From: an uncultured Clostridium sp.
GTDB lineage: Bacteria; Bacillota_I; Bacilli_A; Acholeplasmatales; Anaeroplasmataceae
Direction: 5' to 3'
Assembly (NCBI GenBank): GCA_946540005.1
Contig: CAMNHY010000001.1
Coordinates: 1 to 64,000 of the forward strand
Length of the DNA: 64,000 nt
In this document: one piece after another, positions 1-64,000 of the stretch
Layout of the letters: every line of letters begins with the position of its first letter
Position numbering within the stretch: position 1 is the first letter of the stretch
Notes under the pieces: generated by a model
What the model was told of the DNA's origin: nothing
What the model saw: the letters and a program-made list of their open reading frames with translations, nothing else
Databases searched by the model: none
Program-made: the position numbers and the translations under genes

Positions 1-83
1 CAACTTAAAAGAAACAATCTGTGCAAAAATCTAATAAATGTTAAATTATTTAATAGAGGCTTTTAAATTGTCACTTAACGATT

Positions 84-125
84 TTTAAAAAAATAAAAAA
101 CCTTATAGTTTTAAAGTCTATAAGG
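84..125 (-). terminator. Intrinsic terminator of rpoE
   Basis: Perfect 8-bp inverted repeat (101-108 with 118-125, loop 9 nt), followed on the minus strand by a T-rich run (84-100). It begins 13 bases beyond the rpoE stop codon. I see no gene in bases 1-83. Confidence 0.85.
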
Positions 126-137
126 TATAATTATTGA

Positions 138-686
138 TTAATTATCGTATTTATCTTCGTATTCATCCATTGTAGAATTATACTTTTCTTCATCAAATTC
201 TGATAAATCATCATCTGAGTCATCAGTATAATCGTCTTCTTCATCTGAATCTGAATAACTGTCCTCTGAATCACGATCGATTAGATCATCTTCTTCATCA
301 TCTTCATCGTCGTCTTCTTCATCGTCCTCGTCATCTTCTTCATCTTCATCATCATAATCATCGTCTTCTTCATCATCAACGTATCCAAGATCAAGATCTT
401 CCTCTTCGCTTTCTTCAGCATTAACGAATTTAGATCCATCCTTGTCATATTCATCTAATGAATGACGAGTTTTTAAATCCCACTTCTTAGTAGTTAAGAA
501 GACAAATTTTGAACTAGTACAAATTTCCATATATAAATTAGAAAGTGTTTCAGCATCAGTGCTATCTAATCCAGCAGCTTCTAATGTTTTGCTTAAAAGT
601 TCAGATATTTCTAAACCATCTTCACTTTCTTTAACCATCTCATACGCAATGTCAATTAAAGACATGTTGGCAAAATTCTTCTCCAT
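138..686 (-). CDS. rpoE: DNA-directed RNA polymerase subunit delta
   Basis: Delta is the small Bacillota-specific RNA polymerase subunit that promotes recycling of the enzyme and tunes promoter selectivity. The 182 residues have the family's two parts: a folded N-terminal HARE-HTH domain (about 1-75, beginning MSLIDIAYEMVKE after a short lead, with the conserved WDLKTRHSL end) and a long, almost purely Asp/Glu C-terminal tail (about 90-182). Length is close to the usual 170-190. The ATG at 684-686 has a clear ribosome site (GGAGGAA) and a matching promoter at 716-744. It is monocistronic, with its own terminator. The low-complexity tail is normal for the family and is not a sequencing artefact. 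Confidence 0.95.
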   Translation of the reverse strand: MEKNFANMSLIDIAYEMVKESEDGLEISELLSKTLEAAGLDSTDAETLSNLYMEICTSSKFVFLTTKKWDLKTRHSLDEYDKDGSKFVNAEESEEEDLDLGYVDDEEDDDYDDEDEEDDEDDEEDDDEDDEEDDLIDRDSEDSYSDSDEEDDYTDDSDDDLSEFDEEKYNSTMDEYEDKYDN

Positions 687-715
687 ATTGTTCCTCCGTT
701 AAAAGACTACAAAAT

Positions 716-744
716 ATTTTACATTAAAGTTTACTTTTTTTCAA
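716..744 (-). promoter_or_regulatory. SigA-type promoter of rpoE
   Basis: Minus strand: -35 TTGAAA (739-744), 17-bp spacer, -10 TAAAAT (716-721), followed by the rpoE ribosome site and start at 686. Confidence 0.7.
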
Positions 745-795
745 GTGGTTAGATTGTTTTAGAAAACTTGATATAGTTAAACTTTAATTTATTTT

Positions 796-1161
796 TTATT
801 CTTTAATTAATAATACAATTCTAATATTACCTATTAATTCATTTTCATAAAAATAATCATATTCAAATGAAATATGATTATTAGTAACTTTTACATTATA
901 CGTATTTACTTCAAAAGGAAAAGATAATGTTTCTGAATGATACATTGATTTTGTTCTTTTACCTTCAATATAATTAATTTCAGAATTTATATTACCACTT
1001 CTTTTAAGAAGTATTTCTTTTGAACTAATTGGCTTAACATAAATAGAAGTACCTATATTTTTTTTATCTTCAAATTTATAGCCACCATCAATTAATTGAC
1101 AATCAGCTTCAAAACTTAAATTAGAATCGCCTCTTTGATAACTATAAAATTTTACTTTCAT
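796..1161 (-). CDS. DUF1934 (YwiB-like) beta-barrel protein
   Basis: A 121-residue protein of the DUF1934/YwiB family, a lipocalin-like small beta-barrel of unknown function. What shows it is the alternating strand pattern and the central KRSGNINSEINYIEGKRT segment, which corresponds to the family's 'R-G-x-x-N-S-x-x-x-F-x-x-G' region. The ATG at 1161 is preferred: it starts one base after the recR stop with AGGA in the recR tail, whereas the longer reading begins at a TTG inside recR. It is the last gene of the dnaX-ebfC-recR transcript. No signal peptide, so presumably cytoplasmic. Confidence 0.75.
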   Translation of the reverse strand: MKVKFYSYQRGDSNLSFEADCQLIDGGYKFEDKKNIGTSIYVKPISSKEILLKRSGNINSEINYIEGKRTKSMYHSETLSFPFEVNTYNVKVTNNHISFEYDYFYENELIGNIRIVLLIKE

Positions 1162-1162
1162 A

Positions 1163-1762
1163 CTAATATTTAATCCTACCTTCAAGCGCTTTTAATACTG
1201 TCATTTCATCAGCATAACTTAAATCTCCACCTACAGGTAGTCCGTGCGCTATTCTTGTAATTTTAACATCACTTTCTTCTAAAAGTGTCTTAATATATCT
1301 TGATGTTGTTTCTCCTTGTAATGTAGCATTACAAGCTAAAATTACTTCTTTAACAGTACCATTTTTAACACGCTCTAATAATTCAGCAATTCTAATATCT
1401 TCAACACCTATGCCATTTGAAAAATCAATTGCACCATTTAATACATGATATACACCTTTATATTGTCCTAATCTTTCTAAGACAAATAAATCTTTAACAT
1501 TTTCACATACCATTATTTGTGTTTTATCTCTATTTGGATCATTACAAATATCACAAATATCATTTTCTGTTAAATTACCACATATTGGGCAAGTATGTAG
1601 GTTTTTCTTAACATTGATAAAGCTATTAGCAAAATTATTAGCTTCCTCTAAGCTCATATTAGAGAATACATACATCGCTAATCTTTCGCTTGTCTTTCTA
1701 CCAATACCTGGTAGACGCATAAAATTAGCTATTAAATCCTCAATAGGCTTTGGGTAATCCAT
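1163..1762 (-). CDS. recR: Recombination mediator RecR
   Basis: RecR acts with RecO (and RecF) to load RecA on gapped, SSB-coated DNA. At 199 residues it has the family length and all parts: helix-hairpin-helix (LPGIGRKTSERLA, about 18-30), a four-cysteine zinc finger (CPICGNLTENDICDIC, about 58-73), and a Toprim domain (about 83-175) ending in the ARGLPVGGDL-type segment, here AHGLPVGGDLSYAD. Its ribosome site (GGAGG) lies inside the end of ebfC, three bases upstream. The order dnaX-ebfC-recR is conserved in Bacillota. Confidence 0.97.
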   Translation of the reverse strand: MDYPKPIEDLIANFMRLPGIGRKTSERLAMYVFSNMSLEEANNFANSFINVKKNLHTCPICGNLTENDICDICNDPNRDKTQIMVCENVKDLFVLERLGQYKGVYHVLNGAIDFSNGIGVEDIRIAELLERVKNGTVKEVILACNATLQGETTSRYIKTLLEESDVKITRIAHGLPVGGDLSYADEMTVLKALEGRIKY

Positions 1763-1765
1763 AGA

Positions 1766-2068
1766 CTAGAATAAGCCTCCAAATCCCATGTTACCAAATG
1801 CACCCATAGCTTCTTGACTATCTTTTTCAATTTGACTAATACAATCTTGGAATGCAGCAGCTAATGCATCTTGAATCATTTCAATATCATCTTTAGATTC
1901 AAATGCATCTGGTGAAATCTTAACACCTTTAACTTCATGAGCACCTGTCATAGAAACTTCAACAATACCAGCAGATTTACCAGTATATACTGTTTCTTCA
2001 ATACGCTTTTGTGCCTCCATCATTTCCTTTTGCATCTTTCTAATTTTCATCATTGCAGCTTGATTCAT
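1766..2068 (-). CDS. ebfC: YbaB/EbfC nucleoid-associated protein
   Basis: A 100-residue member of the YbaB/EbfC family, small dimeric DNA-binding proteins thought to organise the nucleoid and influence recombination. It opens with the typical Met/Lys/Gln-rich amphipathic helix (MMKIRKMQKEMMEAQKRIEE), then three strands (KSAGIVEVSMTGAHEVKGVKI) and a C-terminal helix with Gly-rich end (MGAFGNMGFGGLF). A consensus AGGAGG ribosome site precedes the ATG at 2068. It sits between dnaX and recR, as in many genomes. Confidence 0.95.
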   Translation of the reverse strand: MNQAAMMKIRKMQKEMMEAQKRIEETVYTGKSAGIVEVSMTGAHEVKGVKISPDAFESKDDIEMIQDALAAAFQDCISQIEKDSQEAMGAFGNMGFGGLF

Positions 2069-2093
2069 AATATTTTTCCTCCTAATATTCTAA

Positions 2094-3770
2094 TTAATTA
2101 TCAAAAAATTCATCAATTGGGTCTTTAACCTCAATTTTGACTTCTTTTGCAACATGTTTAAATATTTTAATCTTATATTCACTAATTTCAGGTTTAGTTT
2201 CACCTGATTTAAATTTGTTAACCCATTCATTTGAAATTTCATTCCAAATAGAAGAATTTACAAAATAGATTTGTTCAAATTGATAATCTTTATTTAACTT
2301 ATCTAAAATATCTTTATAAAGTGGATCTTTCATAGCTCTATTACATGTACCTTCAGTAGGAAGAGTGAATATAACAGCTTTTTCAGATACACATACAACT
2401 TTTGCACTTTCTAAAATTGGAAAATCTATTTTTAAATTCTCTAATTTTAGAGTGACATCATTTCTTAATTGCTTATTACCATTATTTAACACTTCATTTA
2501 ATTCTTTAGAAGTTATACAATTTGAATAATCAAATGTATCAACTAAAGTGTTTCTATTTTCATATGCTGGTATATCAAAAGATTCATCAGAAAAGCTAAA
2601 ATCATTATTATTTGTGACTTTCATGTTTTTTAACTGTTCTACGGTATTTTCTAATCTTTCTACCTTTCTAAATAAGCTTTGATAATCTACATTATCCTTA
2701 TCTGACATTTTTAAAATACACATTTCTAAGAAAGCTCTTTTTTGATTTGTATATTTAATATCATTTAATGTGTCATTTAATAGACTTAAAAAATTATAAA
2801 CTTTATAACTTGAAATTGTATTTGCAAAGCTTATAAATTCAGGACTTTTATAGATTTTCTTGCTAGAAGAAATCTTATTGATTTTAAACAATAAAACATT
2901 TCTAAGGAAGGTCATAAAATCACTAATTACCTTAGATATTTCCTTTCCTTCATCTAAAATTTTTCCTAAATTATCAAGTGCTTCTGCACCTTGATTATTT
3001 AAAACATTTACCATTAACTCTAATATAGTAGAATCAGATACATTACCAGAGACAGCTAATATATCTTTTTCACTTACTTTCCCAGCAGCATAAGATATTG
3101 CTTCATCTAATAAGCTTAACGCATCTCTCATACCACCATCACATAAAGTTGCGACAAGTTCTAAAGCTTCATCATCAATATCAATTTTCTCTTCCGTTAC
3201 AACTTTTTTTAATCTACTTACTATATCTTGTTCAGCTATAGCCTGGAAATCAAATCTTTGACAACGAGATAAAATTGTTGCAGGAACTTTATGAGGTTCT
3301 GTTGTAGCTAATATGAAAACAACATGTGCAGGTGGTTCCTCAAGAGTTTTAAGTAATGCATTAAAAGCTCCTTGAGATAGCATATGAACTTCATCGATAA
3401 TGTAAACTTTATATTTACATAAAGAAGGTAAATATTTTACATTATCTCTTAACTCTCTAATTTCATCTACACCATTATTAGATGCAGCGTCAATTTCAAT
3501 AACATCAGAAATTGTACCTTTGCTAATTCCTAAACATATAGGTGAAGATTTATCAAAATTATCATTAGGACCATCTTCACAGTTAAGTGCCTTCGCCATA
3601 ATTTTAGCCATAGTTGTTTTACCTGTACCACGTGGTCCAGCAAACAAATATGCATGAGCGACCTTATTTAATCTAATTGCATTTCTAAGTGTTTGAATGA
3701 TAGGCTTTTGACCTGCAACTTCATCAAAAGTTTGTGGTCTATACGCTCTATATAAAGCTACATATGACAA
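2094..3770 (-). CDS. dnaX: DNA polymerase III subunit gamma/tau
   Basis: Clamp-loader ATPase that links the replicative polymerases and loads the beta clamp. Visible parts: Walker A GPRGTGKT (45-52), Walker B with DEVHML (about 125-130), sensor 1 ILATTEPHK and the arginine finger SRCQRFDF; the tau-specific C-terminal part (about 370-558) is short. The zinc module is reduced: the usual four cysteines appear as C64 and C79 only, the middle two being replaced in NFDKSSPIC. The start is TTG (3768-3770), chosen because a strong GAGGTGA ribosome site lies six bases before it and MSYVALYRAYRP matches the family N-terminus. Confidence 0.96.
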   Translation of the reverse strand: MSYVALYRAYRPQTFDEVAGQKPIIQTLRNAIRLNKVAHAYLFAGPRGTGKTTMAKIMAKALNCEDGPNDNFDKSSPICLGISKGTISDVIEIDAASNNGVDEIRELRDNVKYLPSLCKYKVYIIDEVHMLSQGAFNALLKTLEEPPAHVVFILATTEPHKVPATILSRCQRFDFQAIAEQDIVSRLKKVVTEEKIDIDDEALELVATLCDGGMRDALSLLDEAISYAAGKVSEKDILAVSGNVSDSTILELMVNVLNNQGAEALDNLGKILDEGKEISKVISDFMTFLRNVLLFKINKISSSKKIYKSPEFISFANTISSYKVYNFLSLLNDTLNDIKYTNQKRAFLEMCILKMSDKDNVDYQSLFRKVERLENTVEQLKNMKVTNNNDFSFSDESFDIPAYENRNTLVDTFDYSNCITSKELNEVLNNGNKQLRNDVTLKLENLKIDFPILESAKVVCVSEKAVIFTLPTEGTCNRAMKDPLYKDILDKLNKDYQFEQIYFVNSSIWNEISNEWVNKFKSGETKPEISEYKIKIFKHVAKEVKIEVKDPIDEFFDN

Positions 3771-3868
3771 AGTAAATCACCTCACTAGGATTATTATATC
3801 ATATTATTAATTTCTTTTTAATATCAAAAAAATAAGAGTTTGGGTAGCTAAAATCTGACATTTTTCGA

Positions 3869-4597
3869 CTAGTATGTATAGAAATATGATACTTTATTCT
3901 TATATTCTTTATATCCAACAATTTTAGTATGTCTCGATACAATTAAATCTATTACAGTAGTAGCACCAAAATCCCAATTTAAATTAATATTAACTTTACT
4001 GAAAGCTTTTGCAACAAGATCACTACAATAACTTGTAGTATCAGTATTTAATAAGAAAGTAGCATTATATGGTTCTCCAAGTATTGAAACAGCCTCATTG
4101 AATACTTCAATTGCCTCTTCCTCAGTTAATTCAACTCTTAAAATATAATAAGAAGGGAATACATAATGATCATCCCAATTAAATACACTATATATACTTG
4201 CACAATTAGCTCTATCATTTAATGTTGTATCTATTGTATCTGTTGTAAGGATTGAATAATATTCATCATTATAGCTTATACCAACTAAACCAGCATGTCC
4301 TCCAACAGTATTACTTAAAATATTATATATTAAAGGTATTTCAACTGATGAATCTGTTGTAACTAATATATCGCAAAATGAAGGAGCAGCTAAATAATCA
4401 ATTCTTTTTTTAAAAGACTTATTATTTTTATGATAATATTTTATAGTTTCCGTTGATAAACTTTCATCTAATATTTGATTGTCTAAAAAACTATTGAGTT
4501 TGACATTCATAACAATATTTTCAGCTATTGTAGTAAATAATATAAATATTATTATTGATTCAAACAACATTAGTATAATTCGTCTTATCGTTCTCAT
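3869..4597 (-). CDS. Membrane-anchored NlpC/P60-like (YiiX/YebB-type) cysteine hydrolase, putative
   Basis: A 242-residue protein with an N-terminal transmembrane segment (about 7-30). The rest resembles the circularly permuted papain fold of the NlpC/P60 superfamily (YiiX/YebB group): a SFCDILVT strand, then GGHAGLVGI with the putative catalytic His, and later TDTTSYCSDLVAKAF with the putative catalytic Cys in a Cys-Ser-Asp-Leu setting. Such enzymes cut amide, peptide or acyl-ester bonds; the substrate here is unknown, and the topology suggests an action outside the membrane. The ATG at 4597 has no clear ribosome site. It lies alone between dnaX and two parS sites. The fold call rests on motif pattern only. 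Confidence 0.6.
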   Translation of the reverse strand: MRTIRRIILMLFESIIIFILFTTIAENIVMNVKLNSFLDNQILDESLSTETIKYYHKNNKSFKKRIDYLAAPSFCDILVTTDSSVEIPLIYNILSNTVGGHAGLVGISYNDEYYSILTTDTIDTTLNDRANCASIYSVFNWDDHYVFPSYYILRVELTEEEAIEVFNEAVSILGEPYNATFLLNTDTTSYCSDLVAKAFSKVNINLNWDFGATTVIDLIVSRHTKIVGYKEYKNKVSYFYTY

Positions 4598-4633
4598 ATT
4601 TAAGATTATATTTCATAATTATCAATTTAACAA

Positions 4634-4649
4634 TGTTTCACGTGAAACA
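4634..4649. promoter_or_regulatory. parS centromere site 1
   Basis: TGTTTCACGTGAAACA is a perfect 16-bp palindrome and an exact match to the ParB/Spo0J binding consensus. It lies about 2.7 kb left of the DnaA boxes, where bacterial centromeres cluster. No parA or parB is in the window. Confidence 0.95.
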
Positions 4650-4667
4650 TTATGATTTTTATTTTCA

Positions 4668-4683
4668 GGTTTCACGTGAAACC
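4668..4683. promoter_or_regulatory. parS centromere site 2
   Basis: GGTTTCACGTGAAACC is a second perfect palindrome, 34 bp (centre to centre) from the first. It carries the same core TTTCACGTGAAA with changed outer base pairs, so it is likely a second, perhaps weaker, ParB site. Confidence 0.88.
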
Positions 4684-4685
4684 AT

Positions 4686-4707
4686 AAAAAAGAAGCCCGA
4701 AGGCTTC
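4686..4707 (-). terminator. Terminator of the rnpA-yidC-jag transcript
   Basis: Stem GAAGCC/GGCTTC (4692-4697 with 4702-4707), four-base loop, and a T run on the minus strand (4686-4691). It lies just downstream of the jag stop and abuts parS site 2. Confidence 0.85.
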
Positions 4708-4725
4708 AATTTTATAAATTAGTTA

Positions 4726-5316
4726 TTAAACTCTAGGCTTAACGACGATAGCTCTATCTTCGCCTTCACCCTCAGATTCAGTATAAACGTCTCTCCAGTC
4801 AGCTAATTTTTCATGGATTATTAATCTTTCATATGCTGACATTGGTTTAAGCTTAACTGGTTGCTTTGTTGTAGCAACTTCTTTACCAATCTTAGTAGCT
4901 AGGATTTCAAGTTGTCTCTTACGATTTTCTTTGTAATTACCAATATCTAAAGTAATAACAATTTTATCATGAGTAAAAGTACCAATTAGGTTCTTTAATA
5001 AAACTTGTAATGCATCAAGTGTTTTTCCCTTAATACCTATTAATAAAGGATTCTCTGAAGAATCAACGATGAAATGAAGTTCTGATTCACCATTTAATGT
5101 TCTAACCTCGATATTATAGTCAACACCAAGATTATTTAAGATACTTTCAACGTATTTTTTACCCTCTAAAGCTAAAGATACATCTAATAGTGCTTCATAT
5201 TTATTTTCAGATATTTCATTTAAGAATAATCTGTCAGATGAAACATGTAATTTTTCAACAGCTAATTCTAAAGCCTCTTCATAAGAAGTAGCATCTATTT
5301 CTATTCTTTTTTGCAT
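4726..5316 (-). CDS. jag: RNA-binding protein Jag/KhpB (SpoIIIJ-associated)
   Basis: A 196-residue cytoplasmic RNA-binding protein with the three family domains: Jag_N (about 1-50, IEIDATSYEEALELAVEKL), a KH domain with a GIKGKTLDALQ loop, and a C-terminal R3H domain (SAYERLIIHEKLADW... SEGEGEDRAIVV). In other Bacillota KhpB partners KhpA and affects cell division and envelope assembly. A consensus AGGTGA ribosome site precedes the ATG. It lies directly downstream of yidC, the usual arrangement. Confidence 0.95.
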   Translation of the reverse strand: MQKRIEIDATSYEEALELAVEKLHVSSDRLFLNEISENKYEALLDVSLALEGKKYVESILNNLGVDYNIEVRTLNGESELHFIVDSSENPLLIGIKGKTLDALQVLLKNLIGTFTHDKIVITLDIGNYKENRKRQLEILATKIGKEVATTKQPVKLKPMSAYERLIIHEKLADWRDVYTESEGEGEDRAIVVKPRV

Positions 5317-5330
5317 ATGATTTCACCTAC

Positions 5331-6362
5331 CTACTTAGTAATAATGTTAGATTGTTGTTTTAATTTATAATACTTACGTTCGTTCATCTTTCTACCAACG
5401 AATGATTGGAATGTTTGATAAATACCTCCAATTAGCCAGTAAAGAGCTAACGCAGTACTTGATAAAGAGAAGAAGATAAACATTAGAATCATTACAACAT
5501 TCATAATATTCATCATCTTTGCTTGTTGTTGTTGTTCTGCAGTTTGAACTTGCTTTCTTTCTTTTTGCCACTTAGGTTTACGCTTTGCAAGTAGTTGATT
5601 TAAATATGTAATACCAGCAAATAATAAAGCAAGAACAATACCAAAAATAATGTCTTTTGGTTGTGTAGCTTGAGGAACATCATAAGATCCACTTGCTAAT
5701 ACAGATGAATTTATTTCAAATACACCAAATAATTTTGTATTAGATAGTGAGAAAATTCCAGCTGTTGTAGTTTGAATAGCACCATTTGCAGAATAAGTTA
5801 TAACTGATGCATTAATTCTACGTACACACTCATACATTGCCATGAATAATGGGAATTGAATAAGCATTGGTAATACACAACCTAAAGGATTCATATGATA
5901 CTTTTTATAAAGTTTCATCATTTCTTGGCTCATTCTTTGTCTTGCTTCAGGACTATTTTGACCTGCATATTTTTGTTGAATACGTTGCATTTCAGGTTGA
6001 ATAATAGTCATATTTACTTGCATACTGTTAGTTCTTGAATAAATAGGCCATGCAAGAGTTCTAACAATTAATGTAGTAAAGATAATACCCCAAGCATAAG
6101 AATTACCAAGTCCAACTCCAATGCTATGCATTAACCATGCAATAGGATATGAAAGAATTGACACAGGCCATCCTAGTAATGCTTGCCAGAAATTAAATGC
6201 TCCATTATCTTCAACAAAGTTAAAATCAGCTACCCAAGTAGTATATGGTCTAGAATACCAAGAAGCGGCATTTGTTCTGCAACTTGCAAGAGATACAACA
6301 AAAATTAATAAGAATGAAACTAAGATAAACTTAGTTAAATTTCTTTCAAAATAACGTTTCAT
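5331..6362 (-). CDS. yidC: Membrane protein insertase YidC (lipoprotein type)
   Basis: YidC/Oxa1/SpoIIIJ inserts and folds membrane proteins, alone or with Sec. Starting at the ATG at 6362 (AAAGGAG before it) gives 343 residues; an upstream in-frame TTG at 6380 would overlap rnpA and has no ribosome site. The N-terminus is a lipoprotein signal with lipobox LASC (Cys28), as in Gram-positive YidC. The conserved core includes the RTLAWPIYSRTN region with the hydrophilic-groove Arg, the NPLGCVLPMLIQFPLFMAMY segment and ALALYWLIGGIYQTFQSF. A Gln-rich cytoplasmic linker (AEQQQQAK) lies before the last helices. Confidence 0.96.
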   Translation of the reverse strand: MKRYFERNLTKFILVSFLLIFVVSLASCRTNAASWYSRPYTTWVADFNFVEDNGAFNFWQALLGWPVSILSYPIAWLMHSIGVGLGNSYAWGIIFTTLIVRTLAWPIYSRTNSMQVNMTIIQPEMQRIQQKYAGQNSPEARQRMSQEMMKLYKKYHMNPLGCVLPMLIQFPLFMAMYECVRRINASVITYSANGAIQTTTAGIFSLSNTKLFGVFEINSSVLASGSYDVPQATQPKDIIFGIVLALLFAGITYLNQLLAKRKPKWQKERKQVQTAEQQQQAKMMNIMNVVMILMFIFFSLSSTALALYWLIGGIYQTFQSFVGRKMNERKYYKLKQQSNIITK

Positions 6363-6372
6363 TTTTTCTCCT

Positions 6373-6708
6373 TTAGTCAATTATATGTAATTTATGTAAC
6401 AAATAATCAATTTGTTTAACATAGCCATCAAATGTTAAATCATTAACAGTTGGTTTAGCTATAATGAAAACATCCATATTCTTGGAAGTAAGATCAAATT
6501 TTTCTACAGCTGCACGAATTCTTCTTTTAGTTAAATTCCTTGTAACCGCATTGCCTATCTTTTTTCCAACACTTGTCGCAAATCTAAAATGACTGGTTTC
6601 GTTAGTTTCTAATTTATAAAATATAAAGTATTTAGAAAAAGCCTTTGTTCCTTTCTTAAGAACATCTTCAATTTCACTACTTTTTTTTATGCGATATTGT
6701 TTGTTCAT
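6373..6708 (-). CDS. rnpA: Ribonuclease P protein component
   Basis: Protein subunit of RNase P, which binds the 5' leader of pre-tRNA and helps the RNA subunit cut it. The 111 residues match the family in length. The RNR-type motif reads VTRNLTKRRIRAAVEKF, the usual basic helix, preceded by FRFATSVGKKIGNA. It lies between rpmH and yidC, the universal order. A terminator-like hairpin (6722-6780) separates it from rpmH, so part of its transcription is probably attenuated read-through. The RNase P RNA gene is not in this window. Confidence 0.97.
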   Translation of the reverse strand: MNKQYRIKKSSEIEDVLKKGTKAFSKYFIFYKLETNETSHFRFATSVGKKIGNAVTRNLTKRRIRAAVEKFDLTSKNMDVFIIAKPTVNDLTFDGYVKQIDYLLHKLHIID

Positions 6709-6721
6709 GAATATCTCCTAA

Positions 6722-6780
6722 TAAAAAAAGAACCACCACATCATTAAAAAACTTAAAATTTTATTTGATCTGGTAGTTCT
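6722..6780 (-). terminator. Hairpin terminator between rpmH and rnpA
   Basis: Arms AGAACTACCA and TGGTGGTTCT (minus strand; 10 bp with one G-U type mismatch) enclose a 32-base loop and are followed by TTTTTTTAT. Its place between rpmH and rnpA suggests partial termination that lowers rnpA expression relative to ribosomal protein L34. Confidence 0.75.
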
Positions 6781-6801
6781 AGTATTTTCAAATATAACTT
6801 T

Positions 6802-6936
6802 TTATTTAGTTAATTGGTAACGGCCCTTAGCACGTCTAGCAGCAACAACCTTACGGCCTGACTTTGTAGACATTCTGGCACGGAAACCATGAGTTACTTT
6901 TCTCTTATGTTTGTTTGGTTGATATGTTCTCTTCAT
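6802..6936 (-). CDS. rpmH: 50S ribosomal protein L34
   Basis: A 44-residue, highly basic protein, [19 protein letters not shown]... ending GRYQLTK, the standard L34 length and pattern (RTYQPN-, [20 protein letters not shown]). It starts at the ATG 6934-6936, has a consensus promoter upstream (6975-7003), and is the first gene left of oriC. Confidence 0.97.
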
Positions 6937-6974
6937 AATATAGCCTCACTTTCGTACGAAACCATGCAATGACC

Positions 6975-7003
6975 ATTATAAATATTTTTTAATTTTTTGT
7001 CAA
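6975..7003 (-). promoter_or_regulatory. Consensus promoter of rpmH
   Basis: Minus strand -35 TTGACA (6998-7003), 17-bp spacer, -10 TATAAT (6975-6980): a perfect vegetative promoter firing leftward from the edge of oriC, about 32 bp before the rpmH start. Confidence 0.88.
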
Positions 7004-7340
7004 CTAGAATTTATAAAATTGTGCGTAAACCATTTTTTAATTAAATGTTTATTTGTCCATACGCGCGTGCGTATTATATATAAAGGATTAATATTTAACT
7101 TTTATCGAAAATAAAAATATTTAATTTTGATTAAAAAAAGTCTTTATTTTTTATATATTTTTTTATAAGATTATTGCATGATAATTTGAAAGATTAATCA
7201 CTATATATTTTATATTTATTTTACATCAAAATTTTATATCTTTAAACCTTATAAATGATTTATTGAATAAAATGATAAAATAAATTTTAAATTTAATCAT
7301 TTCTATTATCAATAATTAATTTTAATAAATTAGCTTAAAA

Positions 7341-7558
7341 TGTGGATAACTCCACAAAATAAAGTGGATTTTTAGACCCATAATGTGGAAAACTTTTCAA
7401 CTTTTTATAAACAATGTGGAAAAGTGGATAACTCAAATAATCCTTTAGATACAGCATTATTTCTTAAAATAATCCACATTTTGTAAAAATATACCTGATT
7501 TTGGCAAAAAGTTTTCCACATTTTATGTTGATAACTTTTTATTTATTAATGTTGATAA
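7341..7558. promoter_or_regulatory. DnaA-box cluster in oriC
   Basis: Matches and near matches to TTATCCACA: TGTGGATAA (7341-7349, exact on the minus strand), TGTGGAAAA (7384-7392 and 7415-7423), AGTGGATAA (7423-7431), TAATCCACA (7470-7478), TTTTCCACA (7512-7520), TGTTGATAA (7526-7534 and 7550-7558). Orientation switches from reverse to forward and back within the cluster. Confidence 0.88.
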
Positions 7559-7635
7559 TATGTTATACTCAAATTACCTAAATAATTTTGATAAAAAAAT
7601 GCTGAGTTTTTTTGTTTAAGAATAGGAGTAATTAT

Positions 7636-8973
7636 ATGGATTATGGTTTAAAACACTATCAAACTTTATGGGACCAAGCTAAAGAAGAAATTGCTAGTTC
7701 TCTATCACCTGATACATATGAAGATACTGTAGGAAAAGTTAATTCTGTAGTCAAAGTCTTAAATGGTACAATTTATGTGCTTTGTCCTGATCAATTAGTT
7801 AAGTCAAAAATGAATAGAATGTTCAATAATAGACTAAACGAAATTCTTCAAGGATTAACAGATGAAACACTAAAATTTAAATTTGTAGTATCTGAGGATG
7901 TTACAACTAAAGAAAATGTTCCAGAACATAAACCTCAAATGTTAAAATCTAACTTAAAACCAGAATATACATTTGATACCTTTGTTTCAGGACAATCTAA
8001 CAAACTAGCCTATAGAAATGCTGTACTTTGTGCTCAACAAGGTTCTTTCTTAGCTAACCCACTATATATATTTGGTGGAGTAGGTCTTGGTAAGACCCAC
8101 TTGATGCAAGCTATAGGTAACTCAATTCTTGATATTGATATAAATAAACAAGTTTTATATATCGAATCTCAAGATTTCGTTGATGAATATTCAAGAGCTG
8201 CACGTACAGGAGCCTATGAAGAATTTGAAAATCATTATAAAAATCTAGATGTTTTACTAGTAGATGACATTCAAATGCTATCAAATGCTCCAAAATGCCA
8301 GGAACAATTCTTCAAAATCTTCAATGATATGTATAATAATCAAAAATTAATTGTTATTGCTTCAGATAGACCAAGCAATCAATTAAAAAATATCATGGAC
8401 AGACTTACATCCCGTTTCGGATGGGGTATGCAAGTAGATATTGAAAAGCCTGATCAAGAACTTCGTGTTCAAATTTTAAAAAGAAAGCTTGTTGAATCTA
8501 CTGACCAAGTAGTTCCAGAAGAAGTTTTAGAGTATATAGCTAAGAATTTTACTGATAATGTACGTGATCTAGAAGGTGCATTAAGAAGAGTTTTAGGTTA
8601 TGCAGTAACATTTAATGAAGATATTACTCTAGATTTAGCTAAAGAAGCTTTAACTTCTTTACTAAAAGATAGAAGTAATAATGGTGAATCTACAGATTAT
8701 GATAAATTAAAATCAATTATTTGTGATTTCTATCAAATTGACGTTAGTGATTTATTATCTTCAAAGAGAAATAATAAATATACTAACCCAAGACATATTT
8801 GTATGTATATTTTAAAGACTAAATATAACCTTCCTTATAAGAAAATTGGTTACCTTTTAGGGGGAAGAGATCATACAACAGTTATATCTGCTGTTGAGAA
8901 GATTTCTCTTCAATTAAAATCCGATAAAGAGCTATCTTTAGCCGTTAATACAATACTTAAAAAAATTAATTAA
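7636..8973 (+). CDS. dnaA: Chromosomal replication initiator DnaA
   Basis: AAA+ initiator that binds the adjacent boxes and opens oriC. Domain I about 1-80, a short domain II linker, domain III ATPase with Walker A GGVGLGKTHLMQ and Walker B VLLVDDIQML, and domain IV DNA-binding helix-turn-helix ending GGRDHTTVISAVEKI. The ATG at 7636 is chosen: it has AGGAG eight bases upstream, while an in-frame TTG at 7612 has none. This gives 445 residues, typical of Bacillota DnaA. It is probably autoregulated by the boxes upstream. Confidence 0.98.
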   Translation: MDYGLKHYQTLWDQAKEEIASSLSPDTYEDTVGKVNSVVKVLNGTIYVLCPDQLVKSKMNRMFNNRLNEILQGLTDETLKFKFVVSEDVTTKENVPEHKPQMLKSNLKPEYTFDTFVSGQSNKLAYRNAVLCAQQGSFLANPLYIFGGVGLGKTHLMQAIGNSILDIDINKQVLYIESQDFVDEYSRAARTGAYEEFENHYKNLDVLLVDDIQMLSNAPKCQEQFFKIFNDMYNNQKLIVIASDRPSNQLKNIMDRLTSRFGWGMQVDIEKPDQELRVQILKRKLVESTDQVVPEEVLEYIAKNFTDNVRDLEGALRRVLGYAVTFNEDITLDLAKEALTSLLKDRSNNGESTDYDKLKSIICDFYQIDVSDLLSSKRNNKYTNPRHICMYILKTKYNLPYKKIGYLLGGRDHTTVISAVEKISLQLKSDKELSLAVNTILKKIN

Positions 8974-8978
8974 ATTAG

Positions 8979-9069
8979 TGTGGATTCCACAAAATAATAC
9001 TACCAAATTTACCCATTTTATGATATAATAAAAATGTGGTAGGTAAAGCATTTTTTGATGTTTTCCACA
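8979..9069. promoter_or_regulatory. Secondary DnaA-box region between dnaA and dnaN
   Basis: The 167-base dnaA-dnaN spacer has TGTGGATTCCACA (8979-8991), a palindrome of two DnaA half boxes, and TTTTCCACA (9061-9069), close to consensus. In many Bacillota this spacer is the second box cluster of a bipartite origin; here only two candidates are visible. Confidence 0.55.
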
Positions 9070-9140
9070 TTTCCACCAACACTTATTATTAATACAATTA
9101 AAAAGATTAAAGAATATTAAAAAGGAGCGAGTTTATTTCT

Positions 9141-10283
9141 ATGATTTTTACAATTGATCGTGACATATTATTAGAGAATTTAAATATGATTTCTCATGGT
9201 TTACCTGTTAAAACTCCAATGCCTATCCTTACAGGAATTTTCATTGAAGCTACTGACTCAGATTTATATTTAACAAGTTCTAATGTTGATTTATCAGTAG
9301 AAACTGTAATTTCTGATAAATCCCTTATTATAAAAGAAAAAGGTAAAGCTGTTGTACCTGGTAAATTCTTTATTGATATTATTAGAAAAGTAGACAGTAA
9401 AAAAATTACTTTCTCATTAATTGAAGATAGAATTTTATTAATTGAAGCTGATAGAGGAGAATATAAATTAAGATTAATGGATTATATGGATTATCCAACA
9501 ATTGATTTTGTAGTATTAGAAAATCCATTAACTATTCCTTCTGCTACTTTAAGAAAGATTATTAAACAAACAGTATTTGCTACTTCTAATTCTGAAGCTA
9601 ATCCTATTCTTACAGGTGTTAATTTAAATTTACATGAAAATGTATTAACAGCTGTTGCAACAGATTCATTTAGATTATCTCAAGATAAGATTAATCTAGA
9701 TTCATCATATAATGATTTTAATATAACAATTCCTGCTAAATCTTTAGATGAATTAAATAAAGCTCTTGATGGATTTGATGATTCTATTTCATTATATTTT
9801 GCTACAAATAAATTATTATTTAAGTTTAAGAATGTATTATTCCAAACTCGTTTATTAGATGGTACATATCCAAATACTTCTCGTTTAATTCCTGATAGCT
9901 ATCCTATGACAATTTATTTTGATAAAGAAAGCTTAGTTCAAGCTGTAGAAAGAGTTTCATTATTATCACCACATGATAAGGTTACTGATAAAGAAGTTAA
10001 TTTCTCAGTTATTAAATTAGAAATTAAACCAAATAAGAGTGTTGAGATTTCTACTACTAATGCACAAATTGGTGATGCTAAAGAACAAATTACTCCAACA
10101 AAGCTTGATATCGAACAATCATTAAGAATTGGATTCTCATCAAGATATTTATTAGATGCATTAAGATGCATTAATGCACAAGAAGTTCAACTTCATTTCT
10201 CAGGTGAAGTTAGACCTGTTGTAATTTCAAGCGAAAAGGAACCAGATCTTACTCAATTAATTCTTCCAATTAAGATGGATTAA
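9141..10283 (+). CDS. dnaN: DNA polymerase III subunit beta (sliding clamp)
   Basis: The ring clamp that tethers polymerase III to DNA. At 380 residues it has the three-domain clamp size; the N-terminus (MIFTIDRDILLENLNMISHGLPVKTPMPIL) and the NPILTGVNLNLHENVLTAVATDSFRLS and QLILPIKM C-terminus are clamp signatures, including the conserved C-terminal pocket residues. The ribosome site AAAGGAG lies about 13 bases before the ATG, longer than usual. It ends at a terminator (10328-10357), so recF and the gyrase genes are transcribed separately. Confidence 0.98.
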   Translation: MIFTIDRDILLENLNMISHGLPVKTPMPILTGIFIEATDSDLYLTSSNVDLSVETVISDKSLIIKEKGKAVVPGKFFIDIIRKVDSKKITFSLIEDRILLIEADRGEYKLRLMDYMDYPTIDFVVLENPLTIPSATLRKIIKQTVFATSNSEANPILTGVNLNLHENVLTAVATDSFRLSQDKINLDSSYNDFNITIPAKSLDELNKALDGFDDSISLYFATNKLLFKFKNVLFQTRLLDGTYPNTSRLIPDSYPMTIYFDKESLVQAVERVSLLSPHDKVTDKEVNFSVIKLEIKPNKSVEISTTNAQIGDAKEQITPTKLDIEQSLRIGFSSRYLLDALRCINAQEVQLHFSGEVRPVVISSEKEPDLTQLILPIKMD

Positions 10284-10327
10284 TTATTGTAATTTCTATT
10301 TTTAACAACTATATATGCGCTAAATTT

Positions 10328-10357
10328 GCCTTAGATTTGATTCTAAGGCTTTTTTTA
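10328..10357 (+). terminator. Terminator of dnaA-dnaN
   Basis: Stem GCCTTAGA/TCTAAGGC (10328-10335 with 10342-10349), six-base loop, then seven or more T. Confidence 0.92.
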
Positions 10358-10453
10358 TGCAAAATGACTAGAATCTCATTTTATATAAAAACGTTAAAAA
10401 ACTTTAAATTTTATATACATTATGTTATAATTATTACAGTGTGGTGATTTATT

Positions 10454-10666
10454 ATGGAAACAATTAAAATCAAAGATGACAAAGAGTTTATTACCCTTGG
10501 ACAATTACTAAAAATTGAAGGAATTATTTATACTGGCGGTGAAGCTAAAATATTCCTTGAAGAAAATGAAGTTTTAGTAGACGGACAAAGAGATACTAGA
10601 CGTGGAAGAAAACTTTATAGAGGAATGAATGTCCAAATTGGAGAAGAAATTTACAATCTTATATGA
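10454..10666 (+). CDS. yaaA: S4-domain RNA-binding protein YaaA/RlbA
   Basis: A 70-residue stand-alone S4 domain (TLGQLLKIEGIIYTGGEAKIFL then VLVDGQRDTRRGRKLYRG) that binds structured RNA; in Bacillus the equivalent gene between dnaN and recF has a role linked to ribosome assembly. The last four bases overlap the recF start (ATGA), so the two are translationally coupled. Start ATG at 10454 with a GGTGAT ribosome site. Confidence 0.93.
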   Translation: METIKIKDDKEFITLGQLLKIEGIIYTGGEAKIFLEENEVLVDGQRDTRRGRKLYRGMNVQIGEEIYNLI

Positions 10667-11691
10667 TTAAAAGCATCTCACTAAGTAATTTTAGAAAATT
10701 TGATAAGCTTAACATAGAAACTAATAAGAATTTAGTAATTCTTGTTGGATCAAATGCGGTAGGAAAGACAACTGTTTTAGAATCAATTTATTTAGCAAGT
10801 ACCTTTAAAAGTCATAGAACTAATGATTTATCTGATTTAATTAAAGAAGGAAAACCTTATGCAAAAATTTTTATTAATTCAGATCATAAATATGAAGTTA
10901 TTTTATCTCAAAATAAGAAAAAAGGACTTATAGATGGAATTGAACAAAAAAAGGCTAGTGATTTTGTAGCTAATTTGCATACAGTAATCTTTTCCCCATC
11001 AGATTTATCTATTGTAAGTGGTTCACCTTCAGTTAGAAGACATTTCTTAGATATTGAATTATCTATGCTTAATAAAAAATATTTAGATTGTTTATCTAAA
11101 ACTAAATATTTTTTGAAACAAAGAAATGAATTACTAAAAAAAGATAATATTGATTTAAAGATGTTAGAGGTTCTAACGAATCAATTTATTGAAAGTCAAT
11201 CTTTAATTATAAGAAGTAGATTAAAATTTATTAATTTGTTAAATCAAAAATTAAATTTAATCCATGAAACAATTTCTAATGGTGAAAAATTAGAACTTAA
11301 ATATATATCAACAATAGATTTAGATAAAGCTAAAGAAATTTATAAATTACAATTAAAAAAAGAAATGTTCCTGAAAACTACAACATTAGGTTTTCATAGG
11401 GATGATTTTGAAATATATCTTAATGATCACTTAGCTAATGCATATGCTAGCCAAGGACAGATGAGAAATATAGCAATTAGTATAAAAATAGCATTAGTAA
11501 TGGTTTATGAACAATATTTAGGAAAATATCCTATTTTATTGTTAGATGATGTATTTTCTGAGTTAGATGATTCAAGACAATCTAATTTAGTTAAATTTTT
11601 GTTAGATAAACCACAAACATTTATTACAACAACAACACTTGACGGAGTTTATAGTGAGCTTTTATCAAAAGCTTTAGTTATAAAATTATAG
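10663..11691 (+). CDS. recF: DNA replication/repair protein RecF
   Basis: SMC-like ATPase that acts with RecO and RecR at gaps and stalled forks. The 342 residues include Walker A GSNAVGKTT (about 29-37), a signature-type AYASQGQMRN segment and Walker B LLLDDVFSELDDSR with the D-loop. The start overlaps yaaA by four bases; the stop is 9 bases before gyrB. Slightly shorter than the Bacillus protein (about 370) but with no motif missing. Confidence 0.97.
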   Translation: MIKSISLSNFRKFDKLNIETNKNLVILVGSNAVGKTTVLESIYLASTFKSHRTNDLSDLIKEGKPYAKIFINSDHKYEVILSQNKKKGLIDGIEQKKASDFVANLHTVIFSPSDLSIVSGSPSVRRHFLDIELSMLNKKYLDCLSKTKYFLKQRNELLKKDNIDLKMLEVLTNQFIESQSLIIRSRLKFINLLNQKLNLIHETISNGEKLELKYISTIDLDKAKEIYKLQLKKEMFLKTTTLGFHRDDFEIYLNDHLANAYASQGQMRNIAISIKIALVMVYEQYLGKYPILLLDDVFSELDDSRQSNLVKFLLDKPQTFITTTTLDGVYSELLSKALVIKL

Positions 11692-13665
<1,974 letters not shown>

Positions 13666-13676
13666 GGAGGAACGCT

Positions 13677-16244
13677 ATGGAAGATAATAAAGATGAATTA
13701 TTAAACAACGCGCCTGAAGTTGATGAAGAGGAAGATCTTCAAGTAGGTGAAGTATCTTCTAATGTTGAATACAACCATGGTAATATTGATAGCGTTCAAT
13801 TAGCAGGAAAACTTAAACAATCATTCTTAAATTACGCGATGAGCGTAATTGTTGACCGTGCATTACCTGATGCACGTGATGGTTTAAAGCCTGTTCAACG
13901 TCGTATCTTATATGGTATGGACGGATTAAAAATCACTTACAATGTAGCACATAAAAAGAGTGCCCACATTGTCGGTGATGTAATGGGTAAATATCACCCA
14001 CATGGTGATTCTTCTATTTATGAAGCACTTGTTCGTATGGCTCAAGATTTCTCATATAGATATCCTTTAGTTGATGGACATGGTAACTTTGGTTCTATCG
14101 ATGGTGATGGTGCTGCTGCTTATCGTTATACAGAAGCTCGTATGAGTAGAATTTCAGCAGAAATGCTAAGAGATTTAAGAAAGAATACAGTTGATTTTGT
14201 TCCAAACTATGATGGTACCGAAGAAGAACCTTCTGTACTTCCATCTCGTATTCCTAATTTACTTGCAAATGGTGCTACAGGTATTGCGGTAGGTTTAGCT
14301 ACTAATATTCCACCACATAATCTAGGTGAATTAATTGATGGTTGCATTGCCATTATGGAAAATGAAGATTTAACTAGTGATGAGTTAATGCAATTTGTTA
14401 AAGGTCCTGACTTCCCTACAGGTGGTATTGTTATGGGTCTAGATGGATTAAGAGAGGCTTATAATAGTGGACATGGTACTATTGTAATAAGATCTAGATG
14501 TGAAATTGTAGAACCAAAGACTAAGAAAGGTCATACTGAAATTATTGTTTCAGAAATACCATATGGTTTACGTAAATCAGCATTACTAGAACGTATTGGT
14601 CAAGTTGCAAAGGAACACTTAGTTGAAGGTATCACTGATTTACGTGATGAATCTTCAATGAAGGGTATGAGAATCGTTATTGAATTAAGAAATGATGTAA
14701 ATGCCCAAGTAGTTTTAAATAATTTATATAAATATACTCCTCTTCAATCAAGCTATGGTATTAATATGATAGCCTTAGTAGATGGAGCGCCTGAATCATT
14801 ATCACTTCGTCGTGCACTTGATGTATATATTGATCATCAATTATCAGTTATCACAAGAAGAACTCAATTCGATTTAGATGAAGATTTAAAGAGAATGCAT
14901 TTATTAGAAGGATTCATTATCGCATCTGATAATACAGATGAAGTAATTAAGATTATTAAGAATTCTAAGAATGGTGATGAAAAGGAAAAATTAAAAGAAA
15001 GATTCAATCTTGATGATATTCAAGCTCAAGCTATTCTTGATATGCAATTAAAGAGATTATCAGGATTAAATAGAGAAAAGACTGAAGAAGAATATCATGG
15101 TCTTGAAGTTGAGACAAAGCATCTAGAGGAAGTATTAGGTTCTAAAGAACTTAAGGAAGAAATTCTTAAGACTGAATTACTTGAAATTAAACAAAAGTAT
15201 TCAGATAAGCGTAGAAGTGAACTTCAATTACATACTGCAATGTCTATAGAAAATGAAGACTTAATACCTGAAGAAGAAGTAATGATTACAGTTACTGAAC
15301 AAGGTTATGCTAAACGTATGAATTTAGCTGAATATCATTCTCAAAATAGAGGTGGTATTGGAGTATCTTCAATAAAGACAAAAGATAAGGATCATGTAAA
15401 ACTATTCTTATATACAAGTTCACATAATTTCTTATTATTCTTCACTAATACTGGAAGAATTTATAAGATGAAAGCTTATAATATTCCTGAATCATCAAAG
15501 AATGGTAAAGGAATGCCACTTGTTAATCTTTTATCTCTTAAAGATGGTGAAACTATTGAAGCTATTTCTTCAATAAAGACTATTGAAGATAGTGATAAGT
15601 ATTTATTCTTTATTACTAAGAAAGGTATTGTAAAGAGAACTGCTCTATCTTACTTCCAAAACATTATGAAGTCAGGTATTAAAGCTATTAATTTAAGAGA
15701 TGATGACTCATTATTAACAGTACTAGTTACAAATGGTAATAATTACATTACTTTAGGTGCTTCAAATGGTAAATCAATTACATTTGAAGAAAATGAAGTA
15801 AGAGATATGGGACGTTCTGCATCAGGTGTACGTGGTATGCGTATAGCTGATGATGAAGAAATTGTAGGTGCATCTGTAATTCAAAATAAGGAAGATTTAA
15901 TTTTAGCTCTTTCTCAAAATGGTTATGGTAAATTAACACCTGCAACAGATTATCGTCTACAAAGCCGTGGTGGTAAGGGTGTAATTACATTGAAGACTAC
16001 TGAAAAGAATGGTAATTTAGTAGACTTAGAAGCTGTAATTCCTACACTTGATTTAATCCTTACTACAAACAAAGGAATCACAATCAGAGTACATATTTCT
16101 TCTATTTCTCAATCTGGTAGAAATAGCCAAGGTGTTAGAATTGTAAAATTACGTGAAGGTCAATATATCACTAATGTTGCGATTGTACCACATGAAGATG
16201 AAGAAAATAATGAAGAGAATGTAGAAGAAATTACTGAAGAATAA
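13677..16244 (+). CDS. gyrA: DNA gyrase subunit A
   Basis: Breakage-reunion subunit of gyrase. The 855 residues show the winged-helix/tower region ([27 protein letters not shown]), the quinolone-determining region with [10 protein letters not shown], and the catalytic Tyr in [12 protein letters not shown]; the C-terminal beta-pinwheel carries the GyrA box QNRGGIG. An acidic lead of about 35 residues and an acidic tail ([16 protein letters not shown]) lie outside the folded core. The Ser at the main quinolone position (GDSSIY) is present, i.e. wild-type-like. Confidence 0.98.
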
Positions 16245-16247
16245 TAT

Positions 16248-16276
16248 AAATCCCCTTTCGTAGGGGATTTTATATT
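16248..16276 (+). terminator. Terminator of gyrB-gyrA
   Basis: Stem AAATCCCC/GGGGATTT (16248-16255 with 16263-16270), seven-base loop, then a T-rich tail interrupted by A. Confidence 0.75.
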
Positions 16277-16330
16277 ATTTCAAAATGTGTTATAATTAGG
16301 CAGTTAAGAAAAGAAAAAAGGAGAAATTTT

Positions 16331-17089
16331 ATGATATTAACTCAAGCATATGATAAATTCATTCATGTGGCTTCAAACGATCCTATTGTTCAATTAATAT
16401 CAAATGCTACAGGAAATTCCTTTTCAAGTCTAACTTGGTACGCCATAATTATTAGAATATTATGTGCAGTATGCTTAGGTTCTATTATAGGAGCTGAACG
16501 TGCTACAAAGAGCCATGCTGCTGGTTTACGTACATATATTCTAGTTTCACTTGGCGCTTGTGTTGCAATGCTTGTTAATGAATTCTTAATGGGCAATGCA
16601 GATGAAGCAAGAATTGGTGCAGGTGTAATTACAGGTATAGGTTTCATTGGTGCTGGTTCAATTATTACCACATCAAGAAATCAAGTAAGAGGTTTAACAA
16701 CAGCTGCAGCATTATGGGCTTGTGCTTGTACAGGATTAGCGTTTGGTTCAGGTTTTTACACATTAGGTTTAATAGCTACATTATTAATCATAGTTGTAGT
16801 AATGCTAATGCCAAAAATTGAAGCTAAGCTTCAAAAGAATGCTAGAATGTTTGAAATCCATGTTGAATTACATAGTAGACCAGATTTGAAAAAATTATTA
16901 GAGTTTATTAGATCCAACAACATAAGTATTAAATCTATTTCATATGATCCTGCATATGCAAATTCAGGACTATCAGTATACACTCTATCTCTATATTCTT
17001 GTGGTGAAAATTATATTAGAAGAGATGAAGTTGTAGAATTAGTTATGAAACAAGATTATGTTAATTTTGTTGAATTAGTTGAACAATAA
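16331..17089 (+). CDS. MgtC/SapB family membrane protein
   Basis: A 252-residue integral membrane protein. The MgtC core (about 35-165) is evident from CLGSIIGAERATKSHAAGLRTYILVSLGACVAML and GIGFIGAGSIIT...VRGLTTAAALWACACTGLAFG, with four to five membrane helices. The C-terminal cytoplasmic part (about 170-252) looks like the ACT-like domain of longer family members. MgtC in pathogens controls F1Fo ATPase and Mg2+ or phosphate adaptation; the role of non-pathogen homologues is unknown. Single-gene unit with its own -10 (TATAAT, 16291-16296), GGAGAA ribosome site and terminator. Confidence 0.9.
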   Translation: MILTQAYDKFIHVASNDPIVQLISNATGNSFSSLTWYAIIIRILCAVCLGSIIGAERATKSHAAGLRTYILVSLGACVAMLVNEFLMGNADEARIGAGVITGIGFIGAGSIITTSRNQVRGLTTAAALWACACTGLAFGSGFYTLGLIATLLIIVVVMLMPKIEAKLQKNARMFEIHVELHSRPDLKKLLEFIRSNNISIKSISYDPAYANSGLSVYTLSLYSCGENYIRRDEVVELVMKQDYVNFVELVEQ

Positions 17090-17094
17090 AATCA

Positions 17095-17120
17095 GTACCT
17101 CAAATTGAGGTACTTTTTTT
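17095..17120 (+). terminator. Terminator of the MgtC-family gene
   Basis: Perfect 8-bp stem GTACCTCA/TGAGGTAC (17095-17102 with 17106-17113), three-base loop, T7. Confidence 0.93.
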
Positions 17121-17181
17121 AAATATATTTTTAATATTAAAAAGTGTATAATTAAGAGTATAGAAGAAAGGAGAAAAATTC

Positions 17182-19521
17182 ATGAAGAAAACAATCGCAG
17201 TAAAAGAAATGGCACAATTTCTATATTCATCTGGTGACTTAACTAATGAGTTTTTCTCTAACAAAAGCCAATTAGATGGTAAACATGCTCATCAATATCT
17301 TCAAAGAAAATATAATGAAGATAGTAAAAAAGAATATTATATTAAACATGAAGTTAAATTTAAGGATGATGAATTTATAATTCATGGGTTTATTGATGGG
17401 GTTTTAATTGAAGATAATAAAATTATTATTGAAGAAATTAAATCAACTCAAACAAATCTAAAGAATATAGATTTATCTTTCCATAAGGAATATTTAGCAC
17501 AATTAATGCTATATGCATATATGTATTCAAATATTAATAATATGAATGAAATAAATATAAGACTTACATATATTCATATTCCAGAATATGAAATAAAAAA
17601 ATTTGATATGCTAAAAACATATCAAGAATTAGAAATATTCTTTTATAATTCAATTGAAAAATATAGTAATTGGATACATTTATTAGATTCTTCTAGCGAA
17701 GAAGGACTAAATTCTTTAAGAAATATAAAATTTCCTTTTAAAGAAAAAAGAGATGGCCAATATGAATTAATGAAGGCTACATATTACACATTAAAGAATA
17801 ATAATATATTGTATGCGATTGCCCCAACAGGAATAGGGAAAACAGTGGCAACTCTTTTTCCTGCCCTTAAAACACTTGAAAATAAGAAAGAAAAATTATT
17901 CTATCTAACAGCCAAAACAATGGGTAGAACTGTAGCTATTGATTCCATTAATTTATTATTAAATGAAGGATTAAAGATTAAATCAATAGTATTATCTTCA
18001 AAGGCTAAATCCTGTGCCATGCATGCGAAAATATGTAAGCCTGAAAAATGTCCGTTTGCAAAAGGATATTTTAATAAATTAAGAACTGCAATAGAAGATA
18101 TATACAAAAATGAAACATTATTTGATTTTGAAAAAATAAATGAATATGCAATGAAGCATATGATTTGTCCTTTTGAATATTCATTAGATTTATCTGAATT
18201 TTGTGATTTAATAATATGTGATTATAATTATGTATTCGATCCTAAAGCGCATTTAATTAGATATTTTGAGGATACAAATTATAAATCAAAAATATTATGT
18301 GATGAAGCACATAATTTAGTTGATAGAAGTAAAGAAATGTATTCATCTATATTATGTTCAAAAGATGTTAAAACGTTAACTGATATTTTAGTAAAATACG
18401 ATAAGATCTTATTTAAAAAGAAAGAAATATTTTTTCAGTTATTGCATGAATATGATGAATTAATGAGTGAAGATTTGTATTTTTATTCTCATTTTTTAGA
18501 TGAAAAAATATTTAGCACATTAAATCAAATCATTAATATTTCATTTAATATTTTAACTGATAATGAGGAATTTAGTGATAGAGATGAGGCATTAGAAGCT
18601 TATTTTAATGTTAAAGATTTATTAGATACAGCTGAATATTTTTCAGAAAATCATATGTTTATGATTAAAAAAGAAGAATCAAATTATTATATTGAAATAA
18701 GATGTATGGACGCTAGTGAATTTATATTAAGAACTATTAATAATAGTGTAGATGGAATTGTATTCTTTAGTGCTACTATGTATCCAATAGAATATTATAT
18801 GGATTTGATTAGCCATGGAGAAGGTAAGTTTTTAACACTTAAATCTCCATTTGACCCAAATAAATTAGACTTAATAATAAATGATAGTATATCAACTAAA
18901 TATAAAGATAGAGAAACTACAATTAAGGAAATAGTTGATAATATTAAAACTTTAGTTAGTAGTAAAAAAGGTAATTATATAGTCTTTTTTCCAAGTTATA
19001 AATACATTGAATTAGTAATGAATCATTTAAATGATTTAGATACTAATATAATTATTCAACTTCCATCAATGGATGAACGTCAAAAAGATGAGATATTAAA
19101 AGAATTTACAAATACAAATAAACCTCATTTAGGTTTGTTTGTAATGGGTGGTTCATTTAGTGAAGGAATTGATTACCAAGGCGATTTATTAAATGGTGTA
19201 ATAATTGTAGGTGTAGGTTTACCTCAGGTTAATATTGAAAATAATTTATTAAAAGAATTTTTCGAAGAAAAATATAATATGGGTTTTGATTATGCATACA
19301 CATATCCTGGATTTAATAAAGTGGTTCAAGCTGCAGGTAGAGTTATAAGAACTAAAGATGATTATGGTGCTGTTATATTAATTGATAAGCGCTATAAATT
19401 TAAAAAATATCAAGCTTTAATGCCACAAAATTGGTCTAATAAGAAGGATATTGTTACAAATAGTGAATTAAAAGAAGAATTATTTGATTTTTGGCAAAGG
19501 GAGGAAAAAAATGAGTCTTAA
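17182..19521 (+). CDS. DinG/XPD-type iron-sulfur DNA helicase with N-terminal PD-(D/E)XK nuclease-like domain
   Basis: A 779-residue superfamily 2 helicase. The N-terminal about 1-165 fits a PD-(D/E)XK nuclease of the Cas4/RecB type: GFIDG with D72, then IIIEEIKS with E85 and K87, then a Gln/Tyr-rich helix (LAQLMLYAYMY). The helicase follows: Walker A APTGIGKT (214-221), four cysteines C278, C285, C290 and C329 placed as for an XPD-like [4Fe-4S] cluster, DEAH (374-377), and C-terminal motifs GGSFSEGIDY and QAAGRVIRTKDD. It probably unwinds and processes damaged or branched DNA. The stop overlaps the downstream sigma-factor gene by 11 bases. Confidence 0.85.
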   Translation: MKKTIAVKEMAQFLYSSGDLTNEFFSNKSQLDGKHAHQYLQRKYNEDSKKEYYIKHEVKFKDDEFIIHGFIDGVLIEDNKIIIEEIKSTQTNLKNIDLSFHKEYLAQLMLYAYMYSNINNMNEINIRLTYIHIPEYEIKKFDMLKTYQELEIFFYNSIEKYSNWIHLLDSSSEEGLNSLRNIKFPFKEKRDGQYELMKATYYTLKNNNILYAIAPTGIGKTVATLFPALKTLENKKEKLFYLTAKTMGRTVAIDSINLLLNEGLKIKSIVLSSKAKSCAMHAKICKPEKCPFAKGYFNKLRTAIEDIYKNETLFDFEKINEYAMKHMICPFEYSLDLSEFCDLIICDYNYVFDPKAHLIRYFEDTNYKSKILCDEAHNLVDRSKEMYSSILCSKDVKTLTDILVKYDKILFKKKEIFFQLLHEYDELMSEDLYFYSHFLDEKIFSTLNQIINISFNILTDNEEFSDRDEALEAYFNVKDLLDTAEYFSENHMFMIKKEESNYYIEIRCMDASEFILRTINNSVDGIVFFSATMYPIEYYMDLISHGEGKFLTLKSPFDPNKLDLIINDSISTKYKDRETTIKEIVDNIKTLVSSKKGNYIVFFPSYKYIELVMNHLNDLDTNIIIQLPSMDERQKDEILKEFTNTNKPHLGLFVMGGSFSEGIDYQGDLLNGVIIVGVGLPQVNIENNLLKEFFEEKYNMGFDYAYTYPGFNKVVQAAGRVIRTKDDYGAVILIDKRYKFKKYQALMPQNWSNKKDIVTNSELKEELFDFWQREEKNES

Positions 19522-20314
19522 TGAAGAAATATATGAAGCTTATTTAAACTCAAATGAATTAGATAGGGAAAAATTAATATCTAAATTATTAAATACTAGT
19601 GAAACTAAATCAATAATTAATGCTCAATTAAAAAAATATAGAACATTTAAAGATATTGAAGATGATTTAATTCAAGCTGCAAATGTAGGAGTATTTGAAG
19701 GTATTGTTAATTATGATAAATCATTAAATATCCCATTTAATGCCTACATTAGTCAGTGTGTTAATTTTTCTATCTTAAACACAATCAATAGTTTAAATAA
19801 ATCACTTAAATCAGGACGTGGTACTTCAATTAAAATACAAATATTAAAAAGATTAATGAGTGAATATCCTAATGATGAAGCTAAGGTAAGAGCGCTTTTT
19901 AAGGAAAAAACAGGTATAGAAAAAGATTCTACAATCGATGATTATTTTAGATATGTTAGTCAAGACGAATCTATGATTAGACTTGATTCAAATATAAAGG
20001 ATGATACAACACTTGAAAGGATAGATGTTTGTACAAGTACTGAATTAGATCCGGAAGAGATATTAATGCGTGATTCTTTATCAGAGACTTTAATGGATTA
20101 TTTTGATAGATTCTTAACAGAAAATGAAAAGAAATTTGTAATGAATTATATTGGATTTGATACAAAAAGATTATCTATATCTGAAATTGCAGAAAAATAT
20201 AATGTTTCAAAACAATATGTATCTAAATCTATAAAAAATTCGTTAGAAAAAATTAAAAAGAACAATCAATTATTAAAAGATTTGGTTCAATTAAATAGTT
20301 CAAGGGGAAAGTAA
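19511..20314 (+). CDS. Divergent sigma-70 family RNA polymerase sigma factor
   Basis: A 267-residue protein with sigma region 2 (about 50-100: DIEDDLIQAANVGVFEGIVNYDKSLNIPFNAYISQCVNFSI) and region 4 helix-turn-helix (about 210-260: LTENEKKFVMNYIGF...SISEIAEKYNVSKQYVSKSIKNSLEKIKK). The segment between is not clearly region 3. It is too small for the primary sigma factor and longer than a typical ECF factor. The ATG at 19511 is chosen (GGGAGGAA just before); it lies within the helicase gene, so the two are coupled. Targets are unknown. No anti-sigma gene is adjacent. Confidence 0.8.
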   Translation: MSLNEEIYEAYLNSNELDREKLISKLLNTSETKSIINAQLKKYRTFKDIEDDLIQAANVGVFEGIVNYDKSLNIPFNAYISQCVNFSILNTINSLNKSLKSGRGTSIKIQILKRLMSEYPNDEAKVRALFKEKTGIEKDSTIDDYFRYVSQDESMIRLDSNIKDDTTLERIDVCTSTELDPEEILMRDSLSETLMDYFDRFLTENEKKFVMNYIGFDTKRLSISEIAEKYNVSKQYVSKSIKNSLEKIKKNNQLLKDLVQLNSSRGK

Positions 20315-20317
20315 TAT

Positions 20318-20968
20318 ATGAATACAATGTCAGATTTAATGAAATTTTGGGATACTAATTTCAAATCTTTAAATTTAGATGATAATCAAAAATTAGAAGA
20401 ATTATGTCCTAGTAATAAATTTATAGATTTGTTCAAACAATATAAAAATATGCACGTATTAGATTATGGTGCAGGAATTGGATGGGCAAGTTATATATTA
20501 GCACTAAATAATAAAGTATTAAGTGTTGATACATCTGATGGAGCGATAAAAATAATTAATCATTATAAAGAACTACATAATCTTAATATAGATGCTAAAG
20601 TAATTAATACGAACTGGATTTATGATAATAAAATGAAATTTGATTTAATAAATTCAGCTAATGTATTAGATGTATTACCTTTAGATACATCAAGAGAGAT
20701 AATTAAAGCTTTTTATAATATGTTAAATAAAGATGGTATAGCAATAATATCATTTAATTATTATATTGATTTAGAAGAGGCTAAAAAAGCTTATTTAGTT
20801 AAAGGAAAAGAAATATATATAGATGGTATTTTAAGATTATCTTCACTTAAAGATAATGAATGGATTAATGAATTTAAAAACTATTTTGATGTAGAAAAAT
20901 TAATATATTTTTCTTGGCCTGGAGAAGAAAAAGAAAGTAGAAGATTATTTATACTAAAGAAAAAATAA
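20318..20968 (+). CDS. Class I SAM-dependent methyltransferase
   Basis: A 216-residue protein with the Rossmann methyltransferase motifs: motif I VLDYGAGIGWASYILA (about 48-63), an acidic end of strand 2 (VLSVDTS) and motif IV-like DLINSANVLDVLP. The substrate cannot be told from sequence; the relation to small-molecule or biotin-pathway type methyltransferases is only general. It starts 3 bases after the sigma-factor stop with AAGGGGA as ribosome site, so the three genes from 17182 form one operon ending at 20999. Confidence 0.8.
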   Translation: MNTMSDLMKFWDTNFKSLNLDDNQKLEELCPSNKFIDLFKQYKNMHVLDYGAGIGWASYILALNNKVLSVDTSDGAIKIINHYKELHNLNIDAKVINTNWIYDNKMKFDLINSANVLDVLPLDTSREIIKAFYNMLNKDGIAIISFNYYIDLEEAKKAYLVKGKEIYIDGILRLSSLKDNEWINEFKNYFDVEKLIYFSWPGEEKESRRLFILKKK

Positions 20969-20999
20969 TGGTGATATTTTACTATCACCAAATTTTTTA
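20969..20999. terminator. Bidirectional terminator between convergent genes
   Basis: Stem TGGTGATA/TATCACCA (20969-20976 with 20983-20990), T-rich on the plus side (20993-20998) and on the minus side too, serving both the methyltransferase operon and the HIT gene. Confidence 0.85.
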
Positions 21000-21392
21000 T
21001 TTATTGATTTGAGCTAATACGTCTTTTAATTGATATTTATCGCTATGATCTTTAAATTTAATTTCTAAATCATCACCATTATAACGTGGAATAATATGGA
21101 CATGCATATGCATTACAGTTTGACCAGCAGCTTCATAAGAATTATTTAAAATATTAATACCATCAGCATTTAAATTAGTCTTAATTTTTTTTGCTAATTT
21201 TTTAGCTACGCAAAATACATGTTCACAAGTCTTATCATCAGCGTCTAAGAATGTATCAAAATGTTTCTTAGGTAATACTAATGTATGACCTTTTTCTGCT
21301 TGAGATAAATCTAAAATTGCAAGAACTTCATCATCTTCATATACTTTTGTTGAAGGTATTTCACCATTTATTATTTTACAAAATACGCACAT
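20997..21392 (-). CDS. HIT family nucleotide-binding hydrolase (HinT-like)
   Basis: A 131-residue histidine-triad protein; family members hydrolyse AMP or GMP phosphoramidates and adenylates. The triad reads MHMHVHIIPRY near residue 105, preceded by GQTV. CVFCKIINGEIP at the start carries the CxxC of zinc-containing bacterial HIT proteins, and SYEAAGQTV is typical. It is the only minus-strand gene between oriC and the right end, i.e. opposed to replication. Confidence 0.92.
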   Translation of the reverse strand: MCVFCKIINGEIPSTKVYEDDEVLAILDLSQAEKGHTLVLPKKHFDTFLDADDKTCEHVFCVAKKLAKKIKTNLNADGINILNNSYEAAGQTVMHMHVHIIPRYNGDDLEIKFKDHSDKYQLKDVLAQINK

Positions 21393-21522
21393 AATAATAT
21401 CCTCTCTTTTCTTTTATTATATACCAAAAATAAAGTTTAAAAATAGTGATATTTTATATCTTAAATTAATTTTTAATTAAATATGATATAATTATTTTGT
21501 AAATAAAATATATTTATTTCAC

Positions 21523-22788
21523 ATGACCTTTAAAGAAAGGCAGGTAAGTCGAACTGGTCTATTCGATATTTATATGTACGAAAAATTAGAAAGAACAGAA
21601 GTATTTAGAGATCCTATATATGGATATGTGAAAGTTGATTATAAAGTAATTCATGACTTGATTGATACAAAAGAATTTCAAAGATTAAGAAGAATTCATC
21701 AATTATCAGGAGTGCTTGAGGTTTTCCCTACTGCTGAACATTCTCGTTTTACTCATTCTCTTGGTGCATATGAATGTGCACGTGAAGTATTAGAGGAAGC
21801 AGAGGGAGCTAGTGAATTAGATGAGTATAGTCAAATCTTATTTTTGACTACAGCCCTGTTGCATGATATAGGTCATGGACCTTATAGCCATGCGTTTGAA
21901 AGCGTAACAAGCGTAAGCCATGAAGAATTAGGAAGCATGATTATTGAAAGTCCTTTAACTGATATTAATCATGTCTTAATCAAATATAATGTAGTACCTA
22001 CAGATATTACTAATATATTGCGTCATTTAGGAAAATTTCCTTTAATTGAATCGCTTATTTCGAGCCAAGTAGATGTAGATAGACTTGATTATTTAGTTCG
22101 TGATGCATATTTTACTGGTGCAACTTATGGTGCAATTGATAGAATTAGAATACTAAGGTCTATGATTATTAAAAATAATAGAGTATACTTTAGAGCTAGT
22201 GGAGTTAATTCACTAGAAAATTATATAATGGCAAGATATCATATGTATTGGCAGGTTTATTATCATAAAGCTGCAAAAGGATATGATTTATTGTTAGAAA
22301 CATTATATAGAAGAATATTTGATTTGTATAAACAAGGAAAATCAATTGATTGTGATGCAACTGATTTAATTAATGTATTAAAAGATAACACAAATATCAT
22401 GAGCTATATTATGTTAGATGATGGATATATATCAGGTCTTGTTAAACAATTAATTAATTCAAAGGACAAAATATTAGCTGATATTTGTCAATCAATTGAA
22501 TCTAGAAAACTATATAAATCAGTTATAGTTGAAGATGATTTAGAACTTGCACAAAAAATAAAAGAGGAATATAAAAAATATCCAAAGTATTATTTTTATA
22601 AAATAGTAGTTTCTCAAGTAGCATATCTAGATAGCGGAAATAATCCTAAATTAAATGATATTATGATTATGAGAAAAGGTGGAGAACCTGAGAACTTAGT
22701 TGCATATTCTAAAATTATCGAAGGGCTAATTAAAAGTGGTAAGAGGAAATCTATAAGATATTATTATAAGGAGCCTTTAAATGTATAA
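21523..22788 (+). CDS. HD-domain phosphohydrolase (dGTPase-like superfamily)
   Basis: A 421-residue HD hydrolase related to the YdhJ/dNTPase-like group. Metal-binding motifs are intact: HSRFTHSLGAYE (H73), LLHDIGHGPYSHAFE (H114-D115) and SQVDVDRLDYLVRDA (Asp). These enzymes remove phosphates from nucleotides; the substrate here is not known. The start is uncertain: the ATG at 21523 lacks a ribosome site but lies 30 bases after a TATAAT (21487-21492), which would give a near-leaderless mRNA. The stop overlaps rnmV by eight bases. Confidence 0.88.
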   Translation: MTFKERQVSRTGLFDIYMYEKLERTEVFRDPIYGYVKVDYKVIHDLIDTKEFQRLRRIHQLSGVLEVFPTAEHSRFTHSLGAYECAREVLEEAEGASELDEYSQILFLTTALLHDIGHGPYSHAFESVTSVSHEELGSMIIESPLTDINHVLIKYNVVPTDITNILRHLGKFPLIESLISSQVDVDRLDYLVRDAYFTGATYGAIDRIRILRSMIIKNNRVYFRASGVNSLENYIMARYHMYWQVYYHKAAKGYDLLLETLYRRIFDLYKQGKSIDCDATDLINVLKDNTNIMSYIMLDDGYISGLVKQLINSKDKILADICQSIESRKLYKSVIVEDDLELAQKIKEEYKKYPKYYFYKIVVSQVAYLDSGNNPKLNDIMIMRKGGEPENLVAYSKIIEGLIKSGKRKSIRYYYKEPLNV

Positions 22789-23329
22789 TAGCGTAATCGT
22801 TGTTGAAGGAACTCATGACGAAGAAAGAATTAAAAAAGTATATCCTGATGCCTTTTGTATTATCACTAATGGTAGTGAAATATCAAAAGAAACATTAGAT
22901 ATGATTAAGGAATATTCAAAAAAATATAAGATTATTATTTTCACAGATCCAGACTCTCCAGGTGAGAGAATTAGACATAAAATTCTTGAAGTATTACCTA
23001 CTGCAAGTGAAGCATTCTTACCAAAGAAAATATGTATTTCTAAAAATCATAAGAAGGTTGGAATTGAACATGCTCCACTTGAAGATATTAAAGAAGCATT
23101 AAATAATTATCTTGATAAAGATAATATTAAAGCTGATAATCTTACAAATATTGATATGATGGATTTAGGTCTTAATGGTGGTATTAATTCTAGTAAATAT
23201 AGAGAATATATTTCACTAAAATTAAATATCGGACATCCTAACGCAAAAACTTTTTTAAAGCGTATTAACGCGCTAAATATTAAAAAAGAAGAATTAATTA
23301 AATTAATTGGAGAAGCTAATGAAGAGTAA
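22781..23329 (+). CDS. rnmV: Ribonuclease M5 (5S rRNA maturase)
   Basis: Toprim-family nuclease that trims precursor 5S rRNA together with ribosomal protein L18. The 182 residues begin with the Toprim acidic residue in VIVVEGTHDEERIKKVY and carry IIFTDPDSPGERIRHKI, the Asp-x-Asp of the fold. It overlaps the HD gene upstream and rsmA downstream (ATG inside its end), the common rnmV-rsmA pair. Confidence 0.95.
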   Translation: MYNSVIVVEGTHDEERIKKVYPDAFCIITNGSEISKETLDMIKEYSKKYKIIIFTDPDSPGERIRHKILEVLPTASEAFLPKKICISKNHKKVGIEHAPLEDIKEALNNYLDKDNIKADNLTNIDMMDLGLNGGINSSKYREYISLKLNIGHPNAKTFLKRINALNIKKEELIKLIGEANEE

Positions 23330-24176
23330 AAGCGGCACAATAGAAGCTATTCAAAATCTAATTAAAGAAAATGATTTTTTTATAAAAAAGAAATTTGGTC
23401 AAAATTTTATAACAGATACTAATGTATTAAATTCTATTGTAAATGTTGCGGATATTAAAGACTGTGATGTAATAGAAATAGGACCAGGTCTTGGTAGTTT
23501 AACTTGTCATTTACTTGATTATGCACATAAAGTTGTAGCATATGAAGTAGATTCTGATTTAATACCTATATTAACTGATTTATTTAAAGATTATGATAAT
23601 TTTGAATTGGTTCATAATGATATATTAGAAGTAGATATAGATAAAGAAATAAGTGAAAGATTTGATGGCAAACATAAAATATGCTTAGTTGCAAATCTTC
23701 CCTATTACATTACAACAGCAATCATTTTAAAATTATTATCTGAAACAGATAAGATTAAATCATACACTATGATGATGCAAGATGAAGTTGCAGATAGAAT
23801 ATGTTCAAAGCCTGATGTAAAAGATTACAATAGTTTATCTATTGCAATCCAATATAGAGCTCGTGCTAAAAAGGTATTAAAAATATCAAGAAATATTTTT
23901 ATCCCTAAACCTAATGTAGATTCTGCAGTCATTAGACTTGATTTATATGATGAATCACCATATAAGACTAAATATGAAGAAGAGTTCTTTAAATTAATTA
24001 GAGACGCATTCAATATGAGAAGAAAGACTCTTGTGAATAATTTAAAGAACACAGGTTATGATAAAGATAAAGTATTAGAATTTATTCATAAATATAATTT
24101 TAATGAAGCTGTAAGAAGCGAACAATTAAGCGTTTCAGATTTTAAGAATCTTATTGAGTTTTTAATGGAGAATTAA
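23319..24176 (+). CDS. rsmA: 16S rRNA dimethyladenosine transferase
   Basis: KsgA/RsmA dimethylates the two adjacent adenines in helix 45 of 16S rRNA. Motifs: KKFGQNFITDTNVLNSIV, SAM-binding VIEIGPGLGSLT and catalytic NLPYYITTAII, with C-terminal FNMRRKTLVNNLK. The ATG at 23319 (285 residues) is chosen because GGAG lies seven bases before it inside rnmV; the in-frame TTG at 23307 has none. ispE begins one base after its stop. Confidence 0.97.
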   Translation: MKSKSGTIEAIQNLIKENDFFIKKKFGQNFITDTNVLNSIVNVADIKDCDVIEIGPGLGSLTCHLLDYAHKVVAYEVDSDLIPILTDLFKDYDNFELVHNDILEVDIDKEISERFDGKHKICLVANLPYYITTAIILKLLSETDKIKSYTMMMQDEVADRICSKPDVKDYNSLSIAIQYRARAKKVLKISRNIFIPKPNVDSAVIRLDLYDESPYKTKYEEEFFKLIRDAFNMRRKTLVNNLKNTGYDKDKVLEFIHKYNFNEAVRSEQLSVSDFKNLIEFLMEN

Positions 24177-24177
24177 T

Positions 24178-25011
24178 ATGATTACTGAAAAAGCATATGC
24201 AAAAGTTAATTTAGCACTTGCGGTAAGTGATACATTAAGCGATGGATACCATGATTTAAAAAATATCATGGTACCTATCGATTTATATGACATATTAACT
24301 TTTGAAGAAATTGAAGATGGTATTATTCTTCTAGATAATACTAATTTAAAAGCGATAGATAATATTGTATATAAAGCTGCAAAATTATTCTTATCAAATT
24401 ATAAAATAAAAAAAGGTGTATTAATAACTCTTGATAAACATATACCTCAAGAAGCCGGTCTTGCCGGTGGTAGTGCAGATGCAGCTGCTACGTTTAGAGG
24501 ATTAAATAAATTATTTAATTTAGATATACCACTATTTGAATTAGCTGAATTATCTACAAAGCTAGGTAGTGATATAGCATATTGTGTATATGATAAAGCT
24601 GCACTATGTACAGGACGAGGTACAAATATTGAATTATTAAAAACTAAATATCCTAAGTGGAATATATTACTTATTAAACCACCATTTGGCTGTTCAACTA
24701 AAAAGATATATGAATTATATAAAAATGATAAAACAGAAAAAGATGAAAAAATTAATAATGTAATAAAAGCTCTAGAAGTTGGAGATTTAGATTTATTAAA
24801 AGATAATATGTTTAATGATTTAGAAACACCAGCCTTTAAATTAAGACCAGAACTTGCATATTTATCAAATCAATATAATAAAGAAATTAAATGCATGATG
24901 TCTGGAAGTGGTTCTACACTATTTATGATATCTGATAAAGAAGATGTACTTGTTAAGATTAAAGAGAAAAGTAATGAATTTTTACAAATATATTTAACAA
25001 AGTTATTATAG
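24178..25011 (+). CDS. ispE: 4-diphosphocytidyl-2-C-methyl-D-erythritol kinase
   Basis: GHMP kinase that phosphorylates CDP-methylerythritol in the MEP isoprenoid pathway. The 277 residues show AYAKVNLALAVSDTLSDGYHDL, the ATP loop IPQEAGLAGGSADAAATFRGLN, and the C-terminal MMSGSGSTLFMI motif. This implies the organism makes isoprenoids by the MEP route. It follows rsmA with a one-base gap, as in many Bacillota. Confidence 0.96.
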   Translation: MITEKAYAKVNLALAVSDTLSDGYHDLKNIMVPIDLYDILTFEEIEDGIILLDNTNLKAIDNIVYKAAKLFLSNYKIKKGVLITLDKHIPQEAGLAGGSADAAATFRGLNKLFNLDIPLFELAELSTKLGSDIAYCVYDKAALCTGRGTNIELLKTKYPKWNILLIKPPFGCSTKKIYELYKNDKTEKDEKINNVIKALEVGDLDLLKDNMFNDLETPAFKLRPELAYLSNQYNKEIKCMMSGSGSTLFMISDKEDVLVKIKEKSNEFLQIYLTKLL

Positions 25012-25102
25012 TAAAATGCTTTCATAGGTTTTCTATCTTTTCAAACTTTGGAATTATTGTATAATAATATTGGTTAAAAATTTAATACATAGGAGTAGAA
25101 AA

Positions 25103-26083
25103 ATGTCTAACACAGAAAACAAAACAAAATTATTTGCATTAAGTGCTAATGTAGAATTAGCTAAGGAAATATCTGAATACAGTGGTATTCCTCTAGCTAA
25201 GTGTGAGGTATTACATTTTGCTGATGGGGAAATTAATGTTAACATTGAGGAAACAGTTAGAGGTTGTGATGTATTTGTAGTTCAACCAACAAGTGCACCT
25301 GCTAACGATCACTTAATGGAATTATTAATCATGTGCGATGCATTAAGAAGAGCATCTGCTAAAACTATTAATTTAGTTATTCCATATTATGGTTATTCAA
25401 GACAAGATAGAAAGTCTAAATCAAGACAACCTATCTCAGCTAGATTAGTAGCAGATTTAATAGAAAAAGCTGGAGCAGATAGAGTTATTGTAATGGATAT
25501 TCATGCTGCTCAAATTCAAGGATTCTTCAGCATTCCAATGGATAATTTAATGGGATTATCTACACTTGCTAATTATATTTTAGATAAGAAGCTTGAGAAT
25601 ATTTGCGTTGTATCACCAGACCATGGTGGTGTAACTCGTGCTCGTGAATTAGCTAAGGTTTTAGAAGCTCCAATCGCAATTATCGATAAGAGAAGACCTG
25701 AACCTAATAAGGCAGAAGTTATGAATATTATTGGTGATGTAAATGGTAAGAATTGTGTCATGATTGACGATATGATTGATACAGCAGGTACTATTTGTGC
25801 TGCAGCCAATGCACTTAAGAAGAATGGTGCATTAGATGTATATGCATGCGCAACTCATGGTGTATTATCAGGTCCTGCCATTGAAAGAATCAATGAATCA
25901 ACTTTAAAGGAAGTTGTTATAACTAATACAATTGCCCAAGGTCCTGAAAAAGCTAGTCCAAAGATTAAAGTATTATCAGTAGGTAAACTTCTAGGTCATG
26001 CTATCAGAAGAATAGTTGCTGATGAACCATTATCAGGACTATTTATGTATACATACGATAAGGCAAAGAGAGAATTATTATAA
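25103..26083 (+). CDS. prs: Ribose-phosphate pyrophosphokinase
   Basis: Makes PRPP from ribose 5-phosphate and ATP for nucleotide and NAD synthesis. The 326 residues hold the N-terminal [16 protein letters not shown], the flexible-loop [15 protein letters not shown], metal-binding [12 protein letters not shown] and the PRPP loop [13 protein letters not shown]. The ATG at 25103 with AGGAGT before it is chosen; the upstream TTG (25070) lies in the promoter region (TATAAT about 25060). The stop codon overlaps the pth start (TAATG). Confidence 0.97.
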
Positions 26084-26649
26084 TGAAACTTATTGTTGGA
26101 CTTGGTAACATCGGCAACGAATATCAAGGCACTAGACATAATGTTGGTTTTTCTACAATTGATATGTTAGCTGATAAGCTAAATATGCAATTTAAACTTG
26201 AAACAAAATTTAAAGGATTAATTGCCCAAACTAATATTGACGGCGAAAAGGTTATTTTATTAAAGCCTACTACATTTATGAATTTATCAGGAGAAGCTGT
26301 AATTAGCGTTCTTAATTTCTATAAGATAGACATCAAAGATATGATAGTTATATGTGATGATTTAGATATGGAATGTGGTAAATTAAGATTTAGAACTAAA
26401 GGTAGTGCAGGTGGACATAACGGATTAAAGAATATCATTCTTCATACTGGTACTGAAGTATTCAACAGAATAAAGATTGGTATTTCTCGTGATAAATTAA
26501 TTCCTGTAGTTGATTGGGTATTAGGTCATTTTAGCAAAGATGATCAAATTAAGATGGATCAAGCATTTGAACGTGCTAGCGAATCTTTAAAAGATTATTT
26601 AACTCTTCATAAAGATATTCAGCATTTAGCGCTTGATTTAACAAAATAA
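26083..26649 (+). CDS. pth: Peptidyl-tRNA hydrolase
   Basis: Recycles peptidyl-tRNA released from stalled ribosomes. The 188 residues match the family length, with VGLGNIGNEYQGTRHNVGF (catalytic His), KPTTFMNLSGEAV, CDDLDMECGKLR and GSAGGHNGLKNI. prs-pth is a common pair. A strong terminator follows. Confidence 0.97.
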   Translation: MKLIVGLGNIGNEYQGTRHNVGFSTIDMLADKLNMQFKLETKFKGLIAQTNIDGEKVILLKPTTFMNLSGEAVISVLNFYKIDIKDMIVICDDLDMECGKLRFRTKGSAGGHNGLKNIILHTGTEVFNRIKIGISRDKLIPVVDWVLGHFSKDDQIKMDQAFERASESLKDYLTLHKDIQHLALDLTK

Positions 26650-26657
26650 TATTAATA

Positions 26658-26694
26658 AAGTGAAAAGTTAATTATTAAGACTTTTCACTTTTTT
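26658..26694 (+). terminator. Terminator of prs-pth
   Basis: Perfect 11-bp stem AAGTGAAAAGT/ACTTTTCACTT (26658-26668 with 26680-26690) and a T-rich tail. Confidence 0.92.
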
Positions 26695-26749
26695 CCTTAT
26701 AATTAATCCCACCTTTTCACTTTAATTTCACAATGAAACTATAATTAAA

Positions 26750-26908
26750 TGTCTGAATATATTATTTTAAACATTTTATTTTGTTATCATTTAATTGTCT
26801 TATAAGACACGAAGTTTCTATCATAATTCTCCCAAAGATAGATAATTTCATAAACAAACTAACTCTCCCAATTTAGTTGATGGAAAGAGACTTCGGTCTC
26901 TTTCTTTT
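26750..26908 (+). ncRNA. Candidate small regulatory RNA with two CTCCC hairpin loops
   Basis: The 349-base gap between pth and the response regulator contains a second, strong terminator (26883-26908: 9-bp stem, TTCG tetraloop, T4) with no gene in front. Upstream lie two hairpins, CTATC/GATAG (26818-26822 with 26837-26841) and AACTAA/TTAGTT (26857-26862 with 26873-26878), each presenting TCTCCC in its loop. CTCCC is complementary to Shine-Dalgarno sequences, as in C-rich small RNAs such as LhrC or RsaE. A 12-bp palindrome GTCTTATAAGAC (26797-26808) lies before them. The 5' end is a guess (TATAAT at 26740-26745). Confidence 0.4.
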
Positions 26909-26915
26909 CGCTTAT

Positions 26916-26951
26916 AAGCCAATTTTCATTAATTGTAAAAAAATTTGGCTT
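26916..26951. promoter_or_regulatory. Inverted repeat in front of the two-component operon
   Basis: AAGCCAA (26916-26922) and TTGGCTT (26945-26951) form a dyad directly upstream of the A/T-rich -10 region of the response-regulator gene (TATAAT in 26955-26962). It could be the regulator's own operator; a weak rho-independent structure is less likely because no T run follows. Confidence 0.35.
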
Positions 26952-26998
26952 AATATATAATAAAAATAAAGAAAAGAGTAAGAAAGCGAGGATTCAAT

Positions 26999-27661
26999 AT
27001 GTTTAAGATAGGTTATGTTGAAGATAATGAAGATTTTGCAAGTCTTGTGAAAGAGTATTTAGAACAAGAAGGATATGAAATAGATCATTATAGTACAGGT
27101 GAGGATGCGATAAAGCATGCTCAAGATAATTATGCCTTATGGATATTAGATATAATGCTTCCTGGTAATATTTCAGGATATGATATTATTAAAAAGATAA
27201 GAGATAAATCTGCTACTATGCCAGTTATTTTTGTAAGTTCTCGTGATGAAGACTTAGACAGAGTTATGGGACTTGAACTTGGTGGAGATGATTATATAGG
27301 AAAATCAAGTATTAGAGAATTAGTTCTTAAAGTAAAGAAATTACTTAGTAGAGCTTATCCTAAAAATGAAAGTCAAAATAATGTTGTTGAATATAATGGC
27401 TATGTAATAGATTTAGATAAGAGAATGGCCTTAGAAAATGGTGTTCAAATTAATTTAACAGCCAAAGAATATGATCTTTTAACATTCTTACTTGAAAATA
27501 GAGGAAAAGCTTTCTCTCGTGATCAAATATTAGATAACGTTTGGGGTAGTGAATATTTTGGTTCAGATAGAGTTGTAGATGATCTTATGAGGAGATTAAG
27601 ATCAAAAATGGAAAAAATGAATGTTGAAACCATTTATGGATACGGATATAGACTTCTATGA
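26999..27661 (+). CDS. OmpR/PhoB-family response regulator
   Basis: A 220-residue DNA-binding regulator. The receiver domain (about 1-115) has acidic pocket E8-D9, phospho-acceptor D51 in LWILDIMLPGN, VSS at the Ser/Thr position and K102. The residue after K102 is Ser (DYIGKSSI) where a Pro is almost invariant, a small oddity. The winged-helix output domain (about 125-220) ends RRLRSKMEKMNVETIYGYGYRLL. It overlaps the kinase gene by four bases (ATGA), so the two are cotranslated. Confidence 0.93.
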   Translation: MFKIGYVEDNEDFASLVKEYLEQEGYEIDHYSTGEDAIKHAQDNYALWILDIMLPGNISGYDIIKKIRDKSATMPVIFVSSRDEDLDRVMGLELGGDDYIGKSSIRELVLKVKKLLSRAYPKNESQNNVVEYNGYVIDLDKRMALENGVQINLTAKEYDLLTFLLENRGKAFSRDQILDNVWGSEYFGSDRVVDDLMRRLRSKMEKMNVETIYGYGYRLL

Positions 27662-29034
27662 AAAAATTAAAAATTACAGGTCAGTTGATGATTTTGTATG
27701 TAATAATTGTAGTTGTATCATTTGTACTATTCTTATCACTAACATTCTCTAGAATGCATTCTGAATCTAGAGAATTAGTATATGATAAACTAGGTTATTA
27801 TATAGTATCAACTCAAAATAAATGGAAAAATGGTGAAAAGATAACTATATCAACAGATGAAGGTTATTATTTTGTTTCAGGTATAATGGAACAAAAATAT
27901 GATAGTGAAACCGGACAATTAGAATTTGATTTAGTTGAAATTACAGGCGCATCTACAAATATTGCAGATAATCTAAATATTCAATCTAATATGTTTGAAT
28001 CATTATTTGATGCAGTACAAATATTACCAAATCAAATGGGTGGAGGTAAAGGACATGTAACAAGAAAACCAATTGATTTGAATGGTAGTCAAATGTATTC
28101 ATATTATGAATCAACAGAATTAGTTAATGATAGATTTTATTTTATCTTAGCATTGTCTGATTATAAGAATGCTGAAGATGTAGGTACAAATCTAACTCTT
28201 CAAATGACTTTAGTATTTGCGGTAGCACTTGCAGTTACATTATTAATTTTAATTGCTTGGTCAAGAAACCATATTAGAAGAATTCAAAGATTAGAAAAGC
28301 ATATTACTAACTTACCTAAGACAAATTATACGGAAGAATATAATGATGAAGGTAATGATGAACTTGCTGAATTATCTCGTTCAATTGAAAATATGCGCCT
28401 ACAAATTTTAAGAAATGAATTTACTAAACAGGAAATGTTACAAAACATTTCTCATGATATTAAAACTCCAATAGGTATCATAAAAAGCTATGCAGAAGCT
28501 ATGCAAGATAAGCATTTTATTGAAAATGGACCAGATATTATTATTAAACAATCCGATATTTTATATAATAAGACACAACAATTAATTACATATAATAAAT
28601 TATCATATTTAACAAAAGATAAAGAATTTGAAGACGTTAATATGAAACGTCTAATTGAATCTGTTGTGAATAATTTGAAGATGACAAGACAAGAAATAAA
28701 ATTCGAATTAGATTTAGATAGAGTTTATTTTAAAGGTTACTCTGATAATTATAGTACAGTTATAGAAAATATAATTGATAACGCATTACGTTATGCTAAA
28801 AGCCTTATTAGTATAAAATTAAGAGAAAATTTAATTGAAATATATAATGATGGTGAAGCAATTGATGAAAAATTTATTCAACAAGGCTTTAAACCTTATG
28901 AAAAAGGTAGTAAAGGTAAATTTGGATTAGGTATGTCAATTGCGGTAAAGACATTAGATTTTTTCAATTATAAATTAAGCGTAAGAAATGAAAAAATTGG
29001 TGTAAGATTTATAATTAGCCTAAAAGATTTATAA
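27658..29034 (+). CDS. Membrane sensor histidine kinase
   Basis: A 458-residue kinase partner of the upstream regulator. Two membrane helices (about 9-30 and 184-201) flank an extracellular sensor of about 150 residues without a domain I recognise. A HAMP-like linker, a HisKA helix with NISHDIKTPIGIIKSYAEAM (H266), and a HATPase domain (NIIDNALRYAKS, KFGLGMSIAVKTL) follow. The final ATPase lid is compact. The signal is unknown; no transporter or cell-wall gene sits beside it to suggest one. Confidence 0.92.
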   Translation: MKKLKITGQLMILYVIIVVVSFVLFLSLTFSRMHSESRELVYDKLGYYIVSTQNKWKNGEKITISTDEGYYFVSGIMEQKYDSETGQLEFDLVEITGASTNIADNLNIQSNMFESLFDAVQILPNQMGGGKGHVTRKPIDLNGSQMYSYYESTELVNDRFYFILALSDYKNAEDVGTNLTLQMTLVFAVALAVTLLILIAWSRNHIRRIQRLEKHITNLPKTNYTEEYNDEGNDELAELSRSIENMRLQILRNEFTKQEMLQNISHDIKTPIGIIKSYAEAMQDKHFIENGPDIIIKQSDILYNKTQQLITYNKLSYLTKDKEFEDVNMKRLIESVVNNLKMTRQEIKFELDLDRVYFKGYSDNYSTVIENIIDNALRYAKSLISIKLRENLIEIYNDGEAIDEKFIQQGFKPYEKGSKGKFGLGMSIAVKTLDFFNYKLSVRNEKIGVRFIISLKDL

Positions 29035-29080
29035 TTAAAAATCTTGACATTAAATTTTAAATAAATTAAGATATATATAA

Positions 29081-29292
29081 ATCAATGAGAAGACCAAATC
29101 TAGATTTTAGTTAAGAGAATTGATGGGTGGTGCGAATCAATCAATAGTCTAGAGGAGAACAGCTTTGAGAGATGGAAGAAATTAAGTAGAACCATCCGTA
29201 TATCCGCGTTAAGGATTTAAGGGCAGTATTTATATACTGAACTAAGGTGGCACCGCGTTTTAGACGTCCTTAGATTAGGGCGTCTTTTTTTA
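29081..29292 (+). promoter_or_regulatory. T-box riboswitch (asparagine) of asnS
   Basis: A classic T-box leader: promoter TTGACA (29044-29049) with TAAGAT 17 bp on, a stem I region, specifier AAC (29158-29160, Asn codon) in GAGGAGAACAGC, the conserved AAGGTGGCACCGCG (29244-29257), and a terminator AGACGTCC/GGGCGTCT with T7 (29262-29292). Uncharged tRNA-Asn should pair with the specifier and the TGGCA bulge and allow read-through into asnS. Confidence 0.95.
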
Positions 29293-29309
29293 TTTATCAG
29301 GAGGATAAT

Positions 29310-30698
29310 ATGAAAAGAACAAAATTAAGAGAATTATTTAAAAATTATAAAGCTTTAGCTTCACAAGAAATTTGTATTTGTGCATGGGTAAAGACAAATC
29401 GTGCTCAATCACAATTTGGATTCTTAACTGTATCAGATGGTACAGAATTTAATCCACTTCAAATTGTTTATCCACAAGAGCTTGAAAACTTTAATGAAGT
29501 ATCAAAGATAAGAGTAGGATCATCAGTAATGGTTATTGGTACTGTAGTTCTTACACCAGAAATGAAGCAACCATTTGAATTACATGCAACTAAAGTTGAA
29601 TTATTAGGAGATTCTCCTGAAAATTATCCAATTCAACCAAAGAGACATACTAAAGAATTCTTACGTGAAGTAGCACATTTACGTCCAAGAACTAATTTAT
29701 TCCAAGCTGTATTTAGAATTCGTTCTGTTGCAGCTATGGCAGTTCATAGCTATTTCCAAACAAATGGATATGTATATGTAAACACTCCATTAATTACATC
29801 AGCTGACTGTGAAGGTAGCGACCAAATGTTTAAGATTACAGCACTAGATGTACAAAACCCACCTCTAACTAAGGATGGTGCAATTGATTTCTCTAATGAT
29901 TTATTTGGACATAAAGCATTCATCACAGGTTCAGGTCAATTACAAGGTGAAACATTTGCAATGGCATTTAGTGATATCTATACATTCGGACCTACATTTA
30001 GAACAGAAAATTCAAACACAAAGACACACGCAAATGAATTCTGGATGATTGAACCAGAAATGGCATTCTGTGATCTTGAAGGTTGTATGGATGTAGAAGA
30101 GGAAATGTTAAAATATGTAATTAAATATGTATTAGATAACTGTCCTCTAGAAATTAATTTCTGTGATCAATTTGTTGAAAAAGGATTAAAGGCAAGACTT
30201 GAAGCATTAACTTCTGCTAAATTCACAAGAATTAAGCATCATGATGTTGTTGAATTATTATTAAATTCAAATGAAAAGTTTGAATTTAAGCCAGGATACG
30301 ATGAAGATTTAGCTCACGAACATGAAGTATGGTTAACTAAGCATTTCAACGGTCCTGTATTCGTTACAGACTGGCCAAAGGATATTAAAGCTTGGTATAT
30401 GAAAGTTAATCCAGATAATAAGACTTGTGCTGCTGTAGATTTACTTGTACCAGGTTCAGGTGAACTTATGGGTGGTTCTCAACGTGAGGAAAACTTAGAT
30501 GTTTTACTTAAGAGAATGGAACAAATGAATATTGATAAGGATAAGATTGATTGGTATTTAGATACTAGAAGATATGGTGGATGCGTACACTCAGGTTTTG
30601 GTATGGGATTTGAAAGACTTGTTATGTATTTAACAGGTGTTGATAATATACGTGATGTTATTCCATATCCACGTACTCCAAACAACTGCAATTACTAG
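29310..30698 (+). CDS. asnS: Asparaginyl-tRNA synthetase
   Basis: Class II synthetase that charges tRNA-Asn. The 462 residues show an N-terminal OB anticodon-binding domain (about 1-115: EICICAWVKTNRAQSQFGFLTVSDGT), motif 2 FGPTFRTENSNTKTHANEFWMIEPE and motif 3 GFGMGFERLVMYLTG. Having AsnRS means Asn-tRNA need not be made by amidation of Asp-tRNA(Asn). An AGGAGG ribosome site precedes the ATG; expression is controlled by the T-box leader. Ends at terminator 30711-30740. Confidence 0.97.
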   Translation: MKRTKLRELFKNYKALASQEICICAWVKTNRAQSQFGFLTVSDGTEFNPLQIVYPQELENFNEVSKIRVGSSVMVIGTVVLTPEMKQPFELHATKVELLGDSPENYPIQPKRHTKEFLREVAHLRPRTNLFQAVFRIRSVAAMAVHSYFQTNGYVYVNTPLITSADCEGSDQMFKITALDVQNPPLTKDGAIDFSNDLFGHKAFITGSGQLQGETFAMAFSDIYTFGPTFRTENSNTKTHANEFWMIEPEMAFCDLEGCMDVEEEMLKYVIKYVLDNCPLEINFCDQFVEKGLKARLEALTSAKFTRIKHHDVVELLLNSNEKFEFKPGYDEDLAHEHEVWLTKHFNGPVFVTDWPKDIKAWYMKVNPDNKTCAAVDLLVPGSGELMGGSQREENLDVLLKRMEQMNIDKDKIDWYLDTRRYGGCVHSGFGMGFERLVMYLTGVDNIRDVIPYPRTPNNCNY

Positions 30699-30710
30699 TG
30701 CTAAAAAATG

Positions 30711-30740
30711 AGCTCTTTTTACAAAAAGGGCTTATTTTTT
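30711..30740 (+). terminator. Terminator of asnS
   Basis: Stem AGCTCTTTTT/AAAAAGGGCT (30711-30720 with 30723-30732, one G-T pair), short loop and a T8 tail. Confidence 0.85.
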
Positions 30741-30747
30741 TTGCTTT

Positions 30748-30855
30748 TTGACAAAGGTAAGCGTTTTAAACGTGTCATTTTTTAAATTTTTGCAAAAATT
30801 AATCTTTAAATTAAGAGTGAGAATTATTGTATTAAAATTTTGATTATGATAAAAT
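30748..30855 (+). promoter_or_regulatory. Promoter and possible cre site of the ABC transporter operon
   Basis: A promoter TTGTAT (30827-30832), 17 bp, TAAAAT (30850-30855) stands 47 bp before the operon start. About 65 bp further up, GGTAAGCGTTTTAA (30756-30769) resembles a CcpA catabolite-repression (cre) site with two mismatches, next to a TTGACA (30748-30753) without a matching -10. Catabolite control would suit a sugar transporter; this part is tentative. Confidence 0.5.
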
Positions 30856-30901
30856 AATACTTACAAGGGGAATATACATTTTTTATTATGGAGGAATGTT
30901 T

Positions 30902-32005
30902 ATGAAAATTATACTTGAACATTTAACCAAAGTATTTGAAAACAAGAAGGCTGGACGTAGAGTTGTTGCCGTAAACGATTTAAACGTCGAGATCCCATCA
31001 GGAAAGCTTATTGGTTTACTAGGACCATCTGGTTGTGGTAAGTCAACTACACTTTTCATGTTATCAGGTCTAGAAGAGCCTACTTCAGGTAGAATCTACT
31101 TTGGCGAAGATGACGTTACAGACTTAGCGCCAGAAAAACGTGGTATTGGATTAGTTTTCCAAAACTATGCCTTATACCCACATATGACAGTAGAGCAAAA
31201 CATCATGTTCCCTCTACTTAATATGCGTATTAAGAAAGATGCAGCAAAGGTACGTGCTGCAGAAGCTGCAAAATTAGTACAAATCGAAGACTTATTATTA
31301 AGAAAGCCTAGTGAGCTTTCAGGTGGTCAACAACAACGTGTTGCGATTGCTCGTGCACTTGTTAAGTTCCCATCAGTATTACTTCTAGATGAACCATTAT
31401 CAAATCTAGATGCACGTCTTCGTTTACAAACACGTGAAGAAATTAAGCGTATTCAAAAGGAAACAGGAATTACAACTGTATTCGTTACACATGACCAAGA
31501 AGAAGCAATGTCAATTTGTGACTCAATGCTAGTTATGAAGCATGGTATTCTACAACAAGCTGGTGTACCACAAGATATTTATGATGATCCAGCTAACTTA
31601 TTCGTTGCAAACTTCTTAGGTACTCCACCAGTAAATATTTTTGAAGGTGAGATTAAAGACCATAAGGTATATATTGGTGATGAATGTGTTCAAGAATGTC
31701 CATTTGAAGATCAATTAATCTATGTTGGTATTAGACCAGAAGGATTCATCGTTGATGCTAATGGTCCATTAACATTATTAAAGGATCATATTGATGTTAT
31801 GGGTAGAGACAAGTCAATTGTTTCAGTACATCCAGCTAGCACAAAGCCATTTGTAAGATCAATCATTGACTCTGATATTCAATTACCTACAACAGAAACA
31901 ATCAAGTTTAGCTTAAAGCCAAACAAGGTATTCTTATTCAATCGTGAGACTGAAGTAAGATTAAGAGTAGAAGAGGAAACTACACCAGAAGTTGAGGTGG
32001 CATAA
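30902..32005 (+). CDS. CUT1-type ABC transporter ATP-binding protein (MalK/UgpC/MsmX-like)
   Basis: A 367-residue ATPase energising the two permeases that follow. Walker A GPSGCGKST, Q-loop VFQNYALYPHMTV, signature LSGGQQQRVAIARAL, Walker B LLLDEPLSNLDA and the H-loop VTHDQEEAM are all intact; the C-terminal TOBE/OB regulatory domain (about 240-367) marks the carbohydrate (CUT1) group. The ATG at 30902 is chosen, seven bases after GGAGG; the ATG at 30896 is too close. TAATG overlap with the next gene. Confidence 0.93.
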   Translation: MKIILEHLTKVFENKKAGRRVVAVNDLNVEIPSGKLIGLLGPSGCGKSTTLFMLSGLEEPTSGRIYFGEDDVTDLAPEKRGIGLVFQNYALYPHMTVEQNIMFPLLNMRIKKDAAKVRAAEAAKLVQIEDLLLRKPSELSGGQQQRVAIARALVKFPSVLLLDEPLSNLDARLRLQTREEIKRIQKETGITTVFVTHDQEEAMSICDSMLVMKHGILQQAGVPQDIYDDPANLFVANFLGTPPVNIFEGEIKDHKVYIGDECVQECPFEDQLIYVGIRPEGFIVDANGPLTLLKDHIDVMGRDKSIVSVHPASTKPFVRSIIDSDIQLPTTETIKFSLKPNKVFLFNRETEVRLRVEEETTPEVEVA

Positions 32006-33093
32006 TGGAACAAACAGAAAATGTCATCTATGAAGACGATAAAGCTGTCTTAAGAAAAAGATTTTGGAAGAAAGCTGCTGTAACAGGTAAAGGATGGTTA
32101 TTCGTATTACCAGTTATCGTATTAATGGCTGTCTTCACATTCTATCCAATTTTCAAATCAGTTGTATGGGCCTTCCAAGAAAAGGTTGACGTCATTGCTC
32201 AATTAAGTGGTGAAAAAGGTTATGAAGGTATTGGTTGGGGTAACTTCCAATACGTAGTTAACTATCACTTATTTAGATACAATCTTATAAATACATTATT
32301 GTTCGCGTTTATTTCAGTTCCAGTATCTACATTACTTGCGTTATTTATTTCAGTAGGATTAAATGCTATTAAGCCTTTAAGAGAAGTATTCCAAACATTA
32401 TTCTTCTTACCTTACTTAACTAACTCAATTGCTGTAGGTGCAGTATTCGCTGCTATGTTCTCAGTTATTAATATCTCAGGTAATGGACAAAGTGCTTCAT
32501 CTTGGGGTTTAATCAATACATTATTTGGAAAGAAAATTGACTGGACAAATATTAACATAATCTTACCTAGTAAAAGAAAAGGTTTCTCATTCCTAGGTTG
32601 GACTCATTTAAGTGCTTATGAGGGATTTAGTGCATGGCTATATGCAGTAATAAATCCATATATTTGGCCAGCACGTTGGGTTGTAATAATTTATGAAATT
32701 TGGGCTGGTCTACCATTCAAGATTCTTATCTTATTTGGTGCATTACAAAACGTTAATAAGCAATATTATGATGCTGCAAAGATTGATGGTGCTTCAAAGC
32801 ATACAACTCTTTGGAAAATTACTGTACCTCTAATTTCACCTATGTTATCTTATTTAATCGTTACTGGTTTCATCGGTGGATTTAAGGCATATACAGCATT
32901 AGTAGGTTTATTCGGTGCTGAACAAATTAAAGGTTCATTCATCAATACAATGGTGGGTTACATTTACGAAAACGTACAAAATCAAAGTCCAAATTATGGT
33001 GCTGCAAGTGCTGCAGCTTTAATCCTATTTGCAATTATTTTATTATTTACTCTAATTAACTTACGTTTAAGTAAGAAGAGAGTACATTACTAG
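32005..33093 (+). CDS. ABC transporter permease (MalF/UgpA type)
   Basis: A 362-residue inner-membrane permease with about six helices. The EAA loop contacting the ATPase is AAKIDGASKHTTLWKITVPLISPMLSY. An insertion of roughly 60 residues (about 165-225, IDWTNINIILPSKRKGFSFLGW...) between helices enlarges an external loop. It belongs to the CUT1 sugar permease family; the substrate cannot be told from sequence. Its first base is the last base of the ATPase stop codon (TAATG). Confidence 0.92.
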   Translation: MEQTENVIYEDDKAVLRKRFWKKAAVTGKGWLFVLPVIVLMAVFTFYPIFKSVVWAFQEKVDVIAQLSGEKGYEGIGWGNFQYVVNYHLFRYNLINTLLFAFISVPVSTLLALFISVGLNAIKPLREVFQTLFFLPYLTNSIAVGAVFAAMFSVINISGNGQSASSWGLINTLFGKKIDWTNINIILPSKRKGFSFLGWTHLSAYEGFSAWLYAVINPYIWPARWVVIIYEIWAGLPFKILILFGALQNVNKQYYDAAKIDGASKHTTLWKITVPLISPMLSYLIVTGFIGGFKAYTALVGLFGAEQIKGSFINTMVGYIYENVQNQSPNYGAASAAALILFAIILLFTLINLRLSKKRVHY

Positions 33094-33104
33094 GAGGTAT
33101 GAAG

Positions 33105-34085
33105 ATGGAACAAACTATCGAAAACAATCAAGTTTCACAAGAGCCTTCTAACGAAATACATGCTAAGGTTGATACTTCAAGAAAAAGAACAGTTGAAGAA
33201 CAGGAAAAGCACGATAGAATTGTTAAAATAATTTCTAGAACTATTATCTATATTCTTTTAACAATTGGTGCATTAACATGTGTATTTCCATTCTATTGGA
33301 TGATTATTTCTTCATTAAAGACAATTGAAGAATATGAATCATTCGTTCCAACTTATTTCCCTCATCAAATTACTTGGGATGCTTATAAATTAGCAGTTGG
33401 ATATAGTGAAGGTCTTTTCTGGACTACGTTAGTTAACTCTTTAGTTGTTGGTTTTGTATCAACAGGAGCTTCAGTAATATTTACTATTCTTGCTGCTTAT
33501 GCATTCGCAAAGATTGATTTTAAGGGTAAAAACCTATTATTCTCAATCTTATTAGCAACAATGATGATTCCTGGTGAATTATTTACAATTACTAACTATC
33601 TTACAACAAAAGCAAAATTCGGATGGTCAGATACATATACAATTATGATCTTACCTTTCTTATGCTCAATTTATTATATTTACTTATTAAGAAACTCATT
33701 TATGTCAATCCCAGATAGCTTATATAAAGCTGCTAAGGTTGACGGATGTTCTGATATTAGATTCCTTGTAAAGATTATGATTCCTCTTGCAGGTCCAACA
33801 ATCATTTCAATTACAATCTTAAAGTTAATTGGTACATGGAACTCATATATTTGGCCACAATTAGTTAATAGTGAAACATGGGGATTAGTATCTAACTGGA
33901 TGGCTAAATGTGGTCTTCCAGGTAGCGTTAAGGATCCTGTGACTGGATTAGCTCGTACAATTTATACAGATTACCCAGTACGTATGGCTGCTTCAATGAT
34001 TATCTCTATTCCATTATTTATTGTATTCGTTTTATTTAGAAAATACATTATGCGTGGTGTTTCAAAGAGCGGTATTAAGGGTTAG
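33105..34085 (+). CDS. ABC transporter permease (MalG/UgpE type)
   Basis: The second permease, 326 residues, six helices preceded by a charged, roughly 45-residue cytoplasmic head. EAA motif: AAKVDGCSDIRFLVKIMIPLAGP. The ATG at 33105 is used because it lies seven bases after AGGAGG; the ATG at 33099 directly abuts it. With 30902, 32005 and 34169 it completes a CUT1 importer. Confidence 0.92.
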   Translation: MEQTIENNQVSQEPSNEIHAKVDTSRKRTVEEQEKHDRIVKIISRTIIYILLTIGALTCVFPFYWMIISSLKTIEEYESFVPTYFPHQITWDAYKLAVGYSEGLFWTTLVNSLVVGFVSTGASVIFTILAAYAFAKIDFKGKNLLFSILLATMMIPGELFTITNYLTTKAKFGWSDTYTIMILPFLCSIYYIYLLRNSFMSIPDSLYKAAKVDGCSDIRFLVKIMIPLAGPTIISITILKLIGTWNSYIWPQLVNSETWGLVSNWMAKCGLPGSVKDPVTGLARTIYTDYPVRMAASMIISIPLFIVFVLFRKYIMRGVSKSGIKG

Positions 34086-34168
34086 TTTTAATGATTGTTT
34101 ATTCATATCATTGGGATATGGAAAATTTCATTTATGATAGTATATAAAAGTACAAAGGAGACAAAAAA

Positions 34169-35686
34169 ATGAATTTTAAGAAAATTATTGGAGCTGCAGC
34201 TCTTTCTGTAGCAGCAGTTGGTTTGGCAGCCTGCGGTGGTAATCAAACTACTTCAACAGTACAACCTGAATCAACTCCATCAAAGAGTACTAGTACACCT
34301 AGCACATCTAAATCTACTAGCTATACTAGTGTTCCAAGAGGAACAACTCAAAGTGGAAAAATTAAGTTCTATGCATCATCAGGAGACAACTTAAAACCTG
34401 TTCTTCAAACTGCAATTGCCGCATTCCAAGCAGCATGCCCAGGTTGGACAGTTGATTTACAAACTCCAGGTGGATATGATACAATCAACGAAAAGATTAA
34501 TGCTGATTTAATGGCAGAACTACAACCAAACTTAGCATTCTGCTATGGTGACCACGTAGCAGGTTATTTAAAATCTGGTAAGGTTTTAGATTTTGATCCA
34601 TATATTAATGATGGTGAATATGGATTAAGTGCTGATGATATTCAACAAATGAAGGCAGCTGGTTATTATGATGAAGGTACAGTATTCGCTAGAGAAGGAC
34701 GTTTCACTATGCCTTTAAATAAGTCAACAGACATCGTTTACATCAACAAGACAGTTTGTGACCCAGTATTTAAGAAATTAGGTATTGATCCAGAAAATAG
34801 CGTTAACTGGACTTGGGACAAGTTATGGGAAGCTGGTGCAGAATTAAAGAGAATGTATCCAAGCTCAACTCCAATCGGCTATGACTCAGAAGCAAACTGG
34901 GCTATTACATATCTAGAGCAAGCTTCTAAACAATCTGGTAAGAAGCTTTATACAGATAAGGATAAAGCAGGTGCTGATAAGATTCAATTCAATAATGACG
35001 AAACATTTAACATGTTTAAGATGGCTTATGAACAACGTCAAAAAGGTATTTTAACAACTAAGGGTGTTTCTGGTTCATATACATCTGGTTTATTCGTTAA
35101 GTATGACCAAACTAAGGAAGATGACAAGTATAAGTCTTCATATGATGGATCATTCATTTCAATTGGTTCATCAGGTGGTGCTTCTCACCAAAAGCCAGCA
35201 AATTCAAGTGCATTCGCAGTTTCTGTAGCTGAATCTCCATCAATTGATGGTACAGACAATACATTAAAGATGATTTCTCAAGGACCATCTCTTGTAATGT
35301 TTGACAGTGGTGATGATGCAGTTAATCTTCATACTTGGATGTTTACAACTATTTTATTATCAAAAGAAATTCAAGCAGCATACGCTTTAGCTTCAGAAGG
35401 TTATTCTCCAGTTCGTGCAGATGCAACAGCACTTGTATTAAATGATGAAAATTGTTCTGAAATCAATAAGACAGTTCTTGCCTTAATTTCAAAGATTACT
35501 GCTAATAATGGTGCTAGAAATATTTTCTATACTTCTGATTGTTTCGATGGTTCAGCAATTTCTCGTACTCAAATAGGTAACGCATTAATCGCTGTATTAA
35601 AAGATACTTCAGGTAGAGATGCAGAAGACTTAATTGATTCTTCTTTAAATATAGCTGAAGCGGAAGCTAAAACATACGCAAAATAA
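34169..35686 (+). CDS. ABC transporter extracellular substrate-binding lipoprotein
   Basis: A 505-residue family 1 solute-binding protein. The signal peptide ends in lipobox LAAC (Cys22), so it is anchored to the outer face of the membrane; a Ser/Thr-rich linker (about 25-60) follows. The two-lobe fold is suggested by GKIKFYASSGDNLKPVLQTAIAAFQAACPGWTVDLQTPGG and the hinge region MPLNKSTDIVYINKTVC. Larger than usual (about 420) and with extra loops. The cargo is unknown: sugar, or perhaps a nucleic-acid fragment given the nuclease genes downstream. Confidence 0.9.
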   Translation: MNFKKIIGAAALSVAAVGLAACGGNQTTSTVQPESTPSKSTSTPSTSKSTSYTSVPRGTTQSGKIKFYASSGDNLKPVLQTAIAAFQAACPGWTVDLQTPGGYDTINEKINADLMAELQPNLAFCYGDHVAGYLKSGKVLDFDPYINDGEYGLSADDIQQMKAAGYYDEGTVFAREGRFTMPLNKSTDIVYINKTVCDPVFKKLGIDPENSVNWTWDKLWEAGAELKRMYPSSTPIGYDSEANWAITYLEQASKQSGKKLYTDKDKAGADKIQFNNDETFNMFKMAYEQRQKGILTTKGVSGSYTSGLFVKYDQTKEDDKYKSSYDGSFISIGSSGGASHQKPANSSAFAVSVAESPSIDGTDNTLKMISQGPSLVMFDSGDDAVNLHTWMFTTILLSKEIQAAYALASEGYSPVRADATALVLNDENCSEINKTVLALISKITANNGARNIFYTSDCFDGSAISRTQIGNALIAVLKDTSGRDAEDLIDSSLNIAEAEAKTYAK

Positions 35687-35714
35687 TAAAATTCATTCAA
35701 AAAACTAAGGGATA

Positions 35715-36992
35715 ATGATGAAAAGAATTACAAAAAAATTATCTAGAGTTTTCGCAGGAGCAGGGCTTATTTTAGGCCTTGTTTCTTGCACTACTAATAA
35801 CACTAGTGTTACAGATAAACCAGCAACTGAAAGTACTGCTGAAGGAACTTCAGGTACAATTGCAGAAAGTAGTTCAAAAGCACCTGCAATTTCAAGCACT
35901 TCGGTATATGAACATATTGATTATGTATCATCATTAAAACTTGAAAGATCTTATCAAGGAAAAAAATTCTTTGAGGATGGAATTGAGGAAGCTACTGTTC
36001 AAACAATTACGGATGGTGATACATCAACATTCAAATTGAAGAATAGTGGAAGAACTATTACAGTTAGATATTTAGGAATTGATACTCCTGAATCTACAGC
36101 TGGTTACGATAAATGGGGAAAGGCTGCATCTGTTTGGAATAAGAGCATTCTTTCAAATGTTACAAATATTGTTATCGAATCTAATGATAGAAAAGCAAAT
36201 GTCGATACTAACGGTACACGTTATTTAGCGTTTGTATGGTACAAAACAAGCCCTGATGGTGAATGGAGAAATCTAAATCTTGAAACACTTCAAGAAGGAT
36301 ACACTGCATACACAGGAACAGCCTCTACCATAAGAGGTAATTATCACGAAGTTTTCACTAATGCTAATTTACAAGCTATTAGAGAACAAAAGCATTTATA
36401 TGGTAATGAAGAAGATATTTATTATCCATCTGAAGTATTACCTGTTTCCTTAAAAGAATTAAATTCTAATTACAGTAAATATTATGATGAAAAAACAGAA
36501 ATTCCAACACATGTAGGATTTGAAGCTTATATGGTTGATAGAAGAGTAAGCAATAATTTCATTACTGCAACTGTTGCCCAAAATATTAACGGTGAGATTT
36601 CTACATTTGAAATTACAGTTGGTTATAGTGGTAATACTGTTTCTTCGATGTTCTCTGAAGATGATTATCTAAATGGAACATTATATTATATTTCAGGATT
36701 TACTAATAAAGGTTACAGTTTACATGGTTTAGAAGCATCTAGCATCTTAAAGAAAGATGAAACTACATGCTACAGAGTTACTAAAAATTATGTTAAAAAT
36801 GTAACTAATTTAGCTATACAAAGTGCTGAACAAGTTGGTGCAGACGTTAAATTAACTTGCGATAATTCTTATACAATTACTGTAAAAGGAGCAAAAGCAA
36901 GCGATTATTCTATCGGTCAAAAAATTTCTGCAACAATATATCTTAATGAAGATAAGACGACATATTTTACATATGTTCAACAAATAAAGTAA
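35715..36992 (+). CDS. Surface lipoprotein with staphylococcal-nuclease (TNase) domain
   Basis: A 425-residue lipoprotein (lipobox LVSC, Cys25) with a Ser/Thr linker, then an SNase domain (about 90-235): VQTITDGDTSTF, VRYLGIDTPES carrying R118, D123 and E126, and NGTRYLAFVWY with R168, the residues matching catalytic Arg35, Asp40, Glu43 and Arg87 of staphylococcal nuclease. The C-terminal 180 residues look like OB-fold repeats. It should degrade DNA and RNA outside the cell with calcium. It starts 28 bases after the binding-protein gene, in the same operon. Confidence 0.88.
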   Translation: MMKRITKKLSRVFAGAGLILGLVSCTTNNTSVTDKPATESTAEGTSGTIAESSSKAPAISSTSVYEHIDYVSSLKLERSYQGKKFFEDGIEEATVQTITDGDTSTFKLKNSGRTITVRYLGIDTPESTAGYDKWGKAASVWNKSILSNVTNIVIESNDRKANVDTNGTRYLAFVWYKTSPDGEWRNLNLETLQEGYTAYTGTASTIRGNYHEVFTNANLQAIREQKHLYGNEEDIYYPSEVLPVSLKELNSNYSKYYDEKTEIPTHVGFEAYMVDRRVSNNFITATVAQNINGEISTFEITVGYSGNTVSSMFSEDDYLNGTLYYISGFTNKGYSLHGLEASSILKKDETTCYRVTKNYVKNVTNLAIQSAEQVGADVKLTCDNSYTITVKGAKASDYSIGQKISATIYLNEDKTTYFTYVQQIK

Positions 36993-37023
36993 TACAAAAA
37001 ACAATAGAGGAGAAATACATTAA

Positions 37024-39735
37024 ATGAAAAAATTTAAAAAGGTTTTATCAATGGCTGCAATTAGCATGCTATTGGTTGGAGGTTTAACTGCTTGTGATAA
37101 GAACAAGCCTACTACAACAAGTGAAACTCCAACAAGTGAAACACCTGTACCATCTACATCTGTTTCAACAAGTGCAACAGATGATTTAGAAGCTTTATTA
37201 AAAGCTGCTGCTAATTTAATTAGCGTTAAATATAATCATAATAAGATTACTGATGACTTTGATGTTGTTGCATCAGTTAAATACAAAGGTGTTGTATACC
37301 CAGTTGTATGGCATTCAAATGATGAAAAATTATTAACATTTGAATCTAAGCCAGCTGAGGGCGGTTTAGAAGCAGAGTGCAAAGCAGTTTTACATCGTCC
37401 TGCTCCTGATGCTGAAAAGGAATACACTACTGTATCATTCTACGCAACAATTGAAAAAGATGGTAAGTCTGCTACATCAGAAGAATTTGATGTTCGTATT
37501 AAGAGACAACAATCTCAAAAGCAAATCTTCGATGAATACTATGAAGCTGATGATGGTGTTACTGCATCATTTGAAGGATACATCGTTGCTAAAGTTGGTT
37601 ATGTAGAAAACTATAAAGAAGGTAATGTTATCGTTTATAACCCAGAAGCTGGTGGTTCATATTTCGTTTATAACGCATATATTGATAAGGCTGTTTATGA
37701 TGCACTTGAAGGTGGAGAATTCTGTAAGGTAGCTAACGCTGTTAAGTCAACTTATAATGGTTTAGTTGAAACTAAGTATGGTGCAACTATTACAGTTGAT
37801 GCAAATCATGAAAAATTAGACTTAAGCCAAATTGCAATAAAGGATATTTCAACTGATATTATTAGCGGTAATGCTAGTGGCGTAGAATTCTTAAAGAAGC
37901 AATCAAGCTTTGTTAAGGCTACTAACTTTGAAGTTAAAGCTATCAATACATTCTCAGCTACAGCTGGTAAGTATGGTACTACAATGCAAACATTAGTTAC
38001 ATTAGAGCGTTGTGGTGAAAAATTAAATGTTGTATTATACGAAGGTATTACTCCATTCGCTGATAAGGCTACAAAAACTTTATACAATAGTTTAAAGGAT
38101 AAGATTAAAGTAGGTAACTATGTAGATGTTACTGGTCTATTAACTTATGCTGAAGGAAATGCAATTGCTATTGATTCAGCTGATGATGTTGTTGTATCAA
38201 CAAAGGCTGCAACAGCTTATGACAAGGCATATGATGACTTAACTGAACAAGTTGCTAAGTTTGTTCCATTCTATAATAAAGAAACAACTGTTACTTTACC
38301 TGCTACAGGTACTAATGGTGCTGCTTTAACATATGAGATTAAAGAAGGTACAAATGTTAAAATTGATAATGGTGTATTAACAATTGCAGCTGGTGAAAAA
38401 GAAGGTAAGGCTAAATTAGTTATTACTTCTAAATCAGGAGATGCACAATATTCTGAAGAAGTAACAATTACTTCACAAGCTATTTCTGATGAAGAAGTTG
38501 CAAAGAAAGTTGCTGATTCATTAACTATTGATTATACAAAGGATCCTGCTGCAATAGTATTACCTACAAAAGAAAAGACTTATGGTACTACATTTGCTTG
38601 GGAACTTGTAAATGGTGATGGTGTTGCTGAAATCGTTGATGGTAAGTTACTTGTATTACCAACTACTGCTGCTAAGGAAGTAACAGTTAAAGTTACTGTA
38701 ACAAAGAATGATAAGACATCTACTAAGGAAATTAAGGTAACTGTTCCTACTTATTCTTTAACTTCTTATACTTCAGATTCTAAGTCTGATTATTCTAAGT
38801 TCGAAAACACTAAGTTCTACTATGTAGAAGGTTATATCACTACTGCTCCAAATAGCTATGGTAATACATATATTTCTTCAACATTAGGTGGAGATGCTAA
38901 GATTCAAATCTATGGTATGTATGATGTAGCTGGAACTAAATATGACAAGTTCGGATTTGAATTACCTGTAGGTACTAAGGTAGTTCTATATGGTGAATAT
39001 GTTGGTACTGATAAGTATAATGAAATCAAGAATGCTGTTCTTGTTTCATATGAAATTAATGAAGATCTAGCAGCTCAAAATTTACTAGATGCTGCTAAAA
39101 AAGCATTTGCTGCTTCATATGATTCAAATAAAGAAATTACATTAGCTAAAGGTGTAACTGCAGTTGTAACTGCAGGTACATCTGCTACTGTAGCTGACGG
39201 TAAGGTTACAATTACTCCAACTGAAACAGAAGAAACTGTAACTTTAACATTATCTGCTAAATATGGTGAAACTACTAAGACTGCTGAAGTAACATTCAAG
39301 ACTAAGAAGGCTGCACCAGCTCCTGTAGATGGTACTAAAGTAGTAATTGAAAGTACAAAACCTAGTTCAAATACTCCTATTACTACATCAGATAATCAAG
39401 CTGAAGCTTTAGGACTAGATTCAAAAATCTTCTCAGTAGTATTTAATCAGGGAACTGGTTCAAATCCACCTGCATATAACAAGCAAATTAGAGTATATCA
39501 CGGAAATACTATTACAATTTCTGTTGCAGAAGGATATATTATTTCAAGCATTGAAATAACATATGATGGTTTGGCAACTGGTGGTCAATTATCAGTTGAC
39601 GGTGTTGCTCAATCTCAAGTTGCTGCTAATGTTGTAGATACAGTAACTGTTAATAAAGCTCAAACTGTTATTTCTGTTACAGGTCAAACAAAGACTGGTA
39701 TTGCATCAATTGTAGTTACATATAAGACTATTTAA
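37024..39735 (+). CDS. Large multi-domain surface lipoprotein with Ig-like and OB-fold-like repeats
   Basis: A 903-residue lipoprotein (lipobox LTAC, Cys24) with a Thr/Ser/Pro linker. I do not recognise an enzyme. Visible units: an Ig-like 'atrophied' domain (about 55-160) ending EEFDVRIKRQQ; an OB-like domain (about 165-265, FEGYIVAKVGYV...); another of the same type (about 290-395); two tandem Ig-like units (about 400-580); a further OB-like domain (about 585-680, VEGYITTAPNSYGNTYIS); an Ig-like unit; and a beta-rich C-terminal domain (about 770-903). OB-like repeats of this kind accompany YhcR-type nucleases. It follows the TNase gene by 31 bases, with AGAGGAG as ribosome site. Confidence 0.8.
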   Translation: MKKFKKVLSMAAISMLLVGGLTACDKNKPTTTSETPTSETPVPSTSVSTSATDDLEALLKAAANLISVKYNHNKITDDFDVVASVKYKGVVYPVVWHSNDEKLLTFESKPAEGGLEAECKAVLHRPAPDAEKEYTTVSFYATIEKDGKSATSEEFDVRIKRQQSQKQIFDEYYEADDGVTASFEGYIVAKVGYVENYKEGNVIVYNPEAGGSYFVYNAYIDKAVYDALEGGEFCKVANAVKSTYNGLVETKYGATITVDANHEKLDLSQIAIKDISTDIISGNASGVEFLKKQSSFVKATNFEVKAINTFSATAGKYGTTMQTLVTLERCGEKLNVVLYEGITPFADKATKTLYNSLKDKIKVGNYVDVTGLLTYAEGNAIAIDSADDVVVSTKAATAYDKAYDDLTEQVAKFVPFYNKETTVTLPATGTNGAALTYEIKEGTNVKIDNGVLTIAAGEKEGKAKLVITSKSGDAQYSEEVTITSQAISDEEVAKKVADSLTIDYTKDPAAIVLPTKEKTYGTTFAWELVNGDGVAEIVDGKLLVLPTTAAKEVTVKVTVTKNDKTSTKEIKVTVPTYSLTSYTSDSKSDYSKFENTKFYYVEGYITTAPNSYGNTYISSTLGGDAKIQIYGMYDVAGTKYDKFGFELPVGTKVVLYGEYVGTDKYNEIKNAVLVSYEINEDLAAQNLLDAAKKAFAASYDSNKEITLAKGVTAVVTAGTSATVADGKVTITPTETEETVTLTLSAKYGETTKTAEVTFKTKKAAPAPVDGTKVVIESTKPSSNTPITTSDNQAEALGLDSKIFSVVFNQGTGSNPPAYNKQIRVYHGNTITISVAEGYIISSIEITYDGLATGGQLSVDGVAQSQVAANVVDTVTVNKAQTVISVTGQTKTGIASIVVTYKTI

Positions 39736-39776
39736 TTTAACTTTTTTAAATATTAAGTTTTGAGAAAAAACTAAGG

Positions 39777-39813
39777 GAGGAATGACTTTATTCATAAGTT
39801 ATTCCTCTTTTTT
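39777..39813 (+). terminator. Operon terminator between the large lipoprotein and endonuclease genes
   Basis: A 12-bp stem with one G-T pair (39777-39788 with 39796-39807), seven-base loop, T7 tail. I see no promoter between it and the next ATG at 39833, so the endonuclease gene probably depends on read-through. Confidence 0.88.
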
Positions 39814-39832
39814 ATAAAACAAGGATTACATT

Positions 39833-41386
39833 ATGAAAAAAATAATTTCTATATCATTAATGGGTTTAGGGATTTTGGGATTAGTTTCATGTGATAGTAA
39901 TTTACAAACATCTACTACAAGTAGTATAAGTAGTGAATCTAAAGAATCACAAACAAGTCATAATTCAAATAATAATGACCATAAAACTGATGTTAAAATC
40001 GGAGAAGTATATTTAAGCAATTATTATGAAGGATCATATTATGGTTCAGTTAATGATGATTTATCTAATTTAAAGAAAAACTTAAATGTATTAATAAATA
40101 CTGGCTTTAAATCTCAATCATATTCAAGTGATTCAAATCATTTAAAGACCATTGATTCATATGATGGAAATTATGTTGAATGTTTCTACACAGGTTTAAG
40201 ATTAGATAAAGAAGGTATTTCTTCATCTATTTGGAATAAGGAACATGTATGGGCTAAATCACTAGGATTTGGAGATCAAAAATTTAAGGCTTATTCAGAT
40301 CTTCATCACTTACGTGCTACACAAACTCAAGCTAATTCAGTAAGAGCTAATAAATATTTTGCTGAAGGTGGTACAAAATCTGAATATGGTTATAGTAGTA
40401 CATCTACAACATATGAACCAAGAGATGAAGTTAAAGGTGATGTTGCAAGAATGATTATGTACATGACAGTTATGTATGATGATTCTGAACTAGACCTTGA
40501 ATTAACTAATGATACTTCTAAAATTCAAACTAAGGCTGGTGGAGAAGCTTATATAGGATTAATGGATACATTATTAAAATGGAACATGGAAGATCCTGTA
40601 GATAGTCGTGAAATAAAGAGAAATGAAGATATCTATACTATACAAGGAAATAGAAATCCATTCATAGACCATCCTGCATATTCATATTATTTATATAAAG
40701 ATGAATATGAAAGACTTGGATATAGTATAGAAGATGCACAAAATTTAGAGTTATCAAGAACTTTAAAGGATGAACAAAAACTAAATCAAATTGAATCTTT
40801 AATTAAATCTATTCCTCAAGATTTAACAACATCTAATAGTGTTGAATTTGGTACAAGATTAGAAGAAGCATTATCCTTATATGATACAATAGATGATGAG
40901 ACAAAATCATTTATTAAATCATATGATAGTTTAATTTCTGCAGAAATTAAATGGGAAAACTATCAATCATTACAAGGTCAAGATACAACAATATCTACAA
41001 CATTTAATCTTTCTGCATTAAATGCGGTAAGTGGTAATTTAAATGTAAATGGTGTAGCATTAGCTTATAAGAGTTTTGTACAAGTAAATAATAATGGTAT
41101 ATATGTTCAAAAAGCTAAACCATTAACTATTGACGTATCTAATTTATATAATTCTTTAAAGACTTTTAAAATAGATTTAAAGACTAATAATTCTAATGTT
41201 GTTACATCTATTATAACCATTACAGATGGAACTAATACTATAACAGATAACTTAAGTGTATCTACAACTAAAAAGACTTATAGTTTTGATTTATCTAAAT
41301 TTGATTTAAGTAAAGAATTAAAAATAACAATTACTAATGAAACAGGAAAGAGTGTATTAGTATCTAGTTGTTCATTTAATATTTAA
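39833..41386 (+). CDS. Endonuclease I family surface lipoprotein
   Basis: A 517-residue lipoprotein (lipobox LVSC, Cys20). The endonuclease I (beta-beta-alpha-metal) domain spans about 50-330: NKEHVWAKS with the general-base His (H138), then SDLHHLRATQTQANSVRANK with the metal-binding Asn and catalytic-loop residues. Such enzymes cut DNA, and often RNA, without sequence preference. The C-terminal 130 residues are beta-rich and probably bind a surface ligand. With the TNase gene it gives the cell two exposed nucleases of unrelated folds in one locus. Confidence 0.88.
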   Translation: MKKIISISLMGLGILGLVSCDSNLQTSTTSSISSESKESQTSHNSNNNDHKTDVKIGEVYLSNYYEGSYYGSVNDDLSNLKKNLNVLINTGFKSQSYSSDSNHLKTIDSYDGNYVECFYTGLRLDKEGISSSIWNKEHVWAKSLGFGDQKFKAYSDLHHLRATQTQANSVRANKYFAEGGTKSEYGYSSTSTTYEPRDEVKGDVARMIMYMTVMYDDSELDLELTNDTSKIQTKAGGEAYIGLMDTLLKWNMEDPVDSREIKRNEDIYTIQGNRNPFIDHPAYSYYLYKDEYERLGYSIEDAQNLELSRTLKDEQKLNQIESLIKSIPQDLTTSNSVEFGTRLEEALSLYDTIDDETKSFIKSYDSLISAEIKWENYQSLQGQDTTISTTFNLSALNAVSGNLNVNGVALAYKSFVQVNNNGIYVQKAKPLTIDVSNLYNSLKTFKIDLKTNNSNVVTSIITITDGTNTITDNLSVSTTKKTYSFDLSKFDLSKELKITITNETGKSVLVSSCSFNI

Positions 41387-41394
41387 TAAAGAGT

Positions 41395-41420
41395 CACTAT
41401 GCGCGAGCATAGTGCTTTTT
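41395..41420 (+). terminator. Terminator after the endonuclease gene
   Basis: Perfect 8-bp stem CACTATGC/GCATAGTG with a GCGA (GNRA) tetraloop (41395-41414), then CTTTTT. Confidence 0.9.
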
Positions 41421-41478
41421 AAATAGACATTAAAATTAAATTATGCTATAATGTAATATCAAGCGCAAGGAGACATTT

Positions 41479-42435
41479 ATGGTTAAAAATTTAATTAAAA
41501 AAATAAAAAAATATAATACTATAATTATACATAGACATAATAGACCAGATGGAGACGCACTAGGTAGCCAAATTGGTTTAAAATTATCAATTCAAAAAAC
41601 ATTTCCAAAGAAAAAAGTATATGCAGTAGGAGATATTAATCCTAGATTAGCTTGGATTGGAGATATGGATGAAATTAGTGATGATTTATATAAAGATGCA
41701 TTAGTCATTATATGTGATACAGCTTGTTCATATATGATTAGTGATGAAAGATATAAATTAGCTAAAGAATTATATGTTATTGATCATCACACAAATAAAT
41801 GTGATGTTGAAGATGAGAATGTCATCATTGATTCAACAAGAGCTGCTGTTTGTGAATTAATAGCGGAAATTTTATTAACAAATAAATTTGTAGTAGATGA
41901 AGAAGTAGCTAAGGCTTTATTTACAGGACTTGTAACAGATTCAGGAAGATTCCAATATAGTGAAACTAGTCCTAAGACATTAAGAATAGCTGCAGATTTA
42001 CTTGAAAAAGGATTTGATTCACAATCTATTTATAATAAGTTATATGTAGAAACTCTTGAAAAGAGAAAGCTTACAGCTAAGTTTACTGATAAATTTGAAC
42101 TTACAGAACAAAATGTTGCATATTTGATGAACACAAAAGAAGATTTAGAAAAATATGGTTTATCATTTAATGATTGTTCACGTGGAATGGTAAGTGTAAT
42201 GGCCGGACTTGAAGGAATAAATATCTGGGCCAATTTCACTTATGATGAAACTAAAGATAAGGTCATTGGTGAATTTAGATCAAGAGGATTATCAATTGTT
42301 GATATAGCTAAAAAATGGGGTGGCGGAGGTCATGACCAAGCTTGTGGTGCAACTCTCGATAATTTTGATGTTGCAAGAGAAGTATTAAAGGATTTTGATA
42401 AGAGAATGGAGGAATTTAAGAATGCCAATAACTAA
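41479..42435 (+). CDS. DHH/DHHA1 phosphoesterase, NrnA-like (first of two)
   Basis: A 318-residue NrnA/GdpP-C-type enzyme; relatives degrade nanoRNA (2-5-mers), pAp or pApA. Motifs: HRHNRPDGDALGSQ, IICDTA, VIDHHTN (the DHH triad), and DHHA1 GGGGHDQACGATL. All metal ligands are present. It has its own promoter (TATAAT about 41446). The stop overlaps the second paralogue by 14 bases. Confidence 0.9.
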   Translation: MVKNLIKKIKKYNTIIIHRHNRPDGDALGSQIGLKLSIQKTFPKKKVYAVGDINPRLAWIGDMDEISDDLYKDALVIICDTACSYMISDERYKLAKELYVIDHHTNKCDVEDENVIIDSTRAAVCELIAEILLTNKFVVDEEVAKALFTGLVTDSGRFQYSETSPKTLRIAADLLEKGFDSQSIYNKLYVETLEKRKLTAKFTDKFELTEQNVAYLMNTKEDLEKYGLSFNDCSRGMVSVMAGLEGINIWANFTYDETKDKVIGEFRSRGLSIVDIAKKWGGGGHDQACGATLDNFDVAREVLKDFDKRMEEFKNANN

Positions 42436-43390
42436 TACAACATTCAAACAAATTTTAAAATATATAAAGAAATATCAAAGAATCATTATTCATGGTCATA
42501 TTAGACCAGATGGTGATTGTGTAGGTAGCCAATTTGGTCTACAACAACTTATATTAGACAATTTCCCAAATAAGGAAGTTTATGTTGATGGTGACATTTG
42601 TGATTATTGTAGTTTCTTAGGAGAACCTGTAAGAGTTCCTGATGAATATTATAAAGGTGCATTATCAATTGTTGTTGACTGTGGTAATTGTGAACGTATA
42701 AGTGATCAAAGATATAAAAATGGAGATTTCTTAATTAAGATTGACCACCATATTCCTGATGATCAATATGGAGATTTATATTATGTAGAGGAAGAAGCTG
42801 CAAGCTGTACTCAAATCATTGTTGATTTTGCACGTAAGAATAAATTAAGACTTACAAAAAATGCTGCATATCCTTTATATGTAGGTCTTGTAACAGATTC
42901 AGGAAGATTTAGATATGATAGTGTTTTACCTCATACATTTGAAAATGCAGCAATCTTATTATCTACAGGTGTAGATATTGCAGATGTAGATAATAAATTA
43001 TCTGTAACTACATTAGAGACTCTTAAATTAAATGGATATACATTAAATAATATGCAATTTACTGACAATGGATTTATCTATATTAAGATTACGCAAGATG
43101 TTGTAAAGGAATATGGAGTTACCAATGAAGAAGCTAGTAACCAAGTTAGTAATTTAGCTGGAATTGAAGGATATCCTGTATGGGGTCTATTTATGGAATA
43201 TCCTGATGAGATTCGTATTAGACTTCGTTCACGTGGACCTGAAGTTAAAACATTAGCTAATAAATATGGCGGTGGAGGTCATGAAAAGGCTGCAGGTGCT
43301 AGACTTGAAAGTTGGGAACAACTTCCAGAGTTTTTAAAAGATGTTGATGAACTTGTTAAAAATTATAAAGAAAATTCTTTAAATAAATAG
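42422..43390 (+). CDS. DHH/DHHA1 phosphoesterase, NrnA-like (second of two)
   Basis: A 322-residue paralogue of the preceding gene, colinear along its length: HGHIRPDGDCVGSQ, VVDCGNCERI, IDHHIPDD, and GGGGHEKAAGARL. The ATG at 42422 with GGAGG before it is chosen; the in-frame TTG at 42395 has no site. The two copies are clearly diverged (visibly less than half identical), so the duplication is old and they may have different substrates, for instance nanoRNA versus pAp or linear di-AMP. Confidence 0.9.
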   Translation: MPITNTTFKQILKYIKKYQRIIIHGHIRPDGDCVGSQFGLQQLILDNFPNKEVYVDGDICDYCSFLGEPVRVPDEYYKGALSIVVDCGNCERISDQRYKNGDFLIKIDHHIPDDQYGDLYYVEEEAASCTQIIVDFARKNKLRLTKNAAYPLYVGLVTDSGRFRYDSVLPHTFENAAILLSTGVDIADVDNKLSVTTLETLKLNGYTLNNMQFTDNGFIYIKITQDVVKEYGVTNEEASNQVSNLAGIEGYPVWGLFMEYPDEIRIRLRSRGPEVKTLANKYGGGGHEKAAGARLESWEQLPEFLKDVDELVKNYKENSLNK

Positions 43391-43396
43391 TAATTT

Positions 43397-43432
43397 AGGA
43401 CTACATTTATCGTGTAGTCCTTATTTTTATTT
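43397..43432 (+). terminator. Terminator of the tandem DHH genes
   Basis: Perfect 9-bp stem AGGACTACA/TGTAGTCCT (43397-43405 with 43413-43421), then TATTTTTATTT. Confidence 0.9.
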
Positions 43433-43510
43433 GTATATTTTAAAAATATTATACAAATAATAAAAAACAACTACATATAATGATAAATGTTGTAAAAAAT
43501 TCATCAAAAA

Positions 43511-43539
43511 TTGGCAAAATACGCTTTATATGATATAAT
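43511..43539 (+). promoter_or_regulatory. Promoter of the flippase-like gene
   Basis: TTGGCA (43511-43516), 17 bp, TATAAT (43534-43539), 27 bp before the ATG at 43566. Confidence 0.75.
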
Positions 43540-43565
43540 CAACTTAGAAGATTAGGAGTTTATTT

Positions 43566-44783
43566 ATGGAAAAAAAGCCTCGTAATAAAAAACTAATTGG
43601 TGAGTTATGTCTTATTGTTTTACTCATAGTATTCGTTTGTGTTTTATTGTTCAACGATAGAACAACAACACCAGAAAAGATTTGGGAAGCAATTAGTACA
43701 GCAGATTATAAATATTTTGCTGCAGCCATAATTACATTGATTTTATATACAGTATTATATAGTTTATCGCTTGTTGTCATTTCTAAAAATTTAAAAGTAG
43801 AAGTTAAAGTGGGAGATTTATATTTAATATCAACCTCAGAATTTTTCTTTAATGGTATTACACCAATGGCTGTTGGAGGACAACCATTTCAAGTGTTCGG
43901 CTATAAACAAGTAAATGTAGAAGCTAGTAAATCAACAGGAATTATACTTATGAATTTCTTAGCTTCTCTAGCCTCAATGGTTATTGTAAGCTTAGTATCT
44001 TTATCATATTATCCATTAATTGTTGAAAATTGTACAATACAAATGAGAGTATGGTTTTGGGTAGGTTTTTGTATAAATTGTGCTGGATTTATAATTTTCA
44101 CAATGCTTGGAGCTAGCAAATTTTTCAGAAAAATCATAGTTGGATTCTTTAACTGGATTTGTAGATGGAAAATTATGAGAAGAGTTAAAGGAATAGATAA
44201 GAAGTTTGAACAATATATTACAAATGCACAAACCGCATTTAAAGATGCATGGAAGAATAAATTAACATTTGTATTAGCAGTATTATCTAAAATAATAGCT
44301 AATGTAGCTTTATTTTCAATTCCATTCTTTATTCTAAAAGCTTTAAAATTACCTGTAGGACACACCAAAGGTATGTTAGATGCAACAATGTTTTTTGAAA
44401 TATTGTGCTTAACATCTTTTATTCAAATTACATCTAACTTCATACCAACACCAGGAGCTGCAGGTGGTATGGAAGCTGCATTTAAATATTTCTTCTTGCC
44501 AATTGTTATACAAGCAGGTGCATTTGCTACAGCTGAAGAAACAGCTACAGCAACTGCAGGTGTCTTACTTTGGAGAATTGTTACATATTATTTATTAATG
44601 ATTTATTCATTTATGTGCTATGTCATATTCTCAAAGAAGAAACATTCTAAATATCCTCATTTTATAGGTGATGATAAGAAAGATAATAAAGAACGCTTAG
44701 AGGATAATAATTCTTTAAATATTGAATCAAATGGTGAAATAATAGAAAAAGAAAAAGTAGCTAGTGTTGATACAAGTGAATAA
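43566..44783 (+). CDS. LPG_synthase_TM / flippase-like integral membrane protein
   Basis: A 405-residue protein with about eight membrane helices from the UPF0104/lysylphosphatidylglycerol-synthase membrane-region family. Diagnostic stretch: FFFNGITPMAVGGQPFQVF, and TSNFIPTPGAAGGMEAAFKYF nearer the C-terminus. Members move or modify lipids (MprF N-terminal flippase part, or glycolipid export); the catalytic C-terminal domain of MprF is absent, leaving a charged cytoplasmic tail of about 45 residues. Single gene with its own promoter and terminator. Confidence 0.85.
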   Translation: MEKKPRNKKLIGELCLIVLLIVFVCVLLFNDRTTTPEKIWEAISTADYKYFAAAIITLILYTVLYSLSLVVISKNLKVEVKVGDLYLISTSEFFFNGITPMAVGGQPFQVFGYKQVNVEASKSTGIILMNFLASLASMVIVSLVSLSYYPLIVENCTIQMRVWFWVGFCINCAGFIIFTMLGASKFFRKIIVGFFNWICRWKIMRRVKGIDKKFEQYITNAQTAFKDAWKNKLTFVLAVLSKIIANVALFSIPFFILKALKLPVGHTKGMLDATMFFEILCLTSFIQITSNFIPTPGAAGGMEAAFKYFFLPIVIQAGAFATAEETATATAGVLLWRIVTYYLLMIYSFMCYVIFSKKKHSKYPHFIGDDKKDNKERLEDNNSLNIESNGEIIEKEKVASVDTSE

Positions 44784-44785
44784 TT

Positions 44786-44813
44786 AGATGTCAAGTTATC
44801 TTGGCATCTTTTT
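44786..44813 (+). terminator. Terminator of the flippase-like gene
   Basis: Ten-base-pair stem with one G-T pair (44786-44795 with 44800-44809), TTAT loop, T5, starting three bases after the stop codon. Confidence 0.88.
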
Positions 44814-45042
44814 ATTAAGTAATTTTTATTTCTCTTTATCTCAAACATTAACAAGTTTTGAAACTAAAGATGATTGTTATATATTAAGCATTAATTATTC
44901 TTATACTGATTTTACTCATTATTCTTTTTGCTTTGCAATATGTGTAGAATTTGAAAATGGAGACTATTCTAAAGTATATTGTAATAATATTCCGAGTGAT
45001 TCTACTCATCCTATAAATTTAATTAATAATTATTTGTTCTAA
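44788..45042 (+). other. Doubtful 84-codon open frame, possibly a gene remnant
   Basis: The frame has coding-like codon use, but its only ATG (44788) lies inside the terminator of the gene before it and has no ribosome site. It ends seven bases before another strong terminator (45049-45100), which suggests that a gene once ended here. The predicted protein has no recognisable domain. I read it as a 3' remnant rather than a live gene; bases 45101-45135 hold nothing I can name. Confidence 0.25.
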
Positions 45043-45048
45043 AAAATT

Positions 45049-45100
45049 GATGAATTAATATCTTGTAATTAATGCATATAAGAATTAATTCATCTTTTTT
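45049..45100 (+). terminator. Strong terminator with no clear gene in front
   Basis: Perfect 11-bp stem GATGAATTAAT/ATTAATTCATC (45049-45059 with 45084-45094), 24-base loop, T6. Confidence 0.8.
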
Positions 45101-45170
45101 AACTTTCTTGCTGCTTAATAAGTTGAAGTAAAATCTTTACAAAACTATATTTATTTGGTAAAATAGGTTG

Positions 45171-45376
45171 ATAAAAAATGATGATAAAGAAGAGTACTTA
45201 AAATCTTTTATTTAAAGCGAGAACTGATGGTGAAAGAGTTCAATAAATCTTTAAGGAAAGACACTTTGGAGTGATTCTAACACAATCCGTATCAGGCGTT
45301 AACGACAATGAGCTATTTATTAGAAAATAAGGTGGCACCACGTTAAGACGTCCTTTGTATGCGGGCGTTTTTTTAT
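45171..45376 (+). promoter_or_regulatory. T-box riboswitch of the HisRS-like/aspS operon
   Basis: Promoter TTTACA (45136-45141), 17 bp, TAAAAT (45159-45164). The leader has T-box sequence AAGGTGGCACCACG (45329-45342) and a terminator GACGTCC/GGGCGTT with T7 (45347-45376). Aligned with the asnS leader, the specifier falls on GAC (45260-45262, Asp), fitting aspS; the next overlapping triplet is CAC (45262-45264, His). The terminator ends 16 bases before the first gene. Confidence 0.93.
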
Positions 45377-45391
45377 TTTTTAGGAGGTATT

Positions 45392-46255
45392 ATGGAAAAA
45401 GCTAATATTAATAAATTGTATACTGATACAATGTATTATTTAAAGCTTGAATCATATTTAAGAAGAATATGCGAACTTTATAATTATAAAGAAGTTATGA
45501 ATGATTTCTTAAATAATATCGATTTAAAGGATGAAAGCTTTAGAATGTTCTATTTTGAAAAAGATAGTAATACTTTTACCATTAAATCAAATAATATTAA
45601 TCAAATATTAATATCAGATATGATTTCTCTTATAGCTACAATCCTTAAAGGATTAAGCTTTAAAGATTATTTAATTAATATATTTGAAGACACTAAAAAT
45701 AATCATCATTTTAGAAATGTAAGTGATGTGTTAAACAATTTAGGCATTAACTACATAATAGAAAATAATTGCCAAGATAAAGTATTAGAAATAATACTAA
45801 ATAATTCAATAAAAGTAGGTTATGGTTTTATTGAATCAAATGATAATTCATTTGAAATTAAACTTGATATGAATCAATTAATAGATTTATTATTTGATGT
45901 ATCTAAATTTAAACCAAAGGCAAAAAGAATGCATATTTATTTTGTATCTAATTCAAATCGTACAAAATTAGAGAATTTAAGAATTATGAATTTATGTAGA
46001 TATGGCGGACTTATTTGTGACATGGATTATCAAAATAGCGATTATTTAAGCCAATTAGAATTGGCAATACAATCAAATGCTATGTTTACTTGTATCTTAG
46101 GAGACAACGAACTTAACAATATGGTTATTAGCATAAAAAATAATGATACAGATGAAGAAGAATTGATACCACTTAATGATGTATACTTATATGTACTTAA
46201 GTATTTACAAAAGAATGTATCAAAGTGCTCATCATGTCACGCCAAGGAGGATTAA
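45392..46255 (+). CDS. Degenerate histidyl-tRNA-synthetase-like protein
   Basis: A 287-residue protein in the place where Bacillota carry hisS before aspS. The C-terminal about 100 residues (from 190) follow the HisRS anticodon-binding domain: LRIMNLCRYGGLICDMDY, QLELAIQSNAMFTCILGDNEL, VISIKNNDTDEEELIPLNDV. The N-terminus (YLRRICELYNYKEV) recalls the first HisRS helix. Motif 2 and motif 3 and the histidine motifs (RGLDYYT type, GGGRYD) are absent, and it is about 130 residues shorter than HisRS (about 420), so it should not charge tRNA. The ATG at 45392 follows AGGAGG; the frame is intact. Function unknown. Confidence 0.7.
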   Translation: MEKANINKLYTDTMYYLKLESYLRRICELYNYKEVMNDFLNNIDLKDESFRMFYFEKDSNTFTIKSNNINQILISDMISLIATILKGLSFKDYLINIFEDTKNNHHFRNVSDVLNNLGINYIIENNCQDKVLEIILNNSIKVGYGFIESNDNSFEIKLDMNQLIDLLFDVSKFKPKAKRMHIYFVSNSNRTKLENLRIMNLCRYGGLICDMDYQNSDYLSQLELAIQSNAMFTCILGDNELNNMVISIKNNDTDEEELIPLNDVYLYVLKYLQKNVSKCSSCHAKED

Positions 46256-46256
46256 T

Positions 46257-47558
46257 ATGAGACGTGTTTTATTAAAGAACATTAAGCTAGGTGAAGTTAA
46301 TCACGTAGCAGGTTTTGTTGAAAACATCCGTAATAAGAAGTCTATGTGCTTTATCGTTTTACGTGATATTTCAGGAAAACTTCAATTAACAATTGAAAAA
46401 GCAAAGCATCCAGAAATGGAAGAAACATTAGCACAAATTACAGCTGATTCTGTAATTGAAGCTGAAGGTTTAATTCAAGCAAGCGAATATGTTAAATTAA
46501 ATGGTATGGAAATGTATCCAGATACTATTAAGATTGATTCAATTGCTGCACCAAACCCAATTGTTGCGCCTAAGGGTGAAGAAACAAATATCGATATGAG
46601 ACTTGATTATCGTTGGGTTGATTTAAGAACTGAGAAGAACCAATTAATGTTTGAGGTTCAATCATGCTTCGTAAATGCAATGAGAGAATTCTTAAATCAA
46701 AATGAATTTACTGAAATTCATACACCTAAATTAATTGGTGCTGAATCAGAATCAGGTGCTGGTGTATTCAAAGTAGATTATTTCGATAGAGATGCATTCT
46801 TAGCACAATCACCTCAATTCTATAAGCAAATGGCTATGTCTGCTGGTCTTGAAAGAATTTATGAAACAGGTCCTGTATTCCGTGCTGAGAAGTTTGCATC
46901 ACGTAAGCACTCAACTGAATTTACTTCATTTGACCTTGAATTCTCATATATTGAATCATTTAGAGATGTAATGAAGATGGAAGAGGACTTAGTTACATAC
47001 GCATTAAGCGCTGTAAAAGAAAAATATGGTGAACAAATTAAGAAGGTATTTGATATTGATGTTGTAGTACCTACAAAGCCATTCCCTGTAATTGATCTTC
47101 ATGATTTATATGATGAATTAGAAGCTCGTTATGGTTATAAGGTTCCTGAATCTGAGAAGGGTGATCTTACAACTGAAGGTGAGAGAATGTGTAAGCAATT
47201 TTCAATGGATAAGTATGGCCATGAATTCTTATTTGTTACAGGTTATTCAAAAGAAAATAGAGCCTTCTATCATATGAGAGATGAAAAAGGTGTTCCATGT
47301 GGTTATGACCTAATTTGGAAAGGTTGTGAAATCACAACAGGTGCACAACGTGAGCATAGATATGATATCTTAAAGGCACAAGCTGCTGAAAAGGGTCTTG
47401 GTAAAGATATCGAATTCTATCTAGAATTCTTTAAGTATGGTGTTCCACCACATGGTGGTTTTGCTATCGGTGTAGATAGAATGACTATGTTAATATTCAA
47501 TGTTGGTATTAAGGAAGCTGAATTCATCTTCCGTGGACCAGATAGATTAAATCCATAA
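46257..47558 (+). CDS. aspS: Aspartyl-tRNA synthetase, archaeal-type (AspS2)
   Basis: A class II synthetase of 433 residues, the size of the archaeal/eukaryotic type, not the about 590 of ordinary bacterial AspRS; the bacterial GAD insertion is missing. N-terminal OB domain (about 1-105), motif 2 FRAEKFASRKHSTEFTSFDLE and motif 3 GGFAIGVDRMTMLIF. The ATG at 46257 is chosen (GGAGG seven bases before, straddling the end of the previous gene); longer readings enter that gene. Archaeal-type AspRS can be non-discriminating, yet asnS is present at 29310. Controlled by the T-box upstream. Confidence 0.93.
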   Translation: MRRVLLKNIKLGEVNHVAGFVENIRNKKSMCFIVLRDISGKLQLTIEKAKHPEMEETLAQITADSVIEAEGLIQASEYVKLNGMEMYPDTIKIDSIAAPNPIVAPKGEETNIDMRLDYRWVDLRTEKNQLMFEVQSCFVNAMREFLNQNEFTEIHTPKLIGAESESGAGVFKVDYFDRDAFLAQSPQFYKQMAMSAGLERIYETGPVFRAEKFASRKHSTEFTSFDLEFSYIESFRDVMKMEEDLVTYALSAVKEKYGEQIKKVFDIDVVVPTKPFPVIDLHDLYDELEARYGYKVPESEKGDLTTEGERMCKQFSMDKYGHEFLFVTGYSKENRAFYHMRDEKGVPCGYDLIWKGCEITTGAQREHRYDILKAQAAEKGLGKDIEFYLEFFKYGVPPHGGFAIGVDRMTMLIFNVGIKEAEFIFRGPDRLNP

Positions 47559-47573
47559 TAGAGAGGTATTTAT

Positions 47574-48041
47574 ATGGCTCACATTAGTTGGGATGAATAC
47601 TTCATGGGTGTAGCTTTACTATCAAGTTATAGATCTAAAGATCCACATACTAAAGTGGGTGCTTGTATAGTAAATACAAAAAAGAGAATAGTTGGAATTG
47701 GATATAATGGATTTCCATATGGTTGCAAGGATGATGAATATCCTTGGGACAATGGAAAAGAAATGAAGTTCTTAGATACTAAGTATCCTTATGTTGTACA
47801 TGCAGAAGCTAATGCTATTTTAAATAGCACACAAAATCTTGAAGGTGCAACACTTTATGTATCATTATTTCCATGTAACGAATGTGCAAAATTAATTATT
47901 CAAAGTGGTATTAAACATGTAGTTTATATGGATGATAAATATAAAGAACAAGATTCTTTTATTGCATCTAAGAAGATGTTTGATAGTGCTGATGTTGATT
48001 ATCGTATGATTAAACCTATTAAAGTTAATATAGGAGAATAA
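47574..48041 (+). CDS. dCMP deaminase (ComEB-like)
   Basis: A 155-residue zinc deaminase giving dUMP for thymidylate synthesis. Zinc and catalytic residues: HAEANAIL (His and Glu) and PCNECAKLI (two Cys); N-terminal SWDEYFMGVALLSSYRSKDPHTKVGACIV is typical. It starts 15 bases after aspS and two bases before lspA, continuing the operon. Confidence 0.92.
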   Translation: MAHISWDEYFMGVALLSSYRSKDPHTKVGACIVNTKKRIVGIGYNGFPYGCKDDEYPWDNGKEMKFLDTKYPYVVHAEANAILNSTQNLEGATLYVSLFPCNECAKLIIQSGIKHVVYMDDKYKEQDSFIASKKMFDSADVDYRMIKPIKVNIGE

Positions 48042-48043
48042 TT

Positions 48044-48592
48044 ATGATAATTGGATATTTAATTGCATTTGTAGTTGTTATAATAGACATTATCAGCAAA
48101 GTGATAGTAATGAATAATATGCAATTAGGAAATGTAATTGAAGTAATACCTGGATTTATTAAATTCAGGTATGTATTAAATACAGGTATGGCATTTTCAT
48201 TATTTGATAATGCCACAGGTGCATTATTTGTTGTATCATTTGCTGCAACTATTGGTTTTGGATATTTAGTATTTAGATATTCAGATTATTTAAAGAGAAA
48301 GACATTGTCCATAGCTTTAGCATTTATGCTAGGTGGAACTATTGGTAATTTAATTGATAGATTTTTGACAATGATTGGTTTAAGAAAAGGTGTAGTAGAT
48401 TTTATAGAATTATGGATTGGAAAAGTAAATATAATCGGTAATTCTACATTTAATCTAGCCGATGCATTCCTTGTAGTTGGATGTATCTTATTAATCATTG
48501 ATTTATTAATCTTAGAATCAGTTAAAACATATAATAGAGAGAAACAATTAAAGGAGCTTGAGAACAATGGCACAGAAGATAATAGTAGATAG
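48044..48592 (+). CDS. lspA: Lipoprotein signal peptidase (SPase II)
   Basis: Aspartic protease of the membrane that removes prolipoprotein signal peptides. The 182 residues contain four helices, the NTGMAFSLF motif, and the two catalytic aspartates in GNLIDRF and FNLADAFLVVG. It processes the many lipoproteins seen here (YidC, the binding protein, both nucleases and others). rluD starts within its 3' end. Confidence 0.95.
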   Translation: MIIGYLIAFVVVIIDIISKVIVMNNMQLGNVIEVIPGFIKFRYVLNTGMAFSLFDNATGALFVVSFAATIGFGYLVFRYSDYLKRKTLSIALAFMLGGTIGNLIDRFLTMIGLRKGVVDFIELWIGKVNIIGNSTFNLADAFLVVGCILLIIDLLILESVKTYNREKQLKELENNGTEDNSR

Positions 48593-49475
48593 TAATATTG
48601 AAGGTATGAGACTTGATAAAGCCTTATCAACTGTTTTACCACAATCAAGAACTCAAATTGAATCATTTATTAAAGATGGTAAGATTACTGTCAATAATAA
48701 AGTAGTTAAAGGTAGCTATAAATTAGTATTAAATGACGAAATATTAATTGAAGAAGTTGAAGAAAAACAACTTAATCTTGCAAAAGAAAATCTTCATCTA
48801 GATATTGTATATGAAGATGATGATGTAGCTATCGTAAATAAACCAAGCGGTATGGTAGTTCATCCTGCTGCTGGAAATGAAGAACACACATTAGTTAATG
48901 GCTTATTATATCAAATGGATATAAAAGCCTCAATTAATGGTGTATTTAGACCAGGTATTGTTCATAGAATTGATAAAGATACATCAGGTTTATTAATGAT
49001 AGCTAAAAATGATAAAGCGATGGAATCTTTATCAAATCAATTGAAAGAACATACGTGTCATCGTGTATATGTTGGACTTGTATATGGTGTAATAGGTGAA
49101 AATGAAGGTAAGATTATTGCCCCTATCGGAAGAAGTATTTCTGATAGAAAGAAAATGACTGTTACATCAAGCGGTAAAGACGCAATTACACATTTTAGAG
49201 TTTTACAAAGATATTTAGATAACACTTTATGTGAATTTAAGCTTGAAACTGGTAGAACTCATCAAATACGTGTTCATATGAAATATATAGGTCATCCTTT
49301 AGTAGGAGATCCACAATATGGCCCTAGACATGTAATTGGAAATAATGGTCAATTCTTACATGCAAAGACAATAGGATTCATACATCCTACAACAGGAAAA
49401 TACATGGAATTTACTTCAGAATTACCACAATATTTTACAGATTACCTTCAAACTCTTAAAAAGAGAGAAGAGTAA
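48567..49475 (+). CDS. rluD: RluD-family rRNA pseudouridine synthase
   Basis: A 302-residue RluA/RluD family enzyme. An S4 domain (about 13-60: RLDKALSTVLPQSRTQIESFIKDGKITVN) precedes the catalytic domain with HRIDKDTSGLLM (catalytic Asp) and GRTHQIRVHMKYIGHPLVGDPQYG. The ATG at 48567 is used (AAAGGAG upstream); the TTG at 48558 is too close to the ribosome site. lspA-rluD is a widespread pair. Which RluD subfamily member it is cannot be settled by eye. Confidence 0.93.
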   Translation: MAQKIIVDSNIEGMRLDKALSTVLPQSRTQIESFIKDGKITVNNKVVKGSYKLVLNDEILIEEVEEKQLNLAKENLHLDIVYEDDDVAIVNKPSGMVVHPAAGNEEHTLVNGLLYQMDIKASINGVFRPGIVHRIDKDTSGLLMIAKNDKAMESLSNQLKEHTCHRVYVGLVYGVIGENEGKIIAPIGRSISDRKKMTVTSSGKDAITHFRVLQRYLDNTLCEFKLETGRTHQIRVHMKYIGHPLVGDPQYGPRHVIGNNGQFLHAKTIGFIHPTTGKYMEFTSELPQYFTDYLQTLKKREE

Positions 49476-49498
49476 GAAAAAAATATTAAAAAAAATAC

Positions 49499-49527
49499 TT
49501 GCTTTTTTATATGCGTTAAAGTATAAT
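49499..49527 (+). promoter_or_regulatory. Promoter of tRNA-Gln
   Basis: TTGCTT (49499-49504), 17 bp, TATAAT (49522-49527), 17 bp before the first base of the tRNA. Confidence 0.75.
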
Positions 49528-49544
49528 GAATAAGCAAGTTAAAT

Positions 49545-49619
49545 AGGACTATAGCCAAGCGGTAAGGCAAAGGACTTTGACTCCTTCACGCGCTGGTTCG
49601 AATCCAGCTAGTCCTGCCA
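49545..49619 (+). tRNA. trnQ: tRNA-Gln (anticodon UUG)
   Basis: Full cloverleaf: acceptor AGGACTA/TAGTCCT, D arm with AAGCGGTAAGGC, anticodon stem AAGGA/TCCTT with TTG at 49577-49579, T arm GCTGGTTCGAATCCAGC, and an encoded CCA end (49617-49619). A terminator follows at 49638. It marks the left edge of the accessory block. Confidence 0.98.
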
Positions 49620-49637
49620 GTTTTTATAAAAATACAT

Positions 49638-49661
49638 TCTGTCTTTAGGCAGATTTTTTTT
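49638..49661 (+). terminator. Terminator of tRNA-Gln
   Basis: Stem TCTGTC/GGCAGA (49638-49643 with 49648-49653, one G-T pair), TTTA loop, T8. Confidence 0.85.
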
Positions 49662-49670
49662 ATGTCAATG

Positions 49671-49696
49671 ATTAGACCTAGCAATAGGTCTTTTTT
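49671..49696 (+). repeat. Repeated terminator hairpin, copy 1
   Basis: AGACCTA-GCAA-TAGGTCT followed by T run: 7-bp stem with a GNRA loop. Two more copies, identical including the ATT before the stem, are at 51672 and 54200. This copy lies 10 bases after another terminator, with no gene of its own in front. Confidence 0.9.
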
Positions 49697-49709
49697 ATAT
49701 AGAACGAGA

Positions 49710-49770
49710 AACTTGTTGGTATCATTTGATACTAATAAGTATTGAACTTGTTGGTATCGTTTGATATAAT
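49710..49770 (+). promoter_or_regulatory. Promoter with duplicated 22-bp operator-like repeat
   Basis: AACTTGTTGGTATC(A/G)TTTGATA occurs at 49710-49731 and 49745-49766 (one mismatch, 35 bp apart). The second copy overlaps the promoter TTGAAC (49742-49747), 17 bp, TATAAT (49765-49770). The next gene starts with an XRE-type helix-turn-helix, so autoregulation is likely. Confidence 0.7.
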
Positions 49771-49784
49771 ATAGTTGAAAGAAG

Positions 49785-50648
49785 ATGATGACTATGGATT
49801 ATAATGTAGGAAAAGATTTAGCATTAATTCGTGACTTTTATAATTTATCACAAGATGATATAGCTATAGAATTAAAAGTTGAAAAATTAAGAATTACAAG
49901 GACTGAAACAGGTGAGTCTTATCCAAGAAAAGAATTCATAGAAAGAGTTTATGATTATTGTTTTAATAAAGGACTTAGATTAAATATTCAAAAAGAAATG
50001 TTTTATAAGGACGATGTTAAGAATGGACATATATTATTGACTCATGCTTCTAAAAAAGGAATTGTTGGAAATATAGATGTAAAACTGGGTAGAACAAACA
50101 GTGATTTTGGGCAAGGGTTTTATTGTGGTGAATCATATGATAAATCCATATCGTTTGTTTGTAGAAGTGATGATGCATCTATTTATTTTATTGATTTTAA
50201 TCCTGATGGTTTGAAACGTATAGAGTTTAATGTTGAAGAAAATTGGATGTTAGCAATAGCATATTATAGAGGAAGATTAGAAGAATATAAAAACAATAAA
50301 AAAATATTAGACATAATTAAATCCATTGAGGATTCTGATTATGTTGTTGCACCTATTGCTGATAATCGTATGTTTGAAATAATTGACCAATTTATTGAAG
50401 GATATATCACAGATGAACAATGTAAACATTGCTTGGCAGCTACAAATCTTGGACTTCAGTATGTATTTTTGACTGAAAAAGCAGTAAGTAATCTTAAAGT
50501 TCTTGAAAAATGTTACATATCAAGTAGCGAAAAGAAATATTACATTAAAAAACAAGAAGATTATCAAAAAGAAGGCGTAGATAAATCTAAGCTTGCTAGA
50601 ATCCAATATAAGGGTCAAGGAAAGTACATAGAGGAATTGTTAAAATGA
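49785..50648 (+). CDS. XRE helix-turn-helix fused to DUF3990 (ADP-ribosyltransferase-like) protein
   Basis: A 287-residue fusion. Residues about 8-60 form an XRE-type DNA-binding domain (GKDLALIRDFYNLSQDDIAIELKVEKLRITRTETGE). From about 83 the sequence matches the DUF3990 pattern: ILLTHASKKGIVG, then LGRTNSDFGQGFYCGESYDKSISF, the Asn-x-Asp-Phe-Gly-x-Gly-Phe-Tyr motif of ADP-ribosyltransferase-like toxins. The start is uncertain among ATGs at 49785, 49788 and 49794. The stop overlaps the next gene (ATGA). Expected to be a toxin with built-in operator binding, or a sensor that is inhibited by its partner. Confidence 0.8.
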   Translation: MMTMDYNVGKDLALIRDFYNLSQDDIAIELKVEKLRITRTETGESYPRKEFIERVYDYCFNKGLRLNIQKEMFYKDDVKNGHILLTHASKKGIVGNIDVKLGRTNSDFGQGFYCGESYDKSISFVCRSDDASIYFIDFNPDGLKRIEFNVEENWMLAIAYYRGRLEEYKNNKKILDIIKSIEDSDYVVAPIADNRMFEIIDQFIEGYITDEQCKHCLAATNLGLQYVFLTEKAVSNLKVLEKCYISSSEKKYYIKKQEDYQKEGVDKSKLARIQYKGQGKYIEELLK

Positions 50649-51586
50649 TTAAAATAGATAGAGATGGATTAACATTATGTAAATTACAAGGTGAATTATT
50701 TGAAAATTCTATAAAATATGTAAACCAAAGCTCAAGTATATTTATTCGTAGATTTATGAATTCTAATATTGCTAGAACCTTTGATTCTAAGGACATTTTA
50801 AATGATACTAAACCTTTTGAAATGATTTATGAGATTATAGATGATGAATTTGGGAAAAGTGAATATGGTTCAAAAAAATTTGGAAGCGAATCTTTGTTTT
50901 GGATTGGATATATTTATAGGTATTTTTCATATACATATAACCTAAGTTCTAAACAAGTGTATAAAATGATTAAGCCTGATGAATTAAATGAGCGATATTA
51001 TGTATATCATACATTCGATCCAGCCTTTGCTATTGAAAGAATGCTTGAAGAAAAAAATATTTCATTAGATGAAAAATCTCAAAACAAAAAGTTGTTAAAT
51101 TTAATTAGAAATCAAAAGTATAATGAAGAAGTTAAATTAATTCCAATGACTAGAGAGTTAGCTCACAACCTCTTTGTAGATTTTAAAAATGATGTTTCGA
51201 TGTTTGAAAGCGAGGAGTCTTTTAAAGAATATTTTTATGATAAAAAAAATATTGATTTATATGTTGATACTAAAAAAGAAAAAGGATATGTTTTATTAGC
51301 AATAACTTATAAAGATGAAGTTATTGGAGAAATAAGATTTAAAAATATAAGTAATGAATCTGCTGTATTAGGTATTGTACTAAAAAATGATGAATATAAG
51401 AATAAAGGATTAGGTTCATATTCATTATTAAAAGCAATAGATTATGCAAAAGAAGTGTTAAGATTAAAGAAAATACTTGTATCTATATTACCTAATAATA
51501 CAAGATCGATTCATGTTTTCGAGAAAATAGGATTTAAAGAAATAAAGGAAGATAATAATTTTATTTGGTTTGAGAAAATAATTTAA
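50645..51586 (+). CDS. Antitoxin/adaptor-like domain fused to GNAT acetyltransferase
   Basis: A 313-residue fusion. The N-terminal about 140 residues (SSIFIRRFMNS..., LFWIGYIYRYFSYTYNLSSKQVYKMI, YYVYHTFDPAFAIERML) belong to a family I know as a neighbour of DUF3990 genes and that resembles DUF3791 in its final helices. From about 158 a RimJ/RimL-type GNAT domain follows: VKLIPMTRELAHNLF, VIGEIRFKN, acetyl-CoA loop NDEYKNKGLGSYSLLKAIDYA, NTRSIHVFEKIGFKEI. Translation is coupled to the DUF3990 gene. It could be the antitoxin partner with an enzymatic addition; the acetylation target is unknown. Confidence 0.75.
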   Translation: MIKIDRDGLTLCKLQGELFENSIKYVNQSSSIFIRRFMNSNIARTFDSKDILNDTKPFEMIYEIIDDEFGKSEYGSKKFGSESLFWIGYIYRYFSYTYNLSSKQVYKMIKPDELNERYYVYHTFDPAFAIERMLEEKNISLDEKSQNKKLLNLIRNQKYNEEVKLIPMTRELAHNLFVDFKNDVSMFESEESFKEYFYDKKNIDLYVDTKKEKGYVLLAITYKDEVIGEIRFKNISNESAVLGIVLKNDEYKNKGLGSYSLLKAIDYAKEVLRLKKILVSILPNNTRSIHVFEKIGFKEIKEDNNFIWFEKII

Positions 51587-51671
51587 AAAGTACTATTTTA
51601 GATTTATTTTATCCAACATATTCGAGAGGCAAAAGCCGTTATCATAGATGTTACATAAAAAGCAGTAAAAG

Positions 51672-51698
51672 ATTAGACCTAGCAATAGGTCTTTTTTT
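51672..51698 (+). repeat. Repeated terminator hairpin, copy 2
   Basis: Same AGACCTA-GCAA-TAGGTCT hairpin with T7, 86 bases after the GNAT-fusion gene and upstream of the LytTR-type promoter region. The spacer 51587-51671 otherwise shows only a weak GGC/GCC hairpin. Confidence 0.9.
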
Positions 51699-51705
51699 GC
51701 ATTTA

Positions 51706-51775
51706 ATACTGAATACTTAAAAAAACATACCGAATACCTCAAATCTATTTTATTAATTAAATAAATTTATATAAT
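51706..51775 (+). promoter_or_regulatory. LytTR-type direct-repeat operator and promoter of the ABC/LytTR operon
   Basis: ATACTGAATACTT (51706-51718) and ATACCGAATACCT (51727-51739) are direct repeats exactly 21 bp apart, two helical turns, the layout used by LytTR regulators. They end about 31 bp before a TATAAT (51770-51775) that lacks a good -35, as expected for an activated promoter. The operon contains a LytTR gene. Confidence 0.7.
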
Positions 51776-51793
51776 AAGCTTGAGGTGAGGCGA

Positions 51794-52507
51794 ATGGAAA
51801 TAATTAAAATTAATAATGTATCAAAAGATTATAAAAATATAAAGGCCTTAAATAATATTAATCTATCTATAAATGAAGGTGAATTATATGGCTTACTTGG
51901 TGTAAATGGAGCTGGTAAAACAACATTACTAAAAATATTATCAGGATTAACTAATCCAACAAGCGGTGATTTTATTGTTGATGGACGTACTAATAAAAAT
52001 ATGGATGAAATTAAAAGAATAATAGATATATCACCACAAGAAAGTGCTGTTGCTAAAAATTTAACTGTATTAGAAAACTTAGAATTTTTTCAAGATTTAT
52101 ATAATCAAAAAGATGAAAAATATTTAAATGAAATAATTGATGATTTAGGATTAAGCGAAGTAGTTAACCAAAGAGCTAAAACCTTATCTGGTGGTTATCA
52201 AAGAAGATTATCAATCGCATTAGGAATGATGTCTAAGCCAAAGATATTATTACTAGATGAACCAACACTAGGCTTAGATGTTATCGCAAGAAGAGAATTA
52301 TGGAAAATTGTTAATAAATTTAAAGGCAAAATAACTATTATATTAACATCACATTACTTAGAAGAAATAGAAGAGTTATGTGATAGAGTTGCCATATTAT
52401 CAAAAGGTAATTTATTAATTGAAGGAACAATTAATGAAATAAAAGAAAAAACAAATGAGTCTTCATTTGAAGAAGCGTTTGTAAAAATTGTTGGAGGTAT
52501 AGATTAA
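51794..52507 (+). CDS. ABC transporter ATP-binding protein (drug/antimicrobial-peptide export type)
   Basis: A 237-residue ATPase: Walker A GVNGAGKTT, signature LSGGYQRRLSIALGM, Walker B LLLDEPTLGLDV, H-loop TSHYLEEIEELC. It belongs to the DRA/CcmA-like group that pairs with ABC-2 permeases. The ATG at 51794 is chosen over the GTG at 51785, which lies inside the ribosome site GAGGTGAGG. Stop and next start overlap (TAATG). Confidence 0.92.
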   Translation: MEIIKINNVSKDYKNIKALNNINLSINEGELYGLLGVNGAGKTTLLKILSGLTNPTSGDFIVDGRTNKNMDEIKRIIDISPQESAVAKNLTVLENLEFFQDLYNQKDEKYLNEIIDDLGLSEVVNQRAKTLSGGYQRRLSIALGMMSKPKILLLDEPTLGLDVIARRELWKIVNKFKGKITIILTSHYLEEIEELCDRVAILSKGNLLIEGTINEIKEKTNESSFEEAFVKIVGGID

Positions 52508-53304
52508 TGAAAACTATTGTATTCATGAAAAGAAATTTAAAAGAAATGACAAGAGATCCATTAATTTATATCTTTTGTCTAGGCTTTCCTATTATTATGG
52601 TTTTGATGTTTCAAATTATATTAAAATATGCAGGTGATAATGTATCAATTTTTGAAGTTAAGAGCTTAATTCCTGGTATTATGATGTTTTCATATTCAAT
52701 GCTAATGCTAATAGCTGCTTTATTAATTTCAAAAGATAAAACTAGTTCATTTTTAAAAAGATTATATACATCACCTATGAAAAGCCATAATTATATAATC
52801 GGTTATTTTGTTCCATTTTTAATTATTGGAATAATTCAATCAATTATTTGTATAATATTAGGATATATTTGTGGTGCTATTTCTAATACAGGCTTTATAT
52901 CATTTTCTAATAGTTTATTATTAATATTAGAAATGCTTCCAATTATGTCTATAAATATTTTTATAGGAATGATTTTTGCAACATTATTAAATGAAAAATC
53001 AGCACCTGCAGTTACATCTATATTCATTTCATTATCTGGTATTATAGGTGGTGCGTGGATGCCACTTGAGACAATGGGGGATTTTGAAAAGGTTGCAGAA
53101 TGCTTACCATTTTATCCATCAGTTTATTTAGGTAGAATAATAACTCATGCAAAGCATACACTACCTGATTTAAATGGAAATCTTAGTTATTATTCATTTA
53201 GCGATAGAGGATTAATGTTTTTATTAATTATATTTGGTTATTTGATTATAACTGGATTATTAACTATTTTATTTTTTAATAAAAAATTAAAAAAAGATTG
53301 TTAA
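52507..53304 (+). CDS. ABC-2 type transporter permease
   Basis: A 265-residue membrane protein with six helices in the ABC-2 arrangement: one near the N-terminus (YIFCLGFPIIMVLMF), four between about 55 and 185, and one near the C-terminus. SGIIGGAWMPLETMGDFEKVAECLPFYPSVYLGR before the last helix is typical of the family. It pairs with the ATPase upstream; substrate unknown, probably a peptide, lipid or drug. Confidence 0.9.
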   Translation: MKTIVFMKRNLKEMTRDPLIYIFCLGFPIIMVLMFQIILKYAGDNVSIFEVKSLIPGIMMFSYSMLMLIAALLISKDKTSSFLKRLYTSPMKSHNYIIGYFVPFLIIGIIQSIICIILGYICGAISNTGFISFSNSLLLILEMLPIMSINIFIGMIFATLLNEKSAPAVTSIFISLSGIIGGAWMPLETMGDFEKVAECLPFYPSVYLGRIITHAKHTLPDLNGNLSYYSFSDRGLMFLLIIFGYLIITGLLTILFFNKKLKKDC

Positions 53305-53334
53305 TATAGTATAATTATTTCAGGGGTGAATCCT

Positions 53335-53766
53335 ATGAAATGTTATACATATATTAATGATAAGGAAGAAGAAAAAGTCTTAATTTATGCTCATGATAGA
53401 ACAAGGCTTGTAGAAGATATAGAATCTTTAGTTTTATCATCAGAGGTAGATTTAACAGGTAATTGTGATAGTGAAATAATAAAAATAGATATTAATGATG
53501 TAGCATGCTTTATATCTGATAATAATAAAGTATATGCTTTAATCGGAGATAAGAAATATCAAATAAAATATAGATTATATCAAATAGAAGAATTAAATTT
53601 GAATATATTTATAAAAATTAATCAATCCTGTTTAGCTAATAAAACTAAAATAAAAAGATTTGAAACTACAATTGGTGGTGCTATAAAGGTAGTTTTTAAA
53701 AATGGATATATAGATTATATAGCTAGACGAGAATTAAAAAATGTTAAGAAAAGGATGGGATTATAA
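53335..53766 (+). CDS. LytTR-family DNA-binding regulator (stand-alone)
   Basis: A 143-residue regulator. The N-terminal about 45 residues have no receiver domain; the LytTR domain (about 45-143) reads IIKIDINDVACFISDNNKVYALIGDKKYQIKYRLYQIEEL, FIKINQSCLANKTKIKRFE and VVFKNGYIDYIARRELKNVKKRMG. The ATG at 53335 follows AGGGGTG; a TATAAT at about 53310 may give extra expression. It probably binds the repeats at 51706-51739. Confidence 0.9.
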   Translation: MKCYTYINDKEEEKVLIYAHDRTRLVEDIESLVLSSEVDLTGNCDSEIIKIDINDVACFISDNNKVYALIGDKKYQIKYRLYQIEELNLNIFIKINQSCLANKTKIKRFETTIGGAIKVVFKNGYIDYIARRELKNVKKRMGL

Positions 53767-53767
53767 T

Positions 53768-54193
53768 ATGAATAAATATGTAAAAGAATTCCTTAAAAAA
53801 GGCTTAATGTTTTCTGGATTTGGACCTATAATTGCTGGAATTGTATATTTATTCATAGAACTATCAGGCATAGATTTGCATCTTACCGCAGGAACTGTAT
53901 TTTTAGCAATAATAACAACATACATAATTGCTTTTGTTCAAGCAGGAAGTAGTGTGTTTAACCAAATAGAAACTTGGTCTAAGGCTAAGAGTTTATTTTT
54001 TCAAATGACATCAATCTATATTGTTTATATGGGTGGTTATTTAATTAATAATTGGATTCCATTTAAAATAGAAGTAATTATTATATTTACTAGTGTTTAT
54101 GTAACTACATATTTAGCAATATGGTTAACGGTATATTTTATTACTAAAAATATGACTAAAAAATTAAATGATAAATTAAATTCTAGTGAATAG
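53768..54193 (+). CDS. DUF3021 membrane protein
   Basis: A 141-residue protein with four membrane helices (about 12-30, 40-60, 78-98, 104-125), the form of DUF3021 proteins that follow LytTR genes in Bacillota. In such LytTR regulatory systems the membrane partner is thought to hold the regulator inactive. The ATG at 53768, one base after the LytTR stop, is preferred over a reading that starts inside the LytTR gene. Confidence 0.85.
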   Translation: MNKYVKEFLKKGLMFSGFGPIIAGIVYLFIELSGIDLHLTAGTVFLAIITTYIIAFVQAGSSVFNQIETWSKAKSLFFQMTSIYIVYMGGYLINNWIPFKIEVIIIFTSVYVTTYLAIWLTVYFITKNMTKKLNDKLNSSE

Positions 54194-54199
54194 AAAATG

Positions 54200-54224
54200 A
54201 TTAGACCTAGCAATAGGTCTTTTT
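54200..54224 (+). repeat. Repeated terminator hairpin, copy 3
   Basis: Third copy of AGACCTA-GCAA-TAGGTCT with T5, seven bases after the DUF3021 stop, serving as terminator of the ABC/LytTR operon and lying just before the YefM/YoeB promoter. Confidence 0.9.
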
Positions 54225-54231
54225 CTTTATA

Positions 54232-54267
54232 TTGACATAATTCAATATGTACGTTATAATGTACATA
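54232..54267 (+). promoter_or_regulatory. Promoter and dyad operator of the YefM/YoeB pair
   Basis: Consensus TTGACA (54232-54237), 17 bp, TATAAT (54255-54260). The inverted repeat TATGTAC-N8-GTACATA (54246-54252 with 54261-54267) covers the -10, as expected for repression by the antitoxin complex. Confidence 0.88.
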
Positions 54268-54281
54268 GAGGGGTGATGATT

Positions 54282-54524
54282 ATGCAAAATACTAATATTA
54301 CAACTGCTAGAGCTGAATTATTTAAATTAGCATCTTCATGCATAAAATATAATAATGTTATCAATATAAATACTAAAGAAGGTAATGTTATTATGCTAAG
54401 TGAGGAAGATTATAATTCGTTAATTGAATCATTATATTTAGCTGGTATCCCTGGTATGTATGAAAGCATAGTTGAAGGAGCAAATACGCCTGTTGAAGAG
54501 TGTGTGAAAGTAGAATGGAAATAG
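54282..54524 (+). CDS. yefM: YefM/Phd-type antitoxin
   Basis: An 80-residue antitoxin: N-terminal DNA-binding Phd/YefM fold (TTARAELFKLASSCIKYNNVININTKEGNVIMLSEEDYNSLIESLYL) and a C-terminal toxin-binding tail (GMYESIVEGANTPVEECVKVEWK). The ATG at 54282 is placed nine bases after GAGGGG; upstream GTG (54273) and ATG (54276) are closer to that site. It overlaps the toxin gene by ten bases. Confidence 0.93.
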   Translation: MQNTNITTARAELFKLASSCIKYNNVININTKEGNVIMLSEEDYNSLIESLYLAGIPGMYESIVEGANTPVEECVKVEWK

Positions 54525-54757
54525 TATTTACTAAACAAGCAGCAAAAGATTTTGAAAAGATTAAATCAAATCCAGTTTTATTAAAAAAAGTAAGATCACT
54601 TTTAGAATTAATTGAAGAAAATCCATTTACTAACCCACCATCTTATGAAAAACTTGTTGGTATTGATAATACTTATTCAAGAAGAATTAATGTTCAGCAT
54701 AGATTAGTTTATCAAGTGCTATCAGATATAAATACTGTAAAAATAATTAGGATGTAG
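54515..54757 (+). CDS. yoeB: YoeB/Txe-family mRNA interferase toxin, C-terminally truncated by frameshift
   Basis: An 80-residue YoeB-like ribosome-dependent mRNA endonuclease, colinear with the family from MEIVFTKQAAKDFEKI through ENPFTNPPSYEKL (catalytic Glu region) and YSRRINVQHRLVYQV (catalytic Arg) to VKIIRM. There a TAG stop replaces the invariant Trp-x-His-Tyr-Glu end. One frame over, CAT-TAT-GAA-TAA (His-Tyr-Glu-stop, 54760-54771) is still present, so a net one-base loss near 54755-54759 removed the catalytic His-Tyr. The toxin is probably inactive or weakened, while the antitoxin gene is intact. Confidence 0.85.
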   Translation: MEIVFTKQAAKDFEKIKSNPVLLKKVRSLLELIEENPFTNPPSYEKLVGIDNTYSRRINVQHRLVYQVLSDINTVKIIRM

Positions 54758-54854
54758 TTCATTATGAATAATAATATATCAAAAGAATAATAGAAATGGT
54801 AATAATATTATAATAGTAGGATTTTATATTGAACAATAAATAACATTATAAGAA

Positions 54855-54937
54855 TTGTTTTGCTAGCCGAGCGCGTCATTTTTTCACTAACCTGCTATGG
54901 CGCTAGATAACTAGAATTTAATTATTCTAGTTTTTTT
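54855..54937 (+). ncRNA. Candidate structured RNA of unknown class
   Basis: In the 375-base gap between the YoeB remnant and the next gene, a GC-richer stretch contains CTAGC (54863-54867) and GCTAG (54901-54905) as outer arms around GC-rich sequence, followed by a clear terminator: AACTAGAAT/ATTCTAGTT (54909-54917 with 54924-54932) with T7. No reading frame ends at this terminator. The 5' end and class are unknown. The rest of the gap, apart from the promoter at 55049-55078, is plain AT-rich DNA. Confidence 0.35.
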
Positions 54938-55048
54938 ATTGTCTACTTTTGCTTGACTAGTTCATAATACTGAGATAAGACTAAAAAAGTAACTATATCA
55001 TTTAGAGACATAATTTTAAACAATTGTAAATTTTCTTTTTAAAAAATA

Positions 55049-55078
55049 TTGAAAAAAATGATGGAACCATGCTATAGT
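55049..55078 (+). promoter_or_regulatory. Promoter of the lipoprotein gene at 55147
   Basis: TTGAAA (55049-55054), 18 bp, TATAGT (55073-55078), leaving a leader of about 60 bases. Confidence 0.6.
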
Positions 55079-55146
55079 TATTATAGAAGAATAAACTATT
55101 TTATAACGATTAATACAATCTTAGATTTAATGGGGGATGATTTATA

Positions 55147-56247
55147 ATGGGATTTATTAAAAAAGTAGAGCGTTTAATGTTTATTATATTATGTTTTATG
55201 TGTCTTACAGGATGCAATAGTCCTTCTATAAGTAATACATCAAGTGATACTACAACAAATCATTTTGATGATAATTCTTTTGTTGAGATTACTAATAATA
55301 TAGATAAAGAAAGTATTTTTAATTATTGCTTGGACTATAAATTATATGTTCCAGGAACAGAAATATCATATAGCGTATTATGGAAAGGCTATGATGATTT
55401 TAATAAATTTGGTCCATCTATTTCTTTAAAAAATAATTTTTATACTTATCTTGTTGAATATGAAGAATTTAAAAATGTTTATTTATGGATTACAATAGAT
55501 AAAAACGAATTAAAGGAGTTTAATGACTGGTATACCATATATAAAAAAGAGCATAGTTATGATTCAAACAATTACCATTTTGACGATGATATTAACGTAT
55601 TAGATGGAAAATATTTACTTTACGCACAATTAAAACATATAGATAAATATAAAGTTTATAGCACATCTAATCCGTTTGATACTAGTTTTATTAATTCTAA
55701 CGAGCAGGCTGCGGTTTGCTTAGAATCAAAGGAAATACAAATTTTAAAGAATGTAAGTACTAATAAGGTTTTAAATAAAAAGATAACTGCTTTAAATAGA
55801 TTTGAAGTTAAATTTGATGAAAAATCGAATAAATTTGAAAAATATTATTTTGATAATTTTGAATCATTTAACATTAATTATGCACAATATATTTTTTCAT
55901 ATTGTGGTAAAAGACTTGAGTGTTATTCGAACAAGTTCGAAGAAATGGATTATTGTTATTGCCCATTAATGGGATTGTTCGGATTTGGAAATTATAAAAC
56001 TAAAAGGGTAGATTTAATAGATGATCAAACGGTTGTATTGCCAAGATATATAAAAACTAATAACGAAGAAGAATGCATTGATTTGTTAGATACAAATGGA
56101 AATTTTGATTCCATAGAAGATGTTTATGGTGATTTAAAATCTGCATTCTTAGAGGCATTTTTAGAAGACTATTATTTTGAAGGCATATATGAATATTCAA
56201 TGTTTGATTATGATAAAATTGTTAAAATTATAGAAAGAAAAGATTAA
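55147..56247 (+). CDS. Lipoprotein of unknown function
   Basis: A 366-residue protein with a signal peptide ending in lipobox LTGC (Cys23), thus exported and membrane-anchored. I recognise no domain. It is rich in Asp, Asn, Tyr and Phe, with repeated aromatic patches (YLWITIDKNELKEFNDWYTIYKKEH; SYCGKRLECYSNKFEEMDYCYCPLMGLFGFGNY). The latter has five Cys in about 40 residues, unusual for a surface protein here. GGGGGATG ribosome site before the ATG. Codon use is like its neighbours. It may be lineage-specific. Confidence 0.75.
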   Translation: MGFIKKVERLMFIILCFMCLTGCNSPSISNTSSDTTTNHFDDNSFVEITNNIDKESIFNYCLDYKLYVPGTEISYSVLWKGYDDFNKFGPSISLKNNFYTYLVEYEEFKNVYLWITIDKNELKEFNDWYTIYKKEHSYDSNNYHFDDDINVLDGKYLLYAQLKHIDKYKVYSTSNPFDTSFINSNEQAAVCLESKEIQILKNVSTNKVLNKKITALNRFEVKFDEKSNKFEKYYFDNFESFNINYAQYIFSYCGKRLECYSNKFEEMDYCYCPLMGLFGFGNYKTKRVDLIDDQTVVLPRYIKTNNEEECIDLLDTNGNFDSIEDVYGDLKSAFLEAFLEDYYFEGIYEYSMFDYDKIVKIIERKD

Positions 56248-56308
56248 TTATAATAATTTAAAAAAATAATAATCACATAATTCTAACATAAACTTATGCA
56301 ATAATATA

Positions 56309-56493
56309 AAGTGCAGGAAATGTTTTCGCCTGCATACTTTGAGGATTTTATGATTCTATTATCGTAGTGCGCTAATTACGGTTTTAGATGACATTTGACC
56401 GATTATTATAATGATAAAGGTCATCAAATTAAATAAAAAATTATTAGTAATTTTTTTCATCACCTCCTATTTATTAGATGAGGTGATTTTTTT
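56309..56493 (+). promoter_or_regulatory. Structured leader ending in a terminator that overlaps the ribosome site
   Basis: Between 56248 and 56494: hairpin AAGT-GCAGG/CCTGC-AT-ACTT (56309-56339); GATGAC/GTCATC (56387-56392 with 56420-56425); then ATCACCTC/GAGGTGAT (56459-56466 with 56480-56487) with seven T running straight into the ATG. The 3' arm of that last hairpin is the Shine-Dalgarno sequence GAGGTG. The hairpin can therefore both stop transcription and hide the ribosome site, the layout of a riboswitch or attenuator expression platform. I could not match it to a known class. Confidence 0.55.
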
Positions 56494-57900
56494 ATGAAAA
56501 AAATAATAACATTTTTAGTTTTAACAATCATGTGTTTTGTATCAGTTAAAACATATGCACATGAAGAACTGCCCTATAATCAACAAGGCATGGGTTTAAA
56601 TTTACTTAATCCAGAATATTTTGAAAAGACGTCTAATACACATTTAGAATATAATGCCTGGATTGATGTAGATTTAGATTTTGGTTACACTATTTTATTT
56701 AGAGGAATAGAATCCGCTGATCCAGACGCAACCATCGATGTTGAATTTGAAACAGGTCAAACAGCTTCATTTAAAAGAAGAGAAGAATTAGAATTAATAT
56801 TTGATATTAAATTAAACCAAGTTGATTATTCTTCAATGCCAAATTATTTTAGAATTTCTTCAATTAATTGTAAAGAAATAACAGAGAAGCCTATTGAATA
56901 TATTAAAAATAATGTAACAATGTATTATTCAGGATATGAAGATTTTTATACTAAATATTTCTATGATGAAAATTATAATAATAAGGTAGAAAATCCAACT
57001 ATTATTACATCTGTTGATGATAAGGTTGATGTAGATAAATTATTTTCAAAATTTATAGTTAGACATGAAACATATAATGTAGATGTTAAAAAAACTGATG
57101 TTGATGACTATGAACATAAATACAATATTCCTGGTGTTTATGAATATAAATATGAATTAAGCACAAAAGGCTCATGCTGTACAAAAGGAATTAAAATATT
57201 AGTATTTAAGCCAGATGAACCAATTCTTGAAGGTCCTAAAGAATGGTTAATATATTCAGATGAAGCTCTTTGTGGTGGATATACAACTAAAGAATATTTT
57301 GATTCATATTATGATTTAAAATATGGTAGTAGAGAAACTACACTTGAATATAAATTAGTTGATAAAGATAATAAAGAATATTTATTATCAGAAATTTCAA
57401 ATGGTGATGGTGAATATAAATTAATTGTTACAGGTAAATATAAAGGACAACAAATAGCATATCTTGAAGCTAAATTTGTAGTAATTGATGATTCACCAAT
57501 TGAAGTATTTAACCCTAATTTCTTAATTAATATAACAGATGCGAAAAATTATTCAAATGAACAATTATGTGATTATCTAGATACGCTTTTAAAAATGAAT
57601 GATGTATATGCTAAAGATTTAACTATTTTATCTTCAACATATAAAGGAAATGAAAAGGTTGAAGGAATGTATGAAATTAATTATTCATATAAAGTAGGAG
57701 ATAGAATAGAGTTTGCAAAAGCTAGCATAAATGTATCTAAAAATAATAAAGATGAAATTTTAGAAGTAAATAATAAAATATCAAAAGAAAATACTGATTA
57801 TACACAAGTTATTATTTCATCAATTTTCTTAATTATTTCATTATCTATACTTACTTATATTGTAATTGATAAACATAAAAATAGAAAAAATAATCTATAA
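56494..57900 (+). CDS. Secreted, C-terminally membrane-anchored protein of unknown function
   Basis: A 468-residue protein: signal peptide (about 1-22, cleaved after TYA), a large external part, a membrane helix near the C-terminus (about 437-458, VIISSIFLIISLSILTYIVI) and a basic end (DKHKNRKNN). The external part looks beta-rich, with at least three Ig/cadherin-like units that start with phrases such as VDDKVDVDKLFSKFIVRH (about 175) and NFLINITDAKNYSNEQLCDYLDTLL (about 340). No enzyme motif. The ATG stands right after the T run of the leader hairpin. Confidence 0.75.
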   Translation: MKKIITFLVLTIMCFVSVKTYAHEELPYNQQGMGLNLLNPEYFEKTSNTHLEYNAWIDVDLDFGYTILFRGIESADPDATIDVEFETGQTASFKRREELELIFDIKLNQVDYSSMPNYFRISSINCKEITEKPIEYIKNNVTMYYSGYEDFYTKYFYDENYNNKVENPTIITSVDDKVDVDKLFSKFIVRHETYNVDVKKTDVDDYEHKYNIPGVYEYKYELSTKGSCCTKGIKILVFKPDEPILEGPKEWLIYSDEALCGGYTTKEYFDSYYDLKYGSRETTLEYKLVDKDNKEYLLSEISNGDGEYKLIVTGKYKGQQIAYLEAKFVVIDDSPIEVFNPNFLINITDAKNYSNEQLCDYLDTLLKMNDVYAKDLTILSSTYKGNEKVEGMYEINYSYKVGDRIEFAKASINVSKNNKDEILEVNNKISKENTDYTQVIISSIFLIISLSILTYIVIDKHKNRKNNL

Positions 57901-57948
57901 ATGATATAATACATTAGTATTAATCAATTAAGATAAGAGGTGCTTTTT

Positions 57949-59295
57949 ATGTTTAATGATCCAATATGCGCAATTGCAACACCATATGGTGTAGGTGCAA
58001 TTTCTATTATTAGATGTAGTGGAGAAAACTGTCATCAATTAGTTAATCAAATATTTAAAGGTAAAGATTTAACAAAAGCTAAGCCTAATACAATTAATTA
58101 TGGATATATTGTAGACGAAGGACAAGCTATTGATGAAGTTTTGATTTCTATATTTAAAGCCCCTCATTGTTTTACAGGAGAAGAATCATTAGAAATAAAT
58201 TGTCATGGTGGTATCTATAATACTAACAGAGTGTTAGAATGCTTATTAAGTCATGGATTTAGAATGGCAGAACCAGGTGAATTTTCACGTCGTGCATTCT
58301 TAAATGGAAGAATTGATTTAACTCAATCTGAAGCAATTATGGATGTAATTAATTCATCATCAGACATAGCTTTAAGAGCTTCAGTTCATTCTTTAAGAAA
58401 ATCAACAAATAAATTAGTTGTAAATATGAGAAGCCATCTTGTAGATTTAATTTCAAAGATTGAAGTTAATATTGATTATCCTGAATATGATGACGCTATT
58501 GTTATGACAGATGAGATAGCTATTCCAATGCTAGAAGAATTAATTAAAGAATGTAATGATGTTTTAGATAATTCAAAAATATCAGTAGTAGCAATTCATG
58601 GTATTAAGACTGCTATTGTTGGAAAACCTAATGTAGGTAAATCTAGTTTATTAAATAGATTACTTGAAGAAGATAAAGCTATTGTTACAGATATAGCAGG
58701 AACTACTCGTGATACTATTGAAGGTGATTTAAATTTAGGCGGAGTAACACTTAAATTAATTGACACCGCAGGTATTAGAAATAGTGATGATGTTGTTGAA
58801 AAGATTGGTATTGAAAGAAGCAAGAAAGCTATTAATGATGCAGAATTAATTTTATTAATGCTTGATCCTACAAATGAATTAAGTGATGTAGATAAAGAAT
58901 TATTAGAATTAACTAAATCAAAGACTAGAATAATTATTTATAATAAAGCTGATCTTAAGAATGACTTTAAGCCAGAAGAGAATTCTATTTTAATTTCTGC
59001 AAAAACAGGTGAAGGAATAGAATTACTTGAAAAGAAATTAATTGAAATAACTAGAATTAATGAATTTAATGTTAATGATTCTAATTATTTAACAAATGCT
59101 AGACATGTTGCGAAAATGAGAGAAGCACTTAATTCGCTAAATCAAGCATTAGCTGGATGTAAGAATCATATTGATATTGATATGATAGAATTAGATGTTA
59201 AAGCTGCATGGTATTCTTTAGGTGAGATAATAGGTGATACTAATTCAGATACCCTAATTACTGAATTGTTCTCGAGATTTTGTTTAGGAAAATAA
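57949..59295 (+). CDS. mnmE: tRNA modification GTPase MnmE
   Basis: With MnmG it makes the 5-carboxymethylaminomethyl group on wobble uridines. The 448 residues: N-terminal folate-binding domain (DPICAIATPYGVGAISIIRCSG), helical domain, inserted G domain (GKPNVGKSSLLN, GTTRDTIEG, DTAGIR, NKAD), and the C-terminal FCLGK motif with the essential Cys. The ATG at 57949 with AGAGGTG seven bases before is used; the GTG at 57940 is part of that site. mnmE is usually next to jag/yidC; here it lies about 50 kb away on the other arm. Confidence 0.97.
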   Translation: MFNDPICAIATPYGVGAISIIRCSGENCHQLVNQIFKGKDLTKAKPNTINYGYIVDEGQAIDEVLISIFKAPHCFTGEESLEINCHGGIYNTNRVLECLLSHGFRMAEPGEFSRRAFLNGRIDLTQSEAIMDVINSSSDIALRASVHSLRKSTNKLVVNMRSHLVDLISKIEVNIDYPEYDDAIVMTDEIAIPMLEELIKECNDVLDNSKISVVAIHGIKTAIVGKPNVGKSSLLNRLLEEDKAIVTDIAGTTRDTIEGDLNLGGVTLKLIDTAGIRNSDDVVEKIGIERSKKAINDAELILLMLDPTNELSDVDKELLELTKSKTRIIIYNKADLKNDFKPEENSILISAKTGEGIELLEKKLIEITRINEFNVNDSNYLTNARHVAKMREALNSLNQALAGCKNHIDIDMIELDVKAAWYSLGEIIGDTNSDTLITELFSRFCLGK

Positions 59296-59323
59296 GATGT
59301 TGCGCAAAATGCAACATCTTTTC
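59295..59323 (+). terminator. Terminator of mnmE
   Basis: Perfect 9-bp stem AGATGTTGC/GCAACATCT (59295-59303 with 59311-59319) starting on the last base of the stop codon, followed by TTTTC. Confidence 0.88.
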
Positions 59324-59358
59324 TTTATTATGCATAGAAAACGCTTTCATAATTATTA

Positions 59359-59443
59359 TTGGCACTTTAGTGTTGACAGTGCCAAAAGAATAGAGTATAT
59401 TATAGGTGTAAAGTGGTTGGCACTTTAAAGTATAGAGCGCCAA
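59359..59443 (+). promoter_or_regulatory. Heat-shock promoter framed by two CIRCE-like operators
   Basis: TTGGCACTT-N9-CAGTGCCAA (59359-59385) and TTGGCACTT-N9-GAGCGCCAA (59417-59443) have the 9-9-9 geometry of CIRCE (TTAGCACTC-N9-GAGTGCTAA). The promoter TTGACA (59373-59378), 17 bp, TATATT (59396-59401) starts inside the first operator and is followed by the second, so HrcA could block both RNA polymerase binding and escape. The hsp20 pair lies downstream. Confidence 0.82.
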
Positions 59444-59500
59444 TGCAATACAGATAAGATAAAAAAATATTAAAATAAGAAAAGGACATGGTGAAAAATT

Positions 59501-59890
59501 ATGTATAACGAAATAAATGAATTATTTAATGAAATGAGCAAAGCATTTGAGGGTGCATGTAAGGATATTAAGAATCCTATATTAGTTGATGTAATAAAGA
59601 ATGAATCATCTTATGATGTGTTAGCATCATTACCTGGTGTAAATAAGGAAGATGTTAATTTAAGTTGTGAAAATGGAAAACTTACAATTAGTGTAAATGA
59701 TAAGAAAGAAGATGAGAATGAAGGTAAGGATAAGTTTATTATTAATGAACGCATTAGTGGATTCAATAAGAGAACAATTTATCTAAAAGATATTGATGAA
59801 ACTAATATTTCAGCTAAGCTTTCTAATGGTGTATTAATGATTAATGTACCATTTGCAAAAAAGAAAGTTAGTAATATTGTAATCGAGTAA
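59501..59890 (+). CDS. Small heat-shock protein Hsp20 (first of two)
   Basis: A 129-residue alpha-crystallin-type holdase that keeps unfolding proteins soluble. The crystallin domain (about 27-118) includes YDVLASLPGVNKEDVNLSCENGKLTISV and the diagnostic AKLSNGVLMINVP; the C-terminal IxI-type anchor is VSNIVIE. The N-terminal arm is short. First gene of a CIRCE-controlled pair, 32 bases before its paralogue. Confidence 0.93.
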   Translation: MYNEINELFNEMSKAFEGACKDIKNPILVDVIKNESSYDVLASLPGVNKEDVNLSCENGKLTISVNDKKEDENEGKDKFIINERISGFNKRTIYLKDIDETNISAKLSNGVLMINVPFAKKKVSNIVIE

Positions 59891-59922
59891 TAGAATTTCA
59901 GGATTGTAAAGGAGTTGATATT

Positions 59923-60330
59923 ATGTTCTATTTACGTGATGGTTTTGGTAATGAGTTAAATTGGCTTGATGGATTTGATAATTTTATGCAACAAGGATTT
60001 ACAAAGGGCTTTATGGCTAGTGATCTTACTGAAGACGAAAAAGAGTATAAATTAACTATAGATGTTCCTGGTGTAGATAAAAAGGATATTAATATTTCCT
60101 TTGACAACAAGAATTTAATTGTTAGAGTAAAACAAGTTAAAGGCGAAGATGTTAAGGAAAAGCATTTTATCCGTCATGAAAGATTCTCTTCAAACTGTGA
60201 AAGAAGCTATTATCTAGAAAAGGCTGATGAAAATGAGATTCATGCTAAACTAGATAATGGTGTACTTAATATTACTGTTATGAAGAAGAATCAAGAAATT
60301 CAAAATAAGAATGTTATCTCTATTGAGTAA
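59923..60330 (+). CDS. Small heat-shock protein Hsp20 (second of two)
   Basis: A 135-residue paralogue: DLTEDEKEYKLTIDVPGVDKKDINISFDNKNLIVRV, FSSNCERSYYLEKADENEIHAKLDNGVLNITV, C-terminal KNVISIE anchor. The Phe-rich N-terminal arm (FGNELNWLDGFDNFMQQGF) differs from that of its neighbour, so mixed oligomers with different client binding are possible. AAAGGAG ribosome site. Confidence 0.94.
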   Translation: MFYLRDGFGNELNWLDGFDNFMQQGFTKGFMASDLTEDEKEYKLTIDVPGVDKKDINISFDNKNLIVRVKQVKGEDVKEKHFIRHERFSSNCERSYYLEKADENEIHAKLDNGVLNITVMKKNQEIQNKNVISIE

Positions 60331-60359
60331 TCATATATATTTTAACTTCCCCTAAAATT

Positions 60360-60391
60360 GACATGTCACATAAGTGGCATGTCTTTTTTTT
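60360..60391 (+). terminator. Terminator of the hsp20 pair
   Basis: Ten-base-pair stem GACATGTCAC/GTGGCATGTC (60360-60369 with 60374-60383, one G-T pair), loop ATAA, T8. Confidence 0.92.
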
Positions 60392-60503
60392 AGAGGTATT
60401 TTAAATAAATATTTAATAATCTTAAAATAAATAAAATATTATCTTTAAAAGAATAAAATAAAAATGTAAAATAGAAATAGAGAAACGAAAGGGGTGCATT
60501 TAT

Positions 60504-61730
60504 ATGGCAATTCTTGCTGCTGATGCGATTGAAAAAGAATCAAAAGGAAATGCGTTACTTATAGGTCAAGAAGCTAGAGCTGCTAAAGCTTTAGATAAAA
60601 CTGTGATAGATTCAACTATAGGTATGCTATATGATGAAGATGGGAAATTCTTTACTTTTAAAACTGTAGAAAAAGTAAGTAAAGAACTAAACGGAAAAGA
60701 AAAATATTCTTATGGATCTACTAGTGGATCTAAAGAATACCATGAGGCTTTATACTCATGGATTTTTAGACAATATGAAGATGAATTTAAATCAAATTGT
60801 CATTTGCGTTGTGTTGCAACACCAGGAGGAACTGGAGCAGTTGCAAATGCTGTAGCTAATTATCTAAATAAAGGTGAAAGATTATTGGTCCCAAATTATA
60901 TGTGGACTAATTATATTCAAATTGCAAAAGAAAGACAATGTGGTTGCCTTTGTTATGATTTATTTGATGAAACAGGTTCTTTTAATTTAACAAGCTTTGA
61001 AAATGCTTGTCTTGAATTAAAGAAGACACAAGGTAGAGTTGTAGTTATTATTAATGATCCTTGCCAAAATCCTACAGGATATTCTATGTCTTATACTGAT
61101 TGGATTGGTGTTGTACAAATTATTAATTCAATATCACGAGATTCAACTCCAGTTGTATTAATATATGATATGGCATATATTGATTATGATAAGAGAGGTT
61201 TTGAAGCTAGTAGAAATAATTTGCGTTTATTTGAAAAGTTTAATGAATCAGTTTTAACTATTATGTGTTTTTCTGGTTCAAAAACTTTAGGCCTATATGG
61301 TTTAAGAGTTGGTGCTGAGATTTGTATTGCACAAACTAAAGAAGATGCAGATATGTTCTTAACTGCATCTGATTTTACTGCAAGAGGAATATGGAGTGGC
61401 ACATCAACTCTAGGACAAAATATTATTACAAAAGCTTTAACCGAATATAAGGAAGAATTTAGTGCAGAATTAGAGGTTGCAAGAAAATTATTAATAGATA
61501 GAGCGAATTTATTTATTAGTGAAGCTAAATCATGTAATTTATATCATTTACCATATAGTTGCGGATTCTTCGTAACTATTCCTTGCGATAATCCTCAGTT
61601 AGCATTTGAAGAATTAAAGAAAAAAGGATTATATATATTACCTATTCAACATGCAATTAGATTAACATTATCTTCAATTACTTTAGAAGAAGTTAAGAGA
61701 GCTGTTCATATTATAAAAGAAACAATTTAA
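60504..61730 (+). CDS. Class I/II pyridoxal-phosphate aminotransferase (aspartate/aromatic type)
   Basis: A 408-residue fold-type I aminotransferase. GGTGAVANAVANYL (cofactor phosphate loop), NDPCQNPTGYSM (Asn of the active site), YDMAYIDYD (Asp and Tyr holding the pyridine ring) and SGSKTLGLYGLRVG (Schiff-base Lys) are present, with a C-terminal AIRLTLSSI (substrate-carboxylate Arg). It resembles TyrB/AspC-like enzymes in length; the amino-acid substrate cannot be decided. Single-gene unit, GGGGTG ribosome site. Confidence 0.88.
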   Translation: MAILAADAIEKESKGNALLIGQEARAAKALDKTVIDSTIGMLYDEDGKFFTFKTVEKVSKELNGKEKYSYGSTSGSKEYHEALYSWIFRQYEDEFKSNCHLRCVATPGGTGAVANAVANYLNKGERLLVPNYMWTNYIQIAKERQCGCLCYDLFDETGSFNLTSFENACLELKKTQGRVVVIINDPCQNPTGYSMSYTDWIGVVQIINSISRDSTPVVLIYDMAYIDYDKRGFEASRNNLRLFEKFNESVLTIMCFSGSKTLGLYGLRVGAEICIAQTKEDADMFLTASDFTARGIWSGTSTLGQNIITKALTEYKEEFSAELEVARKLLIDRANLFISEAKSCNLYHLPYSCGFFVTIPCDNPQLAFEELKKKGLYILPIQHAIRLTLSSITLEEVKRAVHIIKETI

Positions 61731-61740
61731 GCTAAATTAT

Positions 61741-61773
61741 GAAGCTAATTTTATTTAGCTTCATTTATTTTTT
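61741..61773 (+). terminator. Terminator of the aminotransferase gene
   Basis: Perfect 8-bp stem GAAGCTAA/TTAGCTTC (61741-61748 with 61755-61762), six-base loop and a T-rich tail. Confidence 0.88.
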
Positions 61774-61892
61774 TAATAAAATTTATGTGAAAGCATTTTA
61801 TCTTTAATTCTTTCTTTAAGGAAAAATTGAAATATGCTAAAATTGTTATGTACAAAAAACTAAATTAGATTTTAGAAAGGACTATAAGTATT

Positions 61893-63542
61893 ATGACAGA
61901 TTTAGAGATTGCTCAAAGCACTAAGGCTTTAAAAATTGTTGAGATTGCTAAAAAGTTAGGACTTAATGAAGATGACTTAGATTTATATGGTAAATATAAA
62001 GCTAAGATTGATATTAAGCATTCTAATAATCCAAAAGGTAAGTTGGTATTAGTTACTGCAATTAATCCTACTCCTGCAGGAGAAGGTAAATCTACTACAA
62101 CAATTGGACTTGCTGACGCTTTTAGTTTGTTAAATAAAAAAGTATGTGTTGCATTACGTGAACCAAGCTTTGGACCCGTACTTGGTGTAAAAGGTGGAGC
62201 TTGTGGTGGTGGTTATAGCCAAGTTATTCCTATGGAAGATATTAATCTTCATTTTACAGGTGATTTCCATGCTATCACAACCGCAAATAATACAATTGCA
62301 GCATTTTTAGATAATTCAATTTATCAAGGCAATGAGTTAAGAATTGATCCTACACGTATCATTTGGCATAGATGTCTTGATATGAATGACAGAGCTTTAA
62401 GAAATGTTATTGTGGGTCTTGGTGGTTCTAGTAATGGTATTCCTCGTGAAGATCATTTTGATATTTCTGTTGCATCAGAAATAATGGCAGCATTATGCCT
62501 TGCATCAGATTTTGATGATTTAAGAGATAGAATTGGAAGAATGATTGTTGCATATGATTATGATAAGAATCCTGTTACAGTTGACATGTTAAAAGCAACA
62601 GGTTGTGTTCTTATGATTTTAAAAGATGCAATTAAACCTAATCTTGTTCAAACTCTAGCACATACACCTGCAATTATACATGGTGGACCATTCGCAAACA
62701 TTGCCCATGGTTGTAATTCTGTTATTGCTACAAAGACAGCTCTAAGTTTAGCTGATATTGCAGTAACTGAGGCTGGTTTTGGAGCTGATTTAGGTGCTGA
62801 AAAATTCTTTGATATTAAATGTAGACAAGCCAATTTAAAACCTAATTGTGTTGTAATAGTTGCTACTATTAGAGCGCTTAAGATGCATGGTGGAGTTCTT
62901 AAAGAAGACCTTGCAAAAGAAAACGTTAGTGCATTACTTGATGGTGTTAAGAACTTAGAAAAACATATTGAAAATATTAAAAAGTTTGGATTATCTTATG
63001 TAATTGCAATTAACAAATTCTTAACAGATACCGATGAAGAAATAAACGCTTTATTAAATTGGGCTAAAGATAATAATCATCCAATTTCATTATCAGAAGT
63101 ATGGGCTAAAGGTGGAGAAGGTGCCATTGATTTAGCAAATAAAGTATTAAATGAAATGGATAAAGAGAATAATTTTAAATTCTTATACAATGAGGATGAT
63201 TCAATTAAAAAGAAAATTGAAACAATTTGTAAAGAAATATATGGAGCTTCAAGTGTTATATATACACAACAAGCTAAAAATGAAATTGCAAGAATGAAGA
63301 GATTAAACCTTACAAATTTACCAATTTGTATGGCAAAGACGCAATATTCATTATCAGATAATCCCAAGCTTTTAGGAAGACCTGAGGGCTTTGAAATAAC
63401 AATTAGAGAAATAAAACCTAGTGCTGGTGCAAAATTTTTAGTCGTTCTTACAGGAGATATACTAACTATGCCAGGACTACCAAAGGAACCCGCTGGAACA
63501 AAAATGGATGTTAAAGACGGTAAAATTGTGGGATTATTTTAA
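61893..63542 (+). CDS. fhs: Formate-tetrahydrofolate ligase
   Basis: Makes 10-formyl-THF from formate, THF and ATP, feeding purine synthesis and formyl-Met-tRNA. The 549 residues match the family (about 555): [19 protein letters not shown] (ATP loop), [43 protein letters not shown] and the C-terminal [20 protein letters not shown]. The ribosome site AGAAAGGA lies about 12 bases before the ATG. A gene of unknown function follows after 11 bases. Confidence 0.97.
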
Positions 63543-63553
63543 GGAGAAACAAA

Positions 63554-64000
63554 ATGGAAAAGAAATTTGATATCACAAAAAGAAGTATTATTTTTAATTT
63601 TAGTGCAGCCTATGCTAAAAATGAAACTGAAGTATTATCAAGTGAAGCATTCAATTGTATTTTAAATAAATATATTGAGCATGTTAAAGAAATTGATAAT
63701 ACTAATTTACTTGAGGTTATTAATTTAGTTAATAATCCTGTAAAAGTATTAACAAATTTATTTAAATTGTTAATCAGTTTTGAAATTGATGAAATTAAAA
63801 CTGTTAATCCTGAATTTGATAAAGTTTTAAGTCACAGAGAACATTTATATGAATTAGTAGAAGATTTTTATGATTGGTGGCGTCATATGGAACGCTATGC
63901 AGTAGTAAAATCTCCTGCTGAAAGAGGAACTATTGAATCTGTTAACTTTATTGGAGAAACAGAAACATTTAACCAATTAATTTTAAAGACATATAGAGCT
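63554..64000 (+). CDS. Protein of unknown function, cut by the window end
   Basis: An open frame of 149 codons running off the right edge, starting at ATG 63554 with AAGGAG before it, 11 bases after fhs, so probably cotranscribed. The visible part (MEKKFDITKRSIIFNFSAAY...) is helical and soluble, with a YDWWRHMERYAVV segment and no signal peptide. I cannot assign it to a family from the half that is present. Confidence 0.8.
   Translation, partial: MEKKFDITKRSIIFNFSAAYAKNETEVLSSEAFNCILNKYIEHVKEIDNTNLLEVINLVNNPVKVLTNLFKLLISFEIDEIKTVNPEFDKVLSHREHLYELVEDFYDWWRHMERYAVVKSPAERGTIESVNFIGETETFNQLILKTYRA

Follow-up and report, generated by a model that had tools for sequence, protein, structure and literature searches.

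Catalytically dead paralogs of aminoacyl-tRNA synthetases are a known kind of protein. The accessory subunit of DNA polymerase gamma, gamma B, is a dead relative of the class II synthetases whose anticodon-binding domain (ABD) has been kept for protein binding. When a synthetase is displaced by horizontal transfer, the old gene is normally lost. Here we describe a gene, dHis, in a window of 64,000 nucleotides (the whole stretch of DNA that was analysed), and compare it with these systems. Bacterial histidyl-tRNA synthetase (HisRS; TIGR00442) is the ancestor of dHis and shares with it the ABD, an N-terminal helix and a place next to aspS; unlike HisRS, dHis is without motif 2, motif 3, the histidine loops and the insertion domain. 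Like HisZ (TIGR00443), dHis is a HisRS-derived bacterial protein without aminoacylation, but HisZ retains the class II fold and acts together with HisG, whereas dHis keeps the ABD. DNA polymerase gamma B gives a weak match to the dHis ABD (E 0.04); it belongs to an unrelated lineage and we claim no membership. In the limited open-access literature searched, we found no HisRS that had been stripped to an ABD and a CxxC after displacement.

The features of the operon are given below by position in the window.

45172 to 45358, + strand: T-box leader of the dHis-aspS2 operon (RF00230, 101.2 bits, cut-off 93; antiterminator present)
45260 to 45264, + strand: specifier loop GACAC, with the specifier GAC (Asp) at 45260-45262 and an overlapping CAC (His) at 45262-45264
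45382 to 45387, + strand: Shine-Dalgarno sequence AGGAGG of dHis, read from the sequence
45392 to 46255, + strand: dHis, a HisRS remnant of 287 aa, catalytically dead as judged by alignments, profile matches and three further copies (L047, L048, L049)
45425 to 45496, + strand: N-terminal helix of HisRS motif 1, kept (residues 12-35; identity, alignment, branch omega 0.12)
45497 to 45925, + strand: catalytic-domain remnant, shrunken and fast-evolving (residues 36-178; alignment, branch omega 0.71)
45932 to 46216, + strand: HisRS-type ABD, fold core kept (residues 181-275; profile, branch omega 0.28)
46226 to 46237, + strand: C-terminal CxxC (C279, C282), common to the intact HisRS of the family
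46244 to 46250, + strand: Shine-Dalgarno sequence of aspS2, within the last dHis codons, read from the sequence
46257 to 47558, + strand: aspS2, archaeal/non-discriminating-type aspartate--tRNA ligase of 433 aa (NF003483, 429 bits, cut-off 353)

The original prediction had described an intact, well-translated frame standing where hisS belongs, which has lost the histidine loops as well as class II motifs 2 and 3 but has a recognisable ABD, and each of these points is borne out. The frame at 45392-46255 is uninterrupted, follows a Shine-Dalgarno sequence, has typical codon usage (41st percentile among the open reading frames of the window) and scores best as coding (-0.73 vs -1.11 and -1.01 for the other two frames). 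Aligned to the intact HisRS of relatives, it has no motif 2, HisA loop LVRGLDYY, insertion domain or motif 3 signature; its motif 1 N-terminal helix is 52% identical to the same-genus HisRS over residues 12-42. A profile of the ABD built from all four known dHis proteins aligns to the HisRS of relatives over 129 columns (hhalign probability 99.9%, E 4.9e-34), and the best PDB match of the window protein is the ABD of S. aureus HisRS (1qe0). Among NCBIfam models, dHis matches HisRS families only, and within the ABD only: TIGR00442 covers residues 160-260 with 47.2 bits, far below the full-length family cut-off of 286.75, PRK12420 matches weakly (15 bits), and no HisZ model appears among matches with E up to 5. 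A single-sequence AlphaFold prediction of dHis has a pLDDT of 33 and gives no usable fold. dHis is the native hisS of an ancestral hisS-aspS operon, reduced in frame. What is left of the protein is an N-terminal helix and a shrunken scaffold, followed by the fold of the ABD and a tail with the CxxC. With motifs 2 and 3, the histidine loops and the insertion domain all gone from the alignment, it cannot catalyse, in line with the earlier view that it is not an enzyme.

Among about 160 genomes of the order, we found four dHis genes of 235-287 aa (287 aa in the window, 278 aa at L047, 252 aa at L048 and 235 aa at L049), always directly upstream of aspS2. Wherever the slot beside aspS could be read it holds hisS or dHis, and the recurrence of such a gene at this position in three further genomes is far beyond chance. 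HisRS above the family cut-off is present in 144 of 150 genomes of relatives. A foreign HisRS that is complete and has a short ABD (about 65 aa vs about 95 aa) was found in exactly four genomes of the order in searches of 150 and 160 genomes. Three of the four hold dHis, and all four are without a native HisRS; the aspS2 locus of the fourth is absent from its assembly. No genome in these searches contained the foreign enzyme together with an intact native HisRS. The named records here are metagenome assemblies under the labels Anaeroplasma, Mollicutes or Clostridium. The nearest outside relative found for the foreign HisRS is from the Oscillospiraceae (L079, 47% identical to L050), and the enzymes of this type (L050-L053, L079), which have complete motifs and a short ABD, unlike dHis, are likely functional replacements of the native HisRS. 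Since dHis stands upstream of aspS2 with a foreign HisRS elsewhere in three of the four dHis genomes, the native hisS has been displaced there and its remnant has stayed in the operon. A separate, true HisRS is present in the three relatives that could be checked. In the window's own assembly (926 kb, 76% complete) no true hisS was found, and the remaining weak matches, in longer frames elsewhere, are read as other class II synthetases. The gene may be missing because the assembly is only 76% complete, and we infer that displacement occurred in this genome also. As a separate observation, the Oscillospiraceae genome (L079/G160) encodes its very-short-ABD HisRS at 4992-6242 of L079, the only HisRS above the family cut-off there, along with a second, HisZ-like protein; no separate ABD remnant was matched in it.

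The pattern of selection distinguishes the parts of dHis. In a codon maximum-likelihood model with one set of branch lengths for dHis and the aspS2 beside it, the four terminal dHis branches have omega values, rough since synonymous sites are saturated, of 0.28 (G000, the window), 0.34 (G010), 0.48 (G028) and 0.44 (G038) in the ABD, each below 1 (p<=1.1e-4). For the catalytic remnant, where the alignment is poor and alignment error inflates omega, the corresponding values are 0.71, 0.80, 0.84 and 0.79, none distinguishable from 1, and in all four genes the ABD is slower than the catalytic remnant (p 9e-6 to 0.0044). Native HisRS has an omega of 0.05-0.09. The N-terminal helix, at 0.12 on the window's branch, is short in its alignable part and not clearly faster than the ABD. 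None of the simulated neutral frames of dHis lengths was still open after 1 change per codon, and the fitted branches are 3 to 5.5. Within the limits of these omega values, purifying selection acts on the dHis frame and on the amino acids of its ABD, and the rate of the catalytic remnant is not distinguishable from neutral.

Conservation within the ABD is likewise selective. Of 35 columns conserved in native HisRS (numbered as in the HisRS of G002), 10 are kept in all four dHis proteins, against 2.3 expected (0 of 20000 permutations), and six are lost in all four, against 1.8 expected (p 0.0013). Those kept are N348, R351, G354, L355, F380, I407, Y413, Y415, C428 and C431, which include the residues of an N..R..GL helix, a YxY and the C-terminal CxxC. 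Those lost are G336, K367, K371, D374, Q404 and T406, with Q369 and E388 lost in three. Among residues invariant in HisRS, K367, K371 and Q404 are kept in none of the four, Q369 and E388 in one each and K397 in two; the window protein, as the least eroded copy, retains Q369, E388 and K397. The losses include the basic helix and the GDNE glutamate, which we take, by analogy with ThrRS, to face the anticodon. On this assignment, made from conservation and the ThrRS analogy, the conserved K/Q/K/E of the probable anticodon face are mostly gone from dHis. The CxxC tail is present in 29 of 30 native HisRS and in all four dHis, and constraint on it acts on the protein, since the cysteine codons vary (TGC/TGT). 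It is not essential everywhere, as two native HisRS (G040, G030) are without it. A C-terminal CxxC also occurs in the native HisRS of one related family. We considered the tail as a trait tied to archaeal-type AspS2 and found no support for this, because genomes with a bacterial-type AspS beside hisS have the CxxC. In this family and in neighbouring ones, native HisRS ends in Cys-rich tails whose pattern varies (L124-L130, L157, L158; e.g. CSGCSSSCGDCNCDC) and which look metal-binding.

The reduction of hisS probably happened several times independently, to judge from the trees. On the AspS2 tree the reduced state requires four changes, with the window genome sister to an intact-hisS genome of its own genus (100/100) and G010 sister to an intact-hisS genome of its genus (96/92); the window ABD, moreover, is nearest to the same-genus HisRS (56% identity; support 86/87 on the ABD tree). 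It is from these placements that repeated reduction appears likely. Alternatively, dHis arose once and then moved by transfer. The ABD taken by itself does not reject this (AU p 0.44), and the full-length protein tree groups all dHis (99/99), with extreme branches and unreliable catalytic columns. The middle regions of G000 and G038 match each other better than they match native enzymes; those of G028 and G010 do not clearly do so.

We put the chances at about even that what dHis retains is a non-catalytic role of the C-terminal module of the native HisRS, unmasked once a foreign enzyme charges tRNA-His. Besides catalysis, the native HisRS of the family would have had a second function, residing in the N..R..GL helix, the YxY helix and the CxxC tail of its C-terminal module; when the foreign HisRS took over charging of tRNA-His, the native catalytic domain would have been released. 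The second function, which is probably the binding of a protein or a metal rather than of the anticodon, would then keep the remnant in place, on one transcript with aspS2 and with their translation apparently coupled. We predict that the window's genome has a foreign HisRS in the quarter missing from its assembly. Against this proposal, the retained residues could merely hold a fold. A stronger form, which we regard as possible but doubtful, is that the C-terminal module of HisRS in this family serves a second function that is essential and lies outside translation, so that each foreign takeover would lead to independent stripping to one and the same non-catalytic product, and dHis would define a new kind of protein derived from a synthetase. 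An old hisS seemingly stripped repeatedly to the same part would be evidence, supplied by nature, that a housekeeping enzyme has a hidden second function, with the dHis comparison pointing to the residues that carry it. dHis also offers a protein small enough to test and, with intact HisRS, a set for comparison in Anaeroplasma-like bacteria known from metagenomes.

The main rival is that dHis is an idle protein, its frame open only because ribosomes that finish it go on to translate aspS2, so that stops and frameshifts are purged and in-frame deletions pile up. Such coupling fits the spacing of the operons, in which 1-5 nt separate the dHis stop from the aspS2 start in all four (1 nt in the window), the location of the aspS2 Shine-Dalgarno sequence inside dHis in the window, the in-frame shrinkage to four different lengths and the catalytic-remnant omega not distinguishable from 1. 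It does not, however, predict amino-acid constraint on the ABD or retention of the same residues in four lineages, and the cysteine codons vary between TGC and TGT, which places constraint at the level of the protein. We therefore consider it rather unlikely, though a serious contender.

We think it improbable that dHis acts as an accessory subunit of the foreign HisRS, supplying in trans an ABD for an enzyme whose own is short. The reduced length of the foreign ABD, the strict co-occurrence of the two genes in the three checkable genomes and retention of the motif 1 helix in dHis would all suit such a subunit. Set against them, dHis has lost most of the residues that probably contact the anticodon, and within genus g3 the two kinds of genome alike have tRNA-His with the canonical G-1:C73. 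The Oscillospiraceae genome, whose short-ABD enzyme is its only HisRS above the cut-off, weakens the proposal further.

The idea of a tRNA-His sensor or regulator, in which the dHis ABD binds uncharged tRNA-His or an anticodon-like RNA and regulates expression, came with the original prediction, which described a protein kept under T-box control. Control by a T-box is upheld by an RF00230 score above the gathering cut-off; its value as evidence of a histidine role is not. Read against the asnS T-box of the window, whose specifier AAC is followed by A, the pentamer GACAC is best read as GAC, Asp. It was found in 32 T-box leaders that we read in the order, including those of all four dHis operons, whether hisS is intact or reduced; it is ancestral and unchanged. 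Since the specifier reads Asp and is explained by the downstream aspS2, the T-box says nothing about a histidine role of dHis. For a sensor there remain the retained ABD fold, the His codon that overlaps within GACAC, the binding of yeast HisRS to its own mRNA via its ABD (PMC6542539) and the description of the S. aureus hisS-aspS T-box as a histidine T-box (PMC7927825). A protein sensor is not needed, since the T-box senses tRNA directly and is unchanged, and most of the HisRS-invariant residues on the probable anticodon side are lost (K367, K371, D374 and Q404 in all four dHis, Q369 and E388 in three), which makes this role quite improbable.

A HisZ-like role as regulatory subunit of HisG, suggested by HisZ as the classic bacterial HisRS paralog without aminoacylation (PMC9437257) and raised in the original prediction, is refuted for G010 (99% complete) and G028 (97% complete), where, as in the window's incomplete genome, hisG is absent, is unlikely in G038, where hisG is accompanied by an adjoining HisZ distinct from dHis, and is hardly credible overall given that dHis is without most of the catalytic fold that HisZ keeps.

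Several further observations concern the operon and its surroundings. Between the T-box and aspS2, the four dHis genes occur with or without a GNAT gene. In many relatives the T-box is separated from hisS or dHis by a GNAT acetyltransferase gene, which is absent from the window operon; the GNAT genes of the dHis-bearing relatives are as follows.

L047, 1949 to 2500: GNAT acetyltransferase gene
L048, 3412 to 3960: GNAT acetyltransferase gene
L049, 3860 to 4426: GNAT acetyltransferase gene

In the window's family, except in G008, the bacterial-type AspRS beside hisS has been swapped in place for the archaeal/non-discriminating AspS2; other families of the order retain a bacterial-type AspS next to hisS. 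The window also contains an AsnRS-like gene, and the T-box leader used to calibrate that of dHis, at 29076-29274 with specifier AAC (Asn), lies upstream of an asparagine-tRNA-ligase-like gene. Two consecutive DHH-type phosphoesterase-like genes occupy 41479-43390, with a 41-base overlap if the second starts at the listed TTG. At 49785-51586, a protein resembling a helix-turn-helix plus a DUF3990-like domain is followed by a GNAT-like protein, possibly a toxin-antitoxin-like pair.
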